Shown piece after piece: positions 1-64,000 of a stretch of 64,000 bases of DNA. This stretch comes from Leifsonia poae (lineage in GTDB: Bacteria > Actinomycetota > Actinomycetes > Actinomycetales > Microbacteriaceae). The notes beneath the pieces are model-generated. The model saw only the letters and a list, made by a program, of their open reading frames with translations. It had not been told where the DNA came from and searched no databases. Where the stretch lies: contig NZ_JAIHLP010000002.1 of the NCBI RefSeq assembly GCF_020009625.1, forward strand, positions 3,100,001-3,164,000, in the 5' to 3' direction. The translations under genes were made by a program, and so were the position numbers. The stretch's first letter is position 1. Every line of letters starts with the position of its first letter.

Positions 1-963
1 GTGATCCACGCCAGAGGACTCGCCCGAACGTTCGACACCAAACGAGGAAGGGAGAAGGTGGCCGTCACGGCGGTCGCCGGCGTCGACATCGACGTCGAAG
101 AAGGAGAGATCGTCGGCTTCCTCGGCCCGAACGGGGCCGGCAAGACGACCACCCTGCGCATGCTGACAACACTGCTCAAACCCACGACGGGCACGGCCAC
201 GGTGGCCGGTTTCGACCTTGCGAAAGACCCCATCAACGTGCGCAAGAGCATCGGCTACGTCTCGCAGAGCGGCTCCACTGCATCAGAAGCCCGAGCGGGC
301 GAAGAGATCGTCGACCACGGACTGCTCTACGGCATCAGCGCGGAGCAGGCGACGCGCCGCGGCAAAGAGCTCTTCGAGCAACTCGAACTCGACGGGATGT
401 GGACACGGCAGCCGAAGACGATGTCTGGTGGTCAGCGCCGCCGACTCGACATCGCGATGGGTCTCGTGCACGACCCCCGGTTGGTGTTCCTCGACGAACC
501 GACCACCGGGCTCGACCCGCAGGCCCGAGCCAATCTGTGGACCCACATCGCCGACCTGCGCACGAAACGGGGGAGCACGGTGTTCCTCACCACGCACTAC
601 CTCGACGAGGCCGACGCGCTCTGCGACCGCATCCTGGTCATCGATCACGGTTCGATCGTCGCCGCGGACACCCCGGAGGCGCTGAAACGCCAAGTGGCCG
701 GCGACCTGATCGAATTGGTGCTGCACGACGAACGCCACGTCCCCCTCGCAGCCGAGCAGCTCGGCCGATTGAGCGATGCGAAACCGGATGTGGTCGGTCG
801 CGTCGTGAGCGTCCGCGTGCCGAGCGCGGGCACCGAACTGCCGCCGCTGCTGCGCGCCCTCGACGCTGCCGGGGTGGAGCTCGCCGCCATCGAAGTGCGC
901 CGCCCCACGCTCGACGATGTCTTCCTCACCATGACCGGCCGCTCGCTTCGCGAGAACGCCTGA
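1..963 (+). CDS. ABC transporter ATP-binding protein, DrrA type
   Basis: Nucleotide-binding subunit (320 aa) of a two-gene ABC-2 type exporter. Visible motifs are Walker A GPNGAGKTT (residues 42-50), signature MSGGQ (about 141), Walker B VFLDEPTTGLD (about 162-172) and the switch His in TTHYLDEAD (about 199). The roughly 80 residues after the ABC core resemble the C-terminal extension of the daunorubicin-resistance DrrA family. The permease gene follows 52 bp downstream, so the two should form one exporter. The substrate cannot be read from sequence. The GTG at base 1 gives an N-terminus (IHARGLARTFD) usual for the family, but its ribosome binding site would lie outside the window, so a longer start is not excluded. 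Confidence 0.9.
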   Translation: MIHARGLARTFDTKRGREKVAVTAVAGVDIDVEEGEIVGFLGPNGAGKTTTLRMLTTLLKPTTGTATVAGFDLAKDPINVRKSIGYVSQSGSTASEARAGEEIVDHGLLYGISAEQATRRGKELFEQLELDGMWTRQPKTMSGGQRRRLDIAMGLVHDPRLVFLDEPTTGLDPQARANLWTHIADLRTKRGSTVFLTTHYLDEADALCDRILVIDHGSIVAADTPEALKRQVAGDLIELVLHDERHVPLAAEQLGRLSDAKPDVVGRVVSVRVPSAGTELPPLLRALDAAGVELAAIEVRRPTLDDVFLTMTGRSLRENA

Positions 964-1015
964 GCCGACACTGCCTCCCGCACCCCTCGCCTTCTTCCGT
1001 CTCCAAGGAACGACA

Positions 1016-1780
1016 ATGACCTTCTCTGCACAAACCTGGATCATCTTCCGCCGCCAGATGCGCCTGGCGCTCCGCAACCCCGCCTGGGTGATCATCGGGC
1101 TGGCTCAGCCCGTGCTCTACCTGTGCCTGTTCGGCCCCCTGCTCGAGCCGCTGGCCAAGCAGATCGGCACCGACAACGCCTACACATTCTTCGTGCCCGG
1201 GCTCCTGGTGCAGCTCGCCCTGTTCGGAGCGCTGTTCGCCGGGTTCGGCCTCATCTCCGAGTGGCGCGAAGGCGTCATCGAGGCGGAGCGCGTGACGCCG
1301 GCCAGCCGCACGGCCCTGCTGCTCGGCCGGGTGCTCCGCGACCTCGCCCTGCTCACCGTGCAGGGCATCCTTCTCGTGGCGCTCGGATTCGCCTTCGGAC
1401 TCACCGGATCGATCGGCGGAATGATCTTCGGCCTCGTTCTGACCGTGCTGCTCGGCGGCGCCTGCTCGGCCTCGTCGAATGCGCTCGCGCTCAGCACGAA
1501 GAGCGAGGATGCGCTGGCGCCGATCCTCAACAGCATCTCGCTCCCCGTTCTGCTGCTGTCCGGCATCCTGCTGCCGATCAGCACAGCGACCGGGGCCCCG
1601 CAGTGGCTGGCGACCGTGAGCGACTTCATGCCGATCAAGTACATCGTCAACGGCATCAGAGCCACCTTCGTCGGCGACTTCTGGACGACGACCGTGCTCT
1701 GGGGCGTGGTGTGGACTCTCGTGCTGTTCGCGCTCGGACTCTGGGTGGGCACGCGCACCTTCCGCAAAGACAACGCCTGA
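1016..1780 (+). CDS. ABC-2 type transporter permease, DrrB type
   Basis: Membrane subunit (254 aa) partnering the upstream ATPase. About six hydrophobic segments are visible, with an ABC-2 membrane-domain organisation: a long polar N-terminus, helices around 63-85, 105-145 and 172-190, and a last helix near 222-245. The short motif ASNALALSTKSEDA in the middle is typical of DrrB-like permeases. The ATG is preceded by AAGGAACGACA, a good Shine-Dalgarno. Only 52 bp separate it from the ATPase, supporting one transcript. Export of a drug-like or lipid-like substrate is family inference only. Confidence 0.88.
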   Translation: MTFSAQTWIIFRRQMRLALRNPAWVIIGLAQPVLYLCLFGPLLEPLAKQIGTDNAYTFFVPGLLVQLALFGALFAGFGLISEWREGVIEAERVTPASRTALLLGRVLRDLALLTVQGILLVALGFAFGLTGSIGGMIFGLVLTVLLGGACSASSNALALSTKSEDALAPILNSISLPVLLLSGILLPISTATGAPQWLATVSDFMPIKYIVNGIRATFVGDFWTTTVLWGVVWTLVLFALGLWVGTRTFRKDNA

Positions 1781-1939
1781 GCCGGCAGCATCTTCCCGGG
1801 GTGTTCCTGTCGACCTGCTGCCGTCGGAGCCGGAATCACCTGAAGACGAGAGCGCTCCACAGGTCGCTGCGACTGCGCGTTCTCCCCACATCCCACCCCA
1901 CAGCCCGATCGTGCCGGTGGCCTCTGAAACGATGGGCTC

Positions 1940-4033
1940 ATGAGCACCACGAGAGAACAAGCCCTCGCCACCCTCCGCGCCCTGGTCGGTCGCGACGACG
2001 CAGACTTCCACGAAGGCCAGTTCGAGGCGATCTCGGCCCTCGTCGACGATCACCGACGGGCCCTCGTGGTGCAGCGCACCGGGTGGGGCAAGTCGGCGGT
2101 CTACTTCGTCGCCACCATGCTGCTGCGCTCGCGCGGGTCGGGGCCGACCATCCTGGTCTCGCCGCTGCTGGCACTCATGCGCGACCAGGTCGCGGCGGCG
2201 GAGCGCGCCGGGGTGCGCGCGGTCACGCTCAATTCGGCCAACCGCCACGAGTGGGACGACGTCATGCAGAACCTCCGCGACGACACCGTGGATGTGTTGC
2301 TCGTTTCGCCGGAGAGACTCAACAACCCATCCTTCCGAGACGAGTACCTCCCCGCCCTCATCGGCCGCAGCGGGCTGCTCGTCATCGACGAGGCGCACTG
2401 CATCTCCGATTGGGGCCACGACTTCCGGCCCGACTATCGCCGCCTGCGTGATCTGATCGCCGCCATGCCGGACGGCGTTCCCGTGCTCGCCACCACGGCC
2501 ACGGCCAACGAGCGGGTCGTGGCCGACGTCGCCGAGCAGATGGGAAGCGGCGGCCATGGCGAGGTTCTCACCCTCCGCGGCCCATTGGCACGCAAGTCCT
2601 TGCGTCTGGGCGTGCTGACCCTTCCCGATGCCGGTGCCCGGCTCGCCTGGTTGGTCAGCAACCTGGGCGCCCTCCCCGGCAGCGGAATCATCTATGCGCT
2701 CACGGTTTCGGCCGCCGAAGACACCGCTCGTCTGCTGCGCGAGGCCGGGCATGAGACCCACGCATACACCGGCCAGACCGACACGGCCGAGCGCGAAGAT
2801 CTGGAGGGCCGCCTCAAACGCAACGAGGTGAAGGCTCTGGTGGCCACCAGCGCGCTCGGAATGGGGTTCGACAAACCCGACCTCGGATTCGTGGTGCACC
2901 TCGGCGCTCCGTCGTCGCCGGTGGCCTACTACCAGCAGGTCGGCCGCGCGGGCCGCGCCACCGACAATGCCGATGTGCTCCTGCTGCCCGGCCCGGAAGA
3001 TCGAGCGATCTGGGACTACTTCGCCACCGCATCCATGCCCTCGAAACCGAAAGCGGATGCGGTGCTCTCGGCACTCACCGGCGAACCGCAGTCCACCCGC
3101 GCGCTCGAGAGCCAGGTCGACCTCAAACCCTCCACACTGGAACTCCTCCTCAAAGTGCTCGACGTCGACGGCGCCGTGCAACGCGTCGCGAAAGGCTGGA
3201 TCTCCACCGGGAGGCCCTGGGCCTATGACGAGGAGCGCTACTCCCGCATCGCCGCGGCCCGGCAGGCCGAGCAACGCGCGATGCTCGACTACGAGAGCAC
3301 GCCAGACTGCCGAATGATGTTCCTGCAGCGCGCCCTCGACGACCCGGGCGCACAGCCGTGCGGGCGCTGCGACCGTTGCGCGGGCGCATGGTATCCGAGC
3401 GAGGTCGGGTCGGCCGCCGCCGCCTCGGTGGCGACAGCGCTCGACCGCGTGGGGGTGGAGATCGAACCGCGCAAGCTGTGGCCGACCGGCGCAGACCGGT
3501 TGGGTGTCCCGGTGCGCGGCAAGCTCTCGCCCGATGAACTGCTGTCTCCCGGCCGGGCGTTGGCGCGCCTCACCGACCTCGGCTGGGGTGGTCCGCTCCG
3601 CGAGTTGCTGTCGCCCGAGGCGGCGGATCAGCCGTGCCCGCCCGCCCTGCTCGCCGCGTGCATCCGCGTGCTCGCCGATTGGAAATGGGAGCAGCGTCCG
3701 GTCGCCGTGGTGAGCATGCCGTCGCGTCGTCGTCCGACCTTCGTCGCCTCGCTGGCACGAGGGTTCGCGGATGCCGGCCGGCTGCCATACCTGGGCGAGC
3801 TCACCCTCGTCGATGGTGGTCCGAGCGGTGACCCCGGCGGAAACAGTGCGTTCCGTCTCGCCTCCGTCTGGGATCGTGTCGCCGTCGGCGAGCTCGCGAT
3901 CCCGGCCTCCCAGCCCGTGCTTCTCGTCGACGACCTGGTCGACAGCCGCTGGACCATCACCGTGGCCGGTCGGATCCTTCGTGAAGCGGGCGCCTCCGCG
4001 GTGCTCCCCTTCGCAGCCGCGCTCCGCTCGTGA
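1940..4033 (+). CDS. recQ: RecQ-like ATP-dependent DNA helicase with C-terminal phosphoribosyltransferase-like segment
   Basis: A 697-aa superfamily 2 helicase. Walker A is RTGWGKS (about 46-52). The DEAH box plus RecQ-specific continuation IDEAHCISDWGHDFRPDY begins near 149. Helicase motif VI is QVGRAGRA near 333-340. A Cys cluster (C..., CGRCDRC near 474) matches the RecQ zinc-binding region. The last ~40 residues read VLLVDDLVDSRWT, the PRPP-binding signature of type I phosphoribosyltransferases; this extension is absent from E. coli RecQ but occurs in actinobacterial relatives. Expected role is unwinding DNA in recombination repair. No Shine-Dalgarno is visible; AACGAT lies 6 bp before the ATG, suggesting a leaderless mRNA. 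The 158 bp upstream (1781-1939) holds nothing else I recognise. Confidence 0.88.
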   Translation: MSTTREQALATLRALVGRDDADFHEGQFEAISALVDDHRRALVVQRTGWGKSAVYFVATMLLRSRGSGPTILVSPLLALMRDQVAAAERAGVRAVTLNSANRHEWDDVMQNLRDDTVDVLLVSPERLNNPSFRDEYLPALIGRSGLLVIDEAHCISDWGHDFRPDYRRLRDLIAAMPDGVPVLATTATANERVVADVAEQMGSGGHGEVLTLRGPLARKSLRLGVLTLPDAGARLAWLVSNLGALPGSGIIYALTVSAAEDTARLLREAGHETHAYTGQTDTAEREDLEGRLKRNEVKALVATSALGMGFDKPDLGFVVHLGAPSSPVAYYQQVGRAGRATDNADVLLLPGPEDRAIWDYFATASMPSKPKADAVLSALTGEPQSTRALESQVDLKPSTLELLLKVLDVDGAVQRVAKGWISTGRPWAYDEERYSRIAAARQAEQRAMLDYESTPDCRMMFLQRALDDPGAQPCGRCDRCAGAWYPSEVGSAAAASVATALDRVGVEIEPRKLWPTGADRLGVPVRGKLSPDELLSPGRALARLTDLGWGGPLRELLSPEAADQPCPPALLAACIRVLADWKWEQRPVAVVSMPSRRRPTFVASLARGFADAGRLPYLGELTLVDGGPSGDPGGNSAFRLASVWDRVAVGELAIPASQPVLLVDDLVDSRWTITVAGRILREAGASAVLPFAAALRS

Positions 4034-4103
4034 TCACCGTCGAGACCAGGGTTTCGCCCGCCGAAACGGGGAGCCGGCGCGCGAAGACTTGTTCTCGGCG
4101 GCC

Positions 4104-4140
4104 CGTGGATTCGGGTGCTCTGCGGCTCGTGGATTCGGGT
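4104..4140. repeat. Short direct repeat in a convergent intergenic gap
   Basis: The 13-bp sequence CGTGGATTCGGGT occurs at 4104-4116 and again at 4128-4140, a 24-bp period, in the 142-bp space between the convergent helicase and permease genes. No gene or clear rho-independent terminator is visible there. It could be a decayed coding repeat or a simple duplication. Confidence 0.5.
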
Positions 4141-4175
4141 TCACGGCGGCTCGGCGCTTTCGGGGCCCGAGGGAT

Positions 4176-4988
4176 TCAGCGGTCTTTGCGGATCCAGCGG
4201 AAGGTGAGACGGCAGGCGATCAGGCCGGCGACCAGCCAGATTCCGAGCACCACGGCGAGCCAGCCGAGCTGCCAGCTGCCGCTTGGCTCCTGCGACTCGA
4301 AGCCTGCGGGCAGGAAGACGCTGCGCATCCCCTGAGCGATCCATTTGAGCGGGAAGACGCTGGCGATGTTCCGCAGCCACTCCGGCAGCAGGTTGAACGC
4401 CAGGTAGACGCCCGAGATGAATTGCAGCACCAGAACGATGGGGATGATCACCGCGGTCGCGCTCCGACCGGTGCGCGGCACCGACGAGAGGGCGATCCCC
4501 AGCACTGCCGAGGTCACGATGCCGAGGAGGTACACCCACGCGAACCGCAGCCACAGCGCCGGGTCTGTCGGCAGGGCCACGTCGAACGCCAGACGGGCGA
4601 CGAGCAGGAGCAGGATGATCTGCAGGATGCTCGTCACGATCACCTGCCCCATCTTCCCGATGAAGTACGACACCACGGGCAGCGGTGTGCCGCCCAGACG
4701 TTTGAGGGTGCCGTCGCTTTTCTCCATCGCGATGTCGACGGCCAGGTTCTGCACACCGCTCAGCAGGATCCCGGCCGCGATCATGCCCGGCAGATAGTAG
4801 GCCGCCTGGGTGATCCCGCCCGAACCGTCCGCAGCGACGCCCACCTTGCCGAGGCCTTGGAAGGCGACCGAGAAGATCCCCAGCATCACGACCGGGAACA
4901 GGAAGGTGAAGAAGATCGTGTCGCCTTGCCGGAAGTAGACGGTCACCTCGTAGCGCACACGGTCCAGCCCGAGTCGGATGGTCCTCAC
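4176..4988 (-). CDS. ABC-2 type transporter permease
   Basis: Integral membrane protein (270 aa) with a short cytoplasmic N-terminus and about six hydrophobic segments, in the ABC-2 membrane-domain pattern (early segment TIFFTFLFPVVMLGIF; central SAVLGIALSSVPRTGRSATAV). It starts with GTG at 4988, overlapping the stop codon of the upstream ATPase by 4 bp (GTGA), so the two are translationally coupled. Last gene of the leftward four-gene operon that begins with the PspC-domain protein. By context it may help remove or resist membrane-active compounds; the substrate is unknown. Confidence 0.87.
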   Translation of the reverse strand: MRTIRLGLDRVRYEVTVYFRQGDTIFFTFLFPVVMLGIFSVAFQGLGKVGVAADGSGGITQAAYYLPGMIAAGILLSGVQNLAVDIAMEKSDGTLKRLGGTPLPVVSYFIGKMGQVIVTSILQIILLLLVARLAFDVALPTDPALWLRFAWVYLLGIVTSAVLGIALSSVPRTGRSATAVIIPIVLVLQFISGVYLAFNLLPEWLRNIASVFPLKWIAQGMRSVFLPAGFESQEPSGSWQLGWLAVVLGIWLVAGLIACRLTFRWIRKDR

Positions 4989-5944
4989 GATTCATCTCCC
5001 GCCGGGTTGGCCGGGGCGACAGGGTTCGTCGGGTTCGGCGTTTCTGCGGCGCCGGTTCTGGTGTCTGTCTCGCCGGCCTGGTGGACGAGTTCGAGGTAGA
5101 TGTCTTCCAGGCTCGGCCGGATCACTTCCAGGTCGCGGGGTTCACCACCCTGCTCGGCGGCGAGTCGGGCGACCACTGTTGCTGGCGCTTCCGTGCGTTC
5201 GGTTCGGGGTTGCCCGTCGGTGTCGCGCCAGCGGACGATCGGCACTCGCGCCTCCGCCCCGCCGATCGTGTCGACGTCGCCGATGTCGATGAGCCTGCCC
5301 TGCGCGATCACGGCCACCCGGTCGGCGAGCTGGGCGGCCTCGTCGAGGTAGTGGGTGGTGAGCAGGATTGTGGTGCCTTCCTTTTTGAGGCCTCGGATGA
5401 GTTCCCAGAAGTCGCGCCGCGCTTCCGGGTCGAACCCGGTGGTCGGTTCGTCGAGGAAGAGCAGCTGCGGGCGTCCGATCACCCCGAGAGCCACATCCAC
5501 TCGTCGCCGCTGGCCGCCGGAAAGGTTTTTGATGCGGGTTTTCGCTTTGTCGGTGAGCCCGACGGCGGCGATCACTTCGTCGACGTCGCGGGGTCGCGGG
5601 TAGAGCCGGGCGAAGTGGCTGAGTTGTTCGCGCACGCTGACGTCGCCCGACTCGGCTCCCGATTGCAGGACGATGCCGATGCGGGCCTTCCAGTCGAGGC
5701 CGCCGTGGTGGGGGTCCACCCCCAGCACGCTCGCGGTTCCGCCGCTCCGGTCGCGGTAGCCTTCCAGGATCTCGATCGTCGTGCTTTTGCCTGCACCGTT
5801 CGGCCCGAGCAGGGCGAAGGTCTCCCCGGCGGCGATGTCGAAGCTCACCCCGCGCAGCGCTTCGAATCCGCCGTAGTTCTTGCGGAGCTCGCGAACCGTG
5901 ACGGCCGCGTCTGCGGCCACCCTGCCGACACCCGGGAAGGTCAT
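4985..5944 (-). CDS. ABC transporter ATP-binding protein
   Basis: A 319-aa ABC ATPase of the CcmA/DrrA group. Walker A GPNGAGKST (47-55), signature LSGGQRRRVD, Walker B LLFLDEPTTGFD and switch His in TTHYLDEAAQL are intact. An ~80-residue C-terminal extension follows the ABC core and ends in a Thr/Pro/Asn-rich tail. I chose the ATG at 5944 because the open frame upstream to 6139 encodes no conserved sequence and overlaps the preceding gene. It starts 7 bp after the upstream gene's stop and overlaps the permease by 4 bp, so it is clearly operonic. Confidence 0.9.
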   Translation of the reverse strand: MTFPGVGRVAADAAVTVRELRKNYGGFEALRGVSFDIAAGETFALLGPNGAGKSTTIEILEGYRDRSGGTASVLGVDPHHGGLDWKARIGIVLQSGAESGDVSVREQLSHFARLYPRPRDVDEVIAAVGLTDKAKTRIKNLSGGQRRRVDVALGVIGRPQLLFLDEPTTGFDPEARRDFWELIRGLKKEGTTILLTTHYLDEAAQLADRVAVIAQGRLIDIGDVDTIGGAEARVPIVRWRDTDGQPRTERTEAPATVVARLAAEQGGEPRDLEVIRPSLEDIYLELVHQAGETDTRTGAAETPNPTNPVAPANPAGDES

Positions 5945-5951
5945 GCACTCA

Positions 5952-7067
5952 TCATGCCCGACTTCGTCGCTGGCCGGACCGTATGGCGCCGAGTACGGCC
6001 AGGATGAGGATGAACGCCCCCGCGACCACAACGGCGAGCGTCCAGGCGCTCGCCGGCGAGAGCCCCCAGAACCACACTTCCGCTGCCGCCAGCCGAGACC
6101 GGGCCGAAACGACCCACAGCACGCCCGCGGCGAACACAATCAGGATGAGCCCCCAGACGACACCTCCCCAGCGCACCTGCGGCCGTGCCCCGCGTCCCGC
6201 CATCGGAGCGGCGTAGGCGGCGCCGCTCTGCCAGGCAGGAGCCGCCGCCGCCGCTGCGGCGTCGGACGGGGACGGGACGGTGGCACCCGGGGACGGGACG
6301 GTGGCACCCGGGGACGGGGCGGTGGCGCCCTCCGGCCAGGAGTGATCGGGGCCCGTGGCCTGCGCGCCGGTGGATGAGGGGATCGTCGGTTGTGGGACGG
6401 TCGGTTGTTGAACGGTGGTTGAAGGAGACGCCGGTTGCGCGACCGTCGGCCACTCGGCGGTCGGATGCGGGACCGTGGGGTAAGTCCCCGCCGAGGGGGC
6501 CGAGGGGGCCGAGGGGGCCGAGGGGGCCGAGGGGGCCGAGGTGGCCGAGGTGGCCGAGGGGGCGTCGGGGACCGCTGTGGTGTCGCCTCGGACAGCGGAG
6601 ACGGTGGGCTCGGCGTTGTTCGCCGCACTCCCCGCACTCCCCGCGCTTGCCGAGTTTCCCGCGCTTGCTGAGTTTCCCGCGCTCGTCTTGGCGAGGGTGG
6701 GTGTGTCTGCGGTGATTGCCTTCGGGCTTGCCGACTTCGAGGTGGCCGCTTGTGAGCCGGCCGCTTTCGATGAAGCTTCTTTCGATGCGGTCGCTTTCGA
6801 TGCCGTTGCTTTCGATGCCGTTGCCTTCGGTGCGCTCGCTTTCGGCGCGGCTGACTTCGTGCCTGCGGGTGTGTCCGCGTTGGGTTCGGCCGGGGCCTTA
6901 GCCGTCCGCGGCGCTGCTGTCTTCGAAGGAGTGCGCGCGGGCTTCACCGTTTTCGAGTTCGCCGGTTTCGAGTCCGCGTTGCTCGATGTCACCGAGGGGG
7001 TCGGCAGCGTGTCCGGTGTGGGCGTTTCGGCTGCCGCGGTCGTTTCGTTCTGGTCGGCGTCGGTCAT
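5952..7067 (-). CDS. Ala/Pro/Ser/Lys-rich protein with two C-terminal membrane helices
   Basis: A 371-aa protein I cannot assign to a named family. Residues 1 to about 290 are low complexity: KATASKATASK-type repeats in the first half, then SAPSAPSAP and PSPGATV repeats, probably disordered. The last ~75 residues contain two hydrophobic helices (about 301-321 and 341-362) and a basic end (GQRRSRA). This predicts a membrane anchor with a long flexible cytoplasmic or wall-spanning tail. Its start overlaps the stop of the PspC-domain gene by 4 bp and its stop lies 7 bp before the ABC ATPase, so it belongs to the same operon. Real coding status is supported by this tight packing and by strong codon bias. 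Confidence 0.75.
   Translation of the reverse strand: MTDADQNETTAAAETPTPDTLPTPSVTSSNADSKPANSKTVKPARTPSKTAAPRTAKAPAEPNADTPAGTKSAAPKASAPKATASKATASKATASKEASSKAAGSQAATSKSASPKAITADTPTLAKTSAGNSASAGNSASAGSAGSAANNAEPTVSAVRGDTTAVPDAPSATSATSAPSAPSAPSAPSAPSAGTYPTVPHPTAEWPTVAQPASPSTTVQQPTVPQPTIPSSTGAQATGPDHSWPEGATAPSPGATVPSPGATVPSPSDAAAAAAAPAWQSGAAYAAPMAGRGARPQVRWGGVVWGLILIVFAAGVLWVVSARSRLAAAEVWFWGLSPASAWTLAVVVAGAFILILAVLGAIRSGQRRSRA
6493..6564. repeat. 9-bp tandem repeat inside the Ala/Pro/Ser-rich gene
   Basis: Eight head-to-tail 9-bp units (GAGGGGGCC, two of them GAGGTGGCC, the last ending GGGGGCG) run through this segment on the plus strand. On the minus strand they encode the Ser-Ala-Pro repeat. 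Units keep the reading frame (multiple of three). Copy number is likely to vary by slippage. Confidence 0.85.
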
Positions 7068-8884
7068 TTCCCGGCTCCCTCATTCGGAGTGTTCTGTGTT
7101 TGCTGGAGCATGACGTCGAGGCTGCCGACTTGCTCGACCCGCACGATCGCATCCGGTCTGGCTTTGGTTCCCACGGTCAGGTCGACGGTGCACGTATCGT
7201 TCGGTTGGCGCACGCACGGGTGCGAGACGACCTTGTCGTTGACGGTGTTGAGCACGTCGATGCTTCCACCGCTCAGCACGGCATGGATCGTGATGGTCGT
7301 GTCGTCCATGGTCTCGAGCACGGTTCGGCCGGGACCTTTCACCAGGTCGATGACCGGTGTCGTGGCGGTGTCGAGCTGGGTGTCGTCGAGCCAGAGCTGG
7401 GTTGCGCCGTAGGCCTGGGCGAACCGGGTGCTCGTGGTGGGCGTGACGGATGCCCCGTCGAAGAGGAGATGCCGGCCGGTGATGTCCCGTGGGACGACGG
7501 CGGTGAGCACGGTGACGAGCGCGAGCACGACTCCGAGAAAGGTGAGGAATCCGCTGCGTCGTTTCAGGAGACCGGCGAGCAGCGACGCCAGACCGAACAC
7601 GAGGGTGGCCACGGCGAAAGCGGCCGTGAGGTCGTATCCGGTGATGCCGGTGAACGAGGTCCAGACCAGCGAGGTGATCGCGGCGCCGATCAGGGCGACC
7701 CCGATCGTCGCCCAGCCGAACGCGGCCCCGATCCGAGGGTTCGCCGCCCGGAAGGCTCGGCGTCCCTCGGCGGCCTGGGCACTCATCGCCGCGGCCTGCG
7801 CCCGCATATCGGCGGAGCGCTGGGCTTTCACCGCTCGCATGTCTGCGTTCAGACGCTGCTTCCACTGGGCGTGCTCGGCCTGCCACGCCGCGTGCCGCGT
7901 CTGCCAGTCGGCCACATCCTGCGTGGAAGCGCCCACGGTGGGGGCCGGCGGTTCGGACGGTTCTGTCGAGGTGTCGAGAACGGGTGTTCCCGTCGCGCCC
8001 ACCGTGGTGGGCGTAGTAGCCGCGGATGCGGTGTGCGGCATGGATGCGCTTGTCGATCCCGTCGTGGCGTCGCCCGCGGCACCGCGTGCAGCGTCGGCGA
8101 CACCGGTGACGTCACCCGCGACAAACGTGGCAGTGCTGGCGCCCGAGTCTCCACGCTGCTCGTAGGCGTTCGGGTTCGCCGACGGCATGCCGGCGGCGAA
8201 GGGGGTCTGCGATCCTGTTGCTCCGGCTGTGGCACCCCAGCCGCCTCCGACGGAGTCGCCCCCGGCCGAGCCGCCTCCTGCTGTCGTGCCGGTTCCGGCG
8301 CCGGTTCCGGTGCCGGCACCGGTTTTCCAGCCGCCGCGTGAGGCGATCACGATCAGGCCGACGACGAGGCCGACGACGATGATCGTCCAGATGACGCGGC
8401 CGAACGCATCCCACCAGCCGCCAGCTCCCCAGAAGGTCGAGCCGGCCCACCAGATCCCCTGTGTGGGCGGGAGCAGTGAGAGCAGCGCGAAGGCGCCGAT
8501 GCCGACGATGGCGGGCTGGAACTCGCCGTCGAGCAGGCGCTGCAGGTGGATGCGATTCTCCCTGTCGGGGAGCAACGCCCACGCGGCCGCGTAGATCAGG
8601 AGGGCGGGTGCACCGAGGATCGCGGCGACGACGACGATGCCTCGCACGATGAGCGGGTCGATGCCCAGGCGGTTCGCGACCCCGGAGCACACACCTCCGA
8701 TCCACCCTTCGGTGCGGATGATGCCGAGGCCGCGCATCCAGTCGAAGAAGCGGGTGCCGCGGCCGGAGAGCCCGGTGCGGGGCCCGCCATAGGGCGAGGA
8801 GGGTGTGCCGGCCCCGCTGGGCGGTGGCGTCGAATCGTGCTGTGACATGCTTCGATCGTGGTCCCTGGCGAGCATCGCTGCCAT
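7064..8884 (-). CDS. PspC-domain membrane protein
   Basis: A 606-aa envelope protein. After a Ser/Pro-rich start it has a PspC domain (about 55-115: WIGGVCSGVANRLGIDP, then a hydrophobic stretch ending AWALLPDRE). Further membrane segments, a low-complexity Gly/Thr-rich linker, a charged helical stretch rich in Gln/Ala/Arg, a second group of membrane helices and an extracytoplasmic C-terminal domain follow. PspC proteins respond to or protect against envelope stress. I prefer the ATG at 8884 because AGGGGG lies 7 bp upstream; an alternative ATG at 8848 gives the N-terminus SQHDSTPPP but has a poor ribosome site. First gene of the leftward operon and divergent from the PspC-kinase gene 78 bp away. 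Confidence 0.85.
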   Translation of the reverse strand: MAAMLARDHDRSMSQHDSTPPPSGAGTPSSPYGGPRTGLSGRGTRFFDWMRGLGIIRTEGWIGGVCSGVANRLGIDPLIVRGIVVVAAILGAPALLIYAAAWALLPDRENRIHLQRLLDGEFQPAIVGIGAFALLSLLPPTQGIWWAGSTFWGAGGWWDAFGRVIWTIIVVGLVVGLIVIASRGGWKTGAGTGTGAGTGTTAGGGSAGGDSVGGGWGATAGATGSQTPFAAGMPSANPNAYEQRGDSGASTATFVAGDVTGVADAARGAAGDATTGSTSASMPHTASAATTPTTVGATGTPVLDTSTEPSEPPAPTVGASTQDVADWQTRHAAWQAEHAQWKQRLNADMRAVKAQRSADMRAQAAAMSAQAAEGRRAFRAANPRIGAAFGWATIGVALIGAAITSLVWTSFTGITGYDLTAAFAVATLVFGLASLLAGLLKRRSGFLTFLGVVLALVTVLTAVVPRDITGRHLLFDGASVTPTTSTRFAQAYGATQLWLDDTQLDTATTPVIDLVKGPGRTVLETMDDTTITIHAVLSGGSIDVLNTVNDKVVSHPCVRQPNDTCTVDLTVGTKARPDAIVRVEQVGSLDVMLQQTQNTPNEGAGK

Positions 8885-8962
8885 GGGGTATCCCCCTGAG
8901 TCGACCCTGATTCCCGGTGGCCGGGGTGTCGGGTGGGGGTGGAGTCTGCTTGGATTTCCCAC

Positions 8963-10177
8963 GTGACCCCCTCCGCCGTTCCGCTTCCGCCGCGCCCGCC
9001 CCGGCCGGCCGGCCCCGCGCGCCCGCCCCTGGCCCGGCCGCGCGTTTGCGTGCTCGGCGGGGTGTGTGCGGCACTGGCCGAGCATCTCGGCTGGTCGCTG
9101 CTGGCCGTGCGATGGGTGTTCGTAGCGCTGACTCTCGTCGGGGGCGCCGGTGTTCTGCTCTATCTCTGGTTGTGGGCGCTCACGCCGTTGCGTTCGCCGA
9201 ACACGGCCGATCCGGTGGACGGCGTGCAGCGACGCGTTCCGGTCTCGTGGCTGCTTCTGGCTTTTGCCGCGATCGCCGGCCTCGCGGCGATCGTCTTCGT
9301 GGTGACTGCGGCCGCGCCGTTCTCGGCGCTCGCGGCCGTCGTGGCGATGATCGCGTTCGCCGTCTGCGCGGTCGTCTGGGATCAGCTCGTCGACGTCGGG
9401 GATGCGGCCCGCGGTCCCGCGTCGTCGGCTGTTCTGCGCGTCGCGGCGGGGGCGGGACTGTTGTTCATGGCCATCGCCTTGAGCGCGAGCCCGAACCGTG
9501 TCGACTCGGGGTGGCTCTGGTTGTGCATCATCGCCGTCACGTTTGCGGGCGCGGCGGTTCTGCTTGCCCCGTGGGCTTTCCGACTCTGGCGCGAGCTCAT
9601 CTCGGAGCGCACCGCCCGTATCAAGGAGGAGCAGCGTGCGGAGATCGCGGCCCACCTGCACGACTCGGTCTTGCAGACCCTTGCTCTCATTCAGAACCGC
9701 GCCGGAGCCTCCAGCGAGGTTGCCCGGATCGCCCGCGCGCAGGAACGTGAGCTGCGGGAGTGGCTGTTCGCCGGCGCCGAGACGCCGGTGAGTGACCTCG
9801 CCACCGATCTGCGGGATTTCGGCGCGGCGTTGGAGGTCGATCACCCGGTTCACATCGATGTCGTCGCGGTCGGCGAGCCGGTGGAACGCGGAACGGCCGA
9901 GTTGGCAGCGGCCGCCCGCGAGGCGATGCTGAACGCGGCACGGCACGCCGGGGGAGAGATCTCGGTGTACGTGGAGAGCCGGCCGGGTGCCGTCGATGTG
10001 TTCGTACGCGACCGCGGTGCGGGGTTCGACATCGATTCGCTCCCCGAAGGGCGGCTGGGCGTGCGAGAGTCGATCATCGGCCGGATGAAACGGGCGGGCG
10101 GTTTCGCGACCGTCACGTCGCGAGATTCCGGCACCGAAGTCCATCTGAGCATCGAGTTCGCGAACGAGGCCCCATGA
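8963..10177 (+). CDS. PspC-domain sensor histidine kinase (LiaS/DesK-like, HisKA_3)
   Basis: A 404-aa kinase. The N-terminal third is a PspC domain (LGGVCAALAEHLGWS followed by a hydrophobic helix) and further membrane helices. The phosphoacceptor is His233 in AAHLHDSVLQTLALI, a HisKA_3 box. The C-terminal ATPase domain has the N box EAMLNAARHAGG and the G box RDRGAGFDIDSLPEGRLGVRESI. It should phosphorylate the response regulator whose gene overlaps its stop by 4 bp. I chose GTG 8963 (GGA 8 bp upstream); GTG 8933 is also possible. Fusion of PspC to the kinase suggests the envelope signal is sensed directly by the same domain type found in the divergent operon. Confidence 0.88.
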   Translation: MTPSAVPLPPRPPRPAGPARPPLARPRVCVLGGVCAALAEHLGWSLLAVRWVFVALTLVGGAGVLLYLWLWALTPLRSPNTADPVDGVQRRVPVSWLLLAFAAIAGLAAIVFVVTAAAPFSALAAVVAMIAFAVCAVVWDQLVDVGDAARGPASSAVLRVAAGAGLLFMAIALSASPNRVDSGWLWLCIIAVTFAGAAVLLAPWAFRLWRELISERTARIKEEQRAEIAAHLHDSVLQTLALIQNRAGASSEVARIARAQERELREWLFAGAETPVSDLATDLRDFGAALEVDHPVHIDVVAVGEPVERGTAELAAAAREAMLNAARHAGGEISVYVESRPGAVDVFVRDRGAGFDIDSLPEGRLGVRESIIGRMKRAGGFATVTSRDSGTEVHLSIEFANEAP

Positions 10178-10875
10178 CAGATTCATCCGACACCCCCGAC
10201 GCTCCTGCGGAGCCTGCCGCGTTCGCGCCGATCACGGTGGCGATCATCGACGACCATTCGATCTTCCGGTCCGGCCTGCGTGCCGATCTCGACCGGCGGC
10301 TCGACGTGGTGGCTGAGGCGGCGGATGTGGATGCGGCAGTGGCTGCGATCCTCGCCTCGCGACCGGGCGTCGTGCTGCTCGACGTGCACCTTCCCGGCGG
10401 CGCCGGGGGTGGGGGCGCGGAGGTCGTGCGGCGCACGATCGCCGAGTGTCCGACCACCCGCTTTCTCGCCCTCAGCGTCTCCGACGCGGCGGAAGACGTC
10501 GTCGGCGTCATCCGGGCCGGTGCGCGCGGTTATCTCACGAAAGGCAGCTCGGGCAGCCAGGTGAGTGACGCCGTTGTCGCCGTCGCGAGTGGCGATGCCG
10601 TGTTCTCGCCGCGTCTTGCCGGGTTCGTGCTCGACGCCTTCGGTGCGGCCGCCGGCGAGCAGGCCGAGACGACCGATGAGCTCGATCGGCTCTCCGCACG
10701 GGAGCGCGAGGTCATGCGGCTCATCGCGCGGGGCCACTCCTACAAGGAGGTCGCCGCCGACCTCTTCATCTCGATCAAGACCGTTGAGACCCATGTCTCG
10801 GCCGTTCTGCGGAAACTGCAACTCTCTTCGCGCCACGAACTCACCGCGTGGGCTCTCGAACGCAAACTCCTGTAG
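10174..10875 (+). CDS. LuxR/NarL-family response regulator
   Basis: A 233-aa two-domain regulator. The receiver domain shows the acidic pair Asp26/Asp27 (IIDDHSIFR), phosphoacceptor Asp70 (LLDVHLPGG), the conserved Ser in LALSVSD, and Lys in YLTKGSSG. The C-terminal LuxR HTH is clear: LSAREREVMRLIARGHSYKEVA then SIKTVETHVSAVLRKL. It overlaps the PspC-kinase gene by 4 bp (ATGA) and is its obvious partner. By analogy with LiaR/MacR-type systems it probably controls the divergent PspC/ABC operon; no binding site is proven. Confidence 0.93.
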   Translation: MTDSSDTPDAPAEPAAFAPITVAIIDDHSIFRSGLRADLDRRLDVVAEAADVDAAVAAILASRPGVVLLDVHLPGGAGGGGAEVVRRTIAECPTTRFLALSVSDAAEDVVGVIRAGARGYLTKGSSGSQVSDAVVAVASGDAVFSPRLAGFVLDAFGAAAGEQAETTDELDRLSAREREVMRLIARGHSYKEVAADLFISIKTVETHVSAVLRKLQLSSRHELTAWALERKLL

Positions 10876-10883
10876 CGGCGTCG

Positions 10884-11810
10884 TCATCCCGCCCTCCACG
10901 ATCGCCCCGGCAGTTCGGCGGTGACACGGCGGTGTGAGCGCAATGCGAGAACGGCGCGGATGCGGCGACCGAGCCCCTCGTCGGCGATGTCCTCCGGGCC
11001 GAGCTGGACGATCTGCCATCCGTCGGCTTGCAGATCGAGCTGGCGACTGAGGTCGGAGCGGTACGCCTGAGGTTCCCGATGATGGTCGCCCTGGTACTCG
11101 AGAACGACCCGGCTCGCCGGAAAGACCAGATCACCCCGGTAGCGGCGCCCACTGGAAGTGTGGAGCGGTGGGTTGGCGACGAAGCCGCCGATCCCGGCTT
11201 GGAGCAGCCGAACACGCAGCCGGGACTCCTGTGGCGACTCCGCGGCCGGATCGATCAGGTCGAGCGCGCCGACGAGTCTGCCGCGCCCGCGACGGCCGGG
11301 GTAGGAGGTGAGGGCGGCGCGCAGAGCTTCGACCGTCGTCGTGGGCGCGCGGGTGGCCACGAGATGGTCCCCGGCGACGACCAGCTCTTCGAGCGAGAGG
11401 GCCTCGGCCAGCTCGCACCACATCCGTTCCGTCGAGCTGAGCGGCAACCCGTTGCTCACGGTGACGTCGCCCGGACGGATGCGCACCGAATGCCCGACGA
11501 CGCCCGCCGACCGCGGCGCTCGCCGTGGCGCGGGGACGGAGACATGCACGTCGTCGGGCAGCCGGGGGAGCGGGACGCCGCGCAGCGCTGCTGCGGTCGG
11601 ACCACTGAAGAAGCCGCCGACGATCGTCTGCGCGCAGGCGCGGCAGCGTTCGGTCAGGTCGAGGTCGTGGCGGGCGGCGACGACACCATGGAACGGGCGG
11701 TGGAGGTCGCGGTTGCGCAGGCGGCTGTCGCTGACGCCATGCCGCCGGGCCTCCGCGGGCGTGAAGGTGCGGAAGCGGAGTTCGGTGGGCAGCTGTTGCG
11801 GTGTTCTCAT
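10884..11810 (-). CDS. AbiEi-like/DUF559 endonuclease-fold protein
   Basis: A 308-aa protein of a group common in actinobacteria. The N-terminal part (ARRHGVSDSRLRNRDLHRPFHGVV, then FSGPTAAALRGVPLP) resembles the winged-helix antitoxin-like region annotated as AbiEi. The C-terminal part (YRGDLVFPASRVVLEYQGDHHR) has the acidic and Glu residues of the DUF559/Vsr-like PD-(D/E)XK nuclease fold. No toxin gene lies next to it, so an antitoxin role is not supported by context. It is convergent with the response regulator, ending 9 bp away. CAGAGT lies 6 bp before the ATG, a possible leaderless promoter. Confidence 0.75.
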   Translation of the reverse strand: MRTPQQLPTELRFRTFTPAEARRHGVSDSRLRNRDLHRPFHGVVAARHDLDLTERCRACAQTIVGGFFSGPTAAALRGVPLPRLPDDVHVSVPAPRRAPRSAGVVGHSVRIRPGDVTVSNGLPLSSTERMWCELAEALSLEELVVAGDHLVATRAPTTTVEALRAALTSYPGRRGRGRLVGALDLIDPAAESPQESRLRVRLLQAGIGGFVANPPLHTSSGRRYRGDLVFPASRVVLEYQGDHHREPQAYRSDLSRQLDLQADGWQIVQLGPEDIADEGLGRRIRAVLALRSHRRVTAELPGRSWRAG

Positions 11811-11950
11811 GCCTCAACTCTGCCGAGCTGGAAGGGCGGGATGGGGTTATCCACAGGGCGGATGCGGTGGCACTTCGTGAGTGGTCGCAGAATGTCGCTT
11901 TGGGGGCGAAATGGGTCGCGAGAACGACGTTTTGCGACCGTTCGCGGCCA

Positions 11951-11997
11951 GGGGGGTGGGTGGGGTGGGTGGGGCGGGACGGGGTGAGGGCGGGGGG
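11951..11997 (+). other. G-quadruplex-prone G tract
   Basis: Eight or more runs of 3-6 G separated by one to a few bases (GGGGGGTGGGTGGGG..., ending GGGCGGGGGG) on the plus strand. It lies between the aminotransferase stop (11998) and the start of the DUF559 gene (11810), both leftward, so the transcript would be C-rich and the quadruplex would form on the non-template DNA strand. No gene is visible in 11811-11997. Confidence 0.6.
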
Positions 11998-13212
11998 CTA
12001 GCGGAAGAGGCGTTGCAGGCGGCGCACGCCTTCGAGGAGTTCGTCGTCGCCGAGAGCGTACGAGAGGCGCAGGTAGCCCGACGGTCCGAACGCCTCGCCG
12101 GGCACGGTGGCGACCTCGGCCTGGTCGAGGATCAGGTCGGCGAGTTCGAGAGAGGTCGTCGGTGTCACGCCGCCCCACGTCCGTCCCAGCAGGCCGGAAA
12201 CGTCCGGATAGACGTAGAAGGCGCCGAGCGGTGTCGGGGTGATGACGCCGGGGATCGTGTTCAGTTCGGCGACGATGGTTCGGCGGCGGCGGTCGAACGC
12301 CTGACGCATCTGCTCTTCGGGTTCCTGCGGGCCGGTGAGGGCTTCGAGGGCGGCACGCTGCGAGATATTGGAGACGTTCGAGGAGAGGTGCGATTGCAGG
12401 TTGGCGGCGGCGGCGATCGCGTCGGCGGGGCCGGTCATCCAGCCCACGCGCCAGCCGGTCATCGCGTAGGTCTTGGCGACGCCGTTGACGAGGATGGTGC
12501 GGTCGGCCAGCTCGGGCACCGCCTCCACGATCGAGACGGCTTTCACTCCGTCGTAGGTGAGGTTCTGGTAGATCTCGTCGCTGATGACCCACAGTCCGTG
12601 CGATTCGGCCCAACGTCCGATCTCTTCCACCTGGGCCGGTGAGTACACGGCGCCCGTCGGGTTGGACGGCGAGACGAAGAGGAGCACCTTCGTACGGTCG
12701 GTGCGCGCGGCCTCCAACTGGTCGACGGTGACGAGGTAGCCCTGGTCGGCACCCGCGAAGACGTCGACCTGCGTGCCGCCGGCGAGTTTGATGGCTTCGG
12801 GGTATGTCGTCCAGTACGGGGTGGGGACGAGGACCTCGTCGCCGGGGTCGAGCAGGGTGGCGAAGGCTTGGTAGACGGCCTGTTTGCCGCCGTTGGTGAC
12901 GACGACCTGCCGCGGGTCGACGGTGAGCCCGGAGTCGCGGAGGGTCTTCGCGGCGATCGCCTCGCGCAGCTCGGGCAGGCCGGCCGCAGGGGTGTACCGG
13001 TAGTTGCGGGGGTCTCGGACGGCGGCGAGGGCGGCGTCGACGATGTTCGCGGGGGTGACGAAGTCGGGTTCGCCCGCGGCGTAGCTGATCACAGGGCGGC
13101 CCTGCGCTTTGAGCGCTTTTGCCTTCGAGTCGACTTTGAGGGTGGCCGATTCGGCGATGGCGTCGATTCGGCGGGAGAGTCGGGGGTGGGCGGGGCGCTG
13201 CGGTGCGGTCAC
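11998..13212 (-). CDS. aspC: Pyridoxal-phosphate aminotransferase, class I (AspC-like)
   Basis: A 404-aa fold-type I aminotransferase. Features are the N-terminal [10 protein letters not shown], the cofactor-binding NGGKQAVYQ region, the substrate/cofactor Asn in [13 protein letters not shown] Lys247 in [13 protein letters not shown], and the C-terminal Arg in SGYLRLSYA. It transfers amino groups between amino acids and 2-oxoacids, aspartate being the usual donor. Start GTG 13212 was chosen because the 27 codons upstream encode nothing conserved. TAAAGT lies 8 bp before it and no Shine-Dalgarno is seen. Its position just before tRNA-Trp/secE, in the opposite direction, is common in related actinobacteria. 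Confidence 0.88.
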
Positions 13213-13407
13213 GGGGGTCAACTTTACAGTGGGGGGTTCGTCCCATACACTTGTTCGCGGTAGTTGAAATCTGCCATGCTTTTTTGCGCCCATTTCTCGG
13301 CAATGATGGTTGGTGGAACGATCGTGCTGCGTGTGAAAACTCGTCAGCCTGATCGGTTAGCCTTGTTCGAGGATGTGCGCGATCGAGTGTCGCGATCTCA
13401 CTTTCCT

Positions 13408-13480
13408 AGGGCGGTGGCTCAATTGGTAGAGCAGCGGTCTCCAAAACCGCAGGTTGCAGGTTCAAGTCCTGTCCGCCCTG
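13408..13480 (+). tRNA. tRNA-Trp (anticodon CCA)
   Basis: A complete cloverleaf of 73 nt. Acceptor arms AGGGCGG/CCGCCCT, D-arm GCTC...GAGC, anticodon stem GCGGT/ACCGC with loop CTCCAAA and anticodon CCA at 13441-13443, T-arm GCAGG TTCAAGT CCTGT, and discriminator G. The 3' CCA is not encoded (the sequence continues CA-AGT). Location directly upstream of secE-nusG is a conserved bacterial arrangement. Confidence 0.97.
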
Positions 13481-13522
13481 CAAGTCGGCACCCTGGTGCC
13501 GGCCCACGAAAGGTGTAACGAG

Positions 13523-13795
13523 GTGGCCCGAAAAGTTATCGACGAGCCGAGCGAGGAAGTCGTCGCCAACGCGAAGAAAGAGCGCGCCGCAAAGCGCGGT
13601 CCCTTCGCACGGATCGCCCTGTTCATCCGGCAGGTGATCGGCGAACTCAAGAAGGTCGTCACGCCGACCCGTAAAGAACTTCTGAGCTACACCGGTGTCG
13701 TGCTCGTCTTCGTGGTGATCATGATGGCGCTGGTGTCCCTGCTCGACTGGATCTTCGGTCTCGGTGTCTTCTGGGTGTTCGGGAATCCTTCCTGA
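13523..13795 (+). CDS. secE: Preprotein translocase subunit SecE
   Basis: A 90-aa single-span SecE. It has an amphipathic charged N-terminus, the conserved IGELKKVVTPTRKELLSYT surface helix, and one C-terminal membrane helix (about 60-82). SecE clamps SecY in the inner-membrane protein-conducting channel. GTG 13523 is chosen because AAAGG lies 9 bp upstream; the frame extends back into the tRNA but cannot be coding there. It lies 42 bp after tRNA-Trp and 57 bp before nusG. Confidence 0.95.
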   Translation: MARKVIDEPSEEVVANAKKERAAKRGPFARIALFIRQVIGELKKVVTPTRKELLSYTGVVLVFVVIMMALVSLLDWIFGLGVFWVFGNPS

Positions 13796-13852
13796 TCCCG
13801 GGTCGACCGACCCCTCGATTCACCGGCCAACGACAGAAATGGAATGAAATCA

Positions 13853-14776
13853 GTGTCTGAGACAAATCGCGACGACGTGGACTGGGCGACCGCAGCCGAG
13901 CAGTCCTCCGAAGACGATGAGGCGCAGACCGGTAACGTTCTTGCCGCCGACGAGGAGGCGGTCGACGCTGCCGAGCACGAGGCCCTGCATGTGGTCGCCG
14001 GCGACGGCACCGAGATCGATCTCGATGCTGTTCTCGACGCGATGGCCGAAGCCGTCGACCCCGAGGCGGACCGCGCCGTCGACGAGGCCCTCGAGGTCGA
14101 CGACGAGCAGGAGGCCGAAGCGGCCCTCGAGGCCGTCGAGGACGAGGACGCCACGGCCGCCGACCCCTACGAGGAGTTCCGCGCCGAGCTGCGCAGCAAG
14201 ATCGGCAAGTGGTACGTCATCCACTCCTACGCGGGCTTCGAGCGCCGCGTGAAGTCGAACATCGAGAACCGCATGGTCTCGCTGTCGATGGAAGACTTCA
14301 TCTTCGAGGTGCAGGTTCCGATGGAAGACGTCGTCGAGATCAAGAACGGCCAGCGCAAGATGGTCAACCGGGTGCGCATCCCGGGTTACGTGCTCGTGCG
14401 TATGGACCTCAACGAAGACAGCTGGTCGGTCGTGCGGCACACGCCGGGCGTGACCGGGTTCGTGGGCAACGCGCACAACCCCACACCGCTTCGTTTCGAA
14501 GAGGCATTCTCGATGCTGAAGAGCCTCGTGCAGATCCAGGAGGCCCCGACCAAGGGCGGCGCCGCCAAGGGTGCCAAGACCGCTCAGCGTGTCATCCCCG
14601 CCGAGGTCGACTTCGAGATCGGCGAGACGATCACGATCAAGGAAGGCTCGTTCGCGGGCCTGCCCGGATCGATCAGCGAGATCAAGCCCGAGAGCGGCAA
14701 GCTCACCGTGCTCGTCTCCCTGTTCGAGCGCGAAACGCCGGTCGAGCTCAGCTTCGACCAGGTGACGAAGCTCTAA
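13853..14776 (+). CDS. nusG: Transcription termination/antitermination factor NusG
   Basis: A 307-aa NusG. The long acidic N-terminal extension (about 1-115, Glu/Asp/Ala-rich) is characteristic of actinobacterial NusG. It is followed by the NGN domain (KWYVIHSYAGFE ... RIPGYVLVRM ... TPGVTGFVG) and a C-terminal KOW domain (IKEGSFAGLPGSISEI). It binds RNA polymerase, the clamp helices and ribosomal S10/Rho. GTG 13853 (N-terminus SETNRDDVDW) has GGA about 9 bp upstream; ATG 13844 is a less likely alternative. Confidence 0.95.
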   Translation: MSETNRDDVDWATAAEQSSEDDEAQTGNVLAADEEAVDAAEHEALHVVAGDGTEIDLDAVLDAMAEAVDPEADRAVDEALEVDDEQEAEAALEAVEDEDATAADPYEEFRAELRSKIGKWYVIHSYAGFERRVKSNIENRMVSLSMEDFIFEVQVPMEDVVEIKNGQRKMVNRVRIPGYVLVRMDLNEDSWSVVRHTPGVTGFVGNAHNPTPLRFEEAFSMLKSLVQIQEAPTKGGAAKGAKTAQRVIPAEVDFEIGETITIKEGSFAGLPGSISEIKPESGKLTVLVSLFERETPVELSFDQVTKL

Positions 14777-14875
14777 CCACAGATTTCCAGAACACCGGAT
14801 CTCGGAATGGCCGAGAAACCGGGAGAGCCGTTCGGGATCCGTTCTGAACGTTCGAATACAAAAAAAGGAAGAAAC

Positions 14876-15307
14876 ATGGCACCGAAGAAAAAGGCAACTG
14901 GTCTGATCAAGCTTCAGATCAACGCCGGCGCCGCCAACCCCGCCCCGCCGATCGGTCCGGCGCTGGGTCAGCACGGCGTCAACATCATGGAGTTCTGCAA
15001 GGCCTACAACGCGGCGACCGAGTCGCAGCGCGGCAACGTCATCCCGGTGGAGATCACCGTCTACGAGGACCGTTCGTTCACGTTCATCCTCAAGACCCCG
15101 CCGGCCGCCGAGCTCATCAAGAAGGCCGCCGGCGTCGCCAAGGGTTCCGGCGTCCCGCACACCAACAAGGTGGGCAAGCTGAGCCAGGAGCAGGTCCGCG
15201 CGATCGCCGAGCAGAAGATGGTCGACCTCAACGCGAACGACATCGACGCCGCGTCGAAGATCATCGCCGGCACCGCCCGTTCGATGGGCATCACGGTCGA
15301 GGCGTAA
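14876..15307 (+). CDS. rplK: 50S ribosomal protein L11
   Basis: A 143-aa L11. The Pro-rich N-terminal signature [21 protein letters not shown] is where thiopeptides bind near the GTPase-associated centre, and the C-terminal RNA-binding domain reads [21 protein letters not shown] 14876 has a strong Shine-Dalgarno (AAGGAAG). Full length for the family. It is followed 90 bp later by rplA; L11 and L1 genes form the classical operon in which L1 can repress its own mRNA. Confidence 0.98.
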
Positions 15308-15397
15308 GCCCGACACCCTCCACTGGCACCAGCCAACCCAGACACATCCGTGGCAGAGCCGGCCAGGCTCGCACCACATTCTCGACAGGAGAAACAA

Positions 15398-16087
15398 ATG
15401 GCACAGAAGTCAAAGGCCTACCGGGCCGCGGCCGAGAAGATCGAGGCCGGAAAGCTCTACACCCCCGATGAGGCCGTCGCGCTCGCTCGCGAGACCGGCT
15501 CGGCCAAGTTCAACTCGACCGTCGAGGTCGCGCTGAAGCTCGGCGTCGACCCGCGCAAAGCGGACCAGATGGTGCGCGGCACCGTGATTCTTCCTCACGG
15601 CACCGGCAAGACCGCGCGCGTCATCGTGTTCGCGACCGGTCCGGCCGCTGAGGCCGCGATCGCCGCCGGTGCAGACGAGGTCGGCGGAGACGAGCTCATC
15701 GAGAAGGTCGCCGGTGGGTACACCGCGTTCGACTCGGCGGTCTCCACCCCCGAGCTCATGGGCAAGGTCGGTCGTCTCGGCAAGGTGCTCGGCCCGCGTG
15801 GCCTCATGCCCAACCCGAAGACCGGCACCGTGACTCCGGATGTGGCCAAGGCCGTCTCCGACATCAAGGGTGGAAAGATCGAGTTCCGCGTCGACAAGCA
15901 CTCCAACGTGCACTTCGTCGTCGGCAAGGCGGCTTTCACGCCCGAGCAGCTGCAGGAGAACATCAACGCCGCGCTCGAAGAGGTCGTTCGCCTGAAGCCG
16001 TCCTCCTCGAAGGGTCGCTACATCCAGAAGGGCGCCGTGTCGACCACGTTCGGCCCGGGCATCCCGCTGGATGTCAACGCGATCTAG
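15398..16087 (+). CDS. rplA: 50S ribosomal protein L1
   Basis: A 229-aa L1, full length. Conserved segments include [21 protein letters not shown] and the signature [21 protein letters not shown]. It binds 23S rRNA at the L1 stalk and regulates its own operon. ATG 15398 has the Shine-Dalgarno AGGAG 7 bp upstream. It is the last gene of this ribosomal block: a terminator follows at once, and rplJ-rplL lie about 21 kb away. Confidence 0.98.
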
Positions 16088-16105
16088 TCGCGACAAGCAC
16101 CACAC

Positions 16106-16145
16106 GAAAGGCCCGCCCCTGCACGCAGGAGCGGGCCTTTCGCTG
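16106..16145 (+). terminator. Rho-independent terminator after rplA
   Basis: 11-bp perfect stem GAAAGGCCCGC (16106-16116) with GCGGGCCTTTC (16131-16141), and an additional CCTG/CAGG hairpin in the loop. The A-rich left and T-rich right ends make it usable from both strands, serving rplA and the convergent S53 peptidase gene. Confidence 0.85.
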
Positions 16146-16168
16146 TCTGGGTTTTTGCAGTCCGGCCG

Positions 16169-18166
16169 CTAGTGGCGGCCAGCGGCCACCAGGGAGAGCA
16201 GCCCGAACGAGACGCCGCCGAGACCGGTGACGCTGTCGTAGCCCTTCGCCGTCTTCAGCGAGGTGTCCTGATCGAACGAGACCAGGTAGCTGTTGCCGCT
16301 CGTCGCGCTCGTGTAGGCCACGGCCTGGGTCGGGTTCAGCGGCAGCACATCGCGGAAGCTGCTGGGCAGCACCCGCTTGATGCCGTACAGCGTGGGGTTG
16401 GCGAACCCGATCGACGTGTGGGTCGACTGCTGCACGAGCGCGATCTGCGCCGCGACGATCGGCGTGGCGAGCGAGGTGCCGCCGTACGTCTCGTTCACGA
16501 AGTCGCCGGTCTCCAGCGTGGTGTCATCGATGATCGGGCGCAGGCCGATCTGGAAGCCGGTGTACGGGTCGGCCAGTGCAGCGACATCCGGAGACACCCG
16601 GAAACCGTTTGCCAGCGAAGCCGGAACGGCGTTCTTCTGGTAGTCCGGCTGCGGGAAGATCGCGCTGGTCCCACCGCCGGCGCCGCCGACGAACCGGGTG
16701 CCGGGCAGCGGTTCAGTGTAGGCGAGAGCACCTGTCGAGGTTTTCACGATCTGGTCGACCGTGTCGCCCCAGCCGGTCTCGAAAGCCATCTTGCCGTTCT
16801 TGTCGATACCCATGCTCGTTCCGCCCACCGCGGTGACCCACGGCGAGGAAGCCGGGAAGTCGGGGGAAGGGTAGCCGAGGTTGGCCGCTTCGTCGCCGTT
16901 GTCCCCGCTGGAGAAGTAGAGGCCGATCCCTTCGCCCGCAGCCTGCAGCTGGATGTTGACCTCACCCTGGATGACGTCGGCCGGCACAGCCTCACCCACG
17001 TTGCCGTAGCTGTTGCTGACGATCGTGGCGAGCTTGTTGTCGAGGATCTTGGACATGGCGACATCAAGGCCGCCGCCGCAGTTCGTGCCGCCGACGTAGA
17101 GGATGCGTGCGCCCGGAGCGATGCCGTGCACCGATTCGACGTCGAGCGTCTGTTCGCTCTGCCATCCGCTCGGGTACTGGCAGATCGCCTGGTCGGTGAA
17201 CTCGCTCGGCTTCGGCACCAGCTGCTGATAGCTGGAGTTGGTGAGCCCGGGCTCGCCGTTCGCGGCCGAGTAGGTGTTCACATCTTTCACGATGCTCGGG
17301 CTGGCGTAGGCGTCGATGATCGCGACGGTCTGGCCTGAGCCGTTCACGCCGCTCTTCGTGAGACTGCTGAGGCCGTAGGCCGAACGGAGCTGCGAGGGGG
17401 TGTAGCCGCAGTTGTATGTTCCGTACTGCGTCTGCCCGTTGTAGCTCGGCGGCACCGTCACCACATGCTCACCGGAGTAGTGCGAGCAGGGTGTGCTCAC
17501 GACCGGGGCGGCCGCGGCTTTGCGGCTGATCTGCGGGGTGCTGGATGCTCCGAGGTCGCCTTGCCGGATGGAGTCCGGCCGGGTCAGCATCCGGGATTGC
17601 TCGATGCTCACTCCGGAGACTTTGGATCCGACGGCGCTCGGGAGCGACGGGGCCGAGGTCGGCGCGATGAGCTGCTGTCCGGCGTAGTCGAACGAGTGCA
17701 GCGAAGTTCCGAAGATGGAGCCGAGCTGCTCGGCCGTTCCGCGGAAGACGACGTATTGCCGGCTGGCGGGGACCGCGGTGATGGTGAGGCCGGCCGTCGT
17801 GAGGAAGCTGACCACAGCATCCGAGTCGGCCTGCGTCGGGGAGAACCTGCTGATCCACTGTGCCGGGCTCAGCGCTTTGCGGAAGGCCAGGTTGATGGGT
17901 GAGGAGACCGCCTTCGCCAGCGCTGTCGCGCCCTGCGGGTCACGCAGTGGAAGGTAGATCTCTCCCTCGATCGTCTCATCCGTGGGGGCGGCTCCGGCGT
18001 CGTTGGCGGCGGTGGCCCATTTCGGAACCGAATCGGTGAAGGTGACACGGTCGGCTGCGTTGGCCGCCCCGATGCCTGTCATCGACAGGGCGACCACAGC
18101 GGTTGCTGTGGCGATGATCCCCACGGCCCTTTTGTGAAGGGCTCGCCGGTTGATGCGAGTTGTCAT
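16169..18166 (-). CDS. Secreted sedolisin (S53) serine-carboxyl peptidase
   Basis: A 665-aa preproprotein. A Sec-type signal peptide (basic start RINRRALHKR, hydrophobic core, ANA-A cleavage near 37) is followed by a pro-kumamolisin activation domain (about 45-195). The catalytic domain has Glu338 and Asp342 in SEQTLDVES, oxyanion Asp422 in SSGDNGDEA, and nucleophile Ser565 in GGTSLATP; these spacings match kumamolisin. Sedolisins are acid-active endopeptidases secreted for protein degradation. The start is placed at the second ATG because AAGGA lies 8 bp before it. It is convergent with rplA and shares its terminator. Confidence 0.93.
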   Translation of the reverse strand: MTTRINRRALHKRAVGIIATATAVVALSMTGIGAANAADRVTFTDSVPKWATAANDAGAAPTDETIEGEIYLPLRDPQGATALAKAVSSPINLAFRKALSPAQWISRFSPTQADSDAVVSFLTTAGLTITAVPASRQYVVFRGTAEQLGSIFGTSLHSFDYAGQQLIAPTSAPSLPSAVGSKVSGVSIEQSRMLTRPDSIRQGDLGASSTPQISRKAAAAPVVSTPCSHYSGEHVVTVPPSYNGQTQYGTYNCGYTPSQLRSAYGLSSLTKSGVNGSGQTVAIIDAYASPSIVKDVNTYSAANGEPGLTNSSYQQLVPKPSEFTDQAICQYPSGWQSEQTLDVESVHGIAPGARILYVGGTNCGGGLDVAMSKILDNKLATIVSNSYGNVGEAVPADVIQGEVNIQLQAAGEGIGLYFSSGDNGDEAANLGYPSPDFPASSPWVTAVGGTSMGIDKNGKMAFETGWGDTVDQIVKTSTGALAYTEPLPGTRFVGGAGGGTSAIFPQPDYQKNAVPASLANGFRVSPDVAALADPYTGFQIGLRPIIDDTTLETGDFVNETYGGTSLATPIVAAQIALVQQSTHTSIGFANPTLYGIKRVLPSSFRDVLPLNPTQAVAYTSATSGNSYLVSFDQDTSLKTAKGYDSVTGLGGVSFGLLSLVAAGRH

Positions 18167-18312
18167 GAACGTCATCCTTACTCGACTGTGAGTCGGTGCG
18201 CGGCGCGCACCATTCGCGAGAGTAGACCTCTGAGTTCTGCCACCACAAGAGGGGGTAGACGGTTCTGTCGCAGCTCGCGGTACGACGATCCGTCGGCGTC
18301 GGTTCCGCTCGG

Positions 18313-18318
18313 TACAGT
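18313..18318 (+). promoter_or_regulatory. -10 box of a probable leaderless promoter (GNAT gene)
   Basis: TACAGT ends 6 bp before the GTG of the acetyltransferase gene, which would put the transcription start on or next to the start codon. AAGGG directly touching the GTG is too close to act as a Shine-Dalgarno. The 158 bp between this gene and the divergent S53 gene otherwise hold only the promoters. Confidence 0.55.
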
Positions 18319-18324
18319 GAAGGG

Positions 18325-18861
18325 GTGATCGAGACCATTCGCACCGCCGTTCCGGCCGACGCCCCCGCTCTCGCCGGGGTGGCCGCCGCGACCTTCGCGC
18401 TCGCCTGCCCGCCGCACACCACGGAGGAAGCCAAGGCGCACTTCATCGCCACAGTGCTCTCCGAGGATCGTTTCGCCGACTATCTGGCCGACCCCGGTCG
18501 CGTTCTGGTGCTCGCCGAAAGTGAGGGCGAGGCGGTCGGGTACACCATGGTGAATCTGGGTGAGCCTGAGGACGGCGATGTGCGCGCCGCCATCCGCATC
18601 CGACCGACCAGCGAGCTCAGCAAATGCTACGTGCTGGCCGGGCACCACGGCGCCGGTGTCGCCGCCGGTCTCATGGCGGCGAGCCTGGATGCGGCAGCGG
18701 CGAGCGGCGCGCAGGGCATTTGGCTCGGCGTCAACGAGGAGAACGAGCGGGCGAAACGGTTCTACGCAAAGCACGGTTTCGAGCGGGTGGGTACGAAGCA
18801 ATTTCTCGTGGGCGGCCGCCTGGAGGACGACTGGGTGATGGAGCGTCCGCTGCCGCGATAG
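18325..18861 (+). CDS. GNAT family N-acetyltransferase
   Basis: A 178-aa acetyl-CoA-dependent transferase. The fold is visible from the N-terminal IRTAVPADAPALAGVAAATF, the strand-loop VLVLAESEGEAVGYTMV, motif A (LSKCYVLAGHHGAGVAAGLM, a slightly altered Q/RxxGxG/A loop) and motif B (IWLGVNEENERAKRFYAKHGFERVG). The acceptor (small molecule, peptide or ribosomal protein) cannot be predicted. It stands alone, divergent from the S53 peptidase, and ends 27 bp before the convergent oxidoreductase gene. Confidence 0.9.
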   Translation: MIETIRTAVPADAPALAGVAAATFALACPPHTTEEAKAHFIATVLSEDRFADYLADPGRVLVLAESEGEAVGYTMVNLGEPEDGDVRAAIRIRPTSELSKCYVLAGHHGAGVAAGLMAASLDAAAASGAQGIWLGVNEENERAKRFYAKHGFERVGTKQFLVGGRLEDDWVMERPLPR

Positions 18862-18888
18862 GCCGCGCCGGTGAGGCGCGGCAATCGG

Positions 18889-19857
18889 TCACCCTTCGGC
18901 GACTTTGAGCACGATCTTGCCGCGGGTGTGCCCCGTCTCGAGGGCGCGGTGCGCCGCCGCGACCTGTTCCAGGGCGAAGATCTGGTCGACGTGAACGCGC
19001 ACATTCGCCGACTCGAGGAGCCGGGCGATCACGGCGAGGGCGGTTCCGTCGGGGGAGACCGTGAAGTCGGTGTGCCGCATTCCGGCAGCGGCCGCGTCGG
19101 CTTCGAACGTCGACCAACTGCCGGTGGGCGCGTTGATGATCAGGCCGCCCGGGCGCAGCACCGAGAGGGAACGCGAACCGGTGTCGTCGTGCACATTGCC
19201 GATCAGGTCGATGACCACGTCCACGTCGCGCACGGCCCGTTCGAATCGCGTCGTTGTGTAGTCGACGACTTCGGCAGCACCCAGGGAGCGCAGCCACGGG
19301 AGGCGGGAGGTCGACGCCGTCGCGATCACGTGGGCGCCGAAGTATGACGCGAACTGCACCGCGAAATGGCCGACGCCGCCGCTGCCCGCGTGGATGAGCA
19401 TTCGCTGCCCCTCGTGCGCTTTCGCGACCTCGACGACCATGCCCCACGCCGTGAGCGCGGCCAGCGGCGCACCGGCCGCCTCGATGTGAGAGAGGGTGCT
19501 CGGCTTGCGAACCACGCTGAGGCTCGGCACCGACACGTATTCCGCGTAGCTGCCGCTGTACCGCGGCACCATGACCATGCCGAACACTTCGTCGCCCGGT
19601 TTGATCGGATGCGACCGGTACGGCGACTCGACGACGACCCCGCTGAAATCGTGGCCGAGCACGCTCGGAAAGCGGGGGATGGCGCCGAAGACGCCTCGAC
19701 CGACCCGGGTCTTCGCGTCGATCGGGTTGACCCCGGCCGCGACGACCTTCACCAGGAATTCGGCGTTGACGCGATCGGGCGTCGCGACCTCGGCGAGCCG
19801 GAAGGCGTCGGCGTCCCCGGCGTGTTCGAGAACCGCGGCCCGCATCGTCTTCTGCAT
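18889..19857 (-). CDS. NADP-dependent quinone-oxidoreductase-like enzyme (MDR superfamily)
   Basis: A 322-aa medium-chain dehydrogenase/reductase without the catalytic-zinc cysteines. It has the N-terminal GroES-like domain (NPIDAKTRVGRG, LGHDFSGVVVE, KPGDEVFGM) and a Rossmann domain with the dinucleotide loop HAGSGGVGHFAVQ. Such enzymes reduce quinones or enones with NADPH and often act in detoxification. ATG 19857 is supported by AGGGGA about 6 bp upstream. Monocistronic, divergent from the DUF998 gene. Confidence 0.88.
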   Translation of the reverse strand: MQKTMRAAVLEHAGDADAFRLAEVATPDRVNAEFLVKVVAAGVNPIDAKTRVGRGVFGAIPRFPSVLGHDFSGVVVESPYRSHPIKPGDEVFGMVMVPRYSGSYAEYVSVPSLSVVRKPSTLSHIEAAGAPLAALTAWGMVVEVAKAHEGQRMLIHAGSGGVGHFAVQFASYFGAHVIATASTSRLPWLRSLGAAEVVDYTTTRFERAVRDVDVVIDLIGNVHDDTGSRSLSVLRPGGLIINAPTGSWSTFEADAAAAGMRHTDFTVSPDGTALAVIARLLESANVRVHVDQIFALEQVAAAHRALETGHTRGKIVLKVAEG

Positions 19858-20024
19858 TTCGGTCCCCTCGTCGGTTGCCTCGTTCGGAGCTCGCCGCGGT
19901 TCGGGCCGTGCCGGCTTCGCGTCTCAGTCAATCCCGTCAATGATTCGCCGGTGTTACGCCGGCATCACCGCTTGTGAACATTCCGTTTCCGATACCCCAG
20001 GGTCGTTTCCAAGCCGGGCCTGGT

Positions 20025-20030
20025 TAGGAT
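20025..20030 (+). promoter_or_regulatory. Putative -10 box for the DUF998 gene
   Basis: TAGGAT, a TANNNT hexamer, lies 56 bp before the chosen GTG in the 229-bp divergent intergenic region. An imperfect inverted repeat CGGTG (19949-19953) / CACCG (19966-19970) lies further upstream. No strong -35 is visible. Confidence 0.3.
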
Positions 20031-20086
20031 GCTGCAGCGGCTCCCGTTCGTCGAGGCCGCGACCCGAATCGATGTGAGGAGTGCCG

Positions 20087-20824
20087 GTGACCCGACCGCG
20101 TGATCCCGGCGCGCCCCGACTGCTGCGCATCGTGCGGCAGCCGTTCGCTGCCCCGGTGCTCGCTCGCGGTTGGCAGCGTGCTGTTCCGGCACTGCTGGCG
20201 ATCGGCACGGTGGCGGTGCTGGGCGGCCTCACGATCATCTGGGCCGCGCGGCTCACGGTTCCCTATCCCGTGTACGTCAGTGAGCTCGGGGCGCGCGGCG
20301 CGCCGACCGCGACTCCGTTCGCCGTTGCGCTGCTGTGCATCGCGGCGGGCGGGTTGGCGATCGCGCTGGCCAGCGGGCATATCCGTTCGGCCGCTCCGGT
20401 GCTCGGTCGCTGGGCGCCCGCCCTGACGCTCGGGTTCGCGGGGCTCTGCTTCGTTCTGGCCTCCCAGGTGACCTGCACCGCGTACTGTCCGGTGCCGATC
20501 ATCGATCCGCGGTCGACCGCGCAGGATCTGGTGCACACCGTGAGCGCCGTGCTCGGTTTCGCCGCCGCTTGCTACGCCATGCTGCAGGTCGCTTTCGCCG
20601 CCGCGCTGCCCAGGGTCGCCCGGTTCTCGCTCGTGTGCTGCTTCGCGGTGGCCGCGATCACGATCGCGGGCGGGCTCCTCGCGCTCGTGCATGTGGCGAC
20701 GGATGTCGGGGCGTGGCTGGAGCTCAGCGGCACGACGGTGGCGATCGCCTGGCTCGCCGTGTATGGTCTGACGCTCGTGCGCATCCCACCGGGTGTCGGC
20801 CCGTCCCGTTCCGTCTCGGGCTGA
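20087..20824 (+). CDS. DUF998 family membrane protein
   Basis: A 245-aa integral membrane protein with about six hydrophobic helices and the DUF998 arrangement: first helix followed by a short loop with Tyr/Pro (TVPYPVYVSELGARG), a loop with paired Cys (TCTAYCPVP) and a His-containing later helix (LVHVATDVG). Function is unknown. GTG 20087 is preferred over GTG 20081 because GAGGAG lies 5 bp before it. No operon partner; the next gene is convergent. Confidence 0.75.
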   Translation: MTRPRDPGAPRLLRIVRQPFAAPVLARGWQRAVPALLAIGTVAVLGGLTIIWAARLTVPYPVYVSELGARGAPTATPFAVALLCIAAGGLAIALASGHIRSAAPVLGRWAPALTLGFAGLCFVLASQVTCTAYCPVPIIDPRSTAQDLVHTVSAVLGFAAACYAMLQVAFAAALPRVARFSLVCCFAVAAITIAGGLLALVHVATDVGAWLELSGTTVAIAWLAVYGLTLVRIPPGVGPSRSVSG

Positions 20825-20846
20825 GCCGGAACGGCCAGCTCGGGGC

Positions 20847-20898
20847 TGCTCAGGCCGGCTCAAGCCTGCTCAGGCCGGCTCAAGCCCGCTCAGGCCGG
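20847..20898. repeat. 20-bp tandem repeat at a convergent gene end
   Basis: About 2.6 copies of TGCTCAGGCCGGCTCAAGCC (20847-20866, 20867-20886, partial 20887-20898). The third, partial copy contains the stop codon of the leftward YqaJ-like gene. Each unit contains GGCT-CA-AGCC and GGCCGGC palindromes, so it may fold in RNA and serve as a terminator for the two convergent genes. Confidence 0.7.
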
Positions 20899-21546
20899 CG
20901 GTGCGGTGCTGCGCTGCAGCACGCCGATCAGGTCGGCGGCGAGGCCGAGCAGTTTGGCGATCTCCGCGTCGTCGCGGTCGACCCACCGGCACTGAGGCTC
21001 GTCGTGCATCGGAATGAAGTCGATATGCTGCTCCCACACGAACAGGGTGCGCTCGGCGCCGAGGACGTACTGTTGCCACCAGATCTGCCGCAGGTAGTTG
21101 CGCGGGATGCTGCGAAACTCTTTGTTCGTGGTCTTGATCTCGGCGAGCTCCAGACGGCCGTTGATGCGCATCCCGAGGCCGTCGGGTGTCGCGAGGTGCC
21201 GCCGGTCGCGTGCGGCATGGAACAGAGCGTCGCTCGGGTGGATGCCGTGGGTCGCCGCGACCCACGCGGCGATCTCCGGTTCGCGTTGGCGCCCGTGCTG
21301 CGTGTAGACATTGCCGCTGAAGCCGGTTCCGTGGAGTTTGTCGTAGGCGGCGCTCTGCACCGAGCGTGGCGTGGAGAGCTTCGCCACGTCGGTGGCCGTG
21401 ATTCCGCGGCTGCGGGCGCGCAGCCAGGCCACGCGGTCGCTTGAGTGGGCGACGACGCGGCTCAGATGGTCGGGTTCCGGGCGGGGGAGCGTCTCAAGCG
21501 GGTGCGATGCCGGTTCCACGAGGGGGAGCAAACGGGCATCGGGCAT
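20890..21546 (-). CDS. YqaJ-like exonuclease-fold protein
   Basis: A 218-aa protein with the lambda-exonuclease/YqaJ layout: RARSRGITATDVAKL near 45 (a variant of the R-x-x-IGASD helix), Glu in RQREPEIAAW, LATPDGLG (catalytic Asp), LAEIKTTNKEF (catalytic E-x-K) and YLRQIWWQQYVLG. Phage relatives degrade one DNA strand for single-strand annealing. Here no annealing protein or phage gene is nearby, so it looks like a domesticated chromosomal member. CAGAAT lies 6 bp before the ATG, a possible leaderless promoter. Confidence 0.72.
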   Translation of the reverse strand: MPDARLLPLVEPASHPLETLPRPEPDHLSRVVAHSSDRVAWLRARSRGITATDVAKLSTPRSVQSAAYDKLHGTGFSGNVYTQHGRQREPEIAAWVAATHGIHPSDALFHAARDRRHLATPDGLGMRINGRLELAEIKTTNKEFRSIPRNYLRQIWWQQYVLGAERTLFVWEQHIDFIPMHDEPQCRWVDRDDAEIAKLLGLAADLIGVLQRSTAPPA

Positions 21547-21565
21547 GCTCCCATTCTGCCGCGCC

Positions 21566-22624
21566 TCAGAGGGTGCTGCCGTACCCCACGCCCACCGCGC
21601 CGAGCTGGCGGCGGGCCTCGTCGATGGTGGCCAGTGTGCCGATCGCCTCGTCGAGCGGGTGCAGCGGCGAGTCGGTGAGTCCAGCCATCACGAAGCGTGC
21701 GAGCGCGGCGGCCTCGTAGACCATCCCTTCACGCCCGGGGCGCTGGTAGGGGTCGATCCAGTAGGCCGCCTGTGCGCCGTCGGCGCGGAAGAAGCGCAGA
21801 CCGCTGGCCGACCAGAACGGGCTGTCGGTCTCGACACGTCCGGCCCAGCCGTTGATCGTTGCCAGCGAGGGGGTCGCCGCCTTCAGCCCGGTGCTCAGCA
21901 GGGCTTGGGCTCCGGTGGTGGTGGAGAGGATGAGGGCCGCCTGCTCGTCGACGCCGCTCGGCGCCAGGCTGCCGGTGGCCAGAACGCTCGCCGGCGACCC
22001 GAGGGCGAAGGAGGCCCACGAGACCACGTAGACGCCGAGGTCGAGGAGGGCGCCGCCGGCGAGCGCCGGGTCGAAGAGGCGGCTTGTCGGGTCGTAGGGC
22101 GCGGACCCCCCGAAGTCGGCGGTGACCACCCGTAGTTCGCCGAACGCGCCGTCGTCGAGCAGCTGCCGCACGATGTCGGTTTGCGGGAGGTAGCGCGTCC
22201 ACATGGCCTCCATCGCGAACACCCCGGCAGCGCGGGCGGCGTCGGCGATGAGCCGGGCCTCCGCGGCGTTCGCTGCGAGGGGCTTCTCGACGAGCACGTG
22301 CTTTCCGGCGGCGATGGCCAGCAACGCCAATTCGGCGTGCTGGGTGTGCGGGGAAGCGACGTATACGACGTCGACATCGGGGTCGGCCACGAGTTGGTCG
22401 TAGGAGCCGTATGCGCGTTCGACGCCGTGGGCGGCCGCGAAGGCCGTGGCCCGTTCGAGTGAGCGGGAGCCGGCAGCGACGACCCGTTGACCTGAGTGCT
22501 TGTGCAGCGCATCAGTGAAGTCCGCGGCGATCGCACCCGGGGCGAGCACGCCCCAGCGCAGCGCGGGCGCGTCTTCGGGGTCGGGATGGCGCGGGTCGGG
22601 CAGGGTGTCGAAGGCGCGGGTCAT
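21566..22624 (-). CDS. Gfo/Idh/MocA family NAD(P)-dependent oxidoreductase
   Basis: A 352-aa two-domain oxidoreductase. The N-terminal Rossmann segment (WGVLAPGAIAADFTDAL) has an altered nucleotide loop, GAIAA at the usual GxGxxG. The catalytic EKP motif is in HVLVEKPLAANAAEA, followed by EAMWTRYLPQ, the motif of the dihydrodiol/glucose-fructose oxidoreductase branch. The C-terminal beta-sheet domain starts with LRVVTADFGG. ATG 22624 was chosen because the upstream codons are not conserved; CAGACT lies 6 bp before it. It probably oxidises a sugar or polyol. It is downstream of but not tightly linked to the ThuA gene (263-bp gap). Confidence 0.87.
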   Translation of the reverse strand: MTRAFDTLPDPRHPDPEDAPALRWGVLAPGAIAADFTDALHKHSGQRVVAAGSRSLERATAFAAAHGVERAYGSYDQLVADPDVDVVYVASPHTQHAELALLAIAAGKHVLVEKPLAANAAEARLIADAARAAGVFAMEAMWTRYLPQTDIVRQLLDDGAFGELRVVTADFGGSAPYDPTSRLFDPALAGGALLDLGVYVVSWASFALGSPASVLATGSLAPSGVDEQAALILSTTTGAQALLSTGLKAATPSLATINGWAGRVETDSPFWSASGLRFFRADGAQAAYWIDPYQRPGREGMVYEAAALARFVMAGLTDSPLHPLDEAIGTLATIDEARRQLGAVGVGYGSTL

Positions 22625-22804
22625 CGTCTCAGTCTGCCGTAGGCGCAAATGCGTGCAAAACAATGGGATCGGGCCGCTTTCGCTTGACCTCCTGAAGGGC
22701 CGCTCATAGGGTTAAAGAACCTAGAGCATGAAAGCACTAGGCGGGGCGCGTGGTGGTCCCCCGCATCGTTCCACGCGTCCCAATGGCGCCACCCGAGCGA
22801 CACC

Positions 22805-22842
22805 GGGTGTGCGGGTCTGGCCTTCCGCCGACCCGCACGCCC
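22805..22842 (-). terminator. Hairpin terminator of the ThuA operon
   Basis: 13-bp stem (22805-22817 with 22830-22842, one G-T wobble) around a 12-nt loop; the core is GTGCGGGTC/GACCCGCAC. It lies about 45 bp beyond the ThuA stop on the minus strand. It lacks a long U tract, so termination efficiency is uncertain. The remainder of the 22625-22887 gap shows only short inverted repeats (CCTAG...CTAGG). Confidence 0.5.
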
Positions 22843-22887
22843 ACCCGTGCTCGTGCGCACCCGTGCTCACGCCCATCCGTTCCGCGG

Positions 22888-23619
22888 CTATGCGGGCTGC
22901 GGGTTCGAGACCTCCGGAACGGTGCGCGCGCCGGTTACGGGAGCAGCCCAGCGCACCCCGTTGGCGAGCACGCGGCGCACCTGCGGGTGGAAGTACACCG
23001 GGTACTCCTGGTCGCCGGGGCTGAAGTAGAAGATCTTGCCGCGGCCCCGGGTGAACGTGACACCCGAACGGAACACCTCGCCGCCGGTGAACGAGCTGAT
23101 GAACACCAGGTCATCCGGAGTCGGGATGTCGAAGAACTCGCCGTACATCTCTTGCGCCTCGATGACGATCGGCTGCTCGACACCCTCGGCGATGGGATGC
23201 GTCGGGGCGACGTTCCAGACGAGCTCGCGTTCGCCGCCCTCCGGGTTGCGCCAGCGGAGCGAGCAGGTCGTGCCCAGCAGTCGGATGAAGATCTTCGAGA
23301 AGTGGCCGGAGTGCAACACGATGAGGCCCATGCCTCCCAGCACGTGCTGTCGCACCCGCTCGACGACCGCGTCGGAGACCTGGTCGTGGGCGATGTGTCC
23401 CCACCACAGCAGCACATCCGTGTCGGCGAGCACCTCCTCGGTGAGCCCGTGGTCGGGGTCGGCGAGGGTGGCGGTGCGGATGCGCGCATCCGCACCGAGC
23501 AGCTCGCCGAGACCGTCGGCGATGGCACCGTGGATTCCGGCGGGGTAGACGGCCGCGATGGCGGGCTGGGTGGTCTCGTGGACCCCCTCGTTCCAGACGG
23601 TGACGCGCAGTGCGCTCAT
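22888..23619 (-). CDS. ThuA-domain (trehalose-utilisation-like) protein
   Basis: A 243-aa ThuA/class-I-amidotransferase-like protein. It begins [11 protein letters not shown], has [19 protein letters not shown] and the nucleophile-elbow-like [11 protein letters not shown] where glutaminases carry Cys, then [12 protein letters not shown] and [16 protein letters not shown]. In Sinorhizobium ThuA works with the Gfo/Idh enzyme ThuB in trehalose catabolism through 3-keto sugars; here a Gfo/Idh gene lies 3 bp upstream. The reaction in this organism is inference. Start ATG 23619 follows the upstream stop directly. Confidence 0.88.
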
Positions 23620-23622
23620 GGT

Positions 23623-24780
23623 TCAGGCTTCTTTCCGGGTCGGTTCTGGGGTGGTTCCGGGGGCGAGGACGACCTCGGCTCCGTGGGCGGCCGACTCGTA
23701 GGCCGCGTCGATGATGCGGGCGCGCTCGAGCGCGATCGACCCGTCGTAGTGTTCCCAATTGGCCGTGTCGGCCACGTGGTCGAGGAACGTCTCGACGACC
23801 GCCGTGTGGCCGCGACCGGGGTCGGCCTCGACGGTGATGTCCGAGGTGTTCTCGTTGTCGCCGGTGAAGAGCGTCAGCTCGCCCACGGCGGCGTTGTCGA
23901 CCACGCGCAGCTCGGCGCCGCCCTCGGTTCCGTAGATGGTGATGCCGAATTCGTCTCCGGCGGGTCGGTAGCTGGCCCAGCTCGTCTCGAGCACCAGGGA
24001 GCCGCCGCCTTCCAGGCGCAGGAGCAGGCTCGCCAGGTCTTCGACTTCGTACGCGGAGCCGACCTGCTGCTTGACGTCGCCGCCGGACGCCGCCCCGCCT
24101 CGGCCCCGCACCCCGAGCTCGGAGTGAGTGACGGCCGAGACGGCGGTCACGCGGGGTTCGCCGAACAGGTGCAGGGCGTAGTCGAGCACGTGCACGCCGA
24201 TGTCGATGAGGGGGCCGCCGCCGGCCATCTCGCGGTTGGTGAACCAGCTTCCGAGCGCGGGGATGCCTGACCGACGCAGCCAGGTGGCGCGGCCGTGGTA
24301 GGGCCGGCCGATGGTGCCGGCGTCGATGGCGGCCTTGAGGGCCTCGATGTCACCGCGGCGGCGGTGGTTGAAGGCGACCTCCAGGACGCGCCCGCTCTCG
24401 TGCGCGGCATCCACCATCGCCTGGGCCTCGGTGGCGCTGCGCGCGATCGGCTTCTCGCTGAGCACGTGGATGCCGGCCTGCAGGGCGCCGACCGCGATCG
24501 GGGCGTGCAGGAAGGTGGGCACGGCGACGCTGACCACGTCGACGTCACCATCGGCGACGAGGTCTTTCCAATCGCGGTAGCGGCGGGTGACCCCGTACTT
24601 GTCACCGATGGCGGCGCGGGGCTCGTCTTCCATTCCGGCGATCGCGACGAGGTCGACGCCGGGCAGCTCGGCGTAGGCTTGCATGTGCTGCTGTCCGGCC
24701 CAGCCGAGGCCGATGACACCGGCTCGGATGGTTCCGGTCGCTGCGGGGCCGGGGTCTGTCGGGAGGGGTGTGTTGGTCAT
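23623..24780 (-). CDS. Gfo/Idh/MocA family oxidoreductase (ThuB-like context)
   Basis: A 385-aa NAD(P)-dependent sugar oxidoreductase. Rossmann loop GVIGLGWAGQQHMQAY, catalytic EKP in HVLSEKPIARSATEA, AFNHRRRGDI, then the conserved GGGPLIDIGVHVLDYALH with the catalytic Asp and His. It likely oxidises a hydroxyl of a glycoside or cyclitol. It is cotranscribed with the ThuA-like gene (3-bp gap), as in thuAB loci. The promoter region contains a LacI-type palindrome. CTTTCGG-type sequence, not a strong Shine-Dalgarno, is seen before the ATG. Confidence 0.9.
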   Translation of the reverse strand: MTNTPLPTDPGPAATGTIRAGVIGLGWAGQQHMQAYAELPGVDLVAIAGMEDEPRAAIGDKYGVTRRYRDWKDLVADGDVDVVSVAVPTFLHAPIAVGALQAGIHVLSEKPIARSATEAQAMVDAAHESGRVLEVAFNHRRRGDIEALKAAIDAGTIGRPYHGRATWLRRSGIPALGSWFTNREMAGGGPLIDIGVHVLDYALHLFGEPRVTAVSAVTHSELGVRGRGGAASGGDVKQQVGSAYEVEDLASLLLRLEGGGSLVLETSWASYRPAGDEFGITIYGTEGGAELRVVDNAAVGELTLFTGDNENTSDITVEADPGRGHTAVVETFLDHVADTANWEHYDGSIALERARIIDAAYESAAHGAEVVLAPGTTPEPTRKEA

Positions 24781-24834
24781 GCCGGTCCTTTCGGTTCGGT
24801 TGGAGCGGTGGACGAAGTGGGACGAGGGGGAGCG

Positions 24835-24850
24835 ATCGAAACGATTCGAT
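24835..24850. promoter_or_regulatory. LacI-type operator upstream of the Gfo/Idh-ThuA operon
   Basis: ATCGAA-ACGA-TTCGAT is a perfect 6-4-6 inverted repeat centred on CG, the style of LacI/GalR operators. It lies 55 bp before the ATG at 24780 on the minus strand, between that gene and the ROK regulator. It implies a separate regulated promoter for the two-gene operon. The cognate regulator is unknown; the ROK gene is adjacent and LacI genes lie at 41043 and 63655. Confidence 0.55.
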
Positions 24851-24888
24851 TGATGCGACGCTCTCAGGGTGGGGTGCCGGCGGACGGG

Positions 24889-26100
24889 TCAGCGTGCGAG
24901 TGGACCGGGCGGTCCCGCGACGTGGAGGTCGGAGTCGGAGTCGGGGTCGAGTGCGTGCTGGATGACCATGATCGCCGCGCCGAGGACGCCGCCGTTCTCG
25001 CCGGCCTGCGACTGCGTGATCGTGAGGTATTGCGTCGCGAGCGGAGTGGAGCGCTGGTAGACGACCTCGCGCACGCCTGCCAGGAGCTGTTCGCCCACGC
25101 GCGAGAGGCTGCCGCCCACCACCACGACGGAGGGGTTGAGCAGATTCACGCAGGTGGCGACGACTTCGCCGAGGTCGCGCCCGGCCTGGCGGATGGCCTG
25201 CAGCACCGCAGGGTTGCCGGTGCGGGCGAGGGTCACGACGTCGTCACTGGTGGTGGCGGGGATGCCGATCGCGGTCAATGTTCTGGCGATGGCGGGCCCG
25301 CTGGCCAGAGCCTCGAGGTCGGCATCTTGTGCTCCGTGGCTCGGGGTGTCGGTGCCGAACGGAACACGAACGTGGCCGAGATCGCCGGCGGAGCCCTGCG
25401 CGCCGCGCTGCAGCCGCCCACCGTTGATGATGCCGGCGCCGATTCCGGTCGCCACCTTCACGAAGAGCAGGTCGGATTGGTCGGGCCAGCTCGTGGCGTG
25501 CTCGCCGAGCGCGAGGAGGTTCACATCGTTGTCGACGAGCACCGGAACGTCGAAGGTTCTGCGCACCTGGGCGGGGATGTCGAAGCGGTCCCAGCCGGGC
25601 ATGATCGGTGGGTTGACGGGCGTTCCGGTGGAGTGCTCCACGGGGCCGGGAACGCCCACGCCGACGCCGATGAGGTCGCCGATGGGCCGTTTCGATTCTG
25701 CGAACAGTGCGCGCGCCGTACTGAGGGCCCAGTCGAGTACGGCCTCTGGACCGTCGGCGATGAGGATGCGGCGCGACTCACTGTGCAGGATGTTCGCGGC
25801 GAGGTCCGCGATCGCAACCACCCCGTGCGTCGCCCCCAGGTCGATCGCGATCACCACGCGCGAGCTGGGGTTGAAGGCGATGCGGGCGGGCGGTCGGCCG
25901 CCGGTGGAGACGTCGTCGCCGGCCGGGGCGACGAGCCCGGTGGCGGTGAGGCTGTCGATGCGCACGGCGATGGTGGACCGGGCGAGCCCGGTGAGCTCCG
26001 CAAGCTGGGCGCGCGTGCGGGGAACGCCGTCGCGCAGGATCGAGAGCAGGGGGGCCGCATCCGGGGCGACGAGCGACGGCTCGCGCGCGCTGTCGGTCAT
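24889..26100 (-). CDS. ROK family transcriptional regulator
   Basis: A 403-aa regulator with an N-terminal winged-helix (LLSILRDGVPRTRAQLAELTGLARSTIAVRI) and a ROK sugar-kinase-like domain (VVIAIDLGATHGVVAIADL; DNDVNLLALGEH; GIGAGIINGGRL). Unlike most ROK proteins the His/Cys zinc cluster after LGHVRV is missing: the segment between LGHVRV and LEALASG contains no Cys. ATG 26100 was selected because the 12 codons upstream are not conserved. Divergent from the isomerase operon, which it is positioned to control in response to a sugar. Confidence 0.9.
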   Translation of the reverse strand: MTDSAREPSLVAPDAAPLLSILRDGVPRTRAQLAELTGLARSTIAVRIDSLTATGLVAPAGDDVSTGGRPPARIAFNPSSRVVIAIDLGATHGVVAIADLAANILHSESRRILIADGPEAVLDWALSTARALFAESKRPIGDLIGVGVGVPGPVEHSTGTPVNPPIMPGWDRFDIPAQVRRTFDVPVLVDNDVNLLALGEHATSWPDQSDLLFVKVATGIGAGIINGGRLQRGAQGSAGDLGHVRVPFGTDTPSHGAQDADLEALASGPAIARTLTAIGIPATTSDDVVTLARTGNPAVLQAIRQAGRDLGEVVATCVNLLNPSVVVVGGSLSRVGEQLLAGVREVVYQRSTPLATQYLTITQSQAGENGGVLGAAIMVIQHALDPDSDSDLHVAGPPGPLAR

Positions 26101-26164
26101 GAGGACATTGAAGCACAGGGTTGCTCGACGATCCAAAGGCTGTTTTCATGAAGTGACCTTTTGA

Positions 26165-26192
26165 TTGACAATCGACAGAAGTCTGCTTGAAT
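26165..26192 (+). promoter_or_regulatory. Promoter of the isomerase/Gfo-Idh operon
   Basis: A perfect -35 TTGACA (26165-26170), 16-bp spacer, and -10-like TTGAAT (26187-26192) in an unusually AT-rich patch of the 142-bp divergent region. The predicted start near 26199 falls inside the operator described next. An imperfect inverted repeat (CAAAGG ... CCTTTTG) just upstream may bind the ROK protein. Confidence 0.6.
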
Positions 26193-26209
26193 GGTGAGAG
26201 CGCTCCACC
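26193..26209. promoter_or_regulatory. LacI-type operator at the operon start site
   Basis: GGTG-A-GAGCGCTC-CACC: a perfect 8-bp GAGCGCTC palindrome (26198-26205) flanked by matching GGTG/CACC arms with one extra A. TGAGAGCGCTC is a typical core of LacI-family operators for sugar genes. It sits immediately downstream of the -10, over the expected transcription start, a position that would block transcription. Confidence 0.6.
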
Positions 26210-26242
26210 GCGCGATCCAAGAATCACTCGACGAGGAGAACC

Positions 26243-26986
26243 GTGTCGAAGTCCAACCTGTCCGTGCAGCTCTACACCGTTCGTGAACTTCTGACCGAAG
26301 ACACGGTCGGCACCCTCAAGCGCATCGCCGATCTGGGGTTCACCCAGGTCGAGCCGTTCGCCTTCCTGTCGTTCGGTGACGAGCTGCGCCGCGGTCTCGC
26401 CGAGGCCGGCCTCACAGCGCCGACCACCCACCAGAGCTTCATCGGGGCCGACCCGGCCCCCGTCTTCGAGGCCGCCAAAGCGCTCGGGATCCAGACCGTG
26501 ATCGACCCGTACACCGAACCATCACGGTGGCAGACGGCCGAAAGCGTCGACGAGATCGCCGCGGCGCTCAACGAGGCGGCCGAGGTCGCCGCCCAGTACG
26601 GCGTACGCGTCGGGTACCACAACCATGCCCACGAGATCGAGAGCATCATCGACGGCGTCACCGCGCTGGAGTACCTCGCGAGCACGCTCTCGGATGCGGT
26701 CGTCCTCGAGGTCGACACCTACTGGGTCACGGTCGGCGGCCAAGACCCCGTCGCCCTGCTGAAGCGGCTCGGCGACCGCGTCGTCGCGCTGCACATCAAA
26801 GACGGCCCCGGCACCTCCGAGACCAAGGACCAGGTCGCCGTCGGCCAGGGCTCGCTGCCGGTCGAAGCCATCATCGCGGCCGCGCCGCACGCGCTGCGCG
26901 TCATCGAGCTCGACGACTCCCGCGGCGACCGCTTCCAGGCCATCGCCGACAGCTTCACCTTCCTCACCGACAAGGGTCTCGCATGA
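26243..26986 (+). CDS. Sugar phosphate isomerase/epimerase family protein (TIM barrel)
   Basis: A 247-aa xylose-isomerase-like TIM barrel. It starts VQLYTVRELL, contains the metal-site strands GYHNHAHEIE (His, Glu region) and LEVDTYWVTVGGQDP (Glu/Asp), then LHIKDGPG (His/Asp) and VIELDDSRGDR (Glu/Asp). The family covers inosose dehydratases, keto-sugar epimerases and 3-keto-glycoside eliminases. The exact reaction is not determinable. GTG 26243 has a GAGGAG Shine-Dalgarno. First gene of a four-gene operon; the next gene overlaps by 4 bp. Confidence 0.9.
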   Translation: MSKSNLSVQLYTVRELLTEDTVGTLKRIADLGFTQVEPFAFLSFGDELRRGLAEAGLTAPTTHQSFIGADPAPVFEAAKALGIQTVIDPYTEPSRWQTAESVDEIAAALNEAAEVAAQYGVRVGYHNHAHEIESIIDGVTALEYLASTLSDAVVLEVDTYWVTVGGQDPVALLKRLGDRVVALHIKDGPGTSETKDQVAVGQGSLPVEAIIAAAPHALRVIELDDSRGDRFQAIADSFTFLTDKGLA

Positions 26987-28092
26987 GCACGGACCGCACC
27001 GGGCGCGTCGGCGTCGGCGTCATCGGCGCCGGTGTCATCAGCACCGAGTATCTGAAGAACCTCACCGTCTTCCCGGATGTCGAGGTGCGCTTCATCGCCG
27101 ACCTCGATCAGGCGCGTGCCCAGGCGCAGGCGGAGGCGTTCGGCGTCGCCGGGCACGGGTCGGTCGAGCAGCTGCTCGCCGACGACGGTATCGAGATCGT
27201 CGTCAACCTCACCCTTCCCCGGGTTCACGTCGAGGTTGCGCTGCAGGCGCTCGCCGCCGGCAAGCACGTCTGGAGCGAGAAACCCTTCGCGCTCGACCGG
27301 GCGAGCGGCCGTCAGCTGCTCGCGGCGGCCCACGAGCACGGCTTGCGGGTCGCCACCGCGCCCGACACGTTCCTCGGCGCCGGCATTCAGTCGGCCCGGC
27401 GTCTGATCGAGAACGGCACGATCGGCGCCCCGCTCACGGCGCTCACTCTGATGCAGAGCCCGGGCCCCGAGTCGTGGCACCCCAACCCCGACTTCCTGTT
27501 CCAGGAGGGCGCCGGGCCCCTGTTCGACATCGGGCCCTACTACCTCACCGCGCTGGTGCAGCTGTTCGGCCCGGTGGCCCGGGTCAGCGCTGTCGCATCC
27601 AAATCCCGCGAGACCCGTGTGATCGGTTCCGGTCCCCGTGCCGGTGAAGAATTCGCCGTCACTGTTCCCACGCACGTCGGCGCCCTCATCGAGTTCGAGA
27701 GCGGGCAGACGGCGCAGAGCATCTTCAGTTTCGACTCGCAACTCAGCCGCACCCAATTCGAGGTCGCCGGGGTGAAAGGGACTCTGACCGTCCCCGACCC
27801 CAACACGTTCGTGGGCGACCTGTTGGTGCACGGCGCCGACGGTGACGAGACCATCCCCGCAACCGGTTCGACGAGCAGCCGCGGAACCGGCGTCGTCGAG
27901 CTGGCCCGAGCGATCCGCGCCGGGCAGCCGGAGCGGGCCTCCGGCGAGCAGGCGTACCACGTGCTCGACGTGATGGTGTCGATCATCGAAGCCGGCGCAT
28001 CCGGACAGCCGGTCGTGGTGGAGAGCACTGTGACCGTCGCTCCGGCACTGCCGGAGGACTGGGACCCGAAGGCGAGCACCCTCGGCGAGTAG
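26983..28092 (+). CDS. Gfo/Idh/MocA family oxidoreductase
   Basis: A 369-aa NAD(P)-dependent oxidoreductase beginning with the dinucleotide loop GVGVIGAGVISTEYLKNL. The catalytic Lys lies in HVWSEKPFALDRASG. The third conserved block is GAGPLFDIGPYYLTALV, with Tyr where most members have His, marking a subgroup found in glycoside catabolic clusters. ATG 26983 overlaps the previous stop (ATGA), so translation is coupled. Probably oxidises a sugar ring hydroxyl, e.g. to a 3-keto sugar (inference). Confidence 0.9.
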   Translation: MSTDRTGRVGVGVIGAGVISTEYLKNLTVFPDVEVRFIADLDQARAQAQAEAFGVAGHGSVEQLLADDGIEIVVNLTLPRVHVEVALQALAAGKHVWSEKPFALDRASGRQLLAAAHEHGLRVATAPDTFLGAGIQSARRLIENGTIGAPLTALTLMQSPGPESWHPNPDFLFQEGAGPLFDIGPYYLTALVQLFGPVARVSAVASKSRETRVIGSGPRAGEEFAVTVPTHVGALIEFESGQTAQSIFSFDSQLSRTQFEVAGVKGTLTVPDPNTFVGDLLVHGADGDETIPATGSTSSRGTGVVELARAIRAGQPERASGEQAYHVLDVMVSIIEAGASGQPVVVESTVTVAPALPEDWDPKASTLGE

Positions 28093-28125
28093 CCGCCGGT
28101 GTCGATGACGAGTGAGAGGACGACT

Positions 28126-29304
28126 GTGAGCGCAGTGGCGGGGGATGAGGCAGGGCACGGATCGACGCAGGCGCCCGCGCGACCGAGAATAGCGATCGTC
28201 GGCGGAGGGTTCATGGCCGAGGTGCACTCGCGGGCCGCCCGCGCTGCCCGCGCCGAGCTGGTGGGCGTCGTCTCATCCTCGCCCGAGAAGTCGGAACGGG
28301 TGGCGGAGACCCTGGGCTTCCAGAAGGGCTACGCCTCGCTTGAGCAGCTCCTCGCCGACGACACGGTCGACGTGGTGCACGTCTGCACCCCGAACGCGCT
28401 GCACGCGGAGCAGGCGGCGGCGGTGCTCGCCGCCGGCAAGCATGTGGTGTGCGAGAAGCCTCTGACGACGACCGTCGCCGCCGGCGAACAGCTCGTCGCA
28501 TCCGTCGGCTCGCTCACGGCGACCGTGCCGTTCGTCTACCGGTTCCACCCGATGGTGCGCGAAGCCCGCGCGCGCTTCCGTTCGGGTGAGGCCGGTCAGG
28601 TACTCAGCATCAACGCCTCGTACCTGCAAGATTGGCTCCTCGGCGTCGACGACGACAATTGGCGCGTCGACTCCGCTCAGGGCGGCCGTTCCCGCGCGTT
28701 CGCCGACATCGGCTCCCACCTCGTCGACCTCGTCGAGTTCGTGAGCGGCGATCGGGTCTCGCGCGTTGCGGCGACCAAACGCACGTTCTTCCGGGAGCGC
28801 GCATCCCACACCGACATCACCACCGAAGACGCGGTGGCCGTGGTGATCGAGACCCGCTCCGGCGCTCTCGGAACCCTGCTCGTGTCGCAGGTCGCACCCG
28901 GGCGCAAGAACCGTCTCACCCTCGAGATCGCCGGCAGCGCCGAGAGCGTCGCCTTCGACCAGGAGCAGCCAGAGACGCTGTGGGTGGGCAAGCGCAAGGG
29001 GAGCATGGTGATCCCGCGTGACGCCGACCAGCTCGATGCCGACGCCGCCCGGCTCTGCATCGTGCCATCCGGGCATCCTCAGGGCTACCAAGACGCGTTC
29101 AATGCGTTCGTGGCCGACACCTATGCCGCCGTCGCCGGAGCCCGGCCCGACGGCCTGCCCCGCTTCGCCGACGGCCTGCGCGCCGTGCGAGTGACGGATG
29201 CGGTGCTCGACGCGGCCGAGACGGGCACGTGGATCGACCTGCCCGCTCTGGGCGAAGCGCACGCAACAGACGACCTCGGATCGAAAGAAGGAACGCTCCC
29301 ATGA
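28126..29304 (+). CDS. Gfo/Idh/MocA family oxidoreductase
   Basis: A 392-aa second oxidoreductase of the operon. Rossmann loop AIVGGGFMAEVHSRAA, catalytic EKP in HVVCEKPLTTTVAAG, substrate block GRSRAFADIGSHLVDLVEF with conserved Asp and His, and PSGHPQGYQDAFNAFV near the end, the motif of the scyllo-inositol/sugar dehydrogenase-like branch. I chose GTG 28126 because GAGAGGA lies 5 bp upstream; ATG 28105 and GTG 28099 are alternatives. Its stop overlaps the next gene's ATG. Confidence 0.9.
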   Translation: MSAVAGDEAGHGSTQAPARPRIAIVGGGFMAEVHSRAARAARAELVGVVSSSPEKSERVAETLGFQKGYASLEQLLADDTVDVVHVCTPNALHAEQAAAVLAAGKHVVCEKPLTTTVAAGEQLVASVGSLTATVPFVYRFHPMVREARARFRSGEAGQVLSINASYLQDWLLGVDDDNWRVDSAQGGRSRAFADIGSHLVDLVEFVSGDRVSRVAATKRTFFRERASHTDITTEDAVAVVIETRSGALGTLLVSQVAPGRKNRLTLEIAGSAESVAFDQEQPETLWVGKRKGSMVIPRDADQLDADAARLCIVPSGHPQGYQDAFNAFVADTYAAVAGARPDGLPRFADGLRAVRVTDAVLDAAETGTWIDLPALGEAHATDDLGSKEGTLP

Positions 29305-30344
29305 CAGAGAAGAACACCGCGGGCGCCGAGCTCGCGAGCACGCACCCGGTCACGCTCTTCACCGGCCAGTGGGCCGACCTGACGCTCGAAGAGGTGGCGA
29401 AGCTCGCGAGCGAGTGGGGCTACGACGGTCTCGAGATCGCCGCATCCGGTGAGCACCTCGACGTGTGGCGTGCGGCGGAGGACGACGCATACCTGCAGGG
29501 CCGCCTCGACATCCTCGACCGGTACGGCCTGAAAGTGTGGGCGATCTCCAACCACCTCAAAGGCCAGGCGGTCTGCGACGACCCGATCGACTTCCGCCAC
29601 CAGGCGATCGTCGGCTCGAAGGTGTGGGGCGACGGCGAGCCGGAAGGTGTGCGCCAGCGGGCCGCCGAAGAACTCAAGCTCACCGCCACGGTGGCGCGCA
29701 AACTCGGTGTGGACACCGTGGTCGGCTTCACCGGTTCGAAGATCTGGCCGTATGTCGCCCAGTTCCCGCCGGTTCCGGCCGCCGTGATCGACGCCGGCTA
29801 CCAGGACTTCGCCGACCGGTGGAACCCCATCCTCGACGTGTTCGACGGCGAGGGCGTGCGGTTCGCCCACGAGGTGCACCCCTCCGAGATCGCCTACGAC
29901 TACTGGTCGAGTGTGCGCTCGCTGGAAGCCATCGAGCATCGCGAGGCGTTCGGCTTCAACTGGGACCCCAGCCACATGATGTGGCAGGACATCGACCCGG
30001 TCGGCTTCATCGTCGACTTCAAAGACCGCATCTACCACGTGGACTGCAAAGACACCCGCCTGCGCCCGAAGAACGGTCGCGCCGGCGTGCTCGGCTCCCA
30101 CCTGCCCTGGGGGGACCCGCGTCGCGGCTGGGACTTCGTCTCAACCGGCCACGGGGATGTCCCATGGGAGGATTCGTTCCGCGCGCTGGAGTCGATCGGC
30201 TATGCCGGTCCGATCTCGATCGAGTGGGAGGACGCCGGGATGGACCGGCTGCACGGAGCGAAGGAAGCCGTCGGCTACATCCGATCGCTGCTGTGGAAGC
30301 TGCCGACCGCCTCGTTCGACGCCGCTTTCAGCAACCAGGACTGA
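29301..30344 (+). CDS. Sugar phosphate isomerase/epimerase family protein (TIM barrel)
   Basis: A 347-aa xylose-isomerase-like TIM barrel, longer than the first gene's product. Visible are HPVTLFTGQWADLTLEEVAKLA, GLEIAASGEHLDV, the metal-ligand region RFAHEVHPSEIAYD (Glu, His), FNWDPSHMMWQDIDP (Asp, His), YHVDCKDTRLR (His, Asp) and ISIEWEDAG (final Glu). These suit a divalent-metal isomerase, epimerase or lyase acting on oxidised sugars. ATGA overlap with the preceding gene and GAAGGA upstream support the start. Last gene of the operon. Confidence 0.9.
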   Translation: MTEKNTAGAELASTHPVTLFTGQWADLTLEEVAKLASEWGYDGLEIAASGEHLDVWRAAEDDAYLQGRLDILDRYGLKVWAISNHLKGQAVCDDPIDFRHQAIVGSKVWGDGEPEGVRQRAAEELKLTATVARKLGVDTVVGFTGSKIWPYVAQFPPVPAAVIDAGYQDFADRWNPILDVFDGEGVRFAHEVHPSEIAYDYWSSVRSLEAIEHREAFGFNWDPSHMMWQDIDPVGFIVDFKDRIYHVDCKDTRLRPKNGRAGVLGSHLPWGDPRRGWDFVSTGHGDVPWEDSFRALESIGYAGPISIEWEDAGMDRLHGAKEAVGYIRSLLWKLPTASFDAAFSNQD

Positions 30345-30386
30345 CCGCCATCGGCGCTCGTCGGCGGTCCATGTTTGGATGAGGCC

Positions 30387-31004
30387 ATGCCCGAGAGACG
30401 AAACGGCGCCGAGGGGCCGCAGACCGAGAGCACCGTCCGCGGTGAAGACTGGTACGGCAGAGAGCTCCAGGCTGCCGAATACACGCGCGTCGAGTTCGTC
30501 GATGTGGATATGACAGAGCTGAGCAGCGCATCCGCCGTCTTCACGGAGTGCATCTTCCGCAACGTGAAGTTCAATGTGAGCGAGCACACCGACAGCGCGT
30601 TCGTGAATTGCACATTCACGCGCTGCAACTTCTTCGACAGCACCTTCCGGCGCTGCACGATGATGGGCAGCCTTTTCGACGGGTGCGAGTTCAGTCTGCT
30701 CACGGTCGACGGTGGCAATTGGTCGTTCGTCGGGTTATCCAGTGCCGACCTCTCGGGTGCGGAGTTCGTGGGGGTGCGACTACGTGAGGCCGACCTCGGC
30801 CGCAGTCGGTGCCAGGGTTCGACGCTCACCGGATGCGACCTCTCGGCCTCCTGGTTCGAGGGCGCCGACTTCACCAACGCGGATCTGCGAGGCAGCGACC
30901 TCACCGGCCTCGACCCGCAAACGGTCACATTGCGCCAGGCGACCATCGACGAACGCCAGGCCGTGACCATCGTCGAGTCACTCGGACTCGTCGTGATCGG
31001 CTGA
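30387..31004 (+). CDS. Pentapeptide-repeat protein
   Basis: A 205-aa protein built mostly of pentapeptide repeats, A(D/N)LXX-like units visible as FVDVDMTELSS, FTECIFRNVKF, FVNCTFTRCNFF, LSSADLSGAEFVG, CDLSASWFEGADF and ADLRGSDLTGLD. These fold as a right-handed quadrilateral helix. Relatives include the DNA-gyrase mimic MfpA/Qnr, but most pentapeptide proteins have unknown roles and this one has no proven link to gyrase. ATG 30387 is preceded by TTGGAT 6 bp upstream and lacks a spaced Shine-Dalgarno. Not tightly linked to the sugar operon (42 bp away). Confidence 0.85.
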   Translation: MPERRNGAEGPQTESTVRGEDWYGRELQAAEYTRVEFVDVDMTELSSASAVFTECIFRNVKFNVSEHTDSAFVNCTFTRCNFFDSTFRRCTMMGSLFDGCEFSLLTVDGGNWSFVGLSSADLSGAEFVGVRLREADLGRSRCQGSTLTGCDLSASWFEGADFTNADLRGSDLTGLDPQTVTLRQATIDERQAVTIVESLGLVVIG

Positions 31005-31034
31005 CTCGAGCGCGGACGCTCGGTCGGTTGCCAT

Positions 31035-31069
31035 TTGTGGCCGCTCTCAGCAGCGGAGAGCGACCACAA
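31035..31069. terminator. Bidirectional hairpin between convergent genes
   Basis: TTGTGG-C-CGCTCTC (31035-31048) pairs with GAGAGCG-A-CCACAA (31056-31069), 13 paired bases with one mismatch and a 7-nt loop. It lies between the pentapeptide-repeat gene and the convergent ABC ATPase gene and probably terminates both. Confidence 0.65.
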
Positions 31070-31102
31070 CGGGCACTACGGTGGGTCGGTGGTGGTGGCG
31101 GG

Positions 31103-31774
31103 TCAGGCGACTTCTTTCACCTGACCGTGCTTGATGTTCAGTCGGCGCTGGGCGCGCTTGGCCACGGCCGTGTCGTGGGTGACGATGATCAGCGTGAGTC
31201 CGCGGTCGCGCCACAGGCCCTCGAGCAGGTCCATGATCTCGTCTCGGGTCTCCTCATCCAGATTGCCGGTCGGCTCATCGGCCAGCAACACATTCGGGTC
31301 CTTCACGAGGGCCCGGGCGATCGCGACGCGCTGCTGTTGGCCGCCGGAGAGTTCGGACGGCAGGTGGTTGCCGCGGTCGGCGAGGCCGACGGAGGCCAGA
31401 GCCTCCGCCGCCCGTCGCTTGCGTTCCTCGGCGCTCACCTTCAGTGGCGCGAGAGCGGTCTCGACGTTCTCCTGCGCGGTGAGCGTGGGGATCAGGTTGA
31501 ACCCTTGAAAGACGAAACCGATCTCGGTGGCGCGGATGTCGGTGAGCTTCGCATCCCCGAGGCCGGAGAGGCTCGACTTTTCGAGCACGACCGATCCGGA
31601 GGTGGGGCGGTCGAGGGCGCCGAGCATCTGCAACAGCGTGGACTTTCCGCCGCCGGTCGGCCCCTGGATCGCTACGAGCTGGCCGTCGGGGATCTCCAAG
31701 CTCACATTGTTGAGGGCGGTCACGTTGCGCTTGGACTGGGTGTAGGTCTTGGTGACATCGGTGAGGGTGTACAT
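31103..31774 (-). CDS. ABC transporter ATP-binding protein, MacB/LolD type
   Basis: A 223-aa ABC ATPase. Walker A GPTGGGKST (38-46), Q loop FVFQGFNLIPTLTAQENV, signature LSGGQQQRVAIARAL, Walker B VLLADEPTGNLDEETR and switch His in IIVTHDTAVAKRA are complete; the LADEPTGNLD wording is diagnostic of the MacB/LolD family. ATG 31774 has AAGGAG 8 bp upstream, and the upstream 30 codons of open frame belong to the permease 3' end. It pairs with the FtsX-like permease 25 bp upstream. This family often moves no substrate across the inner membrane but works as a mechanotransmitter. Confidence 0.92.
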   Translation of the reverse strand: MYTLTDVTKTYTQSKRNVTALNNVSLEIPDGQLVAIQGPTGGGKSTLLQMLGALDRPTSGSVVLEKSSLSGLGDAKLTDIRATEIGFVFQGFNLIPTLTAQENVETALAPLKVSAEERKRRAAEALASVGLADRGNHLPSELSGGQQQRVAIARALVKDPNVLLADEPTGNLDEETRDEIMDLLEGLWRDRGLTLIIVTHDTAVAKRAQRRLNIKHGQVKEVA

Positions 31775-31799
31775 CGTGTTTCTCCTTGCGAAACGGGGG

Positions 31800-33356
31800 T
31801 CAGGCGACCGAGCGGAGGGCGGCGGCGGGGCGCAGACGCGAGGCGCGCCATCCGCCGATCGCACCGGCGAGGAGGCCGCCGAGAACGGCGAGTCCGACGG
31901 CGATGATGATGATCCAGAAGGTCACCGGAGCGTGCAGCGCGATGTCGGAGGTGGCGGATGCGGCGCGTCCCGCTGCCTGCACCCCGGCTCCGCCGAAGCC
32001 GCCGCCGCCGAAGCCGCCCTCAGCGCCGGTGCCTCCGGTGCCTGTCGCGGCGCGACCGGTGCGTGCGGCCGCGTCGGCGAAGGTGGTGGCGCCGGTGCTG
32101 ACACCGCCCGAGAGGGTGGGGGAGACCATGTTGACGATGAGCACGCCCACGAGCCCGACGGCGACACCGATGATGCCGCCGATGAGGCCCTGCACCACCG
32201 ACTCACCGGCCACCTGCCCGACGATGCGGCGGTTGCTCCAGCCGATCGCTTTGAGGGTGCCGAACTCCCGCGTGCGGCGGGTGACACCGGAGATGGTGAA
32301 CAGGATGGCGATGAGGAACGCCGCAGCCAACACGATGATCGACAGCCACGTGCCCAGGTTCGAGAGGAGCTGGCCGGCTGTTCCGAGCGAGCCGGAGACG
32401 CTGGAGGCCAGGTCGGCCTGCGTGCTCACGGTCGCCGATGGGAGCGCCTTGGTGAGGTCGGTCTTGATCTGGCCGATGTCGCTGGAGGACGCCGCCGTCA
32501 CGTAGACCGCGCTGATCTTGTCCGTCTGGCCGGAGAGTTTCTGGGCGACGTCGAGCGGGATGTAGGAATTCGCCGCCGTGGTCGAGTCACTGCCGGTGGC
32601 CGCGACGATGCCGATGACCTTGAAGTCGGTGCCGCCGATGGTGATGGTGTCGCCGACCGCTTTGCTCGCGGTCTTGGCGTAGCTCGCATCGAGCACCGTG
32701 ACATCTGTGCCGTTGTCGGCCTTCGTGAAGGTGCGGCCGCTGGACAGCGTGACCGAGGAGAGCGGGCCGACCGACTTGCCTGCCGGGTCGAGCCCGATCA
32801 CCGAGAACGTGTTGACGGTGAACGAGCTGCCGCCGGCGCCGTCGGCGCCGCCGGTCGGGGGAGCGGTCGACTGCGAGGCCGAGCCGCCGGCCTGGCGCTC
32901 CTGGCGCATCTGCTGGAAGTTCGGAAGCGTGCCACTGAAGCTGGTGTTGGTGAGGGAGAGCACGGCGGCCGCGGCGGAGACGTTGCTGACCTTCTCCGTC
33001 TTGGTCAGGGTCGAGGAGTCCATCACGGTCGCGCCCCGGGTCGGCTCGAGCCTCGACGTGTTCACGCTGCGGCCGCTTCCGGTCTCGGTTCCGGAGTTGG
33101 CGCCGAAGTCGAACCGCGGACCGCCGCCCTGCCCCTGCGCGGTGGTGGCGCCCTGCGCCGTCGCCGGTTCCGTGATCGTGATGTCGGTTCCGACACCGTA
33201 GACCGACTGGAGCACGCTGGCCTGGGCCGACTTGACGCCGGCGGAGACCGAGTTGACGATGATGACGAGTGCGATCGCGAGGGCCATGCCCACGGCGATG
33301 ATGATCGTCTGCTTGCGGCGATTGATGAGCTCGCGTCGCAGATATGTCCCGAACAT
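31800..33356 (-). CDS. ABC transporter permease, MacB/FtsX type
   Basis: A 518-aa permease with the four-helix MacB topology. One N-terminal helix (about 16-40: IIIAVGMALAIALVIIV) precedes a ~300-residue extracytoplasmic domain, here rich in Gly/Ser/Thr with a low-complexity insert near 75-100. FtsX-domain helices follow (LSIIVLAAAFLIAILFTISGVTRRTREFG, the last part being the coupling segment) and a final helix near the C-terminus. ATG 33356 has GGAAG 6 bp upstream. It forms an exporter with the downstream ATPase and is divergent from a two-component system whose putative binding motif also faces this gene. Confidence 0.9.
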   Translation of the reverse strand: MFGTYLRRELINRRKQTIIIAVGMALAIALVIIVNSVSAGVKSAQASVLQSVYGVGTDITITEPATAQGATTAQGQGGGPRFDFGANSGTETGSGRSVNTSRLEPTRGATVMDSSTLTKTEKVSNVSAAAAVLSLTNTSFSGTLPNFQQMRQERQAGGSASQSTAPPTGGADGAGGSSFTVNTFSVIGLDPAGKSVGPLSSVTLSSGRTFTKADNGTDVTVLDASYAKTASKAVGDTITIGGTDFKVIGIVAATGSDSTTAANSYIPLDVAQKLSGQTDKISAVYVTAASSSDIGQIKTDLTKALPSATVSTQADLASSVSGSLGTAGQLLSNLGTWLSIIVLAAAFLIAILFTISGVTRRTREFGTLKAIGWSNRRIVGQVAGESVVQGLIGGIIGVAVGLVGVLIVNMVSPTLSGGVSTGATTFADAAARTGRAATGTGGTGAEGGFGGGGFGGAGVQAAGRAASATSDIALHAPVTFWIIIIAVGLAVLGGLLAGAIGGWRASRLRPAAALRSVA

Positions 33357-33434
33357 GTGGCTTCCGTTTTCTGTCTTGTCCCTCGAATGTTCTAGCTGAA
33401 CGGAGTGAAGGTATGCACGGCGGATTTGGGCATG

Positions 33435-33450
33435 CTGTGGTGAAGCTATG
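33435..33450 (-). promoter_or_regulatory. Putative response-regulator site facing the ABC operon
   Basis: Read on the minus strand this is CATAGCTTCACCACAG, matching 14 of 16 bases of the site at 33510-33525 on the plus strand. It lies 79 bp before the permease ATG. The two sites form a mirrored pair in the 208-bp gap between the transporter and the OmpR-type regulator. Confidence 0.55.
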
Positions 33451-33504
33451 TTTTGGCTGATCGTCGAAACCGTTCCTCACAGACGGTGGCGGAGAGCTCA
33501 CAGA

Positions 33505-33525
33505 CTTCACATAGCTTCCCCATAG
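33505..33525 (+). promoter_or_regulatory. Putative response-regulator direct repeat before the two-component operon
   Basis: Tandem half-sites CTTCACATAG (33505-33514) and CTTCCCCATAG (33515-33525), a 10-11 bp period as expected for an OmpR-type dimer. They end about 20 bp before a -10-like GATAAT (33547-33552), the place for an activator replacing the -35 box. They imply autoregulation of the operon. Confidence 0.55.
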
Positions 33526-33564
33526 TTTGCGTCGAGCCCGCTCGCGATAATAGGAAAGGTGACC

Positions 33565-34320
33565 ATGAACCCCCGTGCCGTACCGGGCACCCCCAGCCAA
33601 CCTCGCACTCTGCTGCGCCGAGCGGACGGCAGTGCCATCCGCGTGCTCGTCGTGGACGACGAGTCGACTCTCACCGACCTGCTCTCGATGGCCCTCCACT
33701 ACGAGGACTGGGAAGTCAGGACAGCCTCCACCGGGCAGCAGGCGCTCAGCGTGTCCCGCGAGTTCAAGCCCGACGTCGTCGTGCTCGACATCATGCTCCC
33801 CGACATCGATGGGTTGCAGGTGCTGTCGAGGATGCGCGCCGACGGCAATGAGGCGCCCGTGCTCTTCCTCACCGCCAAAGACTCCCTCGACGACCGCATC
33901 GCCGGGCTCACCGCCGGCGGCGACGACTATGTGACGAAGCCGTTCAGCCTCGAGGAGCTCGTGGCTCGGCTGCGAGGACTGCTGCGCCGATCCCGCGCAG
34001 CTGTCGCCGACCAGAGCGACCCCGTACTGATCGTCGGCGACCTGGTGCTCGACGAGGACAGCTACGAGGTGCACCGCGACGGCGACCCCATCCAGCTCAC
34101 CGCCACCGAGTTCGAACTGCTGCGGTTCCTGATGCGCAATCCGCGTCGCGTGCTGAGCAAGACCCAGATCCTCGACCGGGTGTGGAGCTACGACTTCGGC
34201 GGGTCCTCCAGCGTCGTCGAGCTCTACATCTCGTATCTCCGCAAGAAGATCGACTCCGGTCGCACACCGATGATCCACACCGTGCGCGGTGCCGGCTACA
34301 TGGTCAAGGCGGCGACGTGA
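33565..34320 (+). CDS. OmpR-family response regulator
   Basis: A 251-aa regulator. The receiver has the acidic pair at 31-32 (VVDDES), phosphoacceptor Asp75 (VVLDIMLPDIDG), Thr in LFLTAKD and Lys in YVTKPFSLEEL. The C-terminal winged helix shows LTATEFELLRFLMRNPRRVLSKTQILDRVW and the wing RGAGYMV. ATG 33565 has AAGG 5 bp upstream; GTG 33559 is less well placed. It overlaps the sensor kinase gene by 4 bp (GTGA). Probable targets are its own operon and the divergent MacB-like transporter. Confidence 0.94.
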   Translation: MNPRAVPGTPSQPRTLLRRADGSAIRVLVVDDESTLTDLLSMALHYEDWEVRTASTGQQALSVSREFKPDVVVLDIMLPDIDGLQVLSRMRADGNEAPVLFLTAKDSLDDRIAGLTAGGDDYVTKPFSLEELVARLRGLLRRSRAAVADQSDPVLIVGDLVLDEDSYEVHRDGDPIQLTATEFELLRFLMRNPRRVLSKTQILDRVWSYDFGGSSSVVELYISYLRKKIDSGRTPMIHTVRGAGYMVKAAT

Positions 34321-35993
34321 CGACTGCCCCGGCGTCGGGCACCCCGATTCCACCCCGGCGGATGCGCGGCCGGCTGGCCCGAATCCGCCCGTTCCGTGCC
34401 TGGACTCTCCGCAGCCGGGTCGTGCTCGTCGTCGTGGCGATGCTCGCCGTGCTCGGGGCCGCGATCGGCACGGTGAGCGTTCTCGCGCTGCAGAGCAACT
34501 TGATGGCGCGCCTCGACGGCCAGCTGACCAGCGCTCTCGCCCGGGGGGAGCACGCGGCCAACCGCATCAATGCGGGCGGCCCGACCCTGCCGGCGGCCGC
34601 TGATGTGGTTCAGACTCCCGGCCAGCCCACCGGAACCCTTGGTGCCGTGCGAAGTGCGGAGGGGGGACTCCTGTTCCCGCCCGTCGTCCTCTCCGACCGG
34701 CCACCGAGCACCACGACGAACCAACCCCTCCAGCCGACCCAGGTGACGATCAATGGGCTCGCGCTGCTGACGATCCCGGCCGACGCGCGTCCGCACACGG
34801 TCGATCTCGGCACGGCGCTCGGCTCATACCGGATCGCCGCGGCGAAACTCGATAACGGCGACGCCGTGATCATCGGGCTGCCTCTGAACGACGTGAACGC
34901 GACCCTCGCTCAGCTGACGCTCACGATCGTTCTCGTGACGCTCGCCGGTCTGATCTTCGCGTTCCTCATCGCCAGTTTCGTCGTGAGGCTCGCGATGCGA
35001 CCGCTGGAGCGTGTGGCGGGCACGGCCCAGGCGGTGTCTGAGATGCCGCTCGACCGCGGCGATGTCGCGCTGTCGGTGCGCGTTCCGGAGGAAGACACCG
35101 ACCCCAACACCGAGGTGGGCAAGGTCGGTTCCGCTCTGAACCGGATGCTCGGCCATGTGGCCTCCGCGCTCACGGCCCGCCAGGCCAGCGAACAGAAGGT
35201 GCGGCAGTTCGTCGCCGACGCCAGCCACGAGCTCCGCACGCCGCTCGCCTCGATCCGCGGCTATGCCGAGCTCACCCGGCGCTCGCCGTACGACCTGCCG
35301 GGAGACGTGACCCATTCGCTGGACCGCATCGAATCGGAGGCGACGAGGATGACCTCGCTCGTCGAAGACCTGCTCCTGCTCGCCCGGCTCGACGAGGGTC
35401 GCGAGCTCGACCGCGACCCGGTTGACCTGTCGATGCTGCTGGTGGATGCGCTGAGCGACGCGCACGCGGCCGGCCCGGAACACCGCTGGTCGATCCTGTT
35501 GCCCGAGGAGCCCGTGGAGGTCGTCGGCGACGCTCCCCGGCTCCACCAGGTCGTCGTGAACCTACTGGCGAACGCCCGTGTGCACACGCCGGAAGGAACC
35601 AAGGTGACGGCCGCGCTCGCCGTGGACGACGCCGCGGGCCGCGCGATCGTGACCGTCTCGGACGACGGCCCGGGCATCCCGGAGGGCCTGCAGCCGACCC
35701 TGTTCGAGCGTTTCGCCCGCGGCGACAGCTCGCGCAACCGGGCCACGGGGAGCACCGGACTCGGCCTGGCGATCGTTCAGGCGGTCGTCGCCGCGCACGG
35801 CGGCGAGGTCTCCGTGCGCAGCGAGCCCGGGGACACCGTGTTCACGCTCTCGCTTCCGTTGGCGGGTGCGCCGACGGCGCCGGGGGGTCGAGCGCCAGCC
35901 GTGCCTGCGGCCCGTGACGACGTCGCGGCCGACGCTGACGACCTCGCCGAGCCGACCGGGCCGGTCGAGCCGTCGGGAACCGCCGCCGGATGA
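34317..35993 (+). CDS. Sensor histidine kinase (HAMP, HisKA, HATPase)
   Basis: A 558-aa membrane kinase. Helices lie at about 31-53 and 199-222 with a ~145-residue extracytoplasmic sensor between them, followed by a HAMP linker (MRPLERVAGTAQAVSEMPL). The HisKA box carries the phosphoacceptor His near 303 in DASHELRTPLASIRGYAEL. The ATPase domain shows N box NLLANARVHTP, G1 VSDDGPGIPE, F box LFERFARGD and G2 GSTGLGLAIV. A Pro/Ala-rich acidic tail ends the protein. GTG 34317 overlaps the regulator's stop, and its own stop overlaps the hydrolase gene. The signal is unknown. Confidence 0.94.
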   Translation: MTTAPASGTPIPPRRMRGRLARIRPFRAWTLRSRVVLVVVAMLAVLGAAIGTVSVLALQSNLMARLDGQLTSALARGEHAANRINAGGPTLPAAADVVQTPGQPTGTLGAVRSAEGGLLFPPVVLSDRPPSTTTNQPLQPTQVTINGLALLTIPADARPHTVDLGTALGSYRIAAAKLDNGDAVIIGLPLNDVNATLAQLTLTIVLVTLAGLIFAFLIASFVVRLAMRPLERVAGTAQAVSEMPLDRGDVALSVRVPEEDTDPNTEVGKVGSALNRMLGHVASALTARQASEQKVRQFVADASHELRTPLASIRGYAELTRRSPYDLPGDVTHSLDRIESEATRMTSLVEDLLLLARLDEGRELDRDPVDLSMLLVDALSDAHAAGPEHRWSILLPEEPVEVVGDAPRLHQVVVNLLANARVHTPEGTKVTAALAVDDAAGRAIVTVSDDGPGIPEGLQPTLFERFARGDSSRNRATGSTGLGLAIVQAVVAAHGGEVSVRSEPGDTVFTLSLPLAGAPTAPGGRAPAVPAARDDVAADADDLAEPTGPVEPSGTAAG

Positions 35994-36775
35994 GCGCGAC
36001 CCCGGGCATCCTTGCCACCGCGTACTACGGCGACGCCGATGCCGAGCCGCTGCTCTTCATCCGGGCGCTGCCGGCCGAGATCGACAACCCGCGCGGCATC
36101 GATCGGGTGGCCGAACGGTTCATCGTGCGCGGTCCGTCACGGACGCACCGCGTCCACGCTGTCGGGCGCCCCGCGTTCCTGCCGCTGGACTTCGACATGT
36201 CGGAGATCGCGGCGGTGTACGGGCGGCTCATCCGGGAACGCTTCGGGCGCCCGGTGGCGGTCATGGGGCTGTCGACCGGCGCCAGCGTCGCCCTCCAACT
36301 GGCGGTGGATCAGCCCGACCTCGTGAAGACGCTCGTGATCGCGGCCGGCGCGGCCCGTCTCGGCACGCGCGGCAGAATCCTGCAGCGGCGGTACGTCTCC
36401 CTGCTCGCCGCGAACGACCGGCGGGCCTACGCCGAACTCGCGAGCGGCACTCTCAACTCCCGGCTCCTCGACCCGCTCGTCCGCCTGTTCGGGCGGATCG
36501 TCCCGCAACCCGACGACCCCGAGAGTCTGATCGCCCTTGTGCGGGCGGAGGACGCCTACGACGTGTTGGACGGGCTGCACCGCGTGACCGCCCCCACGCT
36601 CATCCTCTCGGGCGGCCGCGACGTGTTCTACCCGCCCGAGGTCGGTCGCGAGACCGCCCGGCGGCTGCCGCGCGCCACGCACATCGTCTACCCGGGCCGC
36701 CCGCACGGCGGCGTTCCGCTGCACCCCCATTTCGCCGGCGACATCGCCGGCTTCCTCCGCGCTCAGACCGGCTGA
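35990..36775 (+). CDS. Alpha/beta hydrolase
   Basis: A 261-aa alpha/beta-hydrolase. Nucleophile Ser95 lies in the elbow GLSTGAS, the acid is probably Asp in SGGRDVFYPP, and the catalytic His is likely in GRPHGGVPLHPH. The usual N-terminal HGxP oxyanion motif is replaced by LFIRALPAE, as in a subgroup linked to actinobacterial two-component operons. The substrate is unknown. ATG 35990 overlaps the kinase stop (ATGA), so it is made with the two-component system and may act in the same stress response. Confidence 0.87.
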   Translation: MSATPGILATAYYGDADAEPLLFIRALPAEIDNPRGIDRVAERFIVRGPSRTHRVHAVGRPAFLPLDFDMSEIAAVYGRLIRERFGRPVAVMGLSTGASVALQLAVDQPDLVKTLVIAAGAARLGTRGRILQRRYVSLLAANDRRAYAELASGTLNSRLLDPLVRLFGRIVPQPDDPESLIALVRAEDAYDVLDGLHRVTAPTLILSGGRDVFYPPEVGRETARRLPRATHIVYPGRPHGGVPLHPHFAGDIAGFLRAQTG

Positions 36776-36810
36776 GCGGCGGCCGGGAGCCGGTGACGGG
36801 ATGCGCGGAT

Positions 36811-36840
36811 TTGCTTCGGCGGCCGCGCATCCCGTATCCT
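36811..36840 (+). promoter_or_regulatory. Promoter of the rplJ-rplL operon
   Basis: -35-like TTGCTT (36811-36816), 18-bp spacer and -10 TATCCT (36835-36840). The predicted start near 36847 leaves a leader of about 205 nt before rplJ. Confidence 0.55.
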
Positions 36841-36846
36841 GTCCGA

Positions 36847-36990
36847 AGCCAAAGACCGCAGGTCGTCGGATGCGCAAGCAGCCGATCGAAGATCCACTCA
36901 GGTGGGGGCCCGCGCAGGTGTATGAAGCAAGTTTTGCGGGCCACGCTCGCGTCGACAAGCTCCGTGCCACTGCGCCGGAGCTTTTTTCAT
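36847..36990 (+). promoter_or_regulatory. Ribosomal protein L10 leader (autoregulatory RNA)
   Basis: The leader carries the AAAGACCGCAGGT element near 36851 and a later GCAGGTGTATGAAGCAAG segment, typical of actinobacterial L10 leaders, where the L10(L12)4 complex binds. It ends with an intrinsic attenuator: AAGCTCCG (36957-36964) pairs with CGGAGCTT (36976-36983) and runs into six T. Excess L10 is expected to favour termination here. Assignment is by motif and position; a covariance-model search (Rfam L10_leader) would settle it. Confidence 0.75.
36957..36987 (+). terminator. Attenuator terminator in the L10 leader
   Basis: 8-bp stem AAGCTCCG/CGGAGCTT, 11-nt loop, and T6 tract ending at 36987, 65 bp before the rplJ ATG. 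It is the only U-tailed hairpin in the leader, so read-through here sets rplJL expression. Confidence 0.75.
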
Positions 36991-37051
36991 GCCCAGCGGT
37001 CGAGGCGCACATCGCCTCCGCGGTGTGCGACGCAAAATTAGAGGAGTGGCC

Positions 37052-37567
37052 ATGGCGAACAAGGAAGCCGCGGTAGCCGAGCTTGAAGATCTCTTCAAGA
37101 CCTCGACCGCCGTTCTGCTGACCGAGTACCGCGGTCTCACTGTCGCTCAGCTCAAAGAGCTGCGCAAATCGATCAGTGAGCACGCGACGTACGCCGTGGT
37201 GAAGAACACGCTGACCAAGATCGCGGCCAACAAGGCAGGCATTTCGTCGTTTGACGAGGAGCTTGTCGGGCCGTCCGCGATCGCGTTCGTGCACGGCGAC
37301 CCTGTCGCCGTCGCGAAGGCACTGCGCGACTTCACCAAGGCAAACCCTCTCCTGGTGGTCAAGGGTGGTTACTTCGACGGTAACCCGCTGACCGCAGCAG
37401 AGGTAGGCAAGCTCGCCGACCTCGAGTCTCGTGAAGTTCTGCTGGCCAAGCTGGCCGGCGCCTTCAAGGCCTCGCTGTTCGGAGCCGCATATCTGTTCAA
37501 CGCACCGCTGTCGCAGGCCGTTCGCACGGTCGACGCGCTGCGTGAGAAGCAGGAGTCCGCTGCGTAG
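37052..37567 (+). CDS. rplJ: 50S ribosomal protein L10
   Basis: A 171-aa L10, full length. The N-terminal rRNA-binding domain shows [17 protein letters not shown] and [14 protein letters not shown], then [19 protein letters not shown]; the C-terminal helix ([13 protein letters not shown]) holds L7/L12 dimers. It builds the ribosomal stalk. ATG 37052 has GAGGAG 6 bp upstream. Cotranscribed with rplL 59 bp downstream. Confidence 0.98.
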
Positions 37568-37626
37568 TCCATCCCCCGGGATGAACCACAAGCGGTTGAG
37601 TACACGAAAACACTAAGGAGAAAATC

Positions 37627-38013
37627 ATGGCAAAGCTCACGACTGACGAGCTGCTCGACGCGTTCAAGGAGCTCACGCTCATCGAACTGAGCGAGTTCGT
37701 GAAGAAGTTCGAGGAGACCTTCGAGGTCACCGCCGCCGCCCCCGTCGCCGTTGCTGCGGCCGGTGCCGGCGCTGCCGCCCCCGCGGAAGAGGTCGAGGAG
37801 AAGGACTCCTTCGACGTCGTCCTCGAGGCGGCCGGCGAGAAGAAGATCCAGGTCATCAAGGAGGTGCGCGCCCTCACCAGCCTCGGCCTCGGTGAGGCGA
37901 AGGCTCTCGTCGACGGTGCCCCGAGCACCGTCCTCGAAGGCGCCAACAAGGAGACCGCCGACAAGGCGAAGGCTCAGCTCGAAGAGGCTGGCGCCACCAT
38001 CACCCTCAAGTAG
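37627..38013 (+). CDS. rplL: 50S ribosomal protein L7/L12
   Basis: A 128-aa L7/L12. It has an N-terminal dimerisation helix pair ([25 protein letters not shown]), an Ala/Gly/Pro hinge ([18 protein letters not shown]) and the C-terminal factor-binding domain ([20 protein letters not shown]). It recruits translation GTPases. Shine-Dalgarno AAGGAG lies 8 bp before the ATG. Followed by a small GC hairpin and then a long 14-bp hairpin. Confidence 0.98.
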
Positions 38014-38018
38014 TCAGT

Positions 38019-38037
38019 GCCCCATCGGGGCTCTTTC
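38019..38037 (+). terminator. Weak terminator directly after rplL
   Basis: GCCCC-ATC-GGGGC hairpin (38019-38031) followed by TCTTTCT, 6 bp after the rplL stop. The 3-nt loop and mixed tail suggest modest strength. Confidence 0.45.
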
Positions 38038-38129
38038 TGCAGGTGTGATCGGCGCTCGTCTCGTGCCCTCCGGGGCGCGAGCGGCCTGACGTGTCACGAC
38101 GCGGACTCCTCACCGAGTATCCGTGTTGT

Positions 38130-38163
38130 GAGGGCGTCGCCCCCGCAACGGGGCGACGCCCTC
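38130..38163. terminator. Strong 14-bp perfect hairpin after rplL
   Basis: GAGGGCGTCGCCCC (38130-38143) pairs perfectly with the 14 bases at 38150-38163 around a 6-nt loop. No T tract follows. It probably acts as a second terminator, or as a 3'-end stabiliser, for the rplJL transcript. It lies in the 515-bp stretch between rplL and the methyltransferase gene. Confidence 0.6.
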
Positions 38164-38301
38164 TGTCGTTAACCGGCAGAACGTCACCAGGGATGCTCGG
38201 CACCGCACGCCCATCGGCGTGCGTCCATCCCACGTCCGATCATGCCTGCCTGCGCGCCCGTGCGGGCAGTGTGCAACGACGCACAACGCGAAAGAACCAC
38301 G

Positions 38302-38445
38302 ATGAACACCACCCGGTGGCGCAGCTTCGCTGCGTTCTGGCGCCAGCTCGCTGACGCCATGCTCTCCGACAGGTCTGGCGCGCGCGACGCGCATCCGCCG
38401 GATCTGCACCGCAGTCAGAGCCCGACCGGCACCTGGCTGCGGTAG
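38302..38445 (+). CDS. Possible 47-aa small basic protein
   Basis: A short open frame begins at ATG 38302 with GAAAGAA 5-11 bp upstream. It encodes a basic peptide with an amphipathic start (NTTRWRSFAAFWRQLADAML) and a His/Pro/Arg-rich end. It is bounded upstream by the strong hairpin at 38130-38163 and downstream by a textbook terminator 16 bp after its stop, which suggests a separate short transcript. I recognise no family. It could equally be a small RNA, with TGTGC/GCACA and GCCCG/CGGGC inverted repeats near 38256-38285. Moderate to low certainty. Confidence 0.35.
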   Translation: MNTTRWRSFAAFWRQLADAMLSDRSGARDAHPPDLHRSQSPTGTWLR

Positions 38446-38460
38446 CTTCCATCCCTCGAC

Positions 38461-38492
38461 AGCCCCCGGCCCTGGTACGGCCGGGGGCTTTT
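38461..38492 (+). terminator. Rho-independent terminator
   Basis: 11-bp perfect stem AGCCCCCGGCC (38461-38471) with GGCCGGGGGCT (38479-38489), 7-nt loop, and TTTT tail. It ends whatever is transcribed between 38164 and 38460 and insulates the methyltransferase gene. Confidence 0.85.
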
Positions 38493-38528
38493 CGCTACCT
38501 GTCGGCGGCCCTCCGTACACTCGGCTCC

Positions 38529-39173
38529 ATGTCAGAGCCGCTCGATGTCACCGCCACCCGCACCGCCTACGACACTGTCGCCGTCGACTACGCCGAACTC
38601 TTGCGGGATGACCTCGACCGCAACGAGTTCGACCGGGCGATGCTCGGGGTGTTCGCCGAGCGTGTTCTCGCCACCGGGAGCGCGCCGGTGGCTGATCTGG
38701 GGTGCGGGCCGGGGCGGATCACCGGGCATCTCGCGGCGCTCGGGCTCGATGTGTTCGGCGTCGATCTGTCACCGGGCATGATCGAGGTCGCGCGTCAGCA
38801 GCATCCCGGGATTCGCTTCGAGGTGGGCGCGATGGCTGAACTCGACCTTCCGGATGCGTCGCTCGGGGGAGCGCTGGCCTGGTACTCGATCATCCACACG
38901 CCGGCTGAGAGGCAGCCGGTGCTGTTCGCCGAGTTCGCGCGGGTGCTGCGGCCAGGTGGGTGGCTTCTGCTCGCCTTCCAGGTGGGCGACGGTGTGGTGC
39001 GGCTTCGTCGGGCCTACGGTCACGAGCTCGACCTGGAGACGCGTCGGCAACGGCCGGAGCGCATCCGGGAGCTGCTGGAGGGGGCCGGGTTTCGGGAGCA
39101 GGCCCGGCTGGTGCGGGAGCCGGAGGGACCCGAGAAGGTTCAGCAGGCCTACGTGCTCGCCGCACGGAGTTGA
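38529..39173 (+). CDS. Class I SAM-dependent methyltransferase
   Basis: A 214-aa methyltransferase of the UbiE/Methyltransf_11-25 type. Motif I is VADLGCGPGRITGHLA, the acidic residue after strand 2 is in VFGVDLSPGMIEVARQ, motif II region FEVGAMAELDLPDASLGGALAWYSIIHTP, and motif III-like LRPGGWLLLAFQVG. The acceptor is unknown. TACACT lies 7 bp before the ATG with no Shine-Dalgarno, so the mRNA may be leaderless. Its stop codon overlaps the -35 box of the following marR gene. Confidence 0.9.
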   Translation: MSEPLDVTATRTAYDTVAVDYAELLRDDLDRNEFDRAMLGVFAERVLATGSAPVADLGCGPGRITGHLAALGLDVFGVDLSPGMIEVARQQHPGIRFEVGAMAELDLPDASLGGALAWYSIIHTPAERQPVLFAEFARVLRPGGWLLLAFQVGDGVVRLRRAYGHELDLETRRQRPERIRELLEGAGFREQARLVREPEGPEKVQQAYVLAARS

Positions 39174-39198
39174 AGTATATAGGTGAGCTATATATAAT
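39170..39198 (+). promoter_or_regulatory. marR promoter with near-consensus boxes
   Basis: -35 TTGAAG (39170-39175), exactly 17 bp, then a perfect -10 TATAAT (39193-39198). The start codon follows 6 bp later, so the first transcribed base should be the A of the ATG. The spacer is the MarR operator. Confidence 0.8.
39176..39194. promoter_or_regulatory. MarR operator palindrome
   Basis: TATATAG-GTGAG-CTATATA is a perfect 7-5-7 inverted repeat, the length bound by MarR-family dimers. It occupies the whole promoter spacer and the first two bases of the -10 box. Binding would exclude RNA polymerase, giving autorepression of marR and the MFS gene. Its AT-richness stands out strongly against the surrounding GC-rich sequence. 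Confidence 0.75.
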
Positions 39199-39204
39199 AG
39201 AGGC

Positions 39205-39678
39205 ATGCCTCAACCGGATCTCCACGATCTCCACGAAACTCTCGGCGACCTCGTCGTCGCCAGCCACCGCCTGACCCGGCTCGCCGCCCGCGTCACCGGC
39301 AGCACCGAATCCCCTGCCGTCTGGCGAACCCTCAGTGTGCTGCAGACGGCCGGCGCCATGCGCCTGGGCGAGCTCGCCGCGCAGAGCCGGGTCTCCCAGC
39401 CGACGATGACGAAACTCGTGCGCAACCTCGTCGAATCCGAATGGGTCAAGCGGATCGCCGACACCGACGACGCCCGCGCCTGGCAGATCGACCTCACACC
39501 GAAAGGCGCGGCCGCGCTGCAGGACTGGCGCGACCAGCTGACCGCCGCCCTCGTGCCGATGTTCGCCGACCTCACCGAAGACGAGATCGCCGCGATGCGC
39601 AGCACGGTGCGCATCATCGGTTCACGCGTCGACCTGTCCACCGCGGCCTCGGCTGCACTCATGACGACCGGGTCGTAG
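39205..39678 (+). CDS. MarR-family transcriptional regulator
   Basis: A 157-aa winged-helix regulator. The DNA-binding region is visible as LRTAG-like LQTAGAMRLGELAAQSRVSQPTMTKLVRNLVESEWVKR followed by the wing DTDDARAWQIDLT, with helical dimerisation segments at both ends. It most likely represses its own gene and the MFS exporter 91 bp downstream until a toxic ligand binds. The ATG lies 6 bp after TATAAT, implying a leaderless transcript. Confidence 0.92.
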   Translation: MPQPDLHDLHETLGDLVVASHRLTRLAARVTGSTESPAVWRTLSVLQTAGAMRLGELAAQSRVSQPTMTKLVRNLVESEWVKRIADTDDARAWQIDLTPKGAAALQDWRDQLTAALVPMFADLTEDEIAAMRSTVRIIGSRVDLSTAASAALMTTGS

Positions 39679-39769
39679 CGGTCGCGGCGCCGTGGCGAAA
39701 CCGTCGGCGCCCCGCACACCGTCCCCACGATCCCCGCACCACCCTCGACCACGGAGCCCCGACACAGCA

Positions 39770-41008
39770 ATGTCTCACGACAAACCCACCAGCATCCTCA
39801 AACAGCCGACCGCCGTCTGGGCGGTCGCCTTCGCGTCCGTCATCGCCTTCATGGGCATCGGGCTCGTCGACCCGATTCTGCCCGCGATCGCCGCCAGCCT
39901 GAAAGCCACCCCGACCGAGACCGAGATGCTCTTCACGAGCTATCTGCTCATCACGGGCGCGGCCATGTTCTTCACCAGCTGGATCTCCAGCCGTATCGGC
40001 GCGAAGAAAACGCTGCTGATCGGGCTCGCGCTCATCGTGGTGTTCGCGCTCGCCGCGGGTCTCTCGCCGAGCGTCGAGGCGATCATCGGGTTCCGGGCGG
40101 GCTGGGGCCTCGGAAACGCGCTCTTCATATCCACCGCGCTCGCCACCATCGTCGGCGCCGCCTCGGGGGGAACGTCGTCGGCCATCATCCTCTACGAAGC
40201 GGCCCTCGGCCTCGGCATCGCCATCGGCCCGCTGCTCGGCGGCCTGCTCGGCAGCTGGAGCTGGCGCGGACCGTTCTTCGGCACTGCCGTGCTGATGGCG
40301 ATCGGCTTCATCGCGATCGTGCTGCTGCTCAAGAAGAACCCAGAGAAGCCGACGCCGACCTCGATCGGCGCGCCATTCAAGGCCCTCGCGAAGCCGGCGC
40401 TCGGATTCCTGGCCGCGGCCGCCCTGTTCTACAACATCGGCTTCTTCGTGCTGCTCGCCTACACGCCGTTCGCCCTCGTGCCGCTCGGCGTCGACTCGGC
40501 TATCGGTCTCGGCTTCATCTTCTTCGGCTGGGGTGTCTCGCTCGCCGTCACCTCCGTCTGGGGCGCACCTCTGCTCACGCGCCGGCTGCCGCGCACGCGC
40601 GTTCTGTGGATCGTGATGCCGCTCCTCGCGATCGACCTCGGTGTGGCGGGGCTCCTGATCGGTTCGCTGGTCGGTCTGATCGTCTGCGTCATCGTCGGCG
40701 GTCTGCTGCTCGGCATTCTCAACACCGTGCTGACCGAGTGTGTGATGGAGGCCACCGATCTGCCCCGATCCGTCGCATCCAGTGCGTATTCGGGTGTGCG
40801 CTTCCTCGGCGGCGCGATCGCCCCGCCGGCGGCCACCCTGCTTGCCGACACGATCTCGCCGGCCACTCCGTTCTTCGCCGGGGGGATCTCGGTGCTGGTC
40901 GCCGTCGCCCTCGTGATCATCGGTCACAAGTACCTCAAGCGTGTCGACGGCGTCGAAGAGTCCTCACTCGAAGAGGCTGAAGCGCTGACCCTCGCCGACG
41001 CCAGCTGA
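39770..41008 (+). CDS. MFS transporter, drug-efflux type
   Basis: A 412-aa major facilitator with about twelve hydrophobic helices. The loop 2-3 signature region reads SSRIGAKKTLLIGLAL, and motif C-like GLGIAIGPLLGGLLGSWSWR in helix 5 is the antiporter signature of proton-coupled exporters. Helix 1 contains MGIGLVDPILPAIAASL, typical of drug exporters. The ATG at 39770 was preferred; the frame extends upstream to 39692 but that part is Pro/Arg-rich and not conserved. The adjacent MarR gene points to inducible efflux; the substrate is unknown. Confidence 0.88.
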   Translation: MSHDKPTSILKQPTAVWAVAFASVIAFMGIGLVDPILPAIAASLKATPTETEMLFTSYLLITGAAMFFTSWISSRIGAKKTLLIGLALIVVFALAAGLSPSVEAIIGFRAGWGLGNALFISTALATIVGAASGGTSSAIILYEAALGLGIAIGPLLGGLLGSWSWRGPFFGTAVLMAIGFIAIVLLLKKNPEKPTPTSIGAPFKALAKPALGFLAAAALFYNIGFFVLLAYTPFALVPLGVDSAIGLGFIFFGWGVSLAVTSVWGAPLLTRRLPRTRVLWIVMPLLAIDLGVAGLLIGSLVGLIVCVIVGGLLLGILNTVLTECVMEATDLPRSVASSAYSGVRFLGGAIAPPAATLLADTISPATPFFAGGISVLVAVALVIIGHKYLKRVDGVEESSLEEAEALTLADAS

Positions 41009-41042
41009 CCCCTCGTCCGCCGGTGCGTTCGGGGGTCGACGG

Positions 41043-42053
41043 TTAGGGGGCCGGGGGTGCGGTGGAGGCGCGAACGATGAGTGCGGTGGGGGAGCGCACA
41101 GAGCGGGTGCGGGGTTCGGCGCCGGCGAGCTCGTCGAGCAGGATGCGGGCTGCAACCGCGCCCTGGTCGAACGGGCTCTGTGCGATCGTCGTCAGCCCGA
41201 ACGACTCGGCGAAGTCGTGGTTGTCGATGCCGATCACCGAGAGGTCTCCCGGCACAGAGAGCCCGTGGTCGTGCGCTGCGAGGATGGCCCCGATCGCCAT
41301 CTCGTCCGAGCCGGCGAAGACGGCGGTGGGATGCGGTCCCGGCCGATCGAGCAGCGCGTTCATCGACGCGCGGCTCTCGGGCAAAGAGAATCCGCCCGGG
41401 AGAACCCATTCGCTGCGCACCGAGAGTTCGGCGGAGCGCATCGCCTGCTGAAAGCCGTGCAAGCGCCCGACCGGAACCTGCCGGTTCAACCCCTCCTCGT
41501 CCTCCCCACCGAGGTGGGCGATGTCGCGGTGCCCGAGCGCGATGAGGTGTTCCGTTGCCGTTCTGGCCGTGTGCTTCTCGTCGATGCCGACGCTGCGCAG
41601 ACCCTTCACGGGGCCGCCGACCACGATGGTCGGGTGGCCGAGCGAGGCGAGCTGGTGGCGCTCATCGGCGGTGAAGTCGAGGCAGAGAGCGAGCAGCGCA
41701 TCCGTTCGCTTGCGCAGGATGGATCGGTGGAAGACTCGCTCACGGTCACCGCGGTGACCGCCCAGGTTGAACAGGATCATGTCGTAGCTCGCGGCCCGCA
41801 GCTCGGCGTCGACGCCCTCCAGGACCGAGGTGTAGAACCAGCGGCTCACCGATGGGACGACCACCCCCATGGCCAGGGTGCGCCCGCTTGCGAGCCCGGA
41901 AGCGCTCGACGACGCCACGTATCCCAGCTCGTCTGCCGCTCGGCGAACGGCGGCGCGGGTTTTGTCGGAGACGTTCGGCAGCCCCCGCAGAGCCCGCGAG
42001 ACCGTCGCCGTCGAGACGCCCGTCGCGCGCGCGACCTCGTCGATCCCTGCCAT
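41043..42053 (-). CDS. LacI-family transcriptional regulator
   Basis: A 336-aa regulator. The HTH and hinge helix are at the N-terminus (IDEVARATGVSTATVSRALRG ... GYVASSSASGLASGRT) and the periplasmic-binding-protein-like ligand domain follows (LAMGVVVPSVSRWFYTSVLEG, AHLGGEDEEG, AVFAGSDEMAIGAI, VIGIDNHDFAESFGLTTI). It is the last gene of the sugar ABC importer operon (15 bp after the small membrane protein) and probably controls it through the palindromes upstream of the binding-protein gene. Confidence 0.93.
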   Translation of the reverse strand: MAGIDEVARATGVSTATVSRALRGLPNVSDKTRAAVRRAADELGYVASSSASGLASGRTLAMGVVVPSVSRWFYTSVLEGVDAELRAASYDMILFNLGGHRGDRERVFHRSILRKRTDALLALCLDFTADERHQLASLGHPTIVVGGPVKGLRSVGIDEKHTARTATEHLIALGHRDIAHLGGEDEEGLNRQVPVGRLHGFQQAMRSAELSVRSEWVLPGGFSLPESRASMNALLDRPGPHPTAVFAGSDEMAIGAILAAHDHGLSVPGDLSVIGIDNHDFAESFGLTTIAQSPFDQGAVAARILLDELAGAEPRTRSVRSPTALIVRASTAPPAP

Positions 42054-42068
42054 GTGTGTGCTCCCGGT

Positions 42069-42323
42069 TCAGGAGCTCTGGGTCGGCAGGTGGGTGAGGT
42101 GTTCGTCCGGTTCCTCGACCGGCCTGCGCGACGCCACGATGTGACGTCGCGCCTGCCAGAGGAGGACGAGGACGAGAACCAGCGCCAACAGGGTCAGCGC
42201 CCAGCCGAGGGCATCGGCGCCGGTGAGCTCGCTCACGATCGTAACGATCAGGAACGCGAACGCGAAGAATCCGACGATGCCGATGCCGACGTCGACCAGT
42301 TCCAGCGGATCGTTCCAGCGCAT
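42069..42323 (-). CDS. Small two-helix membrane protein in the sugar ABC operon
   Basis: An 84-aa protein with two hydrophobic helices (about 10-32 and 38-56) and a basic/polar C-terminal tail (QARRHIVASRRPVEEPDE). I recognise no named family. It starts 4 bp after the MalG-type permease stop and ends 15 bp before the LacI gene, so it is part of the operon and may accompany the transporter in the membrane. Confidence 0.7.
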   Translation of the reverse strand: MRWNDPLELVDVGIGIVGFFAFAFLIVTIVSELTGADALGWALTLLALVLVLVLLWQARRHIVASRRPVEEPDEHLTHLPTQSS

Positions 42324-42327
42324 CGCC

Positions 42328-43242
42328 TCAGCCCTTCACGCCGCCGGCGGTGAGCCCCGCGACGATTCGGCGCTGGAAGATCAGCACCAGGATCACCAGC
42401 GGAACGGTGACGATCGTGCCGGCCGCCATCACCGCGGTGTACGGCTCCTGGTGCGGCTGGCTGCCGGCGAAGGAGGCGATGGCCACGGTGACCGGCTGGG
42501 TCGCATCGCTCGACAGCTGACTGGAGATCAGGTATTCGTTCCAGGAGGAGATGAACGCCAGGATGGCCGTGGTGAACACCGCCGGCGCCGCCAGGGGCAG
42601 GATGATGCGGCGGAACGCCTGAACTCTCGTGCACCCGTCGATGCGGGCGGCCTCTTCGAGGTCCCACGGCATCTCGCGGAAGAACGAGTTGAGCGTGTAG
42701 ACCGTCAGCGGCAGCACGAACGAGATCTCCGGGATGATCAGCGCCTGATACTGGCCCATCCAGCCGATGTTGGTGAACAGCTGGAACAGCGGCGTGATGA
42801 GCGCGACGCCCGGAAACATCGAAGCGCCCAGAATGATGCCGAGCACGATGCCTTTGAACCGGAAGTCGAGCCGGGCCAGCGCATACGCGGCGAAGGTTCC
42901 GACGAGGAGGGCGATGATCGTGACGCACGCGCCGATGAACAGCGAGTTCAGCAGCGCCTGTCCGAGGTGGTTGCCCAATTGGGTCGAGAACGCCGTCTCG
43001 TAGTTGTCCCAGGTGAAGTGCGTGGGCAGCGGGGTCGTTTCGAACGTGTACCCGACGTCGCGGAACGAGGTGACGACCATCCAGTAGAACGGCAGCAGGC
43101 ACCACAGCACGATGATGATCGCGCTGACTCCGGTGCGGATGCTCTGGTTGCGGGTGCGCGATTTGGTCCTGCTCTTCCGGCGCGTGCGGGGAAGGCTTGT
43201 GGCTTCGGCGGTGGCGGCCGCGGGGCCGGCGACGGTGGTCAT
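42328..43242 (-). CDS. Carbohydrate ABC transporter permease, MalG type
   Basis: A 304-aa permease with six membrane helices after a basic N-terminus (RTRRKSRTKSRTRN). The EAA loop, contact point for the ATPase, is EEAARIDGCTRVQAFRRIILPLAAP. It starts by a 4-bp overlap with the upstream permease. No ATPase gene is in the operon, so a shared MsiK-type ATPase encoded elsewhere is needed, the usual actinobacterial arrangement. Confidence 0.93.
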   Translation of the reverse strand: MTTVAGPAAATAEATSLPRTRRKSRTKSRTRNQSIRTGVSAIIIVLWCLLPFYWMVVTSFRDVGYTFETTPLPTHFTWDNYETAFSTQLGNHLGQALLNSLFIGACVTIIALLVGTFAAYALARLDFRFKGIVLGIILGASMFPGVALITPLFQLFTNIGWMGQYQALIIPEISFVLPLTVYTLNSFFREMPWDLEEAARIDGCTRVQAFRRIILPLAAPAVFTTAILAFISSWNEYLISSQLSSDATQPVTVAIASFAGSQPHQEPYTAVMAAGTIVTVPLVILVLIFQRRIVAGLTAGGVKG

Positions 43243-44270
43243 CCCTTCGCCCCCTTCTGCTGTGCTTCCTGCGTTCGCACCACGTTCGTGCCGAGGAAGC
43301 GCACGAAGATGAAGGCGACGAGGAAGATGATGATGAAGGTGATCGTCGAGAGCGCGGATGCGCTGTTGAAGCCCTGTCTGATCTGGTCGACGACGAGGAT
43401 CGACAGGGTCGTCGTGGCATTACCGGTGCCACCACCCCCGTTGGTGAGGATGGCCGGCAGGTCGTAGATGCGCAGTGCGTCCAGCACCCGGAACAGCACG
43501 GCGACGAGCAGCGCCGGTTTCACCAGCGGCAGGGTCACCCGCCAGAACCGTTGCCAGGTGGTGGCGCCGTCGACCTTCGCCGCCTCATAGACCTCTTCGG
43601 GGATGATCTGCAGGCCGGCGAGGATGAGCAGCGCCATGAACGGCGTCGTCTTCCAGGTGTCGGCGATGATCACCGCGAACCGGGAGGCCCATTCGTCGCT
43701 GGTCCACAGGATGTGCGCCCCGAGCACCGCGTTGGCGACACCTGCCACCGAGAAGATGAAGAACCAGAGCTTTGCGGTGACGGCGGTCGGGATGGCCCAC
43801 GGCACCAGGATGGCGGCGCGCACGAGGCCACGGCCCCGGAAGGTGCGGTTCATGATGAAGGCGAACCACATCCCGAGCACCGTCTCGAGCACGACGGTGA
43901 CGACCGTGAAGAAGAAGGTGACGAAGACCGCGTTCCAGAACTGCGAGCCCAGGTTGCCCGGCGGGCAGGCGATGGTCTCGCCATTGGGGCCGGCGCACTG
44001 CTGGAACAGCCAGTGGGCGTAGTTCTGGAAGCCGGCGAACCCGCCCTGCACGAACAGTCCGGTGGCCGGGTCGAGGCCGGCATCCTTCTGGAAGGACATG
44101 ATGATGGCGCTGATCACCGGGTAGCCGATGACGACCGCCAGCAGCACGATCGTGGGGATGATCAGGTAGAAGGCCCAGCGGCCCTCCTGGGCGTGGTTCT
44201 TTTTGACACCGGCGCGCTGCTGTCTGGGTTTGCGCGAGGTGGGCGGGGCGACGACGTTCGACGCTGACAT
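43239..44270 (-). CDS. Carbohydrate ABC transporter permease, MalF type
   Basis: A 343-aa permease. Its first helix follows a basic start (AFYLIIPTIVLLAVVIGYPVISA) and a ~60-residue periplasmic loop with Cys pair (QQCAGPNGETIACPPG) separates helices 1 and 2. The EAA loop is YEAAKVDGATTWQRFWRVTLPLVKP. ATG 44270 has GGAGG 6 bp upstream; the open frame upstream is not conserved. It forms the membrane channel with the MalG-type partner. Confidence 0.93.
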   Translation of the reverse strand: MSASNVVAPPTSRKPRQQRAGVKKNHAQEGRWAFYLIIPTIVLLAVVIGYPVISAIIMSFQKDAGLDPATGLFVQGGFAGFQNYAHWLFQQCAGPNGETIACPPGNLGSQFWNAVFVTFFFTVVTVVLETVLGMWFAFIMNRTFRGRGLVRAAILVPWAIPTAVTAKLWFFIFSVAGVANAVLGAHILWTSDEWASRFAVIIADTWKTTPFMALLILAGLQIIPEEVYEAAKVDGATTWQRFWRVTLPLVKPALLVAVLFRVLDALRIYDLPAILTNGGGGTGNATTTLSILVVDQIRQGFNSASALSTITFIIIFLVAFIFVRFLGTNVVRTQEAQQKGAKG

Positions 44271-44303
44271 GTGAAGCCTCCGAGGTCCGGATCGGGTGGG
44301 GAG

Positions 44304-44335
44304 ACCGGGCGGCGGGAGGGTTCCCACCGCCCGGT
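44304..44335 (-). other. Intra-operon hairpin between binding-protein and permease genes
   Basis: A 9-bp perfect stem, ACCGGGCGG (44304-44312) with CCGCCCGGT (44327-44335), around a 14-nt loop. It lies in the 79-bp gap after the binding-protein stop. No T tract follows. Such hairpins protect the upstream mRNA from 3'-5' decay or cause partial termination, giving more binding protein than permease. Confidence 0.65.
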
Positions 44336-44349
44336 TGCCTCATCCGTGG

Positions 44350-45636
44350 TTAGCCGGCGCTCGCTGTCGAGATGGCGGCCGACATATCCGACAGGGCCTT
44401 GTCGACGGTCTTGTCACCCTTCAGTGCCGCATAAGCGTTGTCTTGGATGGCTTTGGTGACAGCCGGGTAGAACGGGCTCACGGGGCGCGGCACCGCGTTC
44501 TCGATCGACGTCTTCAGCGTCGGAAGGAAGCCGAACTGCTTCACCAGGTCGGGGTCGGTGTACAGCGAGCCGATGACCGGGGCGAGGGAGCCTTGCGTCA
44601 TGAAGAACTTCTGCGTCTCCTCCGACTCGAGGAAGGCGATGAAGTCGCGGGCGGTCGTCTTGTGCTTCGAGTAGACGCTGATCGCTGCGTTGTGGCCGCC
44701 GAGGCTGGAGGCACCGGGCTGACCGTTGCCGTCACCGGGAAGCGGGGCGATCGCGAACTTGTCCTTGACGACGGAACTTCCGTCGGTCTTGGCCAGGTTG
44801 TACACGTACGACCAGTTGCGCAGGAACATCAACTGTCCGGCTTCGAACGCCTGGCGTCCCTGCTCCTCCTGGAAGGTGATCGCGTCGGCGGGGATGTTGC
44901 CGTCTTTGAAGGCGTCGACGAGGCGCTGCAGCCCCTTCTTGGCGTCGGCGGTGTCGAGGGTCGGCGTCTTGCCGTCCTTGCCGACGATGGTGCCGCCGGC
45001 GGTGTTGATGGCCTCCGCCGTGTTGACCGTGAGGCCCTCGTATTGGGCGTACTGGCCTGCGTAGCAGCCGATCTTGTTCGCCTTGGCGATCGCGCAGTCG
45101 CTCATCATCTCGTCCCACGAGGTGGGCGGGGTCTTGACGAGGTCGGTGCGGTAATAGAGCAGGCCGCCGTCAGAGGTCTGCGGTGCAGCGAAGAGCGTGT
45201 TGTTGTAGGTGGCCGTTGCGATGGTCGGTTTGAACAGGTTCGACGTGTCCAGTTTCAGCGCCCCGGTGAGCGGCTGCAGCCATCCTTTGGCCGCGAACTC
45301 GGCAGTCCACACGACGTCGACGTCGACGACGTCGTAGTTGGGGTTCTTCGCCTGGAAGTTCTGCACGAGGTCGTCGTGCTGTTGGTCGGCCTGGTCGGAC
45401 TGCTCCTTGAAGGTGACCTTCTCGTCGGGGTGCGCCGTGTTCCATTTGTCGATCAGGGGGCGGACGACGTTGGAGTTGTCTTTACCCTGAACGTAGGTGA
45501 TCGGACCTTTGCCCGAGATGTTGGCGGCGGCGTCTCCGCCCCCGCTTCCCCCTGACGATCCCCCGCCGGTGCATCCCGCTAATGCGAGGCCGACGACAGC
45601 GACTCCGGCAATCACGGAGAGACGTGCTGCTTTCAT
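44350..45636 (-). CDS. Sugar ABC transporter substrate-binding lipoprotein
   Basis: A 428-aa extracellular solute-binding protein, family 1. The signal peptide has a lipobox LALAGC with the lipidated Cys near residue 22, then a Gly/Ser linker. Conserved regions are DVVDVDVVWTAEFAAKGWLQPL, GLLYYRTDLVKTPPTSWDEM and AAISVYSKHKTTARDFIAFL. It captures an oligosaccharide for the MalF/MalG permeases. ATG 45636 has GAGGAG 6 bp upstream. First gene of the operon; LacI-type palindromes lie about 80-100 bp upstream. Confidence 0.94.
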   Translation of the reverse strand: MKAARLSVIAGVAVVGLALAGCTGGGSSGGSGGGDAAANISGKGPITYVQGKDNSNVVRPLIDKWNTAHPDEKVTFKEQSDQADQQHDDLVQNFQAKNPNYDVVDVDVVWTAEFAAKGWLQPLTGALKLDTSNLFKPTIATATYNNTLFAAPQTSDGGLLYYRTDLVKTPPTSWDEMMSDCAIAKANKIGCYAGQYAQYEGLTVNTAEAINTAGGTIVGKDGKTPTLDTADAKKGLQRLVDAFKDGNIPADAITFQEEQGRQAFEAGQLMFLRNWSYVYNLAKTDGSSVVKDKFAIAPLPGDGNGQPGASSLGGHNAAISVYSKHKTTARDFIAFLESEETQKFFMTQGSLAPVIGSLYTDPDLVKQFGFLPTLKTSIENAVPRPVSPFYPAVTKAIQDNAYAALKGDKTVDKALSDMSAAISTASAG

Positions 45637-45712
45637 TTCACTCCTCGTTGAGCTTCGTGGTGCGAGCGCGCTGATGCGCTCGCCGCCAAGGTACCCGTCT
45701 TCCCGCCGGGAG

Positions 45713-45739
45713 TGCAAGCGTTTACGTCAAGCGCTTGCA
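45713..45739. promoter_or_regulatory. Double LacI-type operator of the sugar ABC operon
   Basis: Two overlapping patterns: a perfect 10-bp palindrome CAAGCGCTTG (45728-45737), and outer arms TGCAAGCG (45713-45720) / CGCTTGCA (45732-45739) that also form a weaker second site CAAGCGTTTA (45715-45724). The minus strand contains a -35-like TTGACG (45730-45725) overlapping the palindrome. I see no good -10 at 16-18 bp. These are classic LacI/CcpA-style half-sites and fit control by the operon's own LacI protein. Confidence 0.7.
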
Positions 45740-45848
45740 TCACAGTTTTGTCACGCGGATGGGGGCCAGGCCGCGCATTCAGGGATTTGCGGCGCCGAAC
45801 GGCGGCGGTCGGCCGGGTGTGCGGGCGAACGGGTCTAGTCTCGAAAAC

Positions 45849-47732
45849 ATGAGTGGGATGCGCGGCGCCGGCGGCGGCGGTGGCGGCCGGGGCCGCGTGA
45901 GTGGCGGGGATGCGGAGGCCCAGAAGGCGCTGAACGCCACGGCCCCGAAGATCCCGCATCTGATGCGGCGGATCGGCGGCCTCTTCGCCCCGCACAAGAC
46001 AGCGATCGTCGTCACGATGGTGCTGGTGCTGATCGGCGCGGGTTTGTCGGTCGTGCCGCCGTTCCTCACTCAGCGCGCCTTCGACGACGGCCTGTTCCCC
46101 AAGTCGGGCAAGCCCGAGATCTCGACGTTGATCACGGTGGTCGTGCTGATGATCATCGTCTACGTGGGGTCGGCGCTGCTGGGGGTGTGGCAGACGTACC
46201 TCACAGCATCCGTGGGCAACAAGGTCATGGGTGCACTGAGGGTGCGGCTCTTCTCGCATCTGCAGGCCATGGAACTGAGCTTCTTCACGAAGACGAAGAC
46301 GGGGATCATCCAGTCGCGGCTGCAGAACGATGTCGGGGGCGTCTCGAACGTGCTCACCAACACGATGTCGAGCATCCTGGGCAACACGGTCACCGTGATC
46401 GCGGCGTTCGTGGCGATGGTGCTGCTCAACTGGCAGCTCACCGTCGTGGCGGTTGTGCTCATGCCGGTGCTCGTGATCGCGCAGCGGAGGGTCGGCCAAG
46501 TGCGGGCGCGCATCGCGACGAGGACGCAGGAGTCGCTCTCGGACATGACGGCGATCACCCAGGAGACGCTGAGCGTCTCGGGCATCCTGCTCTCGAAGAG
46601 CTTCAACCGGCAGGCTACCGAGGTGCGCCGCTACGACGACGAGAACCAGAACCAGATCAGGTTGCAGGTCTCGCAGGCGATGAGCGGGCAGTGGTTCTTC
46701 GCGATGGTCAATATCTTCCTCTCCTCGATTCCGGCGATCGTGTACCTGGTCTCCGGCTGGCTGGTGCTCGGTGGGGCGACCGACATCACGGCGGGCACGA
46801 TCGTGGCGTTCACGACCGTGCAGGCGCGGCTGCTCTTCCCCCTGCTCGGGCTGATGCGTGTGGCGCTCGACCTGCAGACGTCCGGAGCGCTGTTCGCCCG
46901 CATCTTCGAGTACCTCGACCTGAAGCCGGCGATCGCCGACCGGCCGGATGCGGTTCCCGTCGACCCGGAGCGCGGCCTCGGCCGGGTGGAGTTCGACCAC
47001 GTGGTGTTCCGTTACCCCGACGCGCGACTGGAGGAACGCAACACGCTCGACGATGTGTCATTCGTGATCGAACGCGGCGAGTTCGCGGCGTTCGTCGGCC
47101 CGTCGGGCGCAGGCAAGACCACCGTCTCGTACCTCATCCCGCGCTTCTACGATGCGACGAGCGGGCGCATCCTGTTCGGCGGGATGGAACTGCGCGAGCT
47201 GCAGCAGGAATCACTGGTGTCGCACATCGGTGTCGTGAGCCAGGAGACCTACCTCTTCCACGCGACCATCGCCGAGAACCTGCGCTATGCACGGCCGGAT
47301 GCGACTCAGCTCGAGATCGAGGCCGCCACCCGGGCCGCGAACATCCACGACACGATCGCGAGCTTTCCCGACGGCTACGACACGCTCGTGGGGGAGCGCG
47401 GCTACCGGCTCTCCGGCGGCGAGAAGCAGCGCATCGCCATCGCTCGTGTGCTGCTCAAGAACCCGGAGGTGCTGATCCTCGACGAAGCGACGAGTGCGCT
47501 CGACTCCATCTCGGAGCGCGTGGTGCAGGTCGCCCTCGACACCGCCTCCCGCGGGCGCACGACGATCGCGATCGCGCATCGGTTGTCGACGATCGTCGCG
47601 GCGGATGTGATCTTCGTCGTCGACCACGGCCAGGTGGTCGAACGAGGTACCCATCGGGAGCTGCTGGAGCTCGGTGGGGTGTACTCCCGGCTCTACCGGG
47701 AGCAGACGGAGACGGTCGTCCTCGACGAGTAG
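45849..47732 (+). CDS. ABC exporter, fused permease and ATP-binding domains
   Basis: A 627-aa half-transporter of the type I exporter family (MsbA/LmrA-like). After a Gly-rich start there are six helices (about 55-345) and the ATPase domain with Walker A GPSGAGKTT, Q loop VVSQETYLFHATIAENLRYA, signature LSGGEKQRIAIARVLL, Walker B LILDEATSALDS and switch His in AIAHRLSTI. It acts as a homodimer or with a partner; the substrate is unknown. ATG 45849 has TAGTCT 7 bp upstream and no Shine-Dalgarno. It is divergent from the sugar operon. Confidence 0.9.
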   Translation: MSGMRGAGGGGGGRGRVSGGDAEAQKALNATAPKIPHLMRRIGGLFAPHKTAIVVTMVLVLIGAGLSVVPPFLTQRAFDDGLFPKSGKPEISTLITVVVLMIIVYVGSALLGVWQTYLTASVGNKVMGALRVRLFSHLQAMELSFFTKTKTGIIQSRLQNDVGGVSNVLTNTMSSILGNTVTVIAAFVAMVLLNWQLTVVAVVLMPVLVIAQRRVGQVRARIATRTQESLSDMTAITQETLSVSGILLSKSFNRQATEVRRYDDENQNQIRLQVSQAMSGQWFFAMVNIFLSSIPAIVYLVSGWLVLGGATDITAGTIVAFTTVQARLLFPLLGLMRVALDLQTSGALFARIFEYLDLKPAIADRPDAVPVDPERGLGRVEFDHVVFRYPDARLEERNTLDDVSFVIERGEFAAFVGPSGAGKTTVSYLIPRFYDATSGRILFGGMELRELQQESLVSHIGVVSQETYLFHATIAENLRYARPDATQLEIEAATRAANIHDTIASFPDGYDTLVGERGYRLSGGEKQRIAIARVLLKNPEVLILDEATSALDSISERVVQVALDTASRGRTTIAIAHRLSTIVAADVIFVVDHGQVVERGTHRELLELGGVYSRLYREQTETVVLDE

Positions 47733-47839
47733 GCGGTTGCGCCCGGCGATTTAATGCTTTCATTCGTGTGACGGGTGTGGCTAGAGTGGACTCCCGGCCA
47801 TTCGCCGGCGACCTGTGCACGTGCGCAAAAGGGGACCGC

Positions 47840-50070
47840 GTGACCGCTCCAGTTCTCGAAGAACCACCGTCCACACCGACCGGTCCGACAGACCCGGCCG
47901 CCAGCGAAGGCGCCGTCGCGCCCGGAGGCGACCCGAGCGGACGGTCGAAGCGTCGGCGCCGAGGCGGGCTGAGCATCCAGTCGAAACTGCTGATCATGCT
48001 GCTCGGTGTGAGCATCCTCTCGGCGCTCGTCACCGGCCTGATCGGTTATGTGAACGCCACGAGCTCACTCAAGCAGGCGGCGCTCAATCAGCTCACCAGC
48101 GTGCGGGAGACGCGCGCGGCCGAGATCACCCGTGTCTTCGCCAATGTGCGCTCGGCGGTCGTGCTCGGGTCGAGCAATCAGAGCGCCATCGACGCGTCCA
48201 CGACGTTCAACGCCGCCTTCGACGAGCTCGGCACGAGCACGGTGCCGGCGGATCGCGCAGCGCAGCTCGACAGCTTCTATGCGAACACGTTCGTCCCGCA
48301 GCTCGACAAGCAGAGCGGCGAGACGTACGCCGACAACGCCTTCACCCCGACGACGCCGGCCGAACAGTATCTGCAGTCGTACTACACGGCGCCGTACAAG
48401 CTCGACTACGACAAAGCGATCGAGAACCAGGATGCGGGCGACGGCAGTGCCTGGTCGGCCGCCAATGCGAAATACAACGGCTACTTCCGCGATCTGGTCG
48501 GCAACCTCAACTTCGACGACGCTCTGCTGCTCGATACCAAAGGAAACGTCGTCTACTCCGCGTATAAGGGCACGGATCTGGGCTCGAACGTGCTGACCGG
48601 TCCGTACAAGGAATCGGTGCTGAGCGGGCATACCAGTCGGTTCTCAAGACGAACACCCTGAACTCGACGGTCACCACGGACTTCGACCGGTATCTGCCGT
48701 CGCTGAACGTACCGACGATCTGGGTGGTCTCCCCGGTGGGCACGGACGGCAAACTGACCGGCGTTCTGGCGTTCCAGATCAATGTCGACACCATCAACAA
48801 CGTGATGACGGGGAACAAGGGCTGGGCCAAGCAGGGTCTCGGCCAGACCGGCGAGGTGTACTTGGCCGGGCCCGACAAGACGATGCGCTCGGTGTCGCGA
48901 ATGCTGGTGCAGCATCCCGCCCAGTATTCGGCGGACGTGATCCGCAGCGGCACCTCGCCCGAGCTGGCCGACCGCATCGTCGACGTGAAGGGGACGGTGC
49001 TGCTGCAACCGGTGAACACCCAGTCTGTGAACGCGGCGCTGCAAGGCAAGACCGGCACGGCGGAAGGGCCGAGCTACATCGGGGGTGAGAACCTCACCGC
49101 ATACGCCCCGCTGCACATCCCCGGCCTGAACTGGGTGATCGTCGCCCGGATGGACACATCGGAGGCGTACGCGCCGGTCGCCGAGTTCACCCGCAACCTC
49201 GTGCTCTCCACGGCCGCCCTCGTGCTCGTGGTCTCGCTGCTTTCGCTGCTGCTGGCCCAGGTGTTCCTGCGTCCGTTGCGGCGCCTGCTGGACGGCGTGA
49301 ACCGCGTCTCGGCGGGGGAGGTCGGTGTTCAGGTCGACACCCGCTCGCACGACGAGATCGCCGATCTCGGCGCGGCCTTCAACGATCTGTCACGCAGCCT
49401 GCAGATCAAGGCCGACCTGCTCGACGCCGAACAGGAGGAACACGAACGTCTGCTGCTGACCCTCATGCCGGAGGGTGTGGCGAAACGGTACCGGCAGGGT
49501 GATGAGACGATCGCCGAAGACCACCAGGATGTGACAGTGCTGTTCGCCGACATCGTCGGCTTCGACGACTTCAGTCGCGGTAAGGAATCCGCTGAAGGAC
49601 TGGCGCTGCTGAACAGCATCGTGCGCAGCTTCGACGAGGCGGCGGAGCGGCACGGTGTCGAGCGCGTGCGCACGACTCGGCAGGAGGGGTATCTCGCGAG
49701 CTGCGGGTTGACCGTCCCCCGGGTCGACAATGCACGGCGGATGGTCGAGTTCGCGCTGTCGATGCAGAAGATCCTCGAACGGTTCAGCGCGCAGAACGGC
49801 GCCGAGCTGAGGCTGCGGGCGGGAATCGACAGCGGAACGGTCACCAGCGGTCTGGTCGGGCGCACCAGCGTCGTCTACGACATGTGGGGCGACGCGGTGA
49901 ACCTCGCGCATCGGGTGCAGGATTCGTCGGCCACGCCGGGCGTCTACCTCACCCAGCGCGTCGTCGACGCTCTGCCTGACAGTGTGAAATACACCGATGC
50001 GGGCGAGGTCGAGACGCAGAGCGGGCAGCAGCGGGTGTGGCGGATCGACCTGGAGGCGACCCGTGTCTGA
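47840..50070 (+). pseudogene. Receptor-type class III nucleotide cyclase, interrupted by a 1-bp frameshift
   Basis: Two frames together encode one ~743-aa receptor cyclase. The first frame runs from GTG 47840 (AGGGGA upstream) to a stop at 48659-48661 and the second continues to 50070. Adding one G to GGG at 48626-48628 restores ...ESVLSG-A-YQSVLKT.... Layout: basic N-terminus, helix 1 (about 49-71), Cache-like extracellular domain, helix 2 (about 453-476), HAMP, cyclase domain (about 545-735). First metal Asp is present (FADIVGFDDF) and the transition-state Asn/Arg remain (WGDAVNLAHR). However, the adenine-Lys/second-metal motif (usually KTxGD) reads RTTRQEGYL, so activity is doubtful. Its end overlaps the CNBD-MscS channel gene by 8 bp. 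Whether the frameshift is real or a sequencing error is undecided. Confidence 0.85.
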
Positions 50071-51487
50071 CATCACGCAGCAGCCGTGGTTCTGGCCGGC
50101 GCTGATCGTGGTGATCGGACTCCCGGTGCTGCTGCTGGTGCTCACCGAGCTGAACGCGTGGCTGACGCGGCGCGGGCATCCGGCGGCCAAAGTCGTGCGG
50201 CTGGTGCGCAACTACCTGCTGCCGATGGGGGCGTTGCTGCTGTTGATCAGCCAGGTGACACTCACGAAGCAGGACTTCACCTGGACGAAGATCGCGGCGA
50301 CCGTGTTCGGATTCCTGGTCATCCTCGTGCTGCTCAACGGGCTGAACGTGGTGCTGTTCTCCACCGCCGAACGCGGCAGCTGGCGGGAGAGGATGCCCTC
50401 CATCTTCGTCGATCTGCTTCGGCTGCTGCTCATCATCGTGAGTCTGGCCGTGCTCTTCGCCTGGGTGTGGGGCGCAGATGTGGGGGGTCTGTTCACCGCG
50501 CTCGGCGTCAGCTCGATCGTGATCGGTCTCGCCCTGCAGAACGCCATCGGCCCGATCGTCTCCGGACTGTTCCTGCTGTTCGAGCAGCCGTTCCGGCTGG
50601 GCGACTGGCTCGACACGGGCAGCGTGCGGGGCCGGGTGATCGAAGTCAACTGGCGGGCTGTGCACATCGACACCGGCAACGGAATCCAGATCGTGCCGAA
50701 CGGATCGCTCGCCGACAGCTCGTTCACGAACCTCTCCAAGGCGCCGGGGCCGTACAGCGTGTCGAGCACGTTGACGTTCGCCACGGACGACGCACCACAG
50801 GATGTGATCGGTCTGCTGCGCCGGGTGGCCGGCGAGCTGCCGATGGTGGCGCGCGGAGAGGCGCCGTCGGCGTATCCGATCGGCGGAGCGAAGTACGAGG
50901 TCAACATCCCGGTGAGCGGACCGGCGCTGGAAGGGCAGACGCTCGCGCTCTTCCTGACCTGGCTCTGGTATGCCGCCCGTCGCGCCGGCCTCCATCTCGA
51001 CGGCGACCTCACGGACGACTACAACACGCCGGAGCGCCTTCTCGCCTGCCTGCGCCTCGTGGCCCCGACGCTGCATCTGGCTTCGGACGAGCTCGAGGAT
51101 TTCCTGGCCTCCGCGCGTCTCGAACGGTTCGGAGCGGGGGAGGTGATCCAGCGAACCGGGACCATCCCGGAGACGACGGGCGTCATCGCCCTCGGGACGG
51201 CACGGCTCGGCGCGCCGGTGGAGGGCGGCGGCGAGATCCCCCTCGGCCTGCTCGGTGAGAATGAGTTCGTCGGGCTCACCGCGCTCACCCGCGAGAAGCT
51301 GTTCACCACGATCGTCGCCTCCACTGATGTGACGCTGGTGACGGTCTCTGTGCCGGTGCTCGAGGAGCTGGTGCGCAAACGCCCTGCGCTGGCCCGCGAG
51401 ATCGGTCAGACGATCGACAATCGCCGCAGCATGACCGAGGAGGCGGGCGGCGACGTGAGCGAGACGCGAGGGCTCGGCCAGCGGTGA
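50063..51487 (+). CDS. MscS-type channel with C-terminal cyclic-nucleotide-binding domain
   Basis: A 474-aa channel. About four N-terminal helices precede the pore helix (TALGVSSIVIGLALQNAIGPIVSG), then the MscS beta domain (FEQPFRLGDWLDTG, NWRAVHIDTGNGIQIVPNG) and a C-terminal CNBD (about 350-455). The CNBD phosphate-binding cassette, canonically GE-x-ALL...PRxAT, is altered: the aligned segment reads FVGLTALTREKLFTTIVA, without the usual Glu/Arg pair in place. GTG 50063 has GGAGG about 6 bp upstream and lies inside the cyclase gene end, implying translational coupling. Resembles mycobacterial Rv2434c, also next to a cyclase gene. Confidence 0.88.
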   Translation: MSDITQQPWFWPALIVVIGLPVLLLVLTELNAWLTRRGHPAAKVVRLVRNYLLPMGALLLLISQVTLTKQDFTWTKIAATVFGFLVILVLLNGLNVVLFSTAERGSWRERMPSIFVDLLRLLLIIVSLAVLFAWVWGADVGGLFTALGVSSIVIGLALQNAIGPIVSGLFLLFEQPFRLGDWLDTGSVRGRVIEVNWRAVHIDTGNGIQIVPNGSLADSSFTNLSKAPGPYSVSSTLTFATDDAPQDVIGLLRRVAGELPMVARGEAPSAYPIGGAKYEVNIPVSGPALEGQTLALFLTWLWYAARRAGLHLDGDLTDDYNTPERLLACLRLVAPTLHLASDELEDFLASARLERFGAGEVIQRTGTIPETTGVIALGTARLGAPVEGGGEIPLGLLGENEFVGLTALTREKLFTTIVASTDVTLVTVSVPVLEELVRKRPALAREIGQTIDNRRSMTEEAGGDVSETRGLGQR

Positions 51488-51495
51488 CCTCTCTT

Positions 51496-51519
51496 GAATG
51501 TTAGGCTGGTCTAACATTC
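51496..51519. promoter_or_regulatory. MntR/DtxR-type operator of the Nramp gene
   Basis: 9-bp perfect arms GAATGTTAG (51496-51504) and CTAACATTC (51511-51519) separated by 6 bp. The inner TTAGG...CTAA pattern is the DtxR/MntR consensus shape. A -10-like TAACAT (51512-51517) lies inside the right arm, so binding would block transcription of the importer when manganese is plentiful. The cognate repressor gene lies convergently at the other end of the Nramp gene. Confidence 0.8.
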
Positions 51520-51534
51520 GAGTTAGGGGATTTG

Positions 51535-52779
51535 ATGGCGGTCGAGGTCGACGAACGAAAGACGGCGGCGCCCGCGCGGCTGCTCTTCCTGCTCGGTCCG
51601 GCATTCGTCGCGGCGATCGCCTACGTCGACCCCGGCAATGTTGCCGCGAACCTCACGGCCGGCGCACAATACGGCTACCTTCTCGTCTGGGTGCTCGTCG
51701 CAGCGAACGCCATCGCCGTCTTCGTTCAATACCAATCCGCGAAACTCGGCATCGTCACCGGTTCCAGCCTCCCGGAGCTGCTCGGCTCGCGACTCGGCAC
51801 CGGCCCCAGACGCGCCTTCTGGGCGCAGGCCGAACTCGTGGCGGCGGCGACCGACCTGGCGGAGGTCATCGGCGGGGCCATCGCGCTCAACCTGCTGTTC
51901 GGGCTGCCGCTCCCGCTGGGCGGACTCATCGTCGGAGTGGTATCGATCGGCATCCTGGCGATACAGTCCCGCCGCGGTCAGCGCCCGTTCGAGATGGTCA
52001 TCGTGGGGCTCCTCGGCGTCATCGCGGTCGGCTTCTTGGCCGGGCTGTTCGTGAGCCCCGTCGACTGGGGCGCGGCGGCCGACGGCCTCGTTCCCCGCTT
52101 CGACGGGGCGCCGACCGTTCTGCTGGCGGCCAGCATGCTCGGCGCGACCGTGATGCCGCACGCCATCTACCTGCATTCCGCCCTCGCCCGCGACCGGCAC
52201 GGACGAGCCGCGACCCCTGGCGCCGTGCGCCGGCTGCTGAAGGCGACGAAGATCGATGTGGTCGCCGCCCTCGTCCTCGCCGGCGCCGTGAACATCGCGA
52301 TGCTCCTGCTCGCCGCAGCCGCGCTCGGCGGGGTCGGCGGCACCGACACCATCGAGGGCGCTCACGCCGCGATCACCACCGCGCTCGGCCCCGCGATCGG
52401 CGTCATCTTCGCGGTCGGGCTGCTCGCCTCGGGGCTCGCCTCCACATCGGTGGGCAGCTACGCCGGCGCCACCATCATGTCGGGGCTGCTCAAAGTGCGC
52501 GTGCCGCTGCTCACCCGACGGGTCGTCACCCTCATCCCGGCCATCGTGATCCTGTCGATCGGAGTCGACCCGACCTGGGCGCTCGTGATCAGCCAGGTCT
52601 TCCTCAGCCTGGGCATTCCGTTCGCGATGATCCCGCTGCTGCGGCTCACCGGCTCGCGCGCGGTGATGGGCGATCGCGTCGACGGATGGGGCACGCGCCT
52701 CCTCGGCGTCGGGGTCGCCGCCCTCGTCGTCGCCCTGAACATCGCCCTCGTCGTCCTCACCGTCGCCGACTGGGTCTGA
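51535..52779 (+). CDS. mntH: Nramp-family divalent metal transporter (MntH-like)
   Basis: A 414-aa proton-coupled Mn2+/Fe2+ importer with about eleven helices. The metal site is intact: helix 1 DPGNVAAN (Asp, Asn) and helix 6 GATVMPHAIYLHSA (Met; His). Compared with the common MPHNxxLHS the Asn is Ala here. ATG 51535 has AGGGGA 4 bp upstream; a TTG one codon earlier is possible. Preceded by a MntR-type palindrome and followed by the convergent MntR gene, so it is probably manganese-repressed. Confidence 0.93.
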   Translation: MAVEVDERKTAAPARLLFLLGPAFVAAIAYVDPGNVAANLTAGAQYGYLLVWVLVAANAIAVFVQYQSAKLGIVTGSSLPELLGSRLGTGPRRAFWAQAELVAAATDLAEVIGGAIALNLLFGLPLPLGGLIVGVVSIGILAIQSRRGQRPFEMVIVGLLGVIAVGFLAGLFVSPVDWGAAADGLVPRFDGAPTVLLAASMLGATVMPHAIYLHSALARDRHGRAATPGAVRRLLKATKIDVVAALVLAGAVNIAMLLLAAAALGGVGGTDTIEGAHAAITTALGPAIGVIFAVGLLASGLASTSVGSYAGATIMSGLLKVRVPLLTRRVVTLIPAIVILSIGVDPTWALVISQVFLSLGIPFAMIPLLRLTGSRAVMGDRVDGWGTRLLGVGVAALVVALNIALVVLTVADWV

Positions 52780-52824
52780 CCCCACGCCACACCCCCACCC
52801 TTCAACGAGGGGGAGCGGGGCGGG

Positions 52825-53493
52825 TCAGGCGGGGGTGAGCCAGACGGCGGCGGCGGCCGTCGCGCCGAGCACGACGTCGGCGTCGCCGAGGCGCACCGTC
52901 ACGTCGCCGGCGAACTCGCGGTGCTCATCCACGGTGAGCGCGGTGTCGACCAGGATGCCGCGGTCGGCGAGGTAGCGCAGCACAGCCGGGTCGGCGTCCG
53001 AGATGCGGGTGACCCGCAGAGGGACGTTCGGCTCGGCAGACATGAGCGGCGTCGCATCCGGCAGGTGCGGGGTGCCATCGGCGCTCGGGATGGGGTCGCC
53101 GTGCGGGTCGCGGGAAGGGAAGCCGAGCCGGCGGTCGATGCGTTCGATGAGCGTGTCGGAGACCGCATGCTCGAGCACCTCGGCCTCGTCGTGCACCTCG
53201 TCCCAGCCGTATCCGAGCTCCTCCACGAGGAACGTCTCCAGCAGACGGTGACGGCGCACCATGGCGACGGCGTTGCGGCGGCCCGTCTCAGTGAGTTCGA
53301 TGCCGCCGTAGGGCTCGTGCACGAGCATCCCCTGATCGGCGAGGCGGCGGATGCCGTCGGAGATCGTCGCAGCCCGGACGCCGAGCCGTTCGGCCAGCTG
53401 CTTCACGGTGATCGGGTCGTGGGACCATTCGGTGGCCGACCAGATGACCTTCAGATAGTCCTGTGCGACGGTCGACAGTTCAGACACGGGCAT
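52825..53493 (-). CDS. mntR: DtxR/MntR-family metal-dependent repressor
   Basis: A 222-aa regulator. The N-terminal winged helix (DYLKVIWSATEW, VKQLAERLGVRAATISDGIRRLADQGML) is followed by the metal-binding/dimerisation domain with RRHRLLETFLVEELGYGWDEVHDEAEVLEHAVS and the RRLGFPSRDPHGDPIP segment, then a C-terminal FeoA/SH3-like domain. The metal-binding helix has Glu and His at the usual positions; preference for Mn over Fe is suggested by the Nramp neighbour. TACAAT ends 6 bp before its ATG, so its mRNA is probably leaderless. Confidence 0.92.
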   Translation of the reverse strand: MPVSELSTVAQDYLKVIWSATEWSHDPITVKQLAERLGVRAATISDGIRRLADQGMLVHEPYGGIELTETGRRNAVAMVRRHRLLETFLVEELGYGWDEVHDEAEVLEHAVSDTLIERIDRRLGFPSRDPHGDPIPSADGTPHLPDATPLMSAEPNVPLRVTRISDADPAVLRYLADRGILVDTALTVDEHREFAGDVTVRLGDADVVLGATAAAAVWLTPA

Positions 53494-53499
53494 GACCCA

Positions 53500-53505
53500 A
53501 TTGTA
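53500..53505 (-). promoter_or_regulatory. -10 box of the leaderless mntR promoter
   Basis: Minus-strand TACAAT, 6 bp before the mntR ATG. No recognisable -35 is found 17 bp further upstream. Together with the plus-strand TAGGTT before the cystathionine synthase gene it makes the 92-bp divergent region a pair of leaderless promoters. Confidence 0.6.
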
Positions 53506-53573
53506 TGGGCACCCCCTGAGAGGGACGGCCGCGAGGGAACGTCATGAAACTCCGGGATGTGGAAGTGCGCTGT

Positions 53574-53579
53574 TAGGTT
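53574..53579 (+). promoter_or_regulatory. -10 box of the leaderless cystathionine beta-synthase promoter
   Basis: TAGGTT, a TANNNT hexamer, ends 6 bp before the GTG at 53586. The bases between are GGGGGC, too close to the start codon to serve as a Shine-Dalgarno. Confidence 0.55.
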
Positions 53580-53585
53580 GGGGGC

Positions 53586-54950
53586 GTGGAATACGCAGAG
53601 ACCATCGTCGATCTGGTCGGCAACACCCCGCTCGTCAAACTCAACAAGGTCGTTGACGGGGTCGCGGCGACCGTGCTCGTCAAACTCGAGTACTTGAACC
53701 CGGGCGGCTCCTCCAAAGACCGCATCGCGACACGCATCATCGATGCCGCCGAGCGTGACGGCCAGCTGAAGCCGGGTGGAACGATCGTCGAGCCGACGAG
53801 CGGGAACACCGGGGTCGGCCTTGCACTCGTTGCCCAGCAGCGCGGCTACCGTTGCGTGTTCGTGCTCCCCGACAAGGTCGGCGAAGACAAGCGCAATGTG
53901 CTCACGGCGTACGGCGCCGAGGTGGTGGTGACCCCGACCTCGGTGGCCCCCGAAGACCCGGACTCCTATTACAGCGTCTCCGACAGGCTCGCGGCAGAGA
54001 TCCCGGGCGCCTACAAGCCCAACCAGTACTTCAACCCGAACGGCCCGCTCAGCCACTACGAGACGACCGGGCCCGAGATCTGGCGGGACACCGACCAGAG
54101 GATCACCCACCTGGTGGCGGGCGTCGGAACCGGCGGCACGATCAGCGGCACGGGCCGTTTTCTCAAAGAAGCCTCCGACGGCCGCGTGCAGGTCATCGGC
54201 GCCGACCCGGAAGGTTCCGTCTACTCGGGCGGCACCGGCCGGCCCTACCTCGTCGAAGGTGTCGGTGAGGACTTCTGGCCCGGCGCATACGACCCGAGTG
54301 TCGTCGACGAGGTGATCGCCGTCTCCGACGCCGACTCCTTCGAGATGACCCGCCGGCTCGCCCGCGAGGAAGGCATCCTGGTCGGCGGCTCCAGCGGCAT
54401 GGCGGTCGTCGCGGCCGTGCGCGCCGCTCAGACCCTCAGCGCCGACGACATCGTCGTCGTCATCCTGCCCGACGGCGGTCGAGGCTACCTGGGCAAGATC
54501 TTCAACGACAAGTGGATGCGCTCCTACGGGTTCAGCGACGTGCCCGACGAGGCGACCGTGCACGATGTGATCGGCACGAAGCGGGCCGACCTGCCCGACC
54601 TCGTGCACGCGCATCCCACCGACACCGTGCGGGACGCCATCGAGATCATGAACAAGTACGGCGTCTCGCAGCTGCCCGTGCTCACGGCCGAACCGCCCGT
54701 CGTGATGGGCGAAGTGGCGGGGGCGCTCGACGAGACATCGCTCGTCGACGATGTGTTCAGCGGTCGGGCGCAGATGAGCGACAGCGTCGGAGCCTTCCTC
54801 GGTGAACCGCTCGACCTGATCGGCGTGAACGAACCGGTCAGCGCCGCCCGCGCGGCGCTCGCCACCGTGAACGCCCTGCTGGTGACCGAAGACGGCAAAC
54901 CCGTCTCGGTCCTCACCCGCCAAGACCTCCTCAACTTCCTCAGCGAATAG
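53586..54950 (+). CDS. cbs: Cystathionine beta-synthase
   Basis: A 454-aa PLP enzyme condensing serine and homocysteine to cystathionine. PLP Lys44 is in GGSSKDRIA, the substrate loop TSGNTGVGLA, and the phosphate loop GVGTGGTISGTG. A C-terminal Bateman pair of CBS domains follows (about 335-450: VHDVIGTKRADLPDLVHAHPTDTV, GEPLDLIGVNEPVSAARA), which may bind an adenosyl ligand such as SAM. With the downstream gamma-synthase it forms a two-gene transsulfuration unit, 21 bp apart. Confidence 0.93.
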   Translation: MEYAETIVDLVGNTPLVKLNKVVDGVAATVLVKLEYLNPGGSSKDRIATRIIDAAERDGQLKPGGTIVEPTSGNTGVGLALVAQQRGYRCVFVLPDKVGEDKRNVLTAYGAEVVVTPTSVAPEDPDSYYSVSDRLAAEIPGAYKPNQYFNPNGPLSHYETTGPEIWRDTDQRITHLVAGVGTGGTISGTGRFLKEASDGRVQVIGADPEGSVYSGGTGRPYLVEGVGEDFWPGAYDPSVVDEVIAVSDADSFEMTRRLAREEGILVGGSSGMAVVAAVRAAQTLSADDIVVVILPDGGRGYLGKIFNDKWMRSYGFSDVPDEATVHDVIGTKRADLPDLVHAHPTDTVRDAIEIMNKYGVSQLPVLTAEPPVVMGEVAGALDETSLVDDVFSGRAQMSDSVGAFLGEPLDLIGVNEPVSAARAALATVNALLVTEDGKPVSVLTRQDLLNFLSE

Positions 54951-54971
54951 ATCCGGAAAGCAACTCACTCC

Positions 54972-56135
54972 ATGACAGACCACGGTTTCTCCACGCGCGC
55001 CATCCATGTCGGGCAGGAGTTCGACCCGACCACGGGTGCGATCATCCCCCCGATCTACCAGACCTCCACGTTCGTACAAGACGGCGTCGGCGGTCTGCGA
55101 GGAGGCTACGAATACAGCCGCGGGGGCAACCCGACCCGCACCTCCCTCGAAACCCTGCTCGCCTCGCTCGAGGGCGGCAAGCGCGCGCTGTCGTTCTCGT
55201 CGGGCCTCGCCGCCGAAGACGCGCTGCTGCGCGCCGTGCTGCAGCCGGGCGACCACGTCGTTCTCGGCAACGACGTCTACGGCGGAACGCACCGGCTCAT
55301 CAACCGTGTCCACGGTGCCTGGGGTGTGCGCAACACGACGGTGGATCTGGGTGACCTCTCCGCCGTGCGCGAGGCGCTCGCCGTCGACGGGACCCGCATT
55401 CTCTGGATCGAGACCCCGAGCAATCCGCTCATGAAGATCAGCGATGTCGCGGCGCTCGCCGAGCTCGGGCATGAGGTCGGCGCCATCGTCGTGGTGGACA
55501 ACACGTTCGCGTCGCCGGCGCTTCAACAGCCGCTCGCGCTCGGTGCCGATGTGGTGGTGCACTCCACCACCAAGTATTTGGGCGGGCACTCCGATGTGGT
55601 CGGCGGCGCCGTGGTGATCGACGACGATGAGCTCGCCGACAAGGTGCAGTTCGTCCAGTTCGCGGCCGGCGCGGTCTCCGGCCCGATGGATGCCTGGCTC
55701 ACGACCCGCGGCATCAAGACCCTGGCGGTGCGGATGCAGCGCCACAGCGCGAACGCGCAGGCCGTCGCCGAGCGTCTCGTCGGGCATCCTGCCATCCAGG
55801 CCGTCTACTACCCCGGACTCGCCCATCACCCCGGCCACGAGCTTGCGGCACGGCAGATGAGCGGCTTCGGCGGCATGCTCTCCGTCGCGCTCGTCGGTGG
55901 CGCGGAGGCGGCGAAGGCGTTCGCCGAGGCGACCGAGGTCTTCCAGCTCGCCGAGTCGCTCGGGGGCGTCGAGTCGCTCATCGGCTACCCCTCCGAGATG
56001 ACCCACGCCTCGGTGCGTGGCACCGAGCTAGAGGTGCCGGACAACGTCATCCGCCTCTCGGTGGGCATCGAGGACGCAGCAGACCTGATCGCCGATGTGG
56101 AGCAGGCGCTGGAGAAGATCGCCGGCCGCGCATAG
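54972..56135 (+). CDS. metB: Cystathionine gamma-synthase/lyase
   Basis: A 387-aa PLP enzyme of the Cys/Met metabolism family. It starts GFSTRAIHVGQEFDPTTGAI, has YEYSRGGNPTR (cofactor phosphate and substrate region), SFSSGLAAEDA, ETPSNPLMKISDV and PLP Lys201 in HSTTKYLGGHSDV. Sequence alone does not separate synthase from lyase; linkage to cystathionine beta-synthase suggests reverse transsulfuration from homocysteine to cysteine. It starts 21 bp after the beta-synthase stop, with GGAAAG about 8 bp before its ATG. Confidence 0.9.
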   Translation: MTDHGFSTRAIHVGQEFDPTTGAIIPPIYQTSTFVQDGVGGLRGGYEYSRGGNPTRTSLETLLASLEGGKRALSFSSGLAAEDALLRAVLQPGDHVVLGNDVYGGTHRLINRVHGAWGVRNTTVDLGDLSAVREALAVDGTRILWIETPSNPLMKISDVAALAELGHEVGAIVVVDNTFASPALQQPLALGADVVVHSTTKYLGGHSDVVGGAVVIDDDELADKVQFVQFAAGAVSGPMDAWLTTRGIKTLAVRMQRHSANAQAVAERLVGHPAIQAVYYPGLAHHPGHELAARQMSGFGGMLSVALVGGAEAAKAFAEATEVFQLAESLGGVESLIGYPSEMTHASVRGTELEVPDNVIRLSVGIEDAADLIADVEQALEKIAGRA

Positions 56136-56298
56136 CGGCCGCGGGAACTTCTCTCTTCGGTCGACCCGATGCGTGGGTGACGGCCGGCCGAACGCCGAGT
56201 GACGGCCGACCGAGCGCCGGAATCAGGGTGGGCTGAACGCTGCGAAAATGCCCGGCCGGCTCACAGGAACGAGCTCCGGTTTGCCAGGATGGAGGCAT

Positions 56299-56420
56299 CG
56301 AAGGGGAGTAGCTCCCGCCTCCTGTGAGGCAAGCGGTACGTCGACATACTGGCCGGTTCCAAACCCGGCCCGGCGTGCCACCCGCGCCGGCGTCGGCCGT
56401 GCGGGCGAGCGAGACCTTCG
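56299..56420 (+). promoter_or_regulatory. yybP-ykoY manganese riboswitch aptamer
   Basis: Shows the conserved elements of the yybP-ykoY class: left P1/L1 strand CGAAGGGGAGTAGC (from 56299), central GTCGACATAC (56340-56349), and closing GCGAGCGAGACCTTCG (to 56420). P1 is CGAAGG (56299-56304) with CCTTCG (56415-56420). These RNAs sense Mn2+ and switch on exporters. It lies 72 nt before a CaCA exchanger ATG in a 356-bp gene-free stretch. An Rfam RF00080 covariance search should confirm it. Confidence 0.88.
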
Positions 56421-56491
56421 GTCAGCCACCGACGGCGACCGGAGCTTCCTCCTGCCTTCCTTCCGGTCGTCGTGCGATCGAAAGGTCTGCC
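56412..56491 (+). promoter_or_regulatory. Expression platform of the Mn riboswitch (Shine-Dalgarno switch)
   Basis: AGACCTT (56412-56418, the 3' side of P1) is complementary to AAGGTCT (56482-56488), which carries the Shine-Dalgarno AAAGG of the exchanger gene; allowing one bulged A the pairing extends to 9 bp. An intervening hairpin CGACCGGA (56436-56443)/TCCGGTCG (56462-56469) brings the two together. P1 formation with Mn bound would free the Shine-Dalgarno: a translational ON switch. Confidence 0.65.
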
Positions 56492-57739
56492 ATGACGGCA
56501 TCGCATCCCCGGCTCCGCCGGCTCGTCCTCCCCCTCGGCATCGTCGGGCTCATCGCCGCCCAGGGCGTGGCGCTGCGGCTCACCGGAGTTCAGCTGCCCC
56601 CGCTGGTCGGCGTGCTCTCGTTCGGTGTCGCGATCGTGGCGGCCGCGTTCGCGCTCGCCTGGGCGGGGGAGGCAGCGGAGGTGGACATCTCGGGCGGGCT
56701 CGCGGTCGGTCTCCTGGCGATCGTCGCGATTCTTCCCGAGTATGCGATCGACCTGTACTTCGCTTTCAGCGCCGGCTCCGACCCGTCGCAGGCGGCGTAT
56801 GCGGCTGCGAACATGACCGGGTCGAACCGGCTGCTGCTCGGGTTCGGCTGGCCGTTCATCCTGCTCGTCGCCTTCATGACGTTCCGCGCGGCTCGCCGGC
56901 GCCGGTCGCCGATCGACCCGGATGTGCAGGCGAAGCCGTTCGCCGTGCGATTGCCGTCGGGCAACCGGGTGGAGCTGGGACTGCTGCTGGTCGCTTCGGT
57001 GCTGACGCTGCTCATCCCGCTCACCGGGCAGATCCACGTCGTGCTCGGCGTCGTGCTGCTCGCGCTCTTCGCGTTCTACCTCTGGCGTGTGTCGACGGGT
57101 GAGAGCGACGAGCCCGAGCTGGTCGGAGTGGCGCAGAGCATCGGAACCCTGCCGAAGACCGCGCGTCGTGCGACGGTGATCGGGATCTTCGCCGTCTCGG
57201 CCGCCATCATCCTGCTTCTCGCCGAACCGTTCGCGCAGAGCCTCGTGGCCGGCGGCCGTGCCCTCGGCATCGACGACTTCCTGCTGGTGCAGTGGCTGGC
57301 GCCGCTTGCCTCGGAGGCGCCCGAGTTCGTGATCGCAACGATCTTCGCGGTGCGGGGGAAGGCGGCGATGGGGGTCGGCATTCTGCTCGCCAGCAAGGTG
57401 AACCAGTGGACAGCCCTCGTCGGAACCCTGCCGATCGCGCACCTGATCGGCGGTGGAGGGTTTGCCCTGCCGATGGACGGCCGACAGGTGGAGGAGTTCG
57501 TGCTCACGGCGGCCCAGACCGTTCTGGGTGTGGCGATCCTGCTGACGCTGCGGTTCAGCGGACGCTGGGCCGTCGCCCTGTTCCTGCTGTTCGCCACCAC
57601 GTTCGTGTTCACCTCCACCGAGGCGAGACTCGTGGTCTCTGCGGTCTATGCGGTGGTCGCGATCGTGCTGTTCGCGCTGCGCTGGCGCGTGCTCGGCCGA
57701 ACGCTCGCGGCGCCGTTCCGGTTCGAGCGAACCCCCTGA
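56492..57739 (+). CDS. CaCA-family cation exchanger, probable Mn2+ (or Ca2+) exporter
   Basis: A 415-aa integral membrane protein with two inverted alpha-repeat motifs of sodium/calcium exchangers: LLAIVAILPEYAIDLYFAF (about 70-90) and PLASEAPEFVIATIFA followed by GILLASKVNQWT (about 270-310). The PE pairs line the cation site. About eleven helices. The Mn riboswitch in its leader suggests it removes manganese from the cytoplasm, although family members also move Ca2+, Na+ or H+. ATG 56492 has AAAGG 7 bp upstream, the site the riboswitch controls. Confidence 0.85.
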   Translation: MTASHPRLRRLVLPLGIVGLIAAQGVALRLTGVQLPPLVGVLSFGVAIVAAAFALAWAGEAAEVDISGGLAVGLLAIVAILPEYAIDLYFAFSAGSDPSQAAYAAANMTGSNRLLLGFGWPFILLVAFMTFRAARRRRSPIDPDVQAKPFAVRLPSGNRVELGLLLVASVLTLLIPLTGQIHVVLGVVLLALFAFYLWRVSTGESDEPELVGVAQSIGTLPKTARRATVIGIFAVSAAIILLLAEPFAQSLVAGGRALGIDDFLLVQWLAPLASEAPEFVIATIFAVRGKAAMGVGILLASKVNQWTALVGTLPIAHLIGGGGFALPMDGRQVEEFVLTAAQTVLGVAILLTLRFSGRWAVALFLLFATTFVFTSTEARLVVSAVYAVVAIVLFALRWRVLGRTLAAPFRFERTP

Positions 57740-57779
57740 CCGCTTCCTCCGCCGACCGAACGCGCCTATCGTGGCGCGC

Positions 57780-58087
57780 ATGGCGGCGAAGGAACTTGCC
57801 CATCAGCACGCGGTCTACAGTTACGGCTCTTTCCGGTTGACCCTCATGTACAGCCCGACGGCCACGGCGGCCTGGGAGGTGTATGACGGGGGTGACTATC
57901 TCGGCCTGATCGAGGAGCTGCATCCCAGCGGCGGCGTCGAGCTGCTGTTCCGCGCGCGCATCCCCAGCGGCGAGGAGAGCGGCGCCGAGGAGGGCGGCCC
58001 GAGGAGAATGGCGACGGCTCCGACGGCTCCGACGTCACCGATTGGCGGGTCGCTGTCGAGATCCTGGCGCGCCACGCCGGACTCTGA
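57780..58087 (+). pseudogene. Small conserved-looking acidic protein, interrupted by a 1-bp frameshift
   Basis: ATG 57780 (TATCGT 7 bp upstream, probably leaderless) opens a frame encoding ELAHQHAVYSYGSFRLTL... EELHPSGGVELLFRARIP. That frame then runs on without sense under the convergent gene. Adding one C to CCC at 57998-58000 gives instead an acidic linker and the plausible end TDWRVAVEILARHAGL with stop at 58085-58087, a protein of about 102 aa that stops before the next gene. No family recognised. Whether the missing base is a sequencing error or a real mutation is open. Confidence 0.55.
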
Positions 58088-58105
58088 CGGGCCGCGAGCG
58101 GGCCG

Positions 58106-58828
58106 TCAGTATGCGAGCAGCGTGGAGAGCCCCTTCTGCAGCTGGAGCACGGCGATCACCAGCAGCAGCGCCGCGTTCAGCACGTTCGTATGCGTCGCGA
58201 TCCAGCCTCGGGATGCGGTGAGCAGCGGTTGCGCCTTCTCGCCACGGATCAGCGTGAACAGCACCGGAACGGCGATCGGGAGCACCCCCACCACGGCGAA
58301 GACGATCGCGGTCGTCACCATCGCCCCGGTGCTGATCGAGGCGAGCTGCAGGTCGAGGGCGGCGAGGATGGCGCAGGAGGCGTCCACCGGGTTGAGCACG
58401 AAGATGCCGAACCCGAGCAGCGCAGACCGTCCCGGTTTGAACGATTCGACGGCGTTCAGCCACCCGGGAAGCTGGGGTGCGGCCTGCACGACATCGGCCG
58501 GGGTGACGGCCTGCGCCATCTGCCGGTTGCGGGCGCTCCCGCGGCGGTAGACGACGATGGCGGCCAGCAGGAGGAAGAGCCCGAGCACGAGCCGCACCAG
58601 CGGGACCCAGAGCGGTGGTTGCGCGCGCGCGTGAACCTCGACGAGGGCGAAGATCCAGAGCGAGACGGCCAGAACCGCGACGACCGCCACCACCCAGCCG
58701 ATGAGGAAGGCGATCCCGTTCGTTCGCCCGTGGCGCGAGAGCAGCACCGCGACGAGGGCCATGATCGCCAGCGGGCTCAGCGCGATGCCGAAGGCCAGGG
58801 GCAGCAGCGAGACGATCAGAGGGCCCAC
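58106..58828 (-). CDS. GAP-family (Sap/SfLAP) membrane protein
   Basis: A 240-aa protein with six hydrophobic helices, in the order seen in GPL/sulfolipid-addressing (Sap) proteins related to LysE: LPLAFGIALSPLAIMALVAVLLS, GIAFLIGWVVAVVAVLAVS, a central loop, then LLGFGIFVLNPVDASCAILAAL. The SP and NP motifs in helices 1 and 4 are family marks. Mycobacterial relatives help export glycolipids; the role here is unknown. Leftward, immediately downstream of the MscS gene (4-bp gap), probably one transcript. Confidence 0.8.
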   Translation of the reverse strand: MGPLIVSLLPLAFGIALSPLAIMALVAVLLSRHGRTNGIAFLIGWVVAVVAVLAVSLWIFALVEVHARAQPPLWVPLVRLVLGLFLLLAAIVVYRRGSARNRQMAQAVTPADVVQAAPQLPGWLNAVESFKPGRSALLGFGIFVLNPVDASCAILAALDLQLASISTGAMVTTAIVFAVVGVLPIAVPVLFTLIRGEKAQPLLTASRGWIATHTNVLNAALLLVIAVLQLQKGLSTLLAY

Positions 58829-58832
58829 GGCG

Positions 58833-59668
58833 TCACACTGCCGGGGGCGGGGTCAGCGGTGCAGCTGAGGTGCCGGCCCCGGCTGTCCCTGTGAGGGAGC
58901 GCTCGCGCATCAGCTCACCGACGGCGCGCACGACGCGTGAACCCACGACCGTTCCGGCGGTCGGATGGTGCCAGAACTGCAGGGTGAGGGTGGTGCGGTC
59001 CTCGCTGATTCGGGTGAACAGGATGCGGGCGTGCTCGCGACTGTGCACTCCGTCGACCGTTTGCAGGGTGGTGGTGAGGGCATCCGTGAAGTCGTCGAGC
59101 CCATCCGGGGCCAGCATCACCCGCACCTCGACCTCCGAGCGCCGGGCGCCCGCCTCGGAGTGGTTGATGAGCGGCTGTTGCAGCAGCAGCGAGTTGGGGA
59201 TGTGGATGGTGCGGCCGTCGAGGGTCCTGATCACCACCGATCGGCCGTTCAGCTCTTTGACGCTTCCGGCGATGCCGTTGCACTCGATCTCGTCGCCGAT
59301 TTTTATCGGTCTCCGCGTCTGCAGCACCACGCCCGAGGCGAAGTTCTCTGAGATTCCGCGCAGAGCCAGGGCGAGGATGACGCCGACGATGATCGCCGCC
59401 GCCAGCAGCGGCTGGATCGGTGCCCCCAGGAAGCTGAAGGCGACGCCGACGGCGAGTAGCACGACGAAGTACTTCACCAGTCGGGGTGCAAGCGCCGCGA
59501 ACTCGGGGAGATGCCGCGCACCCGGCTCAGCAGGGCGGTCATTCCCTTCTTGGCGAAGATGCTGGCGATCCAGCCGACGACCACCACGGCGACCGCGATG
59601 GCAACGCTCCACCCGCTCAGATTCGTGAAATTCAAGAACCCGGTGCTGCTTCCATCCGCTCGGAGCAT
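58833..59668 (-). pseudogene. MscS-family mechanosensitive channel, interrupted by a 1-bp frameshift
   Basis: An N-terminal frame from ATG 59668 encodes a first helix (WSVAIAVAVVVVGWIASIF) and LLSRVRGISP. The continuation EFAALAPRLVKYFVVLL is in another frame that carries on through the pore helix region (LAAAIIVGVILALALRGISENFASGV) and the MscS beta domain (RRPIKIGDEIECNG, NGRSVVIRTLDGRTIHIPN) to 58833. Adding one base to the GGGG at 59505-59508 (CCCC on the coding strand) joins them into a normal ~278-aa small MscS. It would open under hypo-osmotic shock. Real mutation or sequencing error cannot be told here. Confidence 0.85.
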
Positions 59669-60008
59669 GGCGTCACCGGCTCGCAACCGGGGGCGGGGTG
59701 GTCGGCGGTGCCAAGACGCCTCGACGTCGGTGACGCCCGGCCTGCGGCCCCGTCTCCCCCCATGATGCGGACATGGCCTGATCGTGGCATTGCAACGCGG
59801 ACACCGTCAAGTGGGGTGCCGGCCCGGAGCCGGGATGCGGCACTACTCGGGTGCTGCTGGAGGAGGTCGTTGCCGAACGCCTCCGCGCGCGACACCCGCT
59901 GCCCGCGCTCGCGAACCGAGGTGGCCATAGCGACCCCCCAGGTGGCGCCCGAACCATCCACAGGATCCGGAAAGATAACGAAAAGGTAACGGCGACAGGG
60001 TGGCTGTC
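59669..60008. other. 340-bp gene-free divergent region
   Basis: Between the MscS gene and the glycosyltransferase gene. Open frames here have no codon bias consistent with a gene. It contains an imperfect hairpin (GTGCCG at 59816-59821 with CGGCAC at 59838-59843, inner CCCG/CGGG) and an AT-richer segment around 59965-59990 (AAAGATAACGAAAAGG) that probably holds the rightward promoter. Confidence 0.5.
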
Positions 60009-61367
60009 ATGTCGCACTCACCCGGAACCCTCTCGCTCGACATCGTCGTGCCCGTCTACAACGAGCAGGCGACGCTCGACTCGTCGATCCGCCGCTTGCA
60101 CGCCTATCTGACCTCGCAGATCGAGCAGACCTGGCGTCTCACCATCGCGAACAACGCGAGCACGGATGCCACCGCATCCCTCGCCGACGCACTGGCCGCC
60201 GAGCTTGCGCACGTGCACGCCGTCCACCTCGCCGAGAAGGGGCGCGGGCGCGCACTCAAACAGGTGTGGGGTGCATCGCCGGCCGAGGTCCTCGTCTACC
60301 TCGACGAAGACCTGTCCACCGACCTGGCGGCACTTCCGCCCCTGGTGGCGCCGCTCCTGTCGGGGCACTCGGACCTCGCGATCGGCACCCGGCTCGGCCG
60401 CAGCGCTCGCGTCACCCGCGGGGGCAAACGGGAGTTCATCTCGCGCAGCTACAACCTGCTGCTGCGACGCACGATGGCCGTGAGCTTCAGTGACGCCCAG
60501 TGCGGGTTCAAGGCGATCCGCCGGGAGGTGGCCGAACGGCTGCTGCCCCTGGTGGAAGACGACGCCTGGTTCTTCGACACCGAGTTGCTGATCCTCGCCG
60601 AACGGGCCGGGATGCGCATCCACGAGATCCCGGTCGACTGGGTGGACGACCCGCACAGTTCGGTCGACATCGTGTCGACGGCACGAGAGGATCTCAAAGG
60701 GATGCTGCGCGTCGGCACCAACATCGCGCGCGGCCGCATCCCCCTCGAGTCGGTGTACGCCGAGCTCGGTCGCCGGCCGTTCGACCCGCCCCGGCCGCCC
60801 AGCTTCTTCGGGCAGGTCGTGCGGTTCGGTGTGGTCGGGGTGCTCTCGACGGCGGCATACGCCCTGCTGTACCTGGCGCTGTCGGTCTTCGTGCCCGCGC
60901 AGGCGGCGAACTTCGCCGCTCTGCTGATCACGACGATCGCGAACACGTGGGCCAACCGACGGTTCACCTTCGGGGTGCGCGGGCGGGTCGGCGCTGTGCG
61001 CCACCAGTTTCAGGGGCTCATCGTGTTCGGTATCGCCTGGGCCATGACCAGCGGTTCGCTCGCCGTGCTGCACGCCGCCGCACCGCAGGCGTCGGCGCGC
61101 CTTCAGCTGCTCGTCCTGTGTCTCGCCAACCTGGCGGCCACCTTCGTGCGTTTCGTGCTCCTGCGCCTGTGGGTCTTCCGGTCCCGGCGGCGCACGCCGG
61201 ATGCCGCCGGCCGAATGCCGGGCCCGCACCCGCACCCGCACCCGCACCCCATCGTCTTCGAGGGGTCGCAACACGCCGTCTCGGTGACCGGCCAGACGAC
61301 GCCTCACGACTCCTCGTTGCCGGAAACCACCCGAACCGCCGAACGACAGGAAGTGAACGGATCATGA
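60009..61367 (+). CDS. Bifunctional GT2 glycosyltransferase/GtrA-like membrane protein
   Basis: A 452-aa fusion. The N-terminal two-thirds of the first half is a DPM1/ArnC-like GT2 domain (VVPVYNEQATLDSSI, NNASTDATA, VLVYLDEDLSTDLAALPPL, DAQCGFKAIRRE, EIPVDWVDDPHSSVDI). The C-terminal ~130 residues form a four-helix GtrA domain (VRFGVVGVLSTAAYALLYLAL, IANTWANRRFTFGVRG). It should transfer a sugar from a nucleotide donor to polyprenyl phosphate and help flip it outward. ATG 60009 has AGGG 8 bp upstream; GTG 60000 is an alternative. It overlaps the mannosyltransferase gene by 4 bp, its likely user of the lipid-linked sugar. Confidence 0.9.
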   Translation: MSHSPGTLSLDIVVPVYNEQATLDSSIRRLHAYLTSQIEQTWRLTIANNASTDATASLADALAAELAHVHAVHLAEKGRGRALKQVWGASPAEVLVYLDEDLSTDLAALPPLVAPLLSGHSDLAIGTRLGRSARVTRGGKREFISRSYNLLLRRTMAVSFSDAQCGFKAIRREVAERLLPLVEDDAWFFDTELLILAERAGMRIHEIPVDWVDDPHSSVDIVSTAREDLKGMLRVGTNIARGRIPLESVYAELGRRPFDPPRPPSFFGQVVRFGVVGVLSTAAYALLYLALSVFVPAQAANFAALLITTIANTWANRRFTFGVRGRVGAVRHQFQGLIVFGIAWAMTSGSLAVLHAAAPQASARLQLLVLCLANLAATFVRFVLLRLWVFRSRRRTPDAAGRMPGPHPHPHPHPIVFEGSQHAVSVTGQTTPHDSSLPETTRTAERQEVNGS

Positions 61368-63499
61368 CCACCACGACACAAGACCGTCCCGCCGAAATCC
61401 CGGCGGCCGACCATCCCGTCGCGCCGCCCGGCGGGCGCCTGAGAGCCGCCGGTCGCTGGATCATCCGCGGGAGGGCGGACTCGGCCGTCTGGGAACGTCC
61501 GGCGCTGCTCGGCCTGCTGGGTCTCACGGCGCTGCTCTACCTCTGGGACCTCGCCGCCAGCGGCTGGGCCAACTCGTTCTATTCGGCCGCGGTGCAGGCC
61601 GGGTCGGTGAACTGGGAGGCGTTCTTCTACGGCTCATCCGATGCGGCCAACTCGATCACAGTCGACAAACCGCCCGCGAGCCTGTGGATCATGGCGCTCT
61701 CGGTGCGCCTGTTCGGACTCAGCTCGTGGAGCATCCTGGTGCCCGAGGCGCTGATGGGGGTGGCGACGGTGGCGCTGGTCTATTGCATCGTCCGCCGGCA
61801 CTTCTCCGCCCGCACGGCGTTGCTCGCGGGTGGGGTGCTGGCGATCACCCCCGTTGCCGCCCTCATGTTCCGGTTCAACAACCCGGATGCGCTGCTCGTT
61901 CTGCTGCTCACGGCCGCGACCTACTTCACCCTGCGCGGAATCGAGTCGGGACGGATGCGCTGGGTGATCTGGGCCGGCGTGGCCGTCGGTTTCGGGTTCC
62001 TCACCAAGCAACTGCAGGCGTTCCTGATCCTGCCCGTGCTCGCGGGCGTCTACCTCGCCGCCGCCCCGCTGTCGTGGCGGAAGCGGTTCGGCCATCTGTT
62101 CGCCGCGCTCGGCGCCGTGATCGTGTCGGCCGGCTGGTGGGTGGCGATCGTCGAACTCGTGCCCGCCTCGATGCGGCCATACATCGGCGGATCCCAGTCC
62201 AATAGTTTTCTGGAGCTGACTTTCGGCTACAACGGGCTCGGCCGACTCACCGGCGACGAGACAGGCAGCGTCACAGGCGGCGGCGGTGGCACTGCGACCG
62301 GCGGGATGTGGGGCGCCACCGGCATCCTGCGGCTGTTCGAGAACGAGGTCGGCGGGCAGATCGCCTGGCTGCTCCCGGCCGCTCTGGTGCTGCTCGTCGT
62401 CGGTCTCGTGCTCGGCCGCGCAGCCGGGCGAACGGATGCGCGCCGCGCGACGTTGCTGCTCTTCGGTGGCTGGCTCGTCGTGACCGCGCTGGCGTTCAGC
62501 TTCATGGCCGGAATCTTCCACGCCTACTACACGGTGGCGCTGGCGCCGCCGCTCGCCGGCGTGGTGGGCATCGGTGCTGCGGCGGTCTGGGCCGGCCGGA
62601 AGAAGGTGTGGGTGAGGATCGTCGCCGCGGTGGTGATGCTCGGCACCGCGATCTGGGCGTACGTGCTCCTGGAGCGCGCAGCGGACTGGCTGCCCTGGCT
62701 GAAATTCGTGGTGCTCGTGTTCGCCGTGATCGCCGCTGTTTTGCTCGTGCTCCCTCCGCGAGGCCGGATGCTCGCCGGTGCGACCATCGCCGTGAGTCTG
62801 GTCGGCGCTCTGCTGGCGCCGGCCGCGTACTCGCTCCAGACCGTGACGACGGGACACACCGGCTCGATCGTGACGGCCGGCCCGACCGTGAGCAGCGGGA
62901 TGGGCGGGTTCGGGGGCGGTCGCGGCGGAGCCGGAGGACCCGGTGGTGCCGGCGGAGGCTTCGGAGGCAACGGCGGCGCGCCGGGTGGGACCGGCGGCTC
63001 GAGCACAGCCCCCGGGGGAACCGGGACCGCCCCGGGTGGCACGGGAACCGCCCCGGGTGGCACAGGAACGGCGCCGGGTGGCACAGGAACGGCGCCGGGT
63101 GGGACGACAGGAACCGCGCCCAGAAGAACCGGTGGCGGTGCCGGGGGCCTGCTCTACTCCGGAACGGTCGGCTCCTCAGTGGCCGCACTTTTGAAGGCCG
63201 ACGCGAGCACGTACACCTGGGTGGCGGCCGCTGTCGGATCGAACTCGGCCGCGGGTTACCAGCTGGCCACGGGTGAAGCGGTGATGCCGATCGGCGGTTT
63301 CAACGGCTCCGATCCCTCGCCAACGCTGGCGGAGTTCCGAGCCGATGTCGCGGCCGGCAAGATCCACTACTTCATCGGCGGGGCCGTCGGGCAGTCGAAC
63401 GGCGGAAGCAACGTCTCCAGCCAGATCGCGAGCTGGGTGGAGAAGAACTACACGGCGAGCACGGTTGACGGGGTGACGCTCTACGATCTGACGAAATGA
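61364..63499 (+). CDS. GT39/ArnT-type membrane glycosyltransferase (mannosyltransferase-like)
   Basis: A 711-aa polytopic enzyme. The first extracytoplasmic loop has the NSFYSAAVQAGSVNWEAFFYG region and the catalytic-type TVDKPPASLW motif of ArnT/PMT proteins, followed by about ten more helices to residue ~495. An extracytoplasmic C-terminal part follows, starting with a Gly-rich stretch and PGGTGTA repeats and ending in a folded-looking domain (about 590-711). It should move a sugar from polyprenyl phosphate, made by the overlapping GT2-GtrA gene, onto a cell-surface acceptor. The acceptor is unknown. Confidence 0.9.
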   Translation: MTTTTQDRPAEIPAADHPVAPPGGRLRAAGRWIIRGRADSAVWERPALLGLLGLTALLYLWDLAASGWANSFYSAAVQAGSVNWEAFFYGSSDAANSITVDKPPASLWIMALSVRLFGLSSWSILVPEALMGVATVALVYCIVRRHFSARTALLAGGVLAITPVAALMFRFNNPDALLVLLLTAATYFTLRGIESGRMRWVIWAGVAVGFGFLTKQLQAFLILPVLAGVYLAAAPLSWRKRFGHLFAALGAVIVSAGWWVAIVELVPASMRPYIGGSQSNSFLELTFGYNGLGRLTGDETGSVTGGGGGTATGGMWGATGILRLFENEVGGQIAWLLPAALVLLVVGLVLGRAAGRTDARRATLLLFGGWLVVTALAFSFMAGIFHAYYTVALAPPLAGVVGIGAAAVWAGRKKVWVRIVAAVVMLGTAIWAYVLLERAADWLPWLKFVVLVFAVIAAVLLVLPPRGRMLAGATIAVSLVGALLAPAAYSLQTVTTGHTGSIVTAGPTVSSGMGGFGGGRGGAGGPGGAGGGFGGNGGAPGGTGGSSTAPGGTGTAPGGTGTAPGGTGTAPGGTGTAPGGTTGTAPRRTGGGAGGLLYSGTVGSSVAALLKADASTYTWVAAAVGSNSAAGYQLATGEAVMPIGGFNGSDPSPTLAEFRADVAAGKIHYFIGGAVGQSNGGSNVSSQIASWVEKNYTASTVDGVTLYDLTK
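63005..63114. repeat. 21-bp tandem repeat in the glycosyltransferase gene
   Basis: About five 21-bp units (for example ACCGCCCCGGGTGGCACAGGA) encode the heptapeptide TAPGGTG. The third and fourth units are nearly identical at DNA level, suggesting recent duplication. In-frame, so unit number can change without loss of function. Confidence 0.85.
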
Positions 63500-63525
63500 G
63501 TCGACGTCGGCGGCTCGCCCGCTCG

Positions 63526-63555
63526 CCCCGGCCGGCCATCACGGGCCGGTCGGGG
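63526..63555. terminator. Hairpin after the glycosyltransferase operon
   Basis: 12-bp stem CCCCGGCCGGCC (63526-63537) with GGCCGGTCGGGG (63544-63555), one G-T wobble and a 6-nt loop, 27 bp after the stop codon. No T tract. It probably contributes to termination before the LacI gene. Confidence 0.55.
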
Positions 63556-63642
63556 TGTCGCGCGCCCGGCTTCGCGGGGGTGCGACGACGCTCCCACGGC
63601 AACTTTTCGTCGCCCCTGGAGGTCGAGCGCCGGGGGCGAACG

Positions 63643-63648
63643 CATAAT
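63643..63648 (+). promoter_or_regulatory. -10 box of a probable leaderless lacI-type promoter
   Basis: CATAAT ends 6 bp before the GTG at 63655, matching TATAAT at five of six positions. GGGG following it is too close to the GTG for a Shine-Dalgarno. Confidence 0.5.
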
Positions 63649-63654
63649 GGGGTC

Positions 63655-64000
63655 GTGACAGAAGAGAAGTCGCCGTCGCGGGCACCGAGTATGCGGGATG
63701 TCGCCGGCCTGGCCGGGGTCTCGCATCAGACGGTGTCGCGGGTGATCAACGGGCATCCGAGCATCCGCGAGTCGACCCGGGAACGGGTTCGCCGGGCGAT
63801 GGACGAGCTGCACTACCGGCCGAACCGCGCAGCCCGGGCGCTCGTCACCTCACGCTCGAACACGATCGGTGTGCTCGCCGCCTCCACGGCCGCCCTGTAC
63901 GGACCCGTGTCGAGCATCGGAGCGATCGAGGATGCCGCCCGCGCGGCCGGCTACTACGTGAGCGTCACCCACCTCGCCACGCTCGCGGCGGAAGGGATCG
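63655..64000 (+). CDS. LacI-family transcriptional regulator, cut by the window end
   Basis: The first 115 residues are visible. HTH SMRDVAGLAGVSHQTVSRVINGHPSI, hinge-helix region LHYRPNRAARALVTSRSN, and the start of the ligand domain TIGVLAASTAALYGPVSSIGAIEDAARAAGYYV. The gene continues past base 64000. The regulated genes probably lie beyond the window; nothing here shows an obvious link to the preceding glycosyltransferases. Confidence 0.92.
   Translation, partial: MTEEKSPSRAPSMRDVAGLAGVSHQTVSRVINGHPSIRESTRERVRRAMDELHYRPNRAARALVTSRSNTIGVLAASTAALYGPVSSIGAIEDAARAAGYYVSVTHLATLAAEGI

Follow-up and report, generated by a model that had tools for sequence, protein, structure and literature searches.

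A Cache-HAMP receptor with an altered class III cyclase domain is paired with an MscS-type channel carrying an altered cyclic-nucleotide-binding domain in Leifsonia poae and other actinobacteria

Class III cyclases are dimers and MscS channels are seven-fold. In mammalian cyclases the catalytic residues are split between two domains, and replacements of the catalytic-site Lys are tolerated in some active cyclases. According to the earlier note on this DNA, the Mycobacterium tuberculosis genes Rv2435c/Rv2434c form the same cyclase/channel pairing as the one described here. The role of the Lys/Asp pair in adenine contact is stated in the accessible part of PMC4886424, and by the abstract of PMC2447327 the cyclases reported from actinobacteria are of class III only. 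The bCNG channels are members of the MscS superfamily with a C-terminal cyclic-nucleotide-binding domain (CNBD) (Caldwell et al., 2010, as cited in the accessible part of PMC4560390). Neither residue loss in cyclases nor the presence of a CNBD in MscS channels is new in itself. No description of a two-sided degeneration, affecting both cyclase and CNBD, was found in the literature searched; PMC2447327, in which Rv2435c is mentioned 10 times and Rv2434c three times, may describe the pair.

The window, i.e. the whole stretch of DNA analysed, is 64 000 nucleotides of L. poae contig NZ_JAIHLP010000002.1 (positions 3,100,001 to 3,164,000), and all coordinates refer to it. Every feature described lies on the + strand. 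The N-terminal part of the receptor gene (47840..48661) encodes the first transmembrane helix and the first half of the extracellular sensor; it is an open frame from GTG 47840 to TGA 48659-48661 (273 aa, 47840-48658) and aligns with intact relatives. The remainder is found in another frame (48604..50070), a 488-aa open frame with Pfam matches; this C-terminal part holds the second sensor half, the second transmembrane helix, the HAMP domain and the cyclase homology domain. The HAMP domain (49249..49404, C-part residues 216-267) was matched by PF00672 with an E value of 5.4e-11 and the cyclase homology domain (49513..50028, residues 304-475) by PF00211 (Guanylate_cyc) with an E value of 2.6e-35, both above cut-off. 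The dCache_1 match was below cut-off in the C-part and above it in the intact relative P0121. The order Cache-HAMP-class III cyclase, as proposed in the earlier note, was thereby recovered, but the reading frame is broken at 48604..48661, which the note had overlooked. The 8-bp overlap of receptor and channel genes (50063..50070), also claimed there, is real: the receptor stops at TGA 50068-50070 and the channel starts at GTG 50063. A candidate start at -8, -4 or -1 was present in 30 of 36 relatives read. The channel gene (50063..51487, 474 aa) is intact according to its open frame, Pfam matches and dN/dS. Its MscS beta-domain (50549..50740, residues 163-226; MS_channel_2nd, PF00924, E 9.7e-19) and its CNBD-like domain (51122..51379, residues 354-439; cNMP_binding, PF00027, E 1.5e-8) were both matched above cut-off.

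All residue placements rest on sequence alignment. The class III catalytic fold of the window's cyclase domain is supported by the PF00211 match and by matches to solved cyclases with E values down to 7.3e-39. The first metal Asp is present as Asp316 in FADIVGF, and YDMWGDAVNLAHR in the C-part holds the base Asp, the Asn and the Arg, in agreement with the earlier reading that the first metal Asp and the Asn/Arg pair are kept. These last three residues are Asp426, Asn433 and Arg437 of DMWGDAVNLAHR (49879..49914); the Asp is invariant in the family and the two others, which serve the transition state, vary there. At the place of KTxGD stands ERVRTTRQEGYLASCG, with RTTRQEGYL at 49669..49695, aligned to solved cyclases. 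The adenine-contacting Lys is replaced by Arg356 and the second metal Asp by Glu361, which is aligned after a one-residue insertion. The motif is lost as reported, but the second metal place is still acidic, so that a metal role remains conceivable. These two replacements are the clear changes in the protein, and the combination of two metal acids, Asn and Arg is found in 15/244 family domains, the window's included. The nearest relatives, L042 and L043, keep the same residues and differ from the canonical set by these two replacements only. By these residues the window protein is among the least degraded of the family, and some cyclase activity may remain in the Leifsonia branch. In the congener L044, both metal Asps, the base Asp, Asn and Arg are kept and the CNBD has Gly-Glu and a cassette Arg; since both partners are near-canonical, L044 may be a working cyclase-channel pair.

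Across the family, 244 main-family cyclase domains (the window's included, four triad domains left out) were counted. None of them has retained the Lys, for which 241 have Arg and three have His. An acid, Asp or Glu, occupies the first metal place of 243; at the second, 12 have Asp and 32 have Glu, the rest having Asn, Gly, Ser, Arg, Gln, Thr or Ala. Both metal places are acidic in only 44 domains. The base Asp is kept in all 244, the Asn in 87 and the Arg in 156. A second set consisted of 120 mycobacterial proteins, six of which did not match the motif expression; among the 114 that were read, the Lys position was Arg in 112 and Gln in two, and the second metal place was Asn in all. Parsimony steps were counted on 121 domains non-redundant at 85%: there were 28 at the second metal place, 32 at the Asn, 20 at the Arg, seven at the first metal place, one at the Lys/Arg position and none at the base Asp, for a median of 20 over all positions. 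The odd cyclase residues are, by these counts, a trait of the family. Its domains have in common with class III nucleotidyl cyclases carrying a Cache-HAMP receptor part the fold, the HAMP coupling, the conserved linker before the domain, the first metal acid and the base-contacting Asp. They differ by Arg in place of Lys and, across the family, by a variable second metal place and by drift at the Asn and the Arg.

The window channel resembles bCNG channels in having an MscS beta-domain followed by a CNBD, but the canonical Glu and Arg of the phosphate cassette are absent from it. The earlier note had described a CNBD without the canonical Glu...Arg pair and was right: FVGLTALTREKLFTT has neither residue at the canonical places. 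The non-canonical cassette GLTALTREKLFTTIVA (51272..51319) contains Thr409-Arg410, and residue counts in 247 channels gave this Thr in 239 and this Arg in 235, with the cassette Glu in a single one. An Arg within the cassette stretch was present in 11 of 125 tabulated pairs and not in the window channel. The proposed co-occurrence of KTxGD loss with loss of the CNBD Arg was checked on the same 125 pairs, among which the second-metal Asp occurs in five and the CNBD Glu in one. L044 is the sole pair with second-metal Asp, CNBD Glu and cassette Arg, and the other four Asp pairs are without the Glu. L044 fits a linked change, but there is almost no variance and one case makes no test. Eight plasmid records were picked by hand among 267 with a channel match; in these proteobacterial channels of bCNG architecture the Glu is kept in 7/8 and no cyclase-like ORF was found within 4 kb, whereas here a receptor adjoins the channel in every examined locus.

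Receptor and channel genes were adjacent in 146/146 loci examined, some of them from the same genomes: 126/126 channel loci (125 by rule, L043, in which both genes share one open frame, being outside the rule-based count) and 20/20 further loci. As 106 of the 146 were found via the channel and 40 via the cyclase, neither gene was seen alone. The protein searches covered the best 120 of 3373, 2431 and 2083 matches, and the scan of genome contigs the best 80 of 442 relatives, which were mostly mycobacteria because the first sequence was mycobacterial. Protein and locus sets overlap in some genes and some genomes are repeated among the loci. The phylum and class searches scored five and four candidates per genome, so their counts are lower bounds. 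Those best 80 loci, mostly of Mycobacterium and Mycolicibacterium, carry the adjacent pair with changes at the Lys and second metal positions, and it is through these other species that the family is likened to Rv2435c/Rv2434c; the M. tuberculosis pair itself was outside the best 120 of 2083 relatives in the last protein search, others being closer. All fetched Mycobacterium loci have the same order, a Cache-HAMP-cyclase gene and then an MscS-CNBD gene. The published primers for M. smegmatis MSMEG_4477 had no close match among the fetched loci.

A PF00211 class III cyclase domain was found only in the paired receptor in 30/32 carrier genomes. The same bacterial family also yielded seven cyclases without a channel partner; the second metal Asp (GD motif) is kept in 6/6 that were readable, L160 not being among the six. 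In L012, L013 and L170, from other actinobacterial lineages, two different cyclase-like genes surround one channel. The upstream cyclase-like gene of the L013 triad has an intact KILGD and a Thr at the first metal place, and none of the four domains of triads L012 and L013 has an acid there. Against a degenerating cyclase domain speak the residues kept by the window protein, L042 and L043, the first metal acid in 243/244 domains, the near-canonical L044, the intact KILGD of L013 and the tolerance of Lys replacements in some active cyclases. A wider conserved operon was rejected, weakly: no third gene recurred in both groups among 82 non-redundant loci, apart from ORFs judged antisense by eye and mycobacterial synteny. 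This check chose the longest ORFs, and even the receptor/channel pair was recovered in just 67 and 60 of the 82 loci. Membership of Pycsar was also rejected. The window cyclase domain gave weak PADLOC profile matches to Pycsar cyclases (PycC; E 8.6e-7 at best), but it belongs to a membrane receptor with a sensor, and the channel matches no PADLOC family and gave no effector match.

The earlier note had inferred a move away from cAMP. This is supported at family level (Lys in 0/244, both metal acids in 44/244, CNBD Glu in 1/247, sole class III cyclase in 30/32); the case is weaker for the window protein, in which both metal acids, the Asn and the Arg are retained. What the sequences show directly is the pairing of the genes, their architecture, the changed residues, the pattern of constraint and the lack of another class III cyclase in most carriers. 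Most members would be without ordinary cyclase activity, and signalling in the family is probably independent of cAMP, through a relay or some other ligand. In the proposed mechanism, the extracellular Cache sensor would drive the HAMP-coupled cyclase homology domain, which in the family would have lost the residues needed for nucleotide cyclisation while keeping the fold, the base-side Asp and the Arg-for-Lys. Through its CNBD-like domain, which lacks the canonical cNMP cassette in nearly all members, the co-translated channel would receive the state of this domain and would open or close in response. This reading, in which the receptor's cyclase domain is degenerating and the channel is private to it, is given slightly less than an even chance. 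The signal may pass by direct contact, with or without bound nucleotide, and not by a new small molecule; this is the least certain step, and the mismatch between a cyclase dimer and a seven-fold channel counts against a contact relay, a diffusible ligand fitting better. A tentative extension is a messenger-free, receptor-operated channel, in which a pseudoenzyme cyclase domain would touch a CNBD whose cNMP pocket became a docking surface. The two halves of the old cAMP circuit would thus have become a protein-protein relay, with two different pseudo-cyclases flanking one channel in other actinobacterial lineages, and the older, cyclase-like state may survive in a few members, for example L044.

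The symmetry argument favours a private messenger circuit, in which the cyclase domain would make some unusual small molecule, whether a different cyclic nucleotide or a product that is not cyclic, and the altered CNBD would read it. The exclusive pairing, the nearly invariant base Asp and Arg at the Lys position, the first metal acid in 243/244 and the retention of both metal acids, Asn and Arg in 15/244, the window protein among them, agree with this, and the conserved Thr-Arg of the cassette could bind a new ligand. However, one conserved two-metal reaction family-wide is hard to reconcile with a second metal place that varies as freely as here (28 steps) and with an Asn and an Arg that were lost repeatedly, and such a circuit is considered rather unlikely. 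An ordinary adenylate cyclase with an ordinary cAMP-gated MscS channel and modest residue changes, at least in the Leifsonia branch, would account for the PF00211 and PF00027 matches above cut-off, for the Asp, Glu, base Asp, Asn and Arg of the window protein and for the near-canonical L044. It is made improbable by the absence of the Lys from all 244 domains, by the CNBD Glu in 1/247, by the missing cassette Arg of the window channel and by the unpaired cyclases of the same family, which keep GD in 6/6. The degenerate domain might also work in a heterodimer whose other half is a complete cyclase from elsewhere in the cell; the residue split of mammalian cyclases and the two different cyclase-like genes of L012, L013 and L170 are in keeping with this. 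It is very improbable, as 30/32 carrier genomes have no other PF00211 domain (mycobacteria are outside this count and two genomes have a second cyclase) and no domain of triads L012 and L013 has the first metal acid.

Compatible with any of these readings, the window module may be a decaying remnant, the frame break being a true mutation and the window receptor non-working. The break at 48604-48661, the patchy presence (4/60 relatives searched, own genome counted, and 29/199 family genomes) and a second interrupted receptor, in L171, speak for it. On the other side, both receptor parts and the channel are under purifying selection (dN/dS 0.18-0.30). Values against relatives, with synonymous distances near saturation in the comparison with L044, were 0.28-0.29 for the N-part (intact relatives), 0.18-0.20 for the C-part and 0.26-0.30 for the channel. 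This selection points to a break that is recent or an assembly error, and the chances of a true remnant are about even. A programmed frameshift was rejected, as the corresponding stretch is open in three congeners. Because the window receptor gene is frame-broken, the working system is deduced from its relatives.

If the proposed mechanism is true, this closely paired family would be a natural case in which a second-messenger circuit, degraded both where cAMP is made and where it is read, has become a private relay or has been adapted to a new ligand, in genomes mostly without another class III cyclase. Members from the near-canonical L044 to the strongly degraded ones form a graded natural series. 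The result is also relevant to the related pairs of mycobacteria, in which the first gene usually goes under the name of adenylate cyclase. Together, the altered receptor and the altered channel suggest a bacterial receptor that may act on a channel independently of cAMP, the usual messenger.

The channel gene (50063-51487, plus strand) was intact and encoded a 474-aa MscS-type protein with a C-terminal profile match to cNMP_binding. The Cache-HAMP-class III cyclase-like receptor gene lies upstream of it, from 47840 to the TGA at 50068-50070. The gene overlap claimed in the earlier note was recovered, the channel GTG falling within the TGA end of the receptor with 8 bp shared. The cyclase motifs (FADIVGF, RTTRQEGYL and YDMWGDAVNLAHR) and the CNBD motif (FVGLTALTREKLFTT) had also been read correctly there. 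The receptor had been taken as a single frame and a break was overlooked: two different frames were found. The N-terminal part spans 273 codons from 47840 and is closed by a TGA at 48659-48661; the second half of the sensor and all that follows it are read in a different frame, which is open from 48604. The corresponding stretch is open in three congeners. Against two congeners, dN/dS was 0.18 to 0.30 for both receptor parts and the channel, with synonymous distances to one of them (L044) near saturation. These values are in the purifying range, so the frame break would be a recent event or an assembly error. The source genome is 4.14 Mb long and 99.96% complete and, among the matches listed, the closest named protein relatives came from Leifsonia.

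In G021 (locus L006/L043), one of the three congeners, the receptor end and the channel share one open frame. There, a 1234-aa single frame (4155-7856 of L043) spans receptor and channel because the last part of the receptor is out of frame, which may reflect either a natural fusion or a fault in the assembly. At L171 (G964, minus strand), the receptor is interrupted too, by one stop separating ORFs of 287 aa and 449 aa in the same frame, and the channel behind it is intact. In G1051 (L173), the class search found one TGA within the channel match.

In the window, the channel is followed by a 415-aa ORF resembling an Nramp/MntH metal transporter by eye (51532-52779, plus strand), opposite which lies a DtxR-type regulator-like ORF, also judged by eye (52825-53493, minus strand). 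A palindrome-like stretch precedes the Nramp/MntH-like ORF (region 51488-53493). Further downstream, some 8 kb from the pair, there is a second, plain MscS-type match (59136-59483, minus strand).

A cyclase-like gene adjoined the channel on the same strand in 126/126 channel-bearing loci (125 by rule plus L043, counted since both genes share one frame). The same adjacency was seen in 20/20 further loci, which completed the inspection of all 33 places from a class-wide search. Of these 146 loci, 106 were reached via the channel and 40 via the cyclase, so neither gene was encountered alone. Some genomes enter twice under different names, and the counts include related, partly repeated genomes. 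A candidate channel start overlapped or abutted the receptor stop (-8, -4 or -1) in 30 of the 36 relatives read. The module is patchy in its presence. It was found in 4/60 relatives searched, own genome included and all four in the genus, in 29/199 genomes of the bacterial family of the window and in 12/151 of a mycobacterial family. The class yielded at least 30/394 genomes, all within these two families, and the phylum at least 9/296, both figures being lower bounds with few candidates scored per genome. Named loci (the best 80 of 442 relatives) were mostly from Mycobacterium and Mycolicibacterium, the query having opened with a sequence from that group; single homologues were named in Microlunatus and Specibacter among the matches listed. 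Three genomes (G651, G956 and G1057) carry two channel copies each. In the triad loci L012, L013 and L170, from other actinobacterial lineages, the gene order is cyclase-like, channel, cyclase-like, and the two flanking cyclase-like genes differ from each other.

Catalytic places were set by sequence alignment and counted in 244 main-family domains, the four triad domains being kept apart. The Lys of KTxGD was replaced by Arg (241/244) or His (3/244). The metal 2 place held Asp in 12 and Glu in 32 domains, the remainder having Asn, Gly, Ser, Arg, Gln, Thr or Ala. The transition-state Asn was found in 87/244, and the transition-state Arg place held Arg in 156 and Gln in 67. The metal 1 place was acidic in 243/244 and the base-contacting Asp present in 244/244. 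Acids occupied both metal places in 44 domains, and 15 combined them with Asn and Arg. A second set comprised 120 mycobacterial proteins, of which 114 were readable; in these, the Lys place was Arg in 112 and Gln in 2, and metal 2 was Asn in all 114. Parsimony on 121 domains non-redundant at 85% gave 28 changes at metal 2, 32 at the Asn and 20 at the Arg place (median over all positions, 20), with 7 at metal 1, 1 at the Lys/Arg place and 0 at the base Asp. Several catalytic places thus vary about as much as an average position, whereas the Arg/Asp pair and the fold are retained.

The channels depart from the canonical cassette as well. The cassette Glu was found in 1/247 channels (L044); what is conserved in its place is a Thr-Arg pair (Thr409 in 239/247, Arg410 in 235/247). 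An Arg occurred somewhere in the cassette stretch in 11/125 paired channels. The nearest solved CNBD sequence was NtcA (E 7.8e-6). As a contrast, 8 channels were picked by hand from the 267 plasmid records that matched the channel: no cyclase-like ORF was found within 4 kb of these, and 7/8 kept the cassette Glu. The earlier note had proposed testing whether the losses in the two partners co-occur. Among 125 pairs, the metal 2 Asp was kept in 5, the CNBD Glu in 1 and both in L044 alone, which is suggestive and no more.

In 32 carrier genomes of the bacterial family of the window (own genome plus 31 others), the paired domain was the sole class III (Guanylate_cyc) domain in 30; the two with an additional one belong to one genus. 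Most of these carriers have no other class III source, and the abstract of PMC2447327 gives class III as the only cyclases found in actinobacteria. The channel was the sole cNMP_binding domain over cut-off in 22/32, others being present in 10. Across 198 genomes of the family, 29/36 class III domains were paired ones. Among the 7 unpaired cyclases, 6 were readable and all 6 kept the metal 2 Asp (EKFIGD three times, ERFTGD, TAGD and TSGD).

The earlier note gave M. tuberculosis Rv2435c/Rv2434c as the same pairing. Both genes are named in PMC2447327, Rv2435c is grouped with mammalian-type cyclases (PMC3961136) and MscS-CNBD channels (bCNG) are already described (reference in PMC4560390). Passages of PMC4886424 treat other cyclase-like proteins, and the words mechanosensitive, channel and Rv2435c are absent from that paper. 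No title or abstract on joint degeneration of cyclase and CNBD was found, the subscription literature being mostly outside the scope of the search.

Several loci argue against a simple pseudo-cyclase. The 15/244 least degraded domains include those of the window protein, L042 and L043, in which Asp, Glu, base Asp, Asn and Arg are retained. The congener L044 has both metal Asps, base Asp, Asn and Arg, only Lys being replaced, and its cassette has Gly-Glu and Arg (GESALTGQPSRAA); judged by these residues, it is a near-canonical pair in both partners. The upstream cyclase-like gene of L012 and L013 keeps the Lys, with KILGD intact and Thr at the metal 1 place in L013; the metal 1 acid is absent from all four triad domains read (L012, L013).

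The Cache domain would sense a signal, which HAMP and linker would pass to the cyclase dimer; among 57 aligned receptors, places ahead of the cyclase domain do not vary. The dimer would then change state and act on the partner channel through its CNBD-like domain. Transmission may be by contact, favoured by the drift of the catalytic places, or by a new small ligand, favoured by the symmetry mismatch, class III cyclases being two-fold and MscS channels seven-fold. For the protein family, the best-supported reading is a receptor whose cyclase domain has degenerated, and the Leifsonia branch may have residual cyclase activity.
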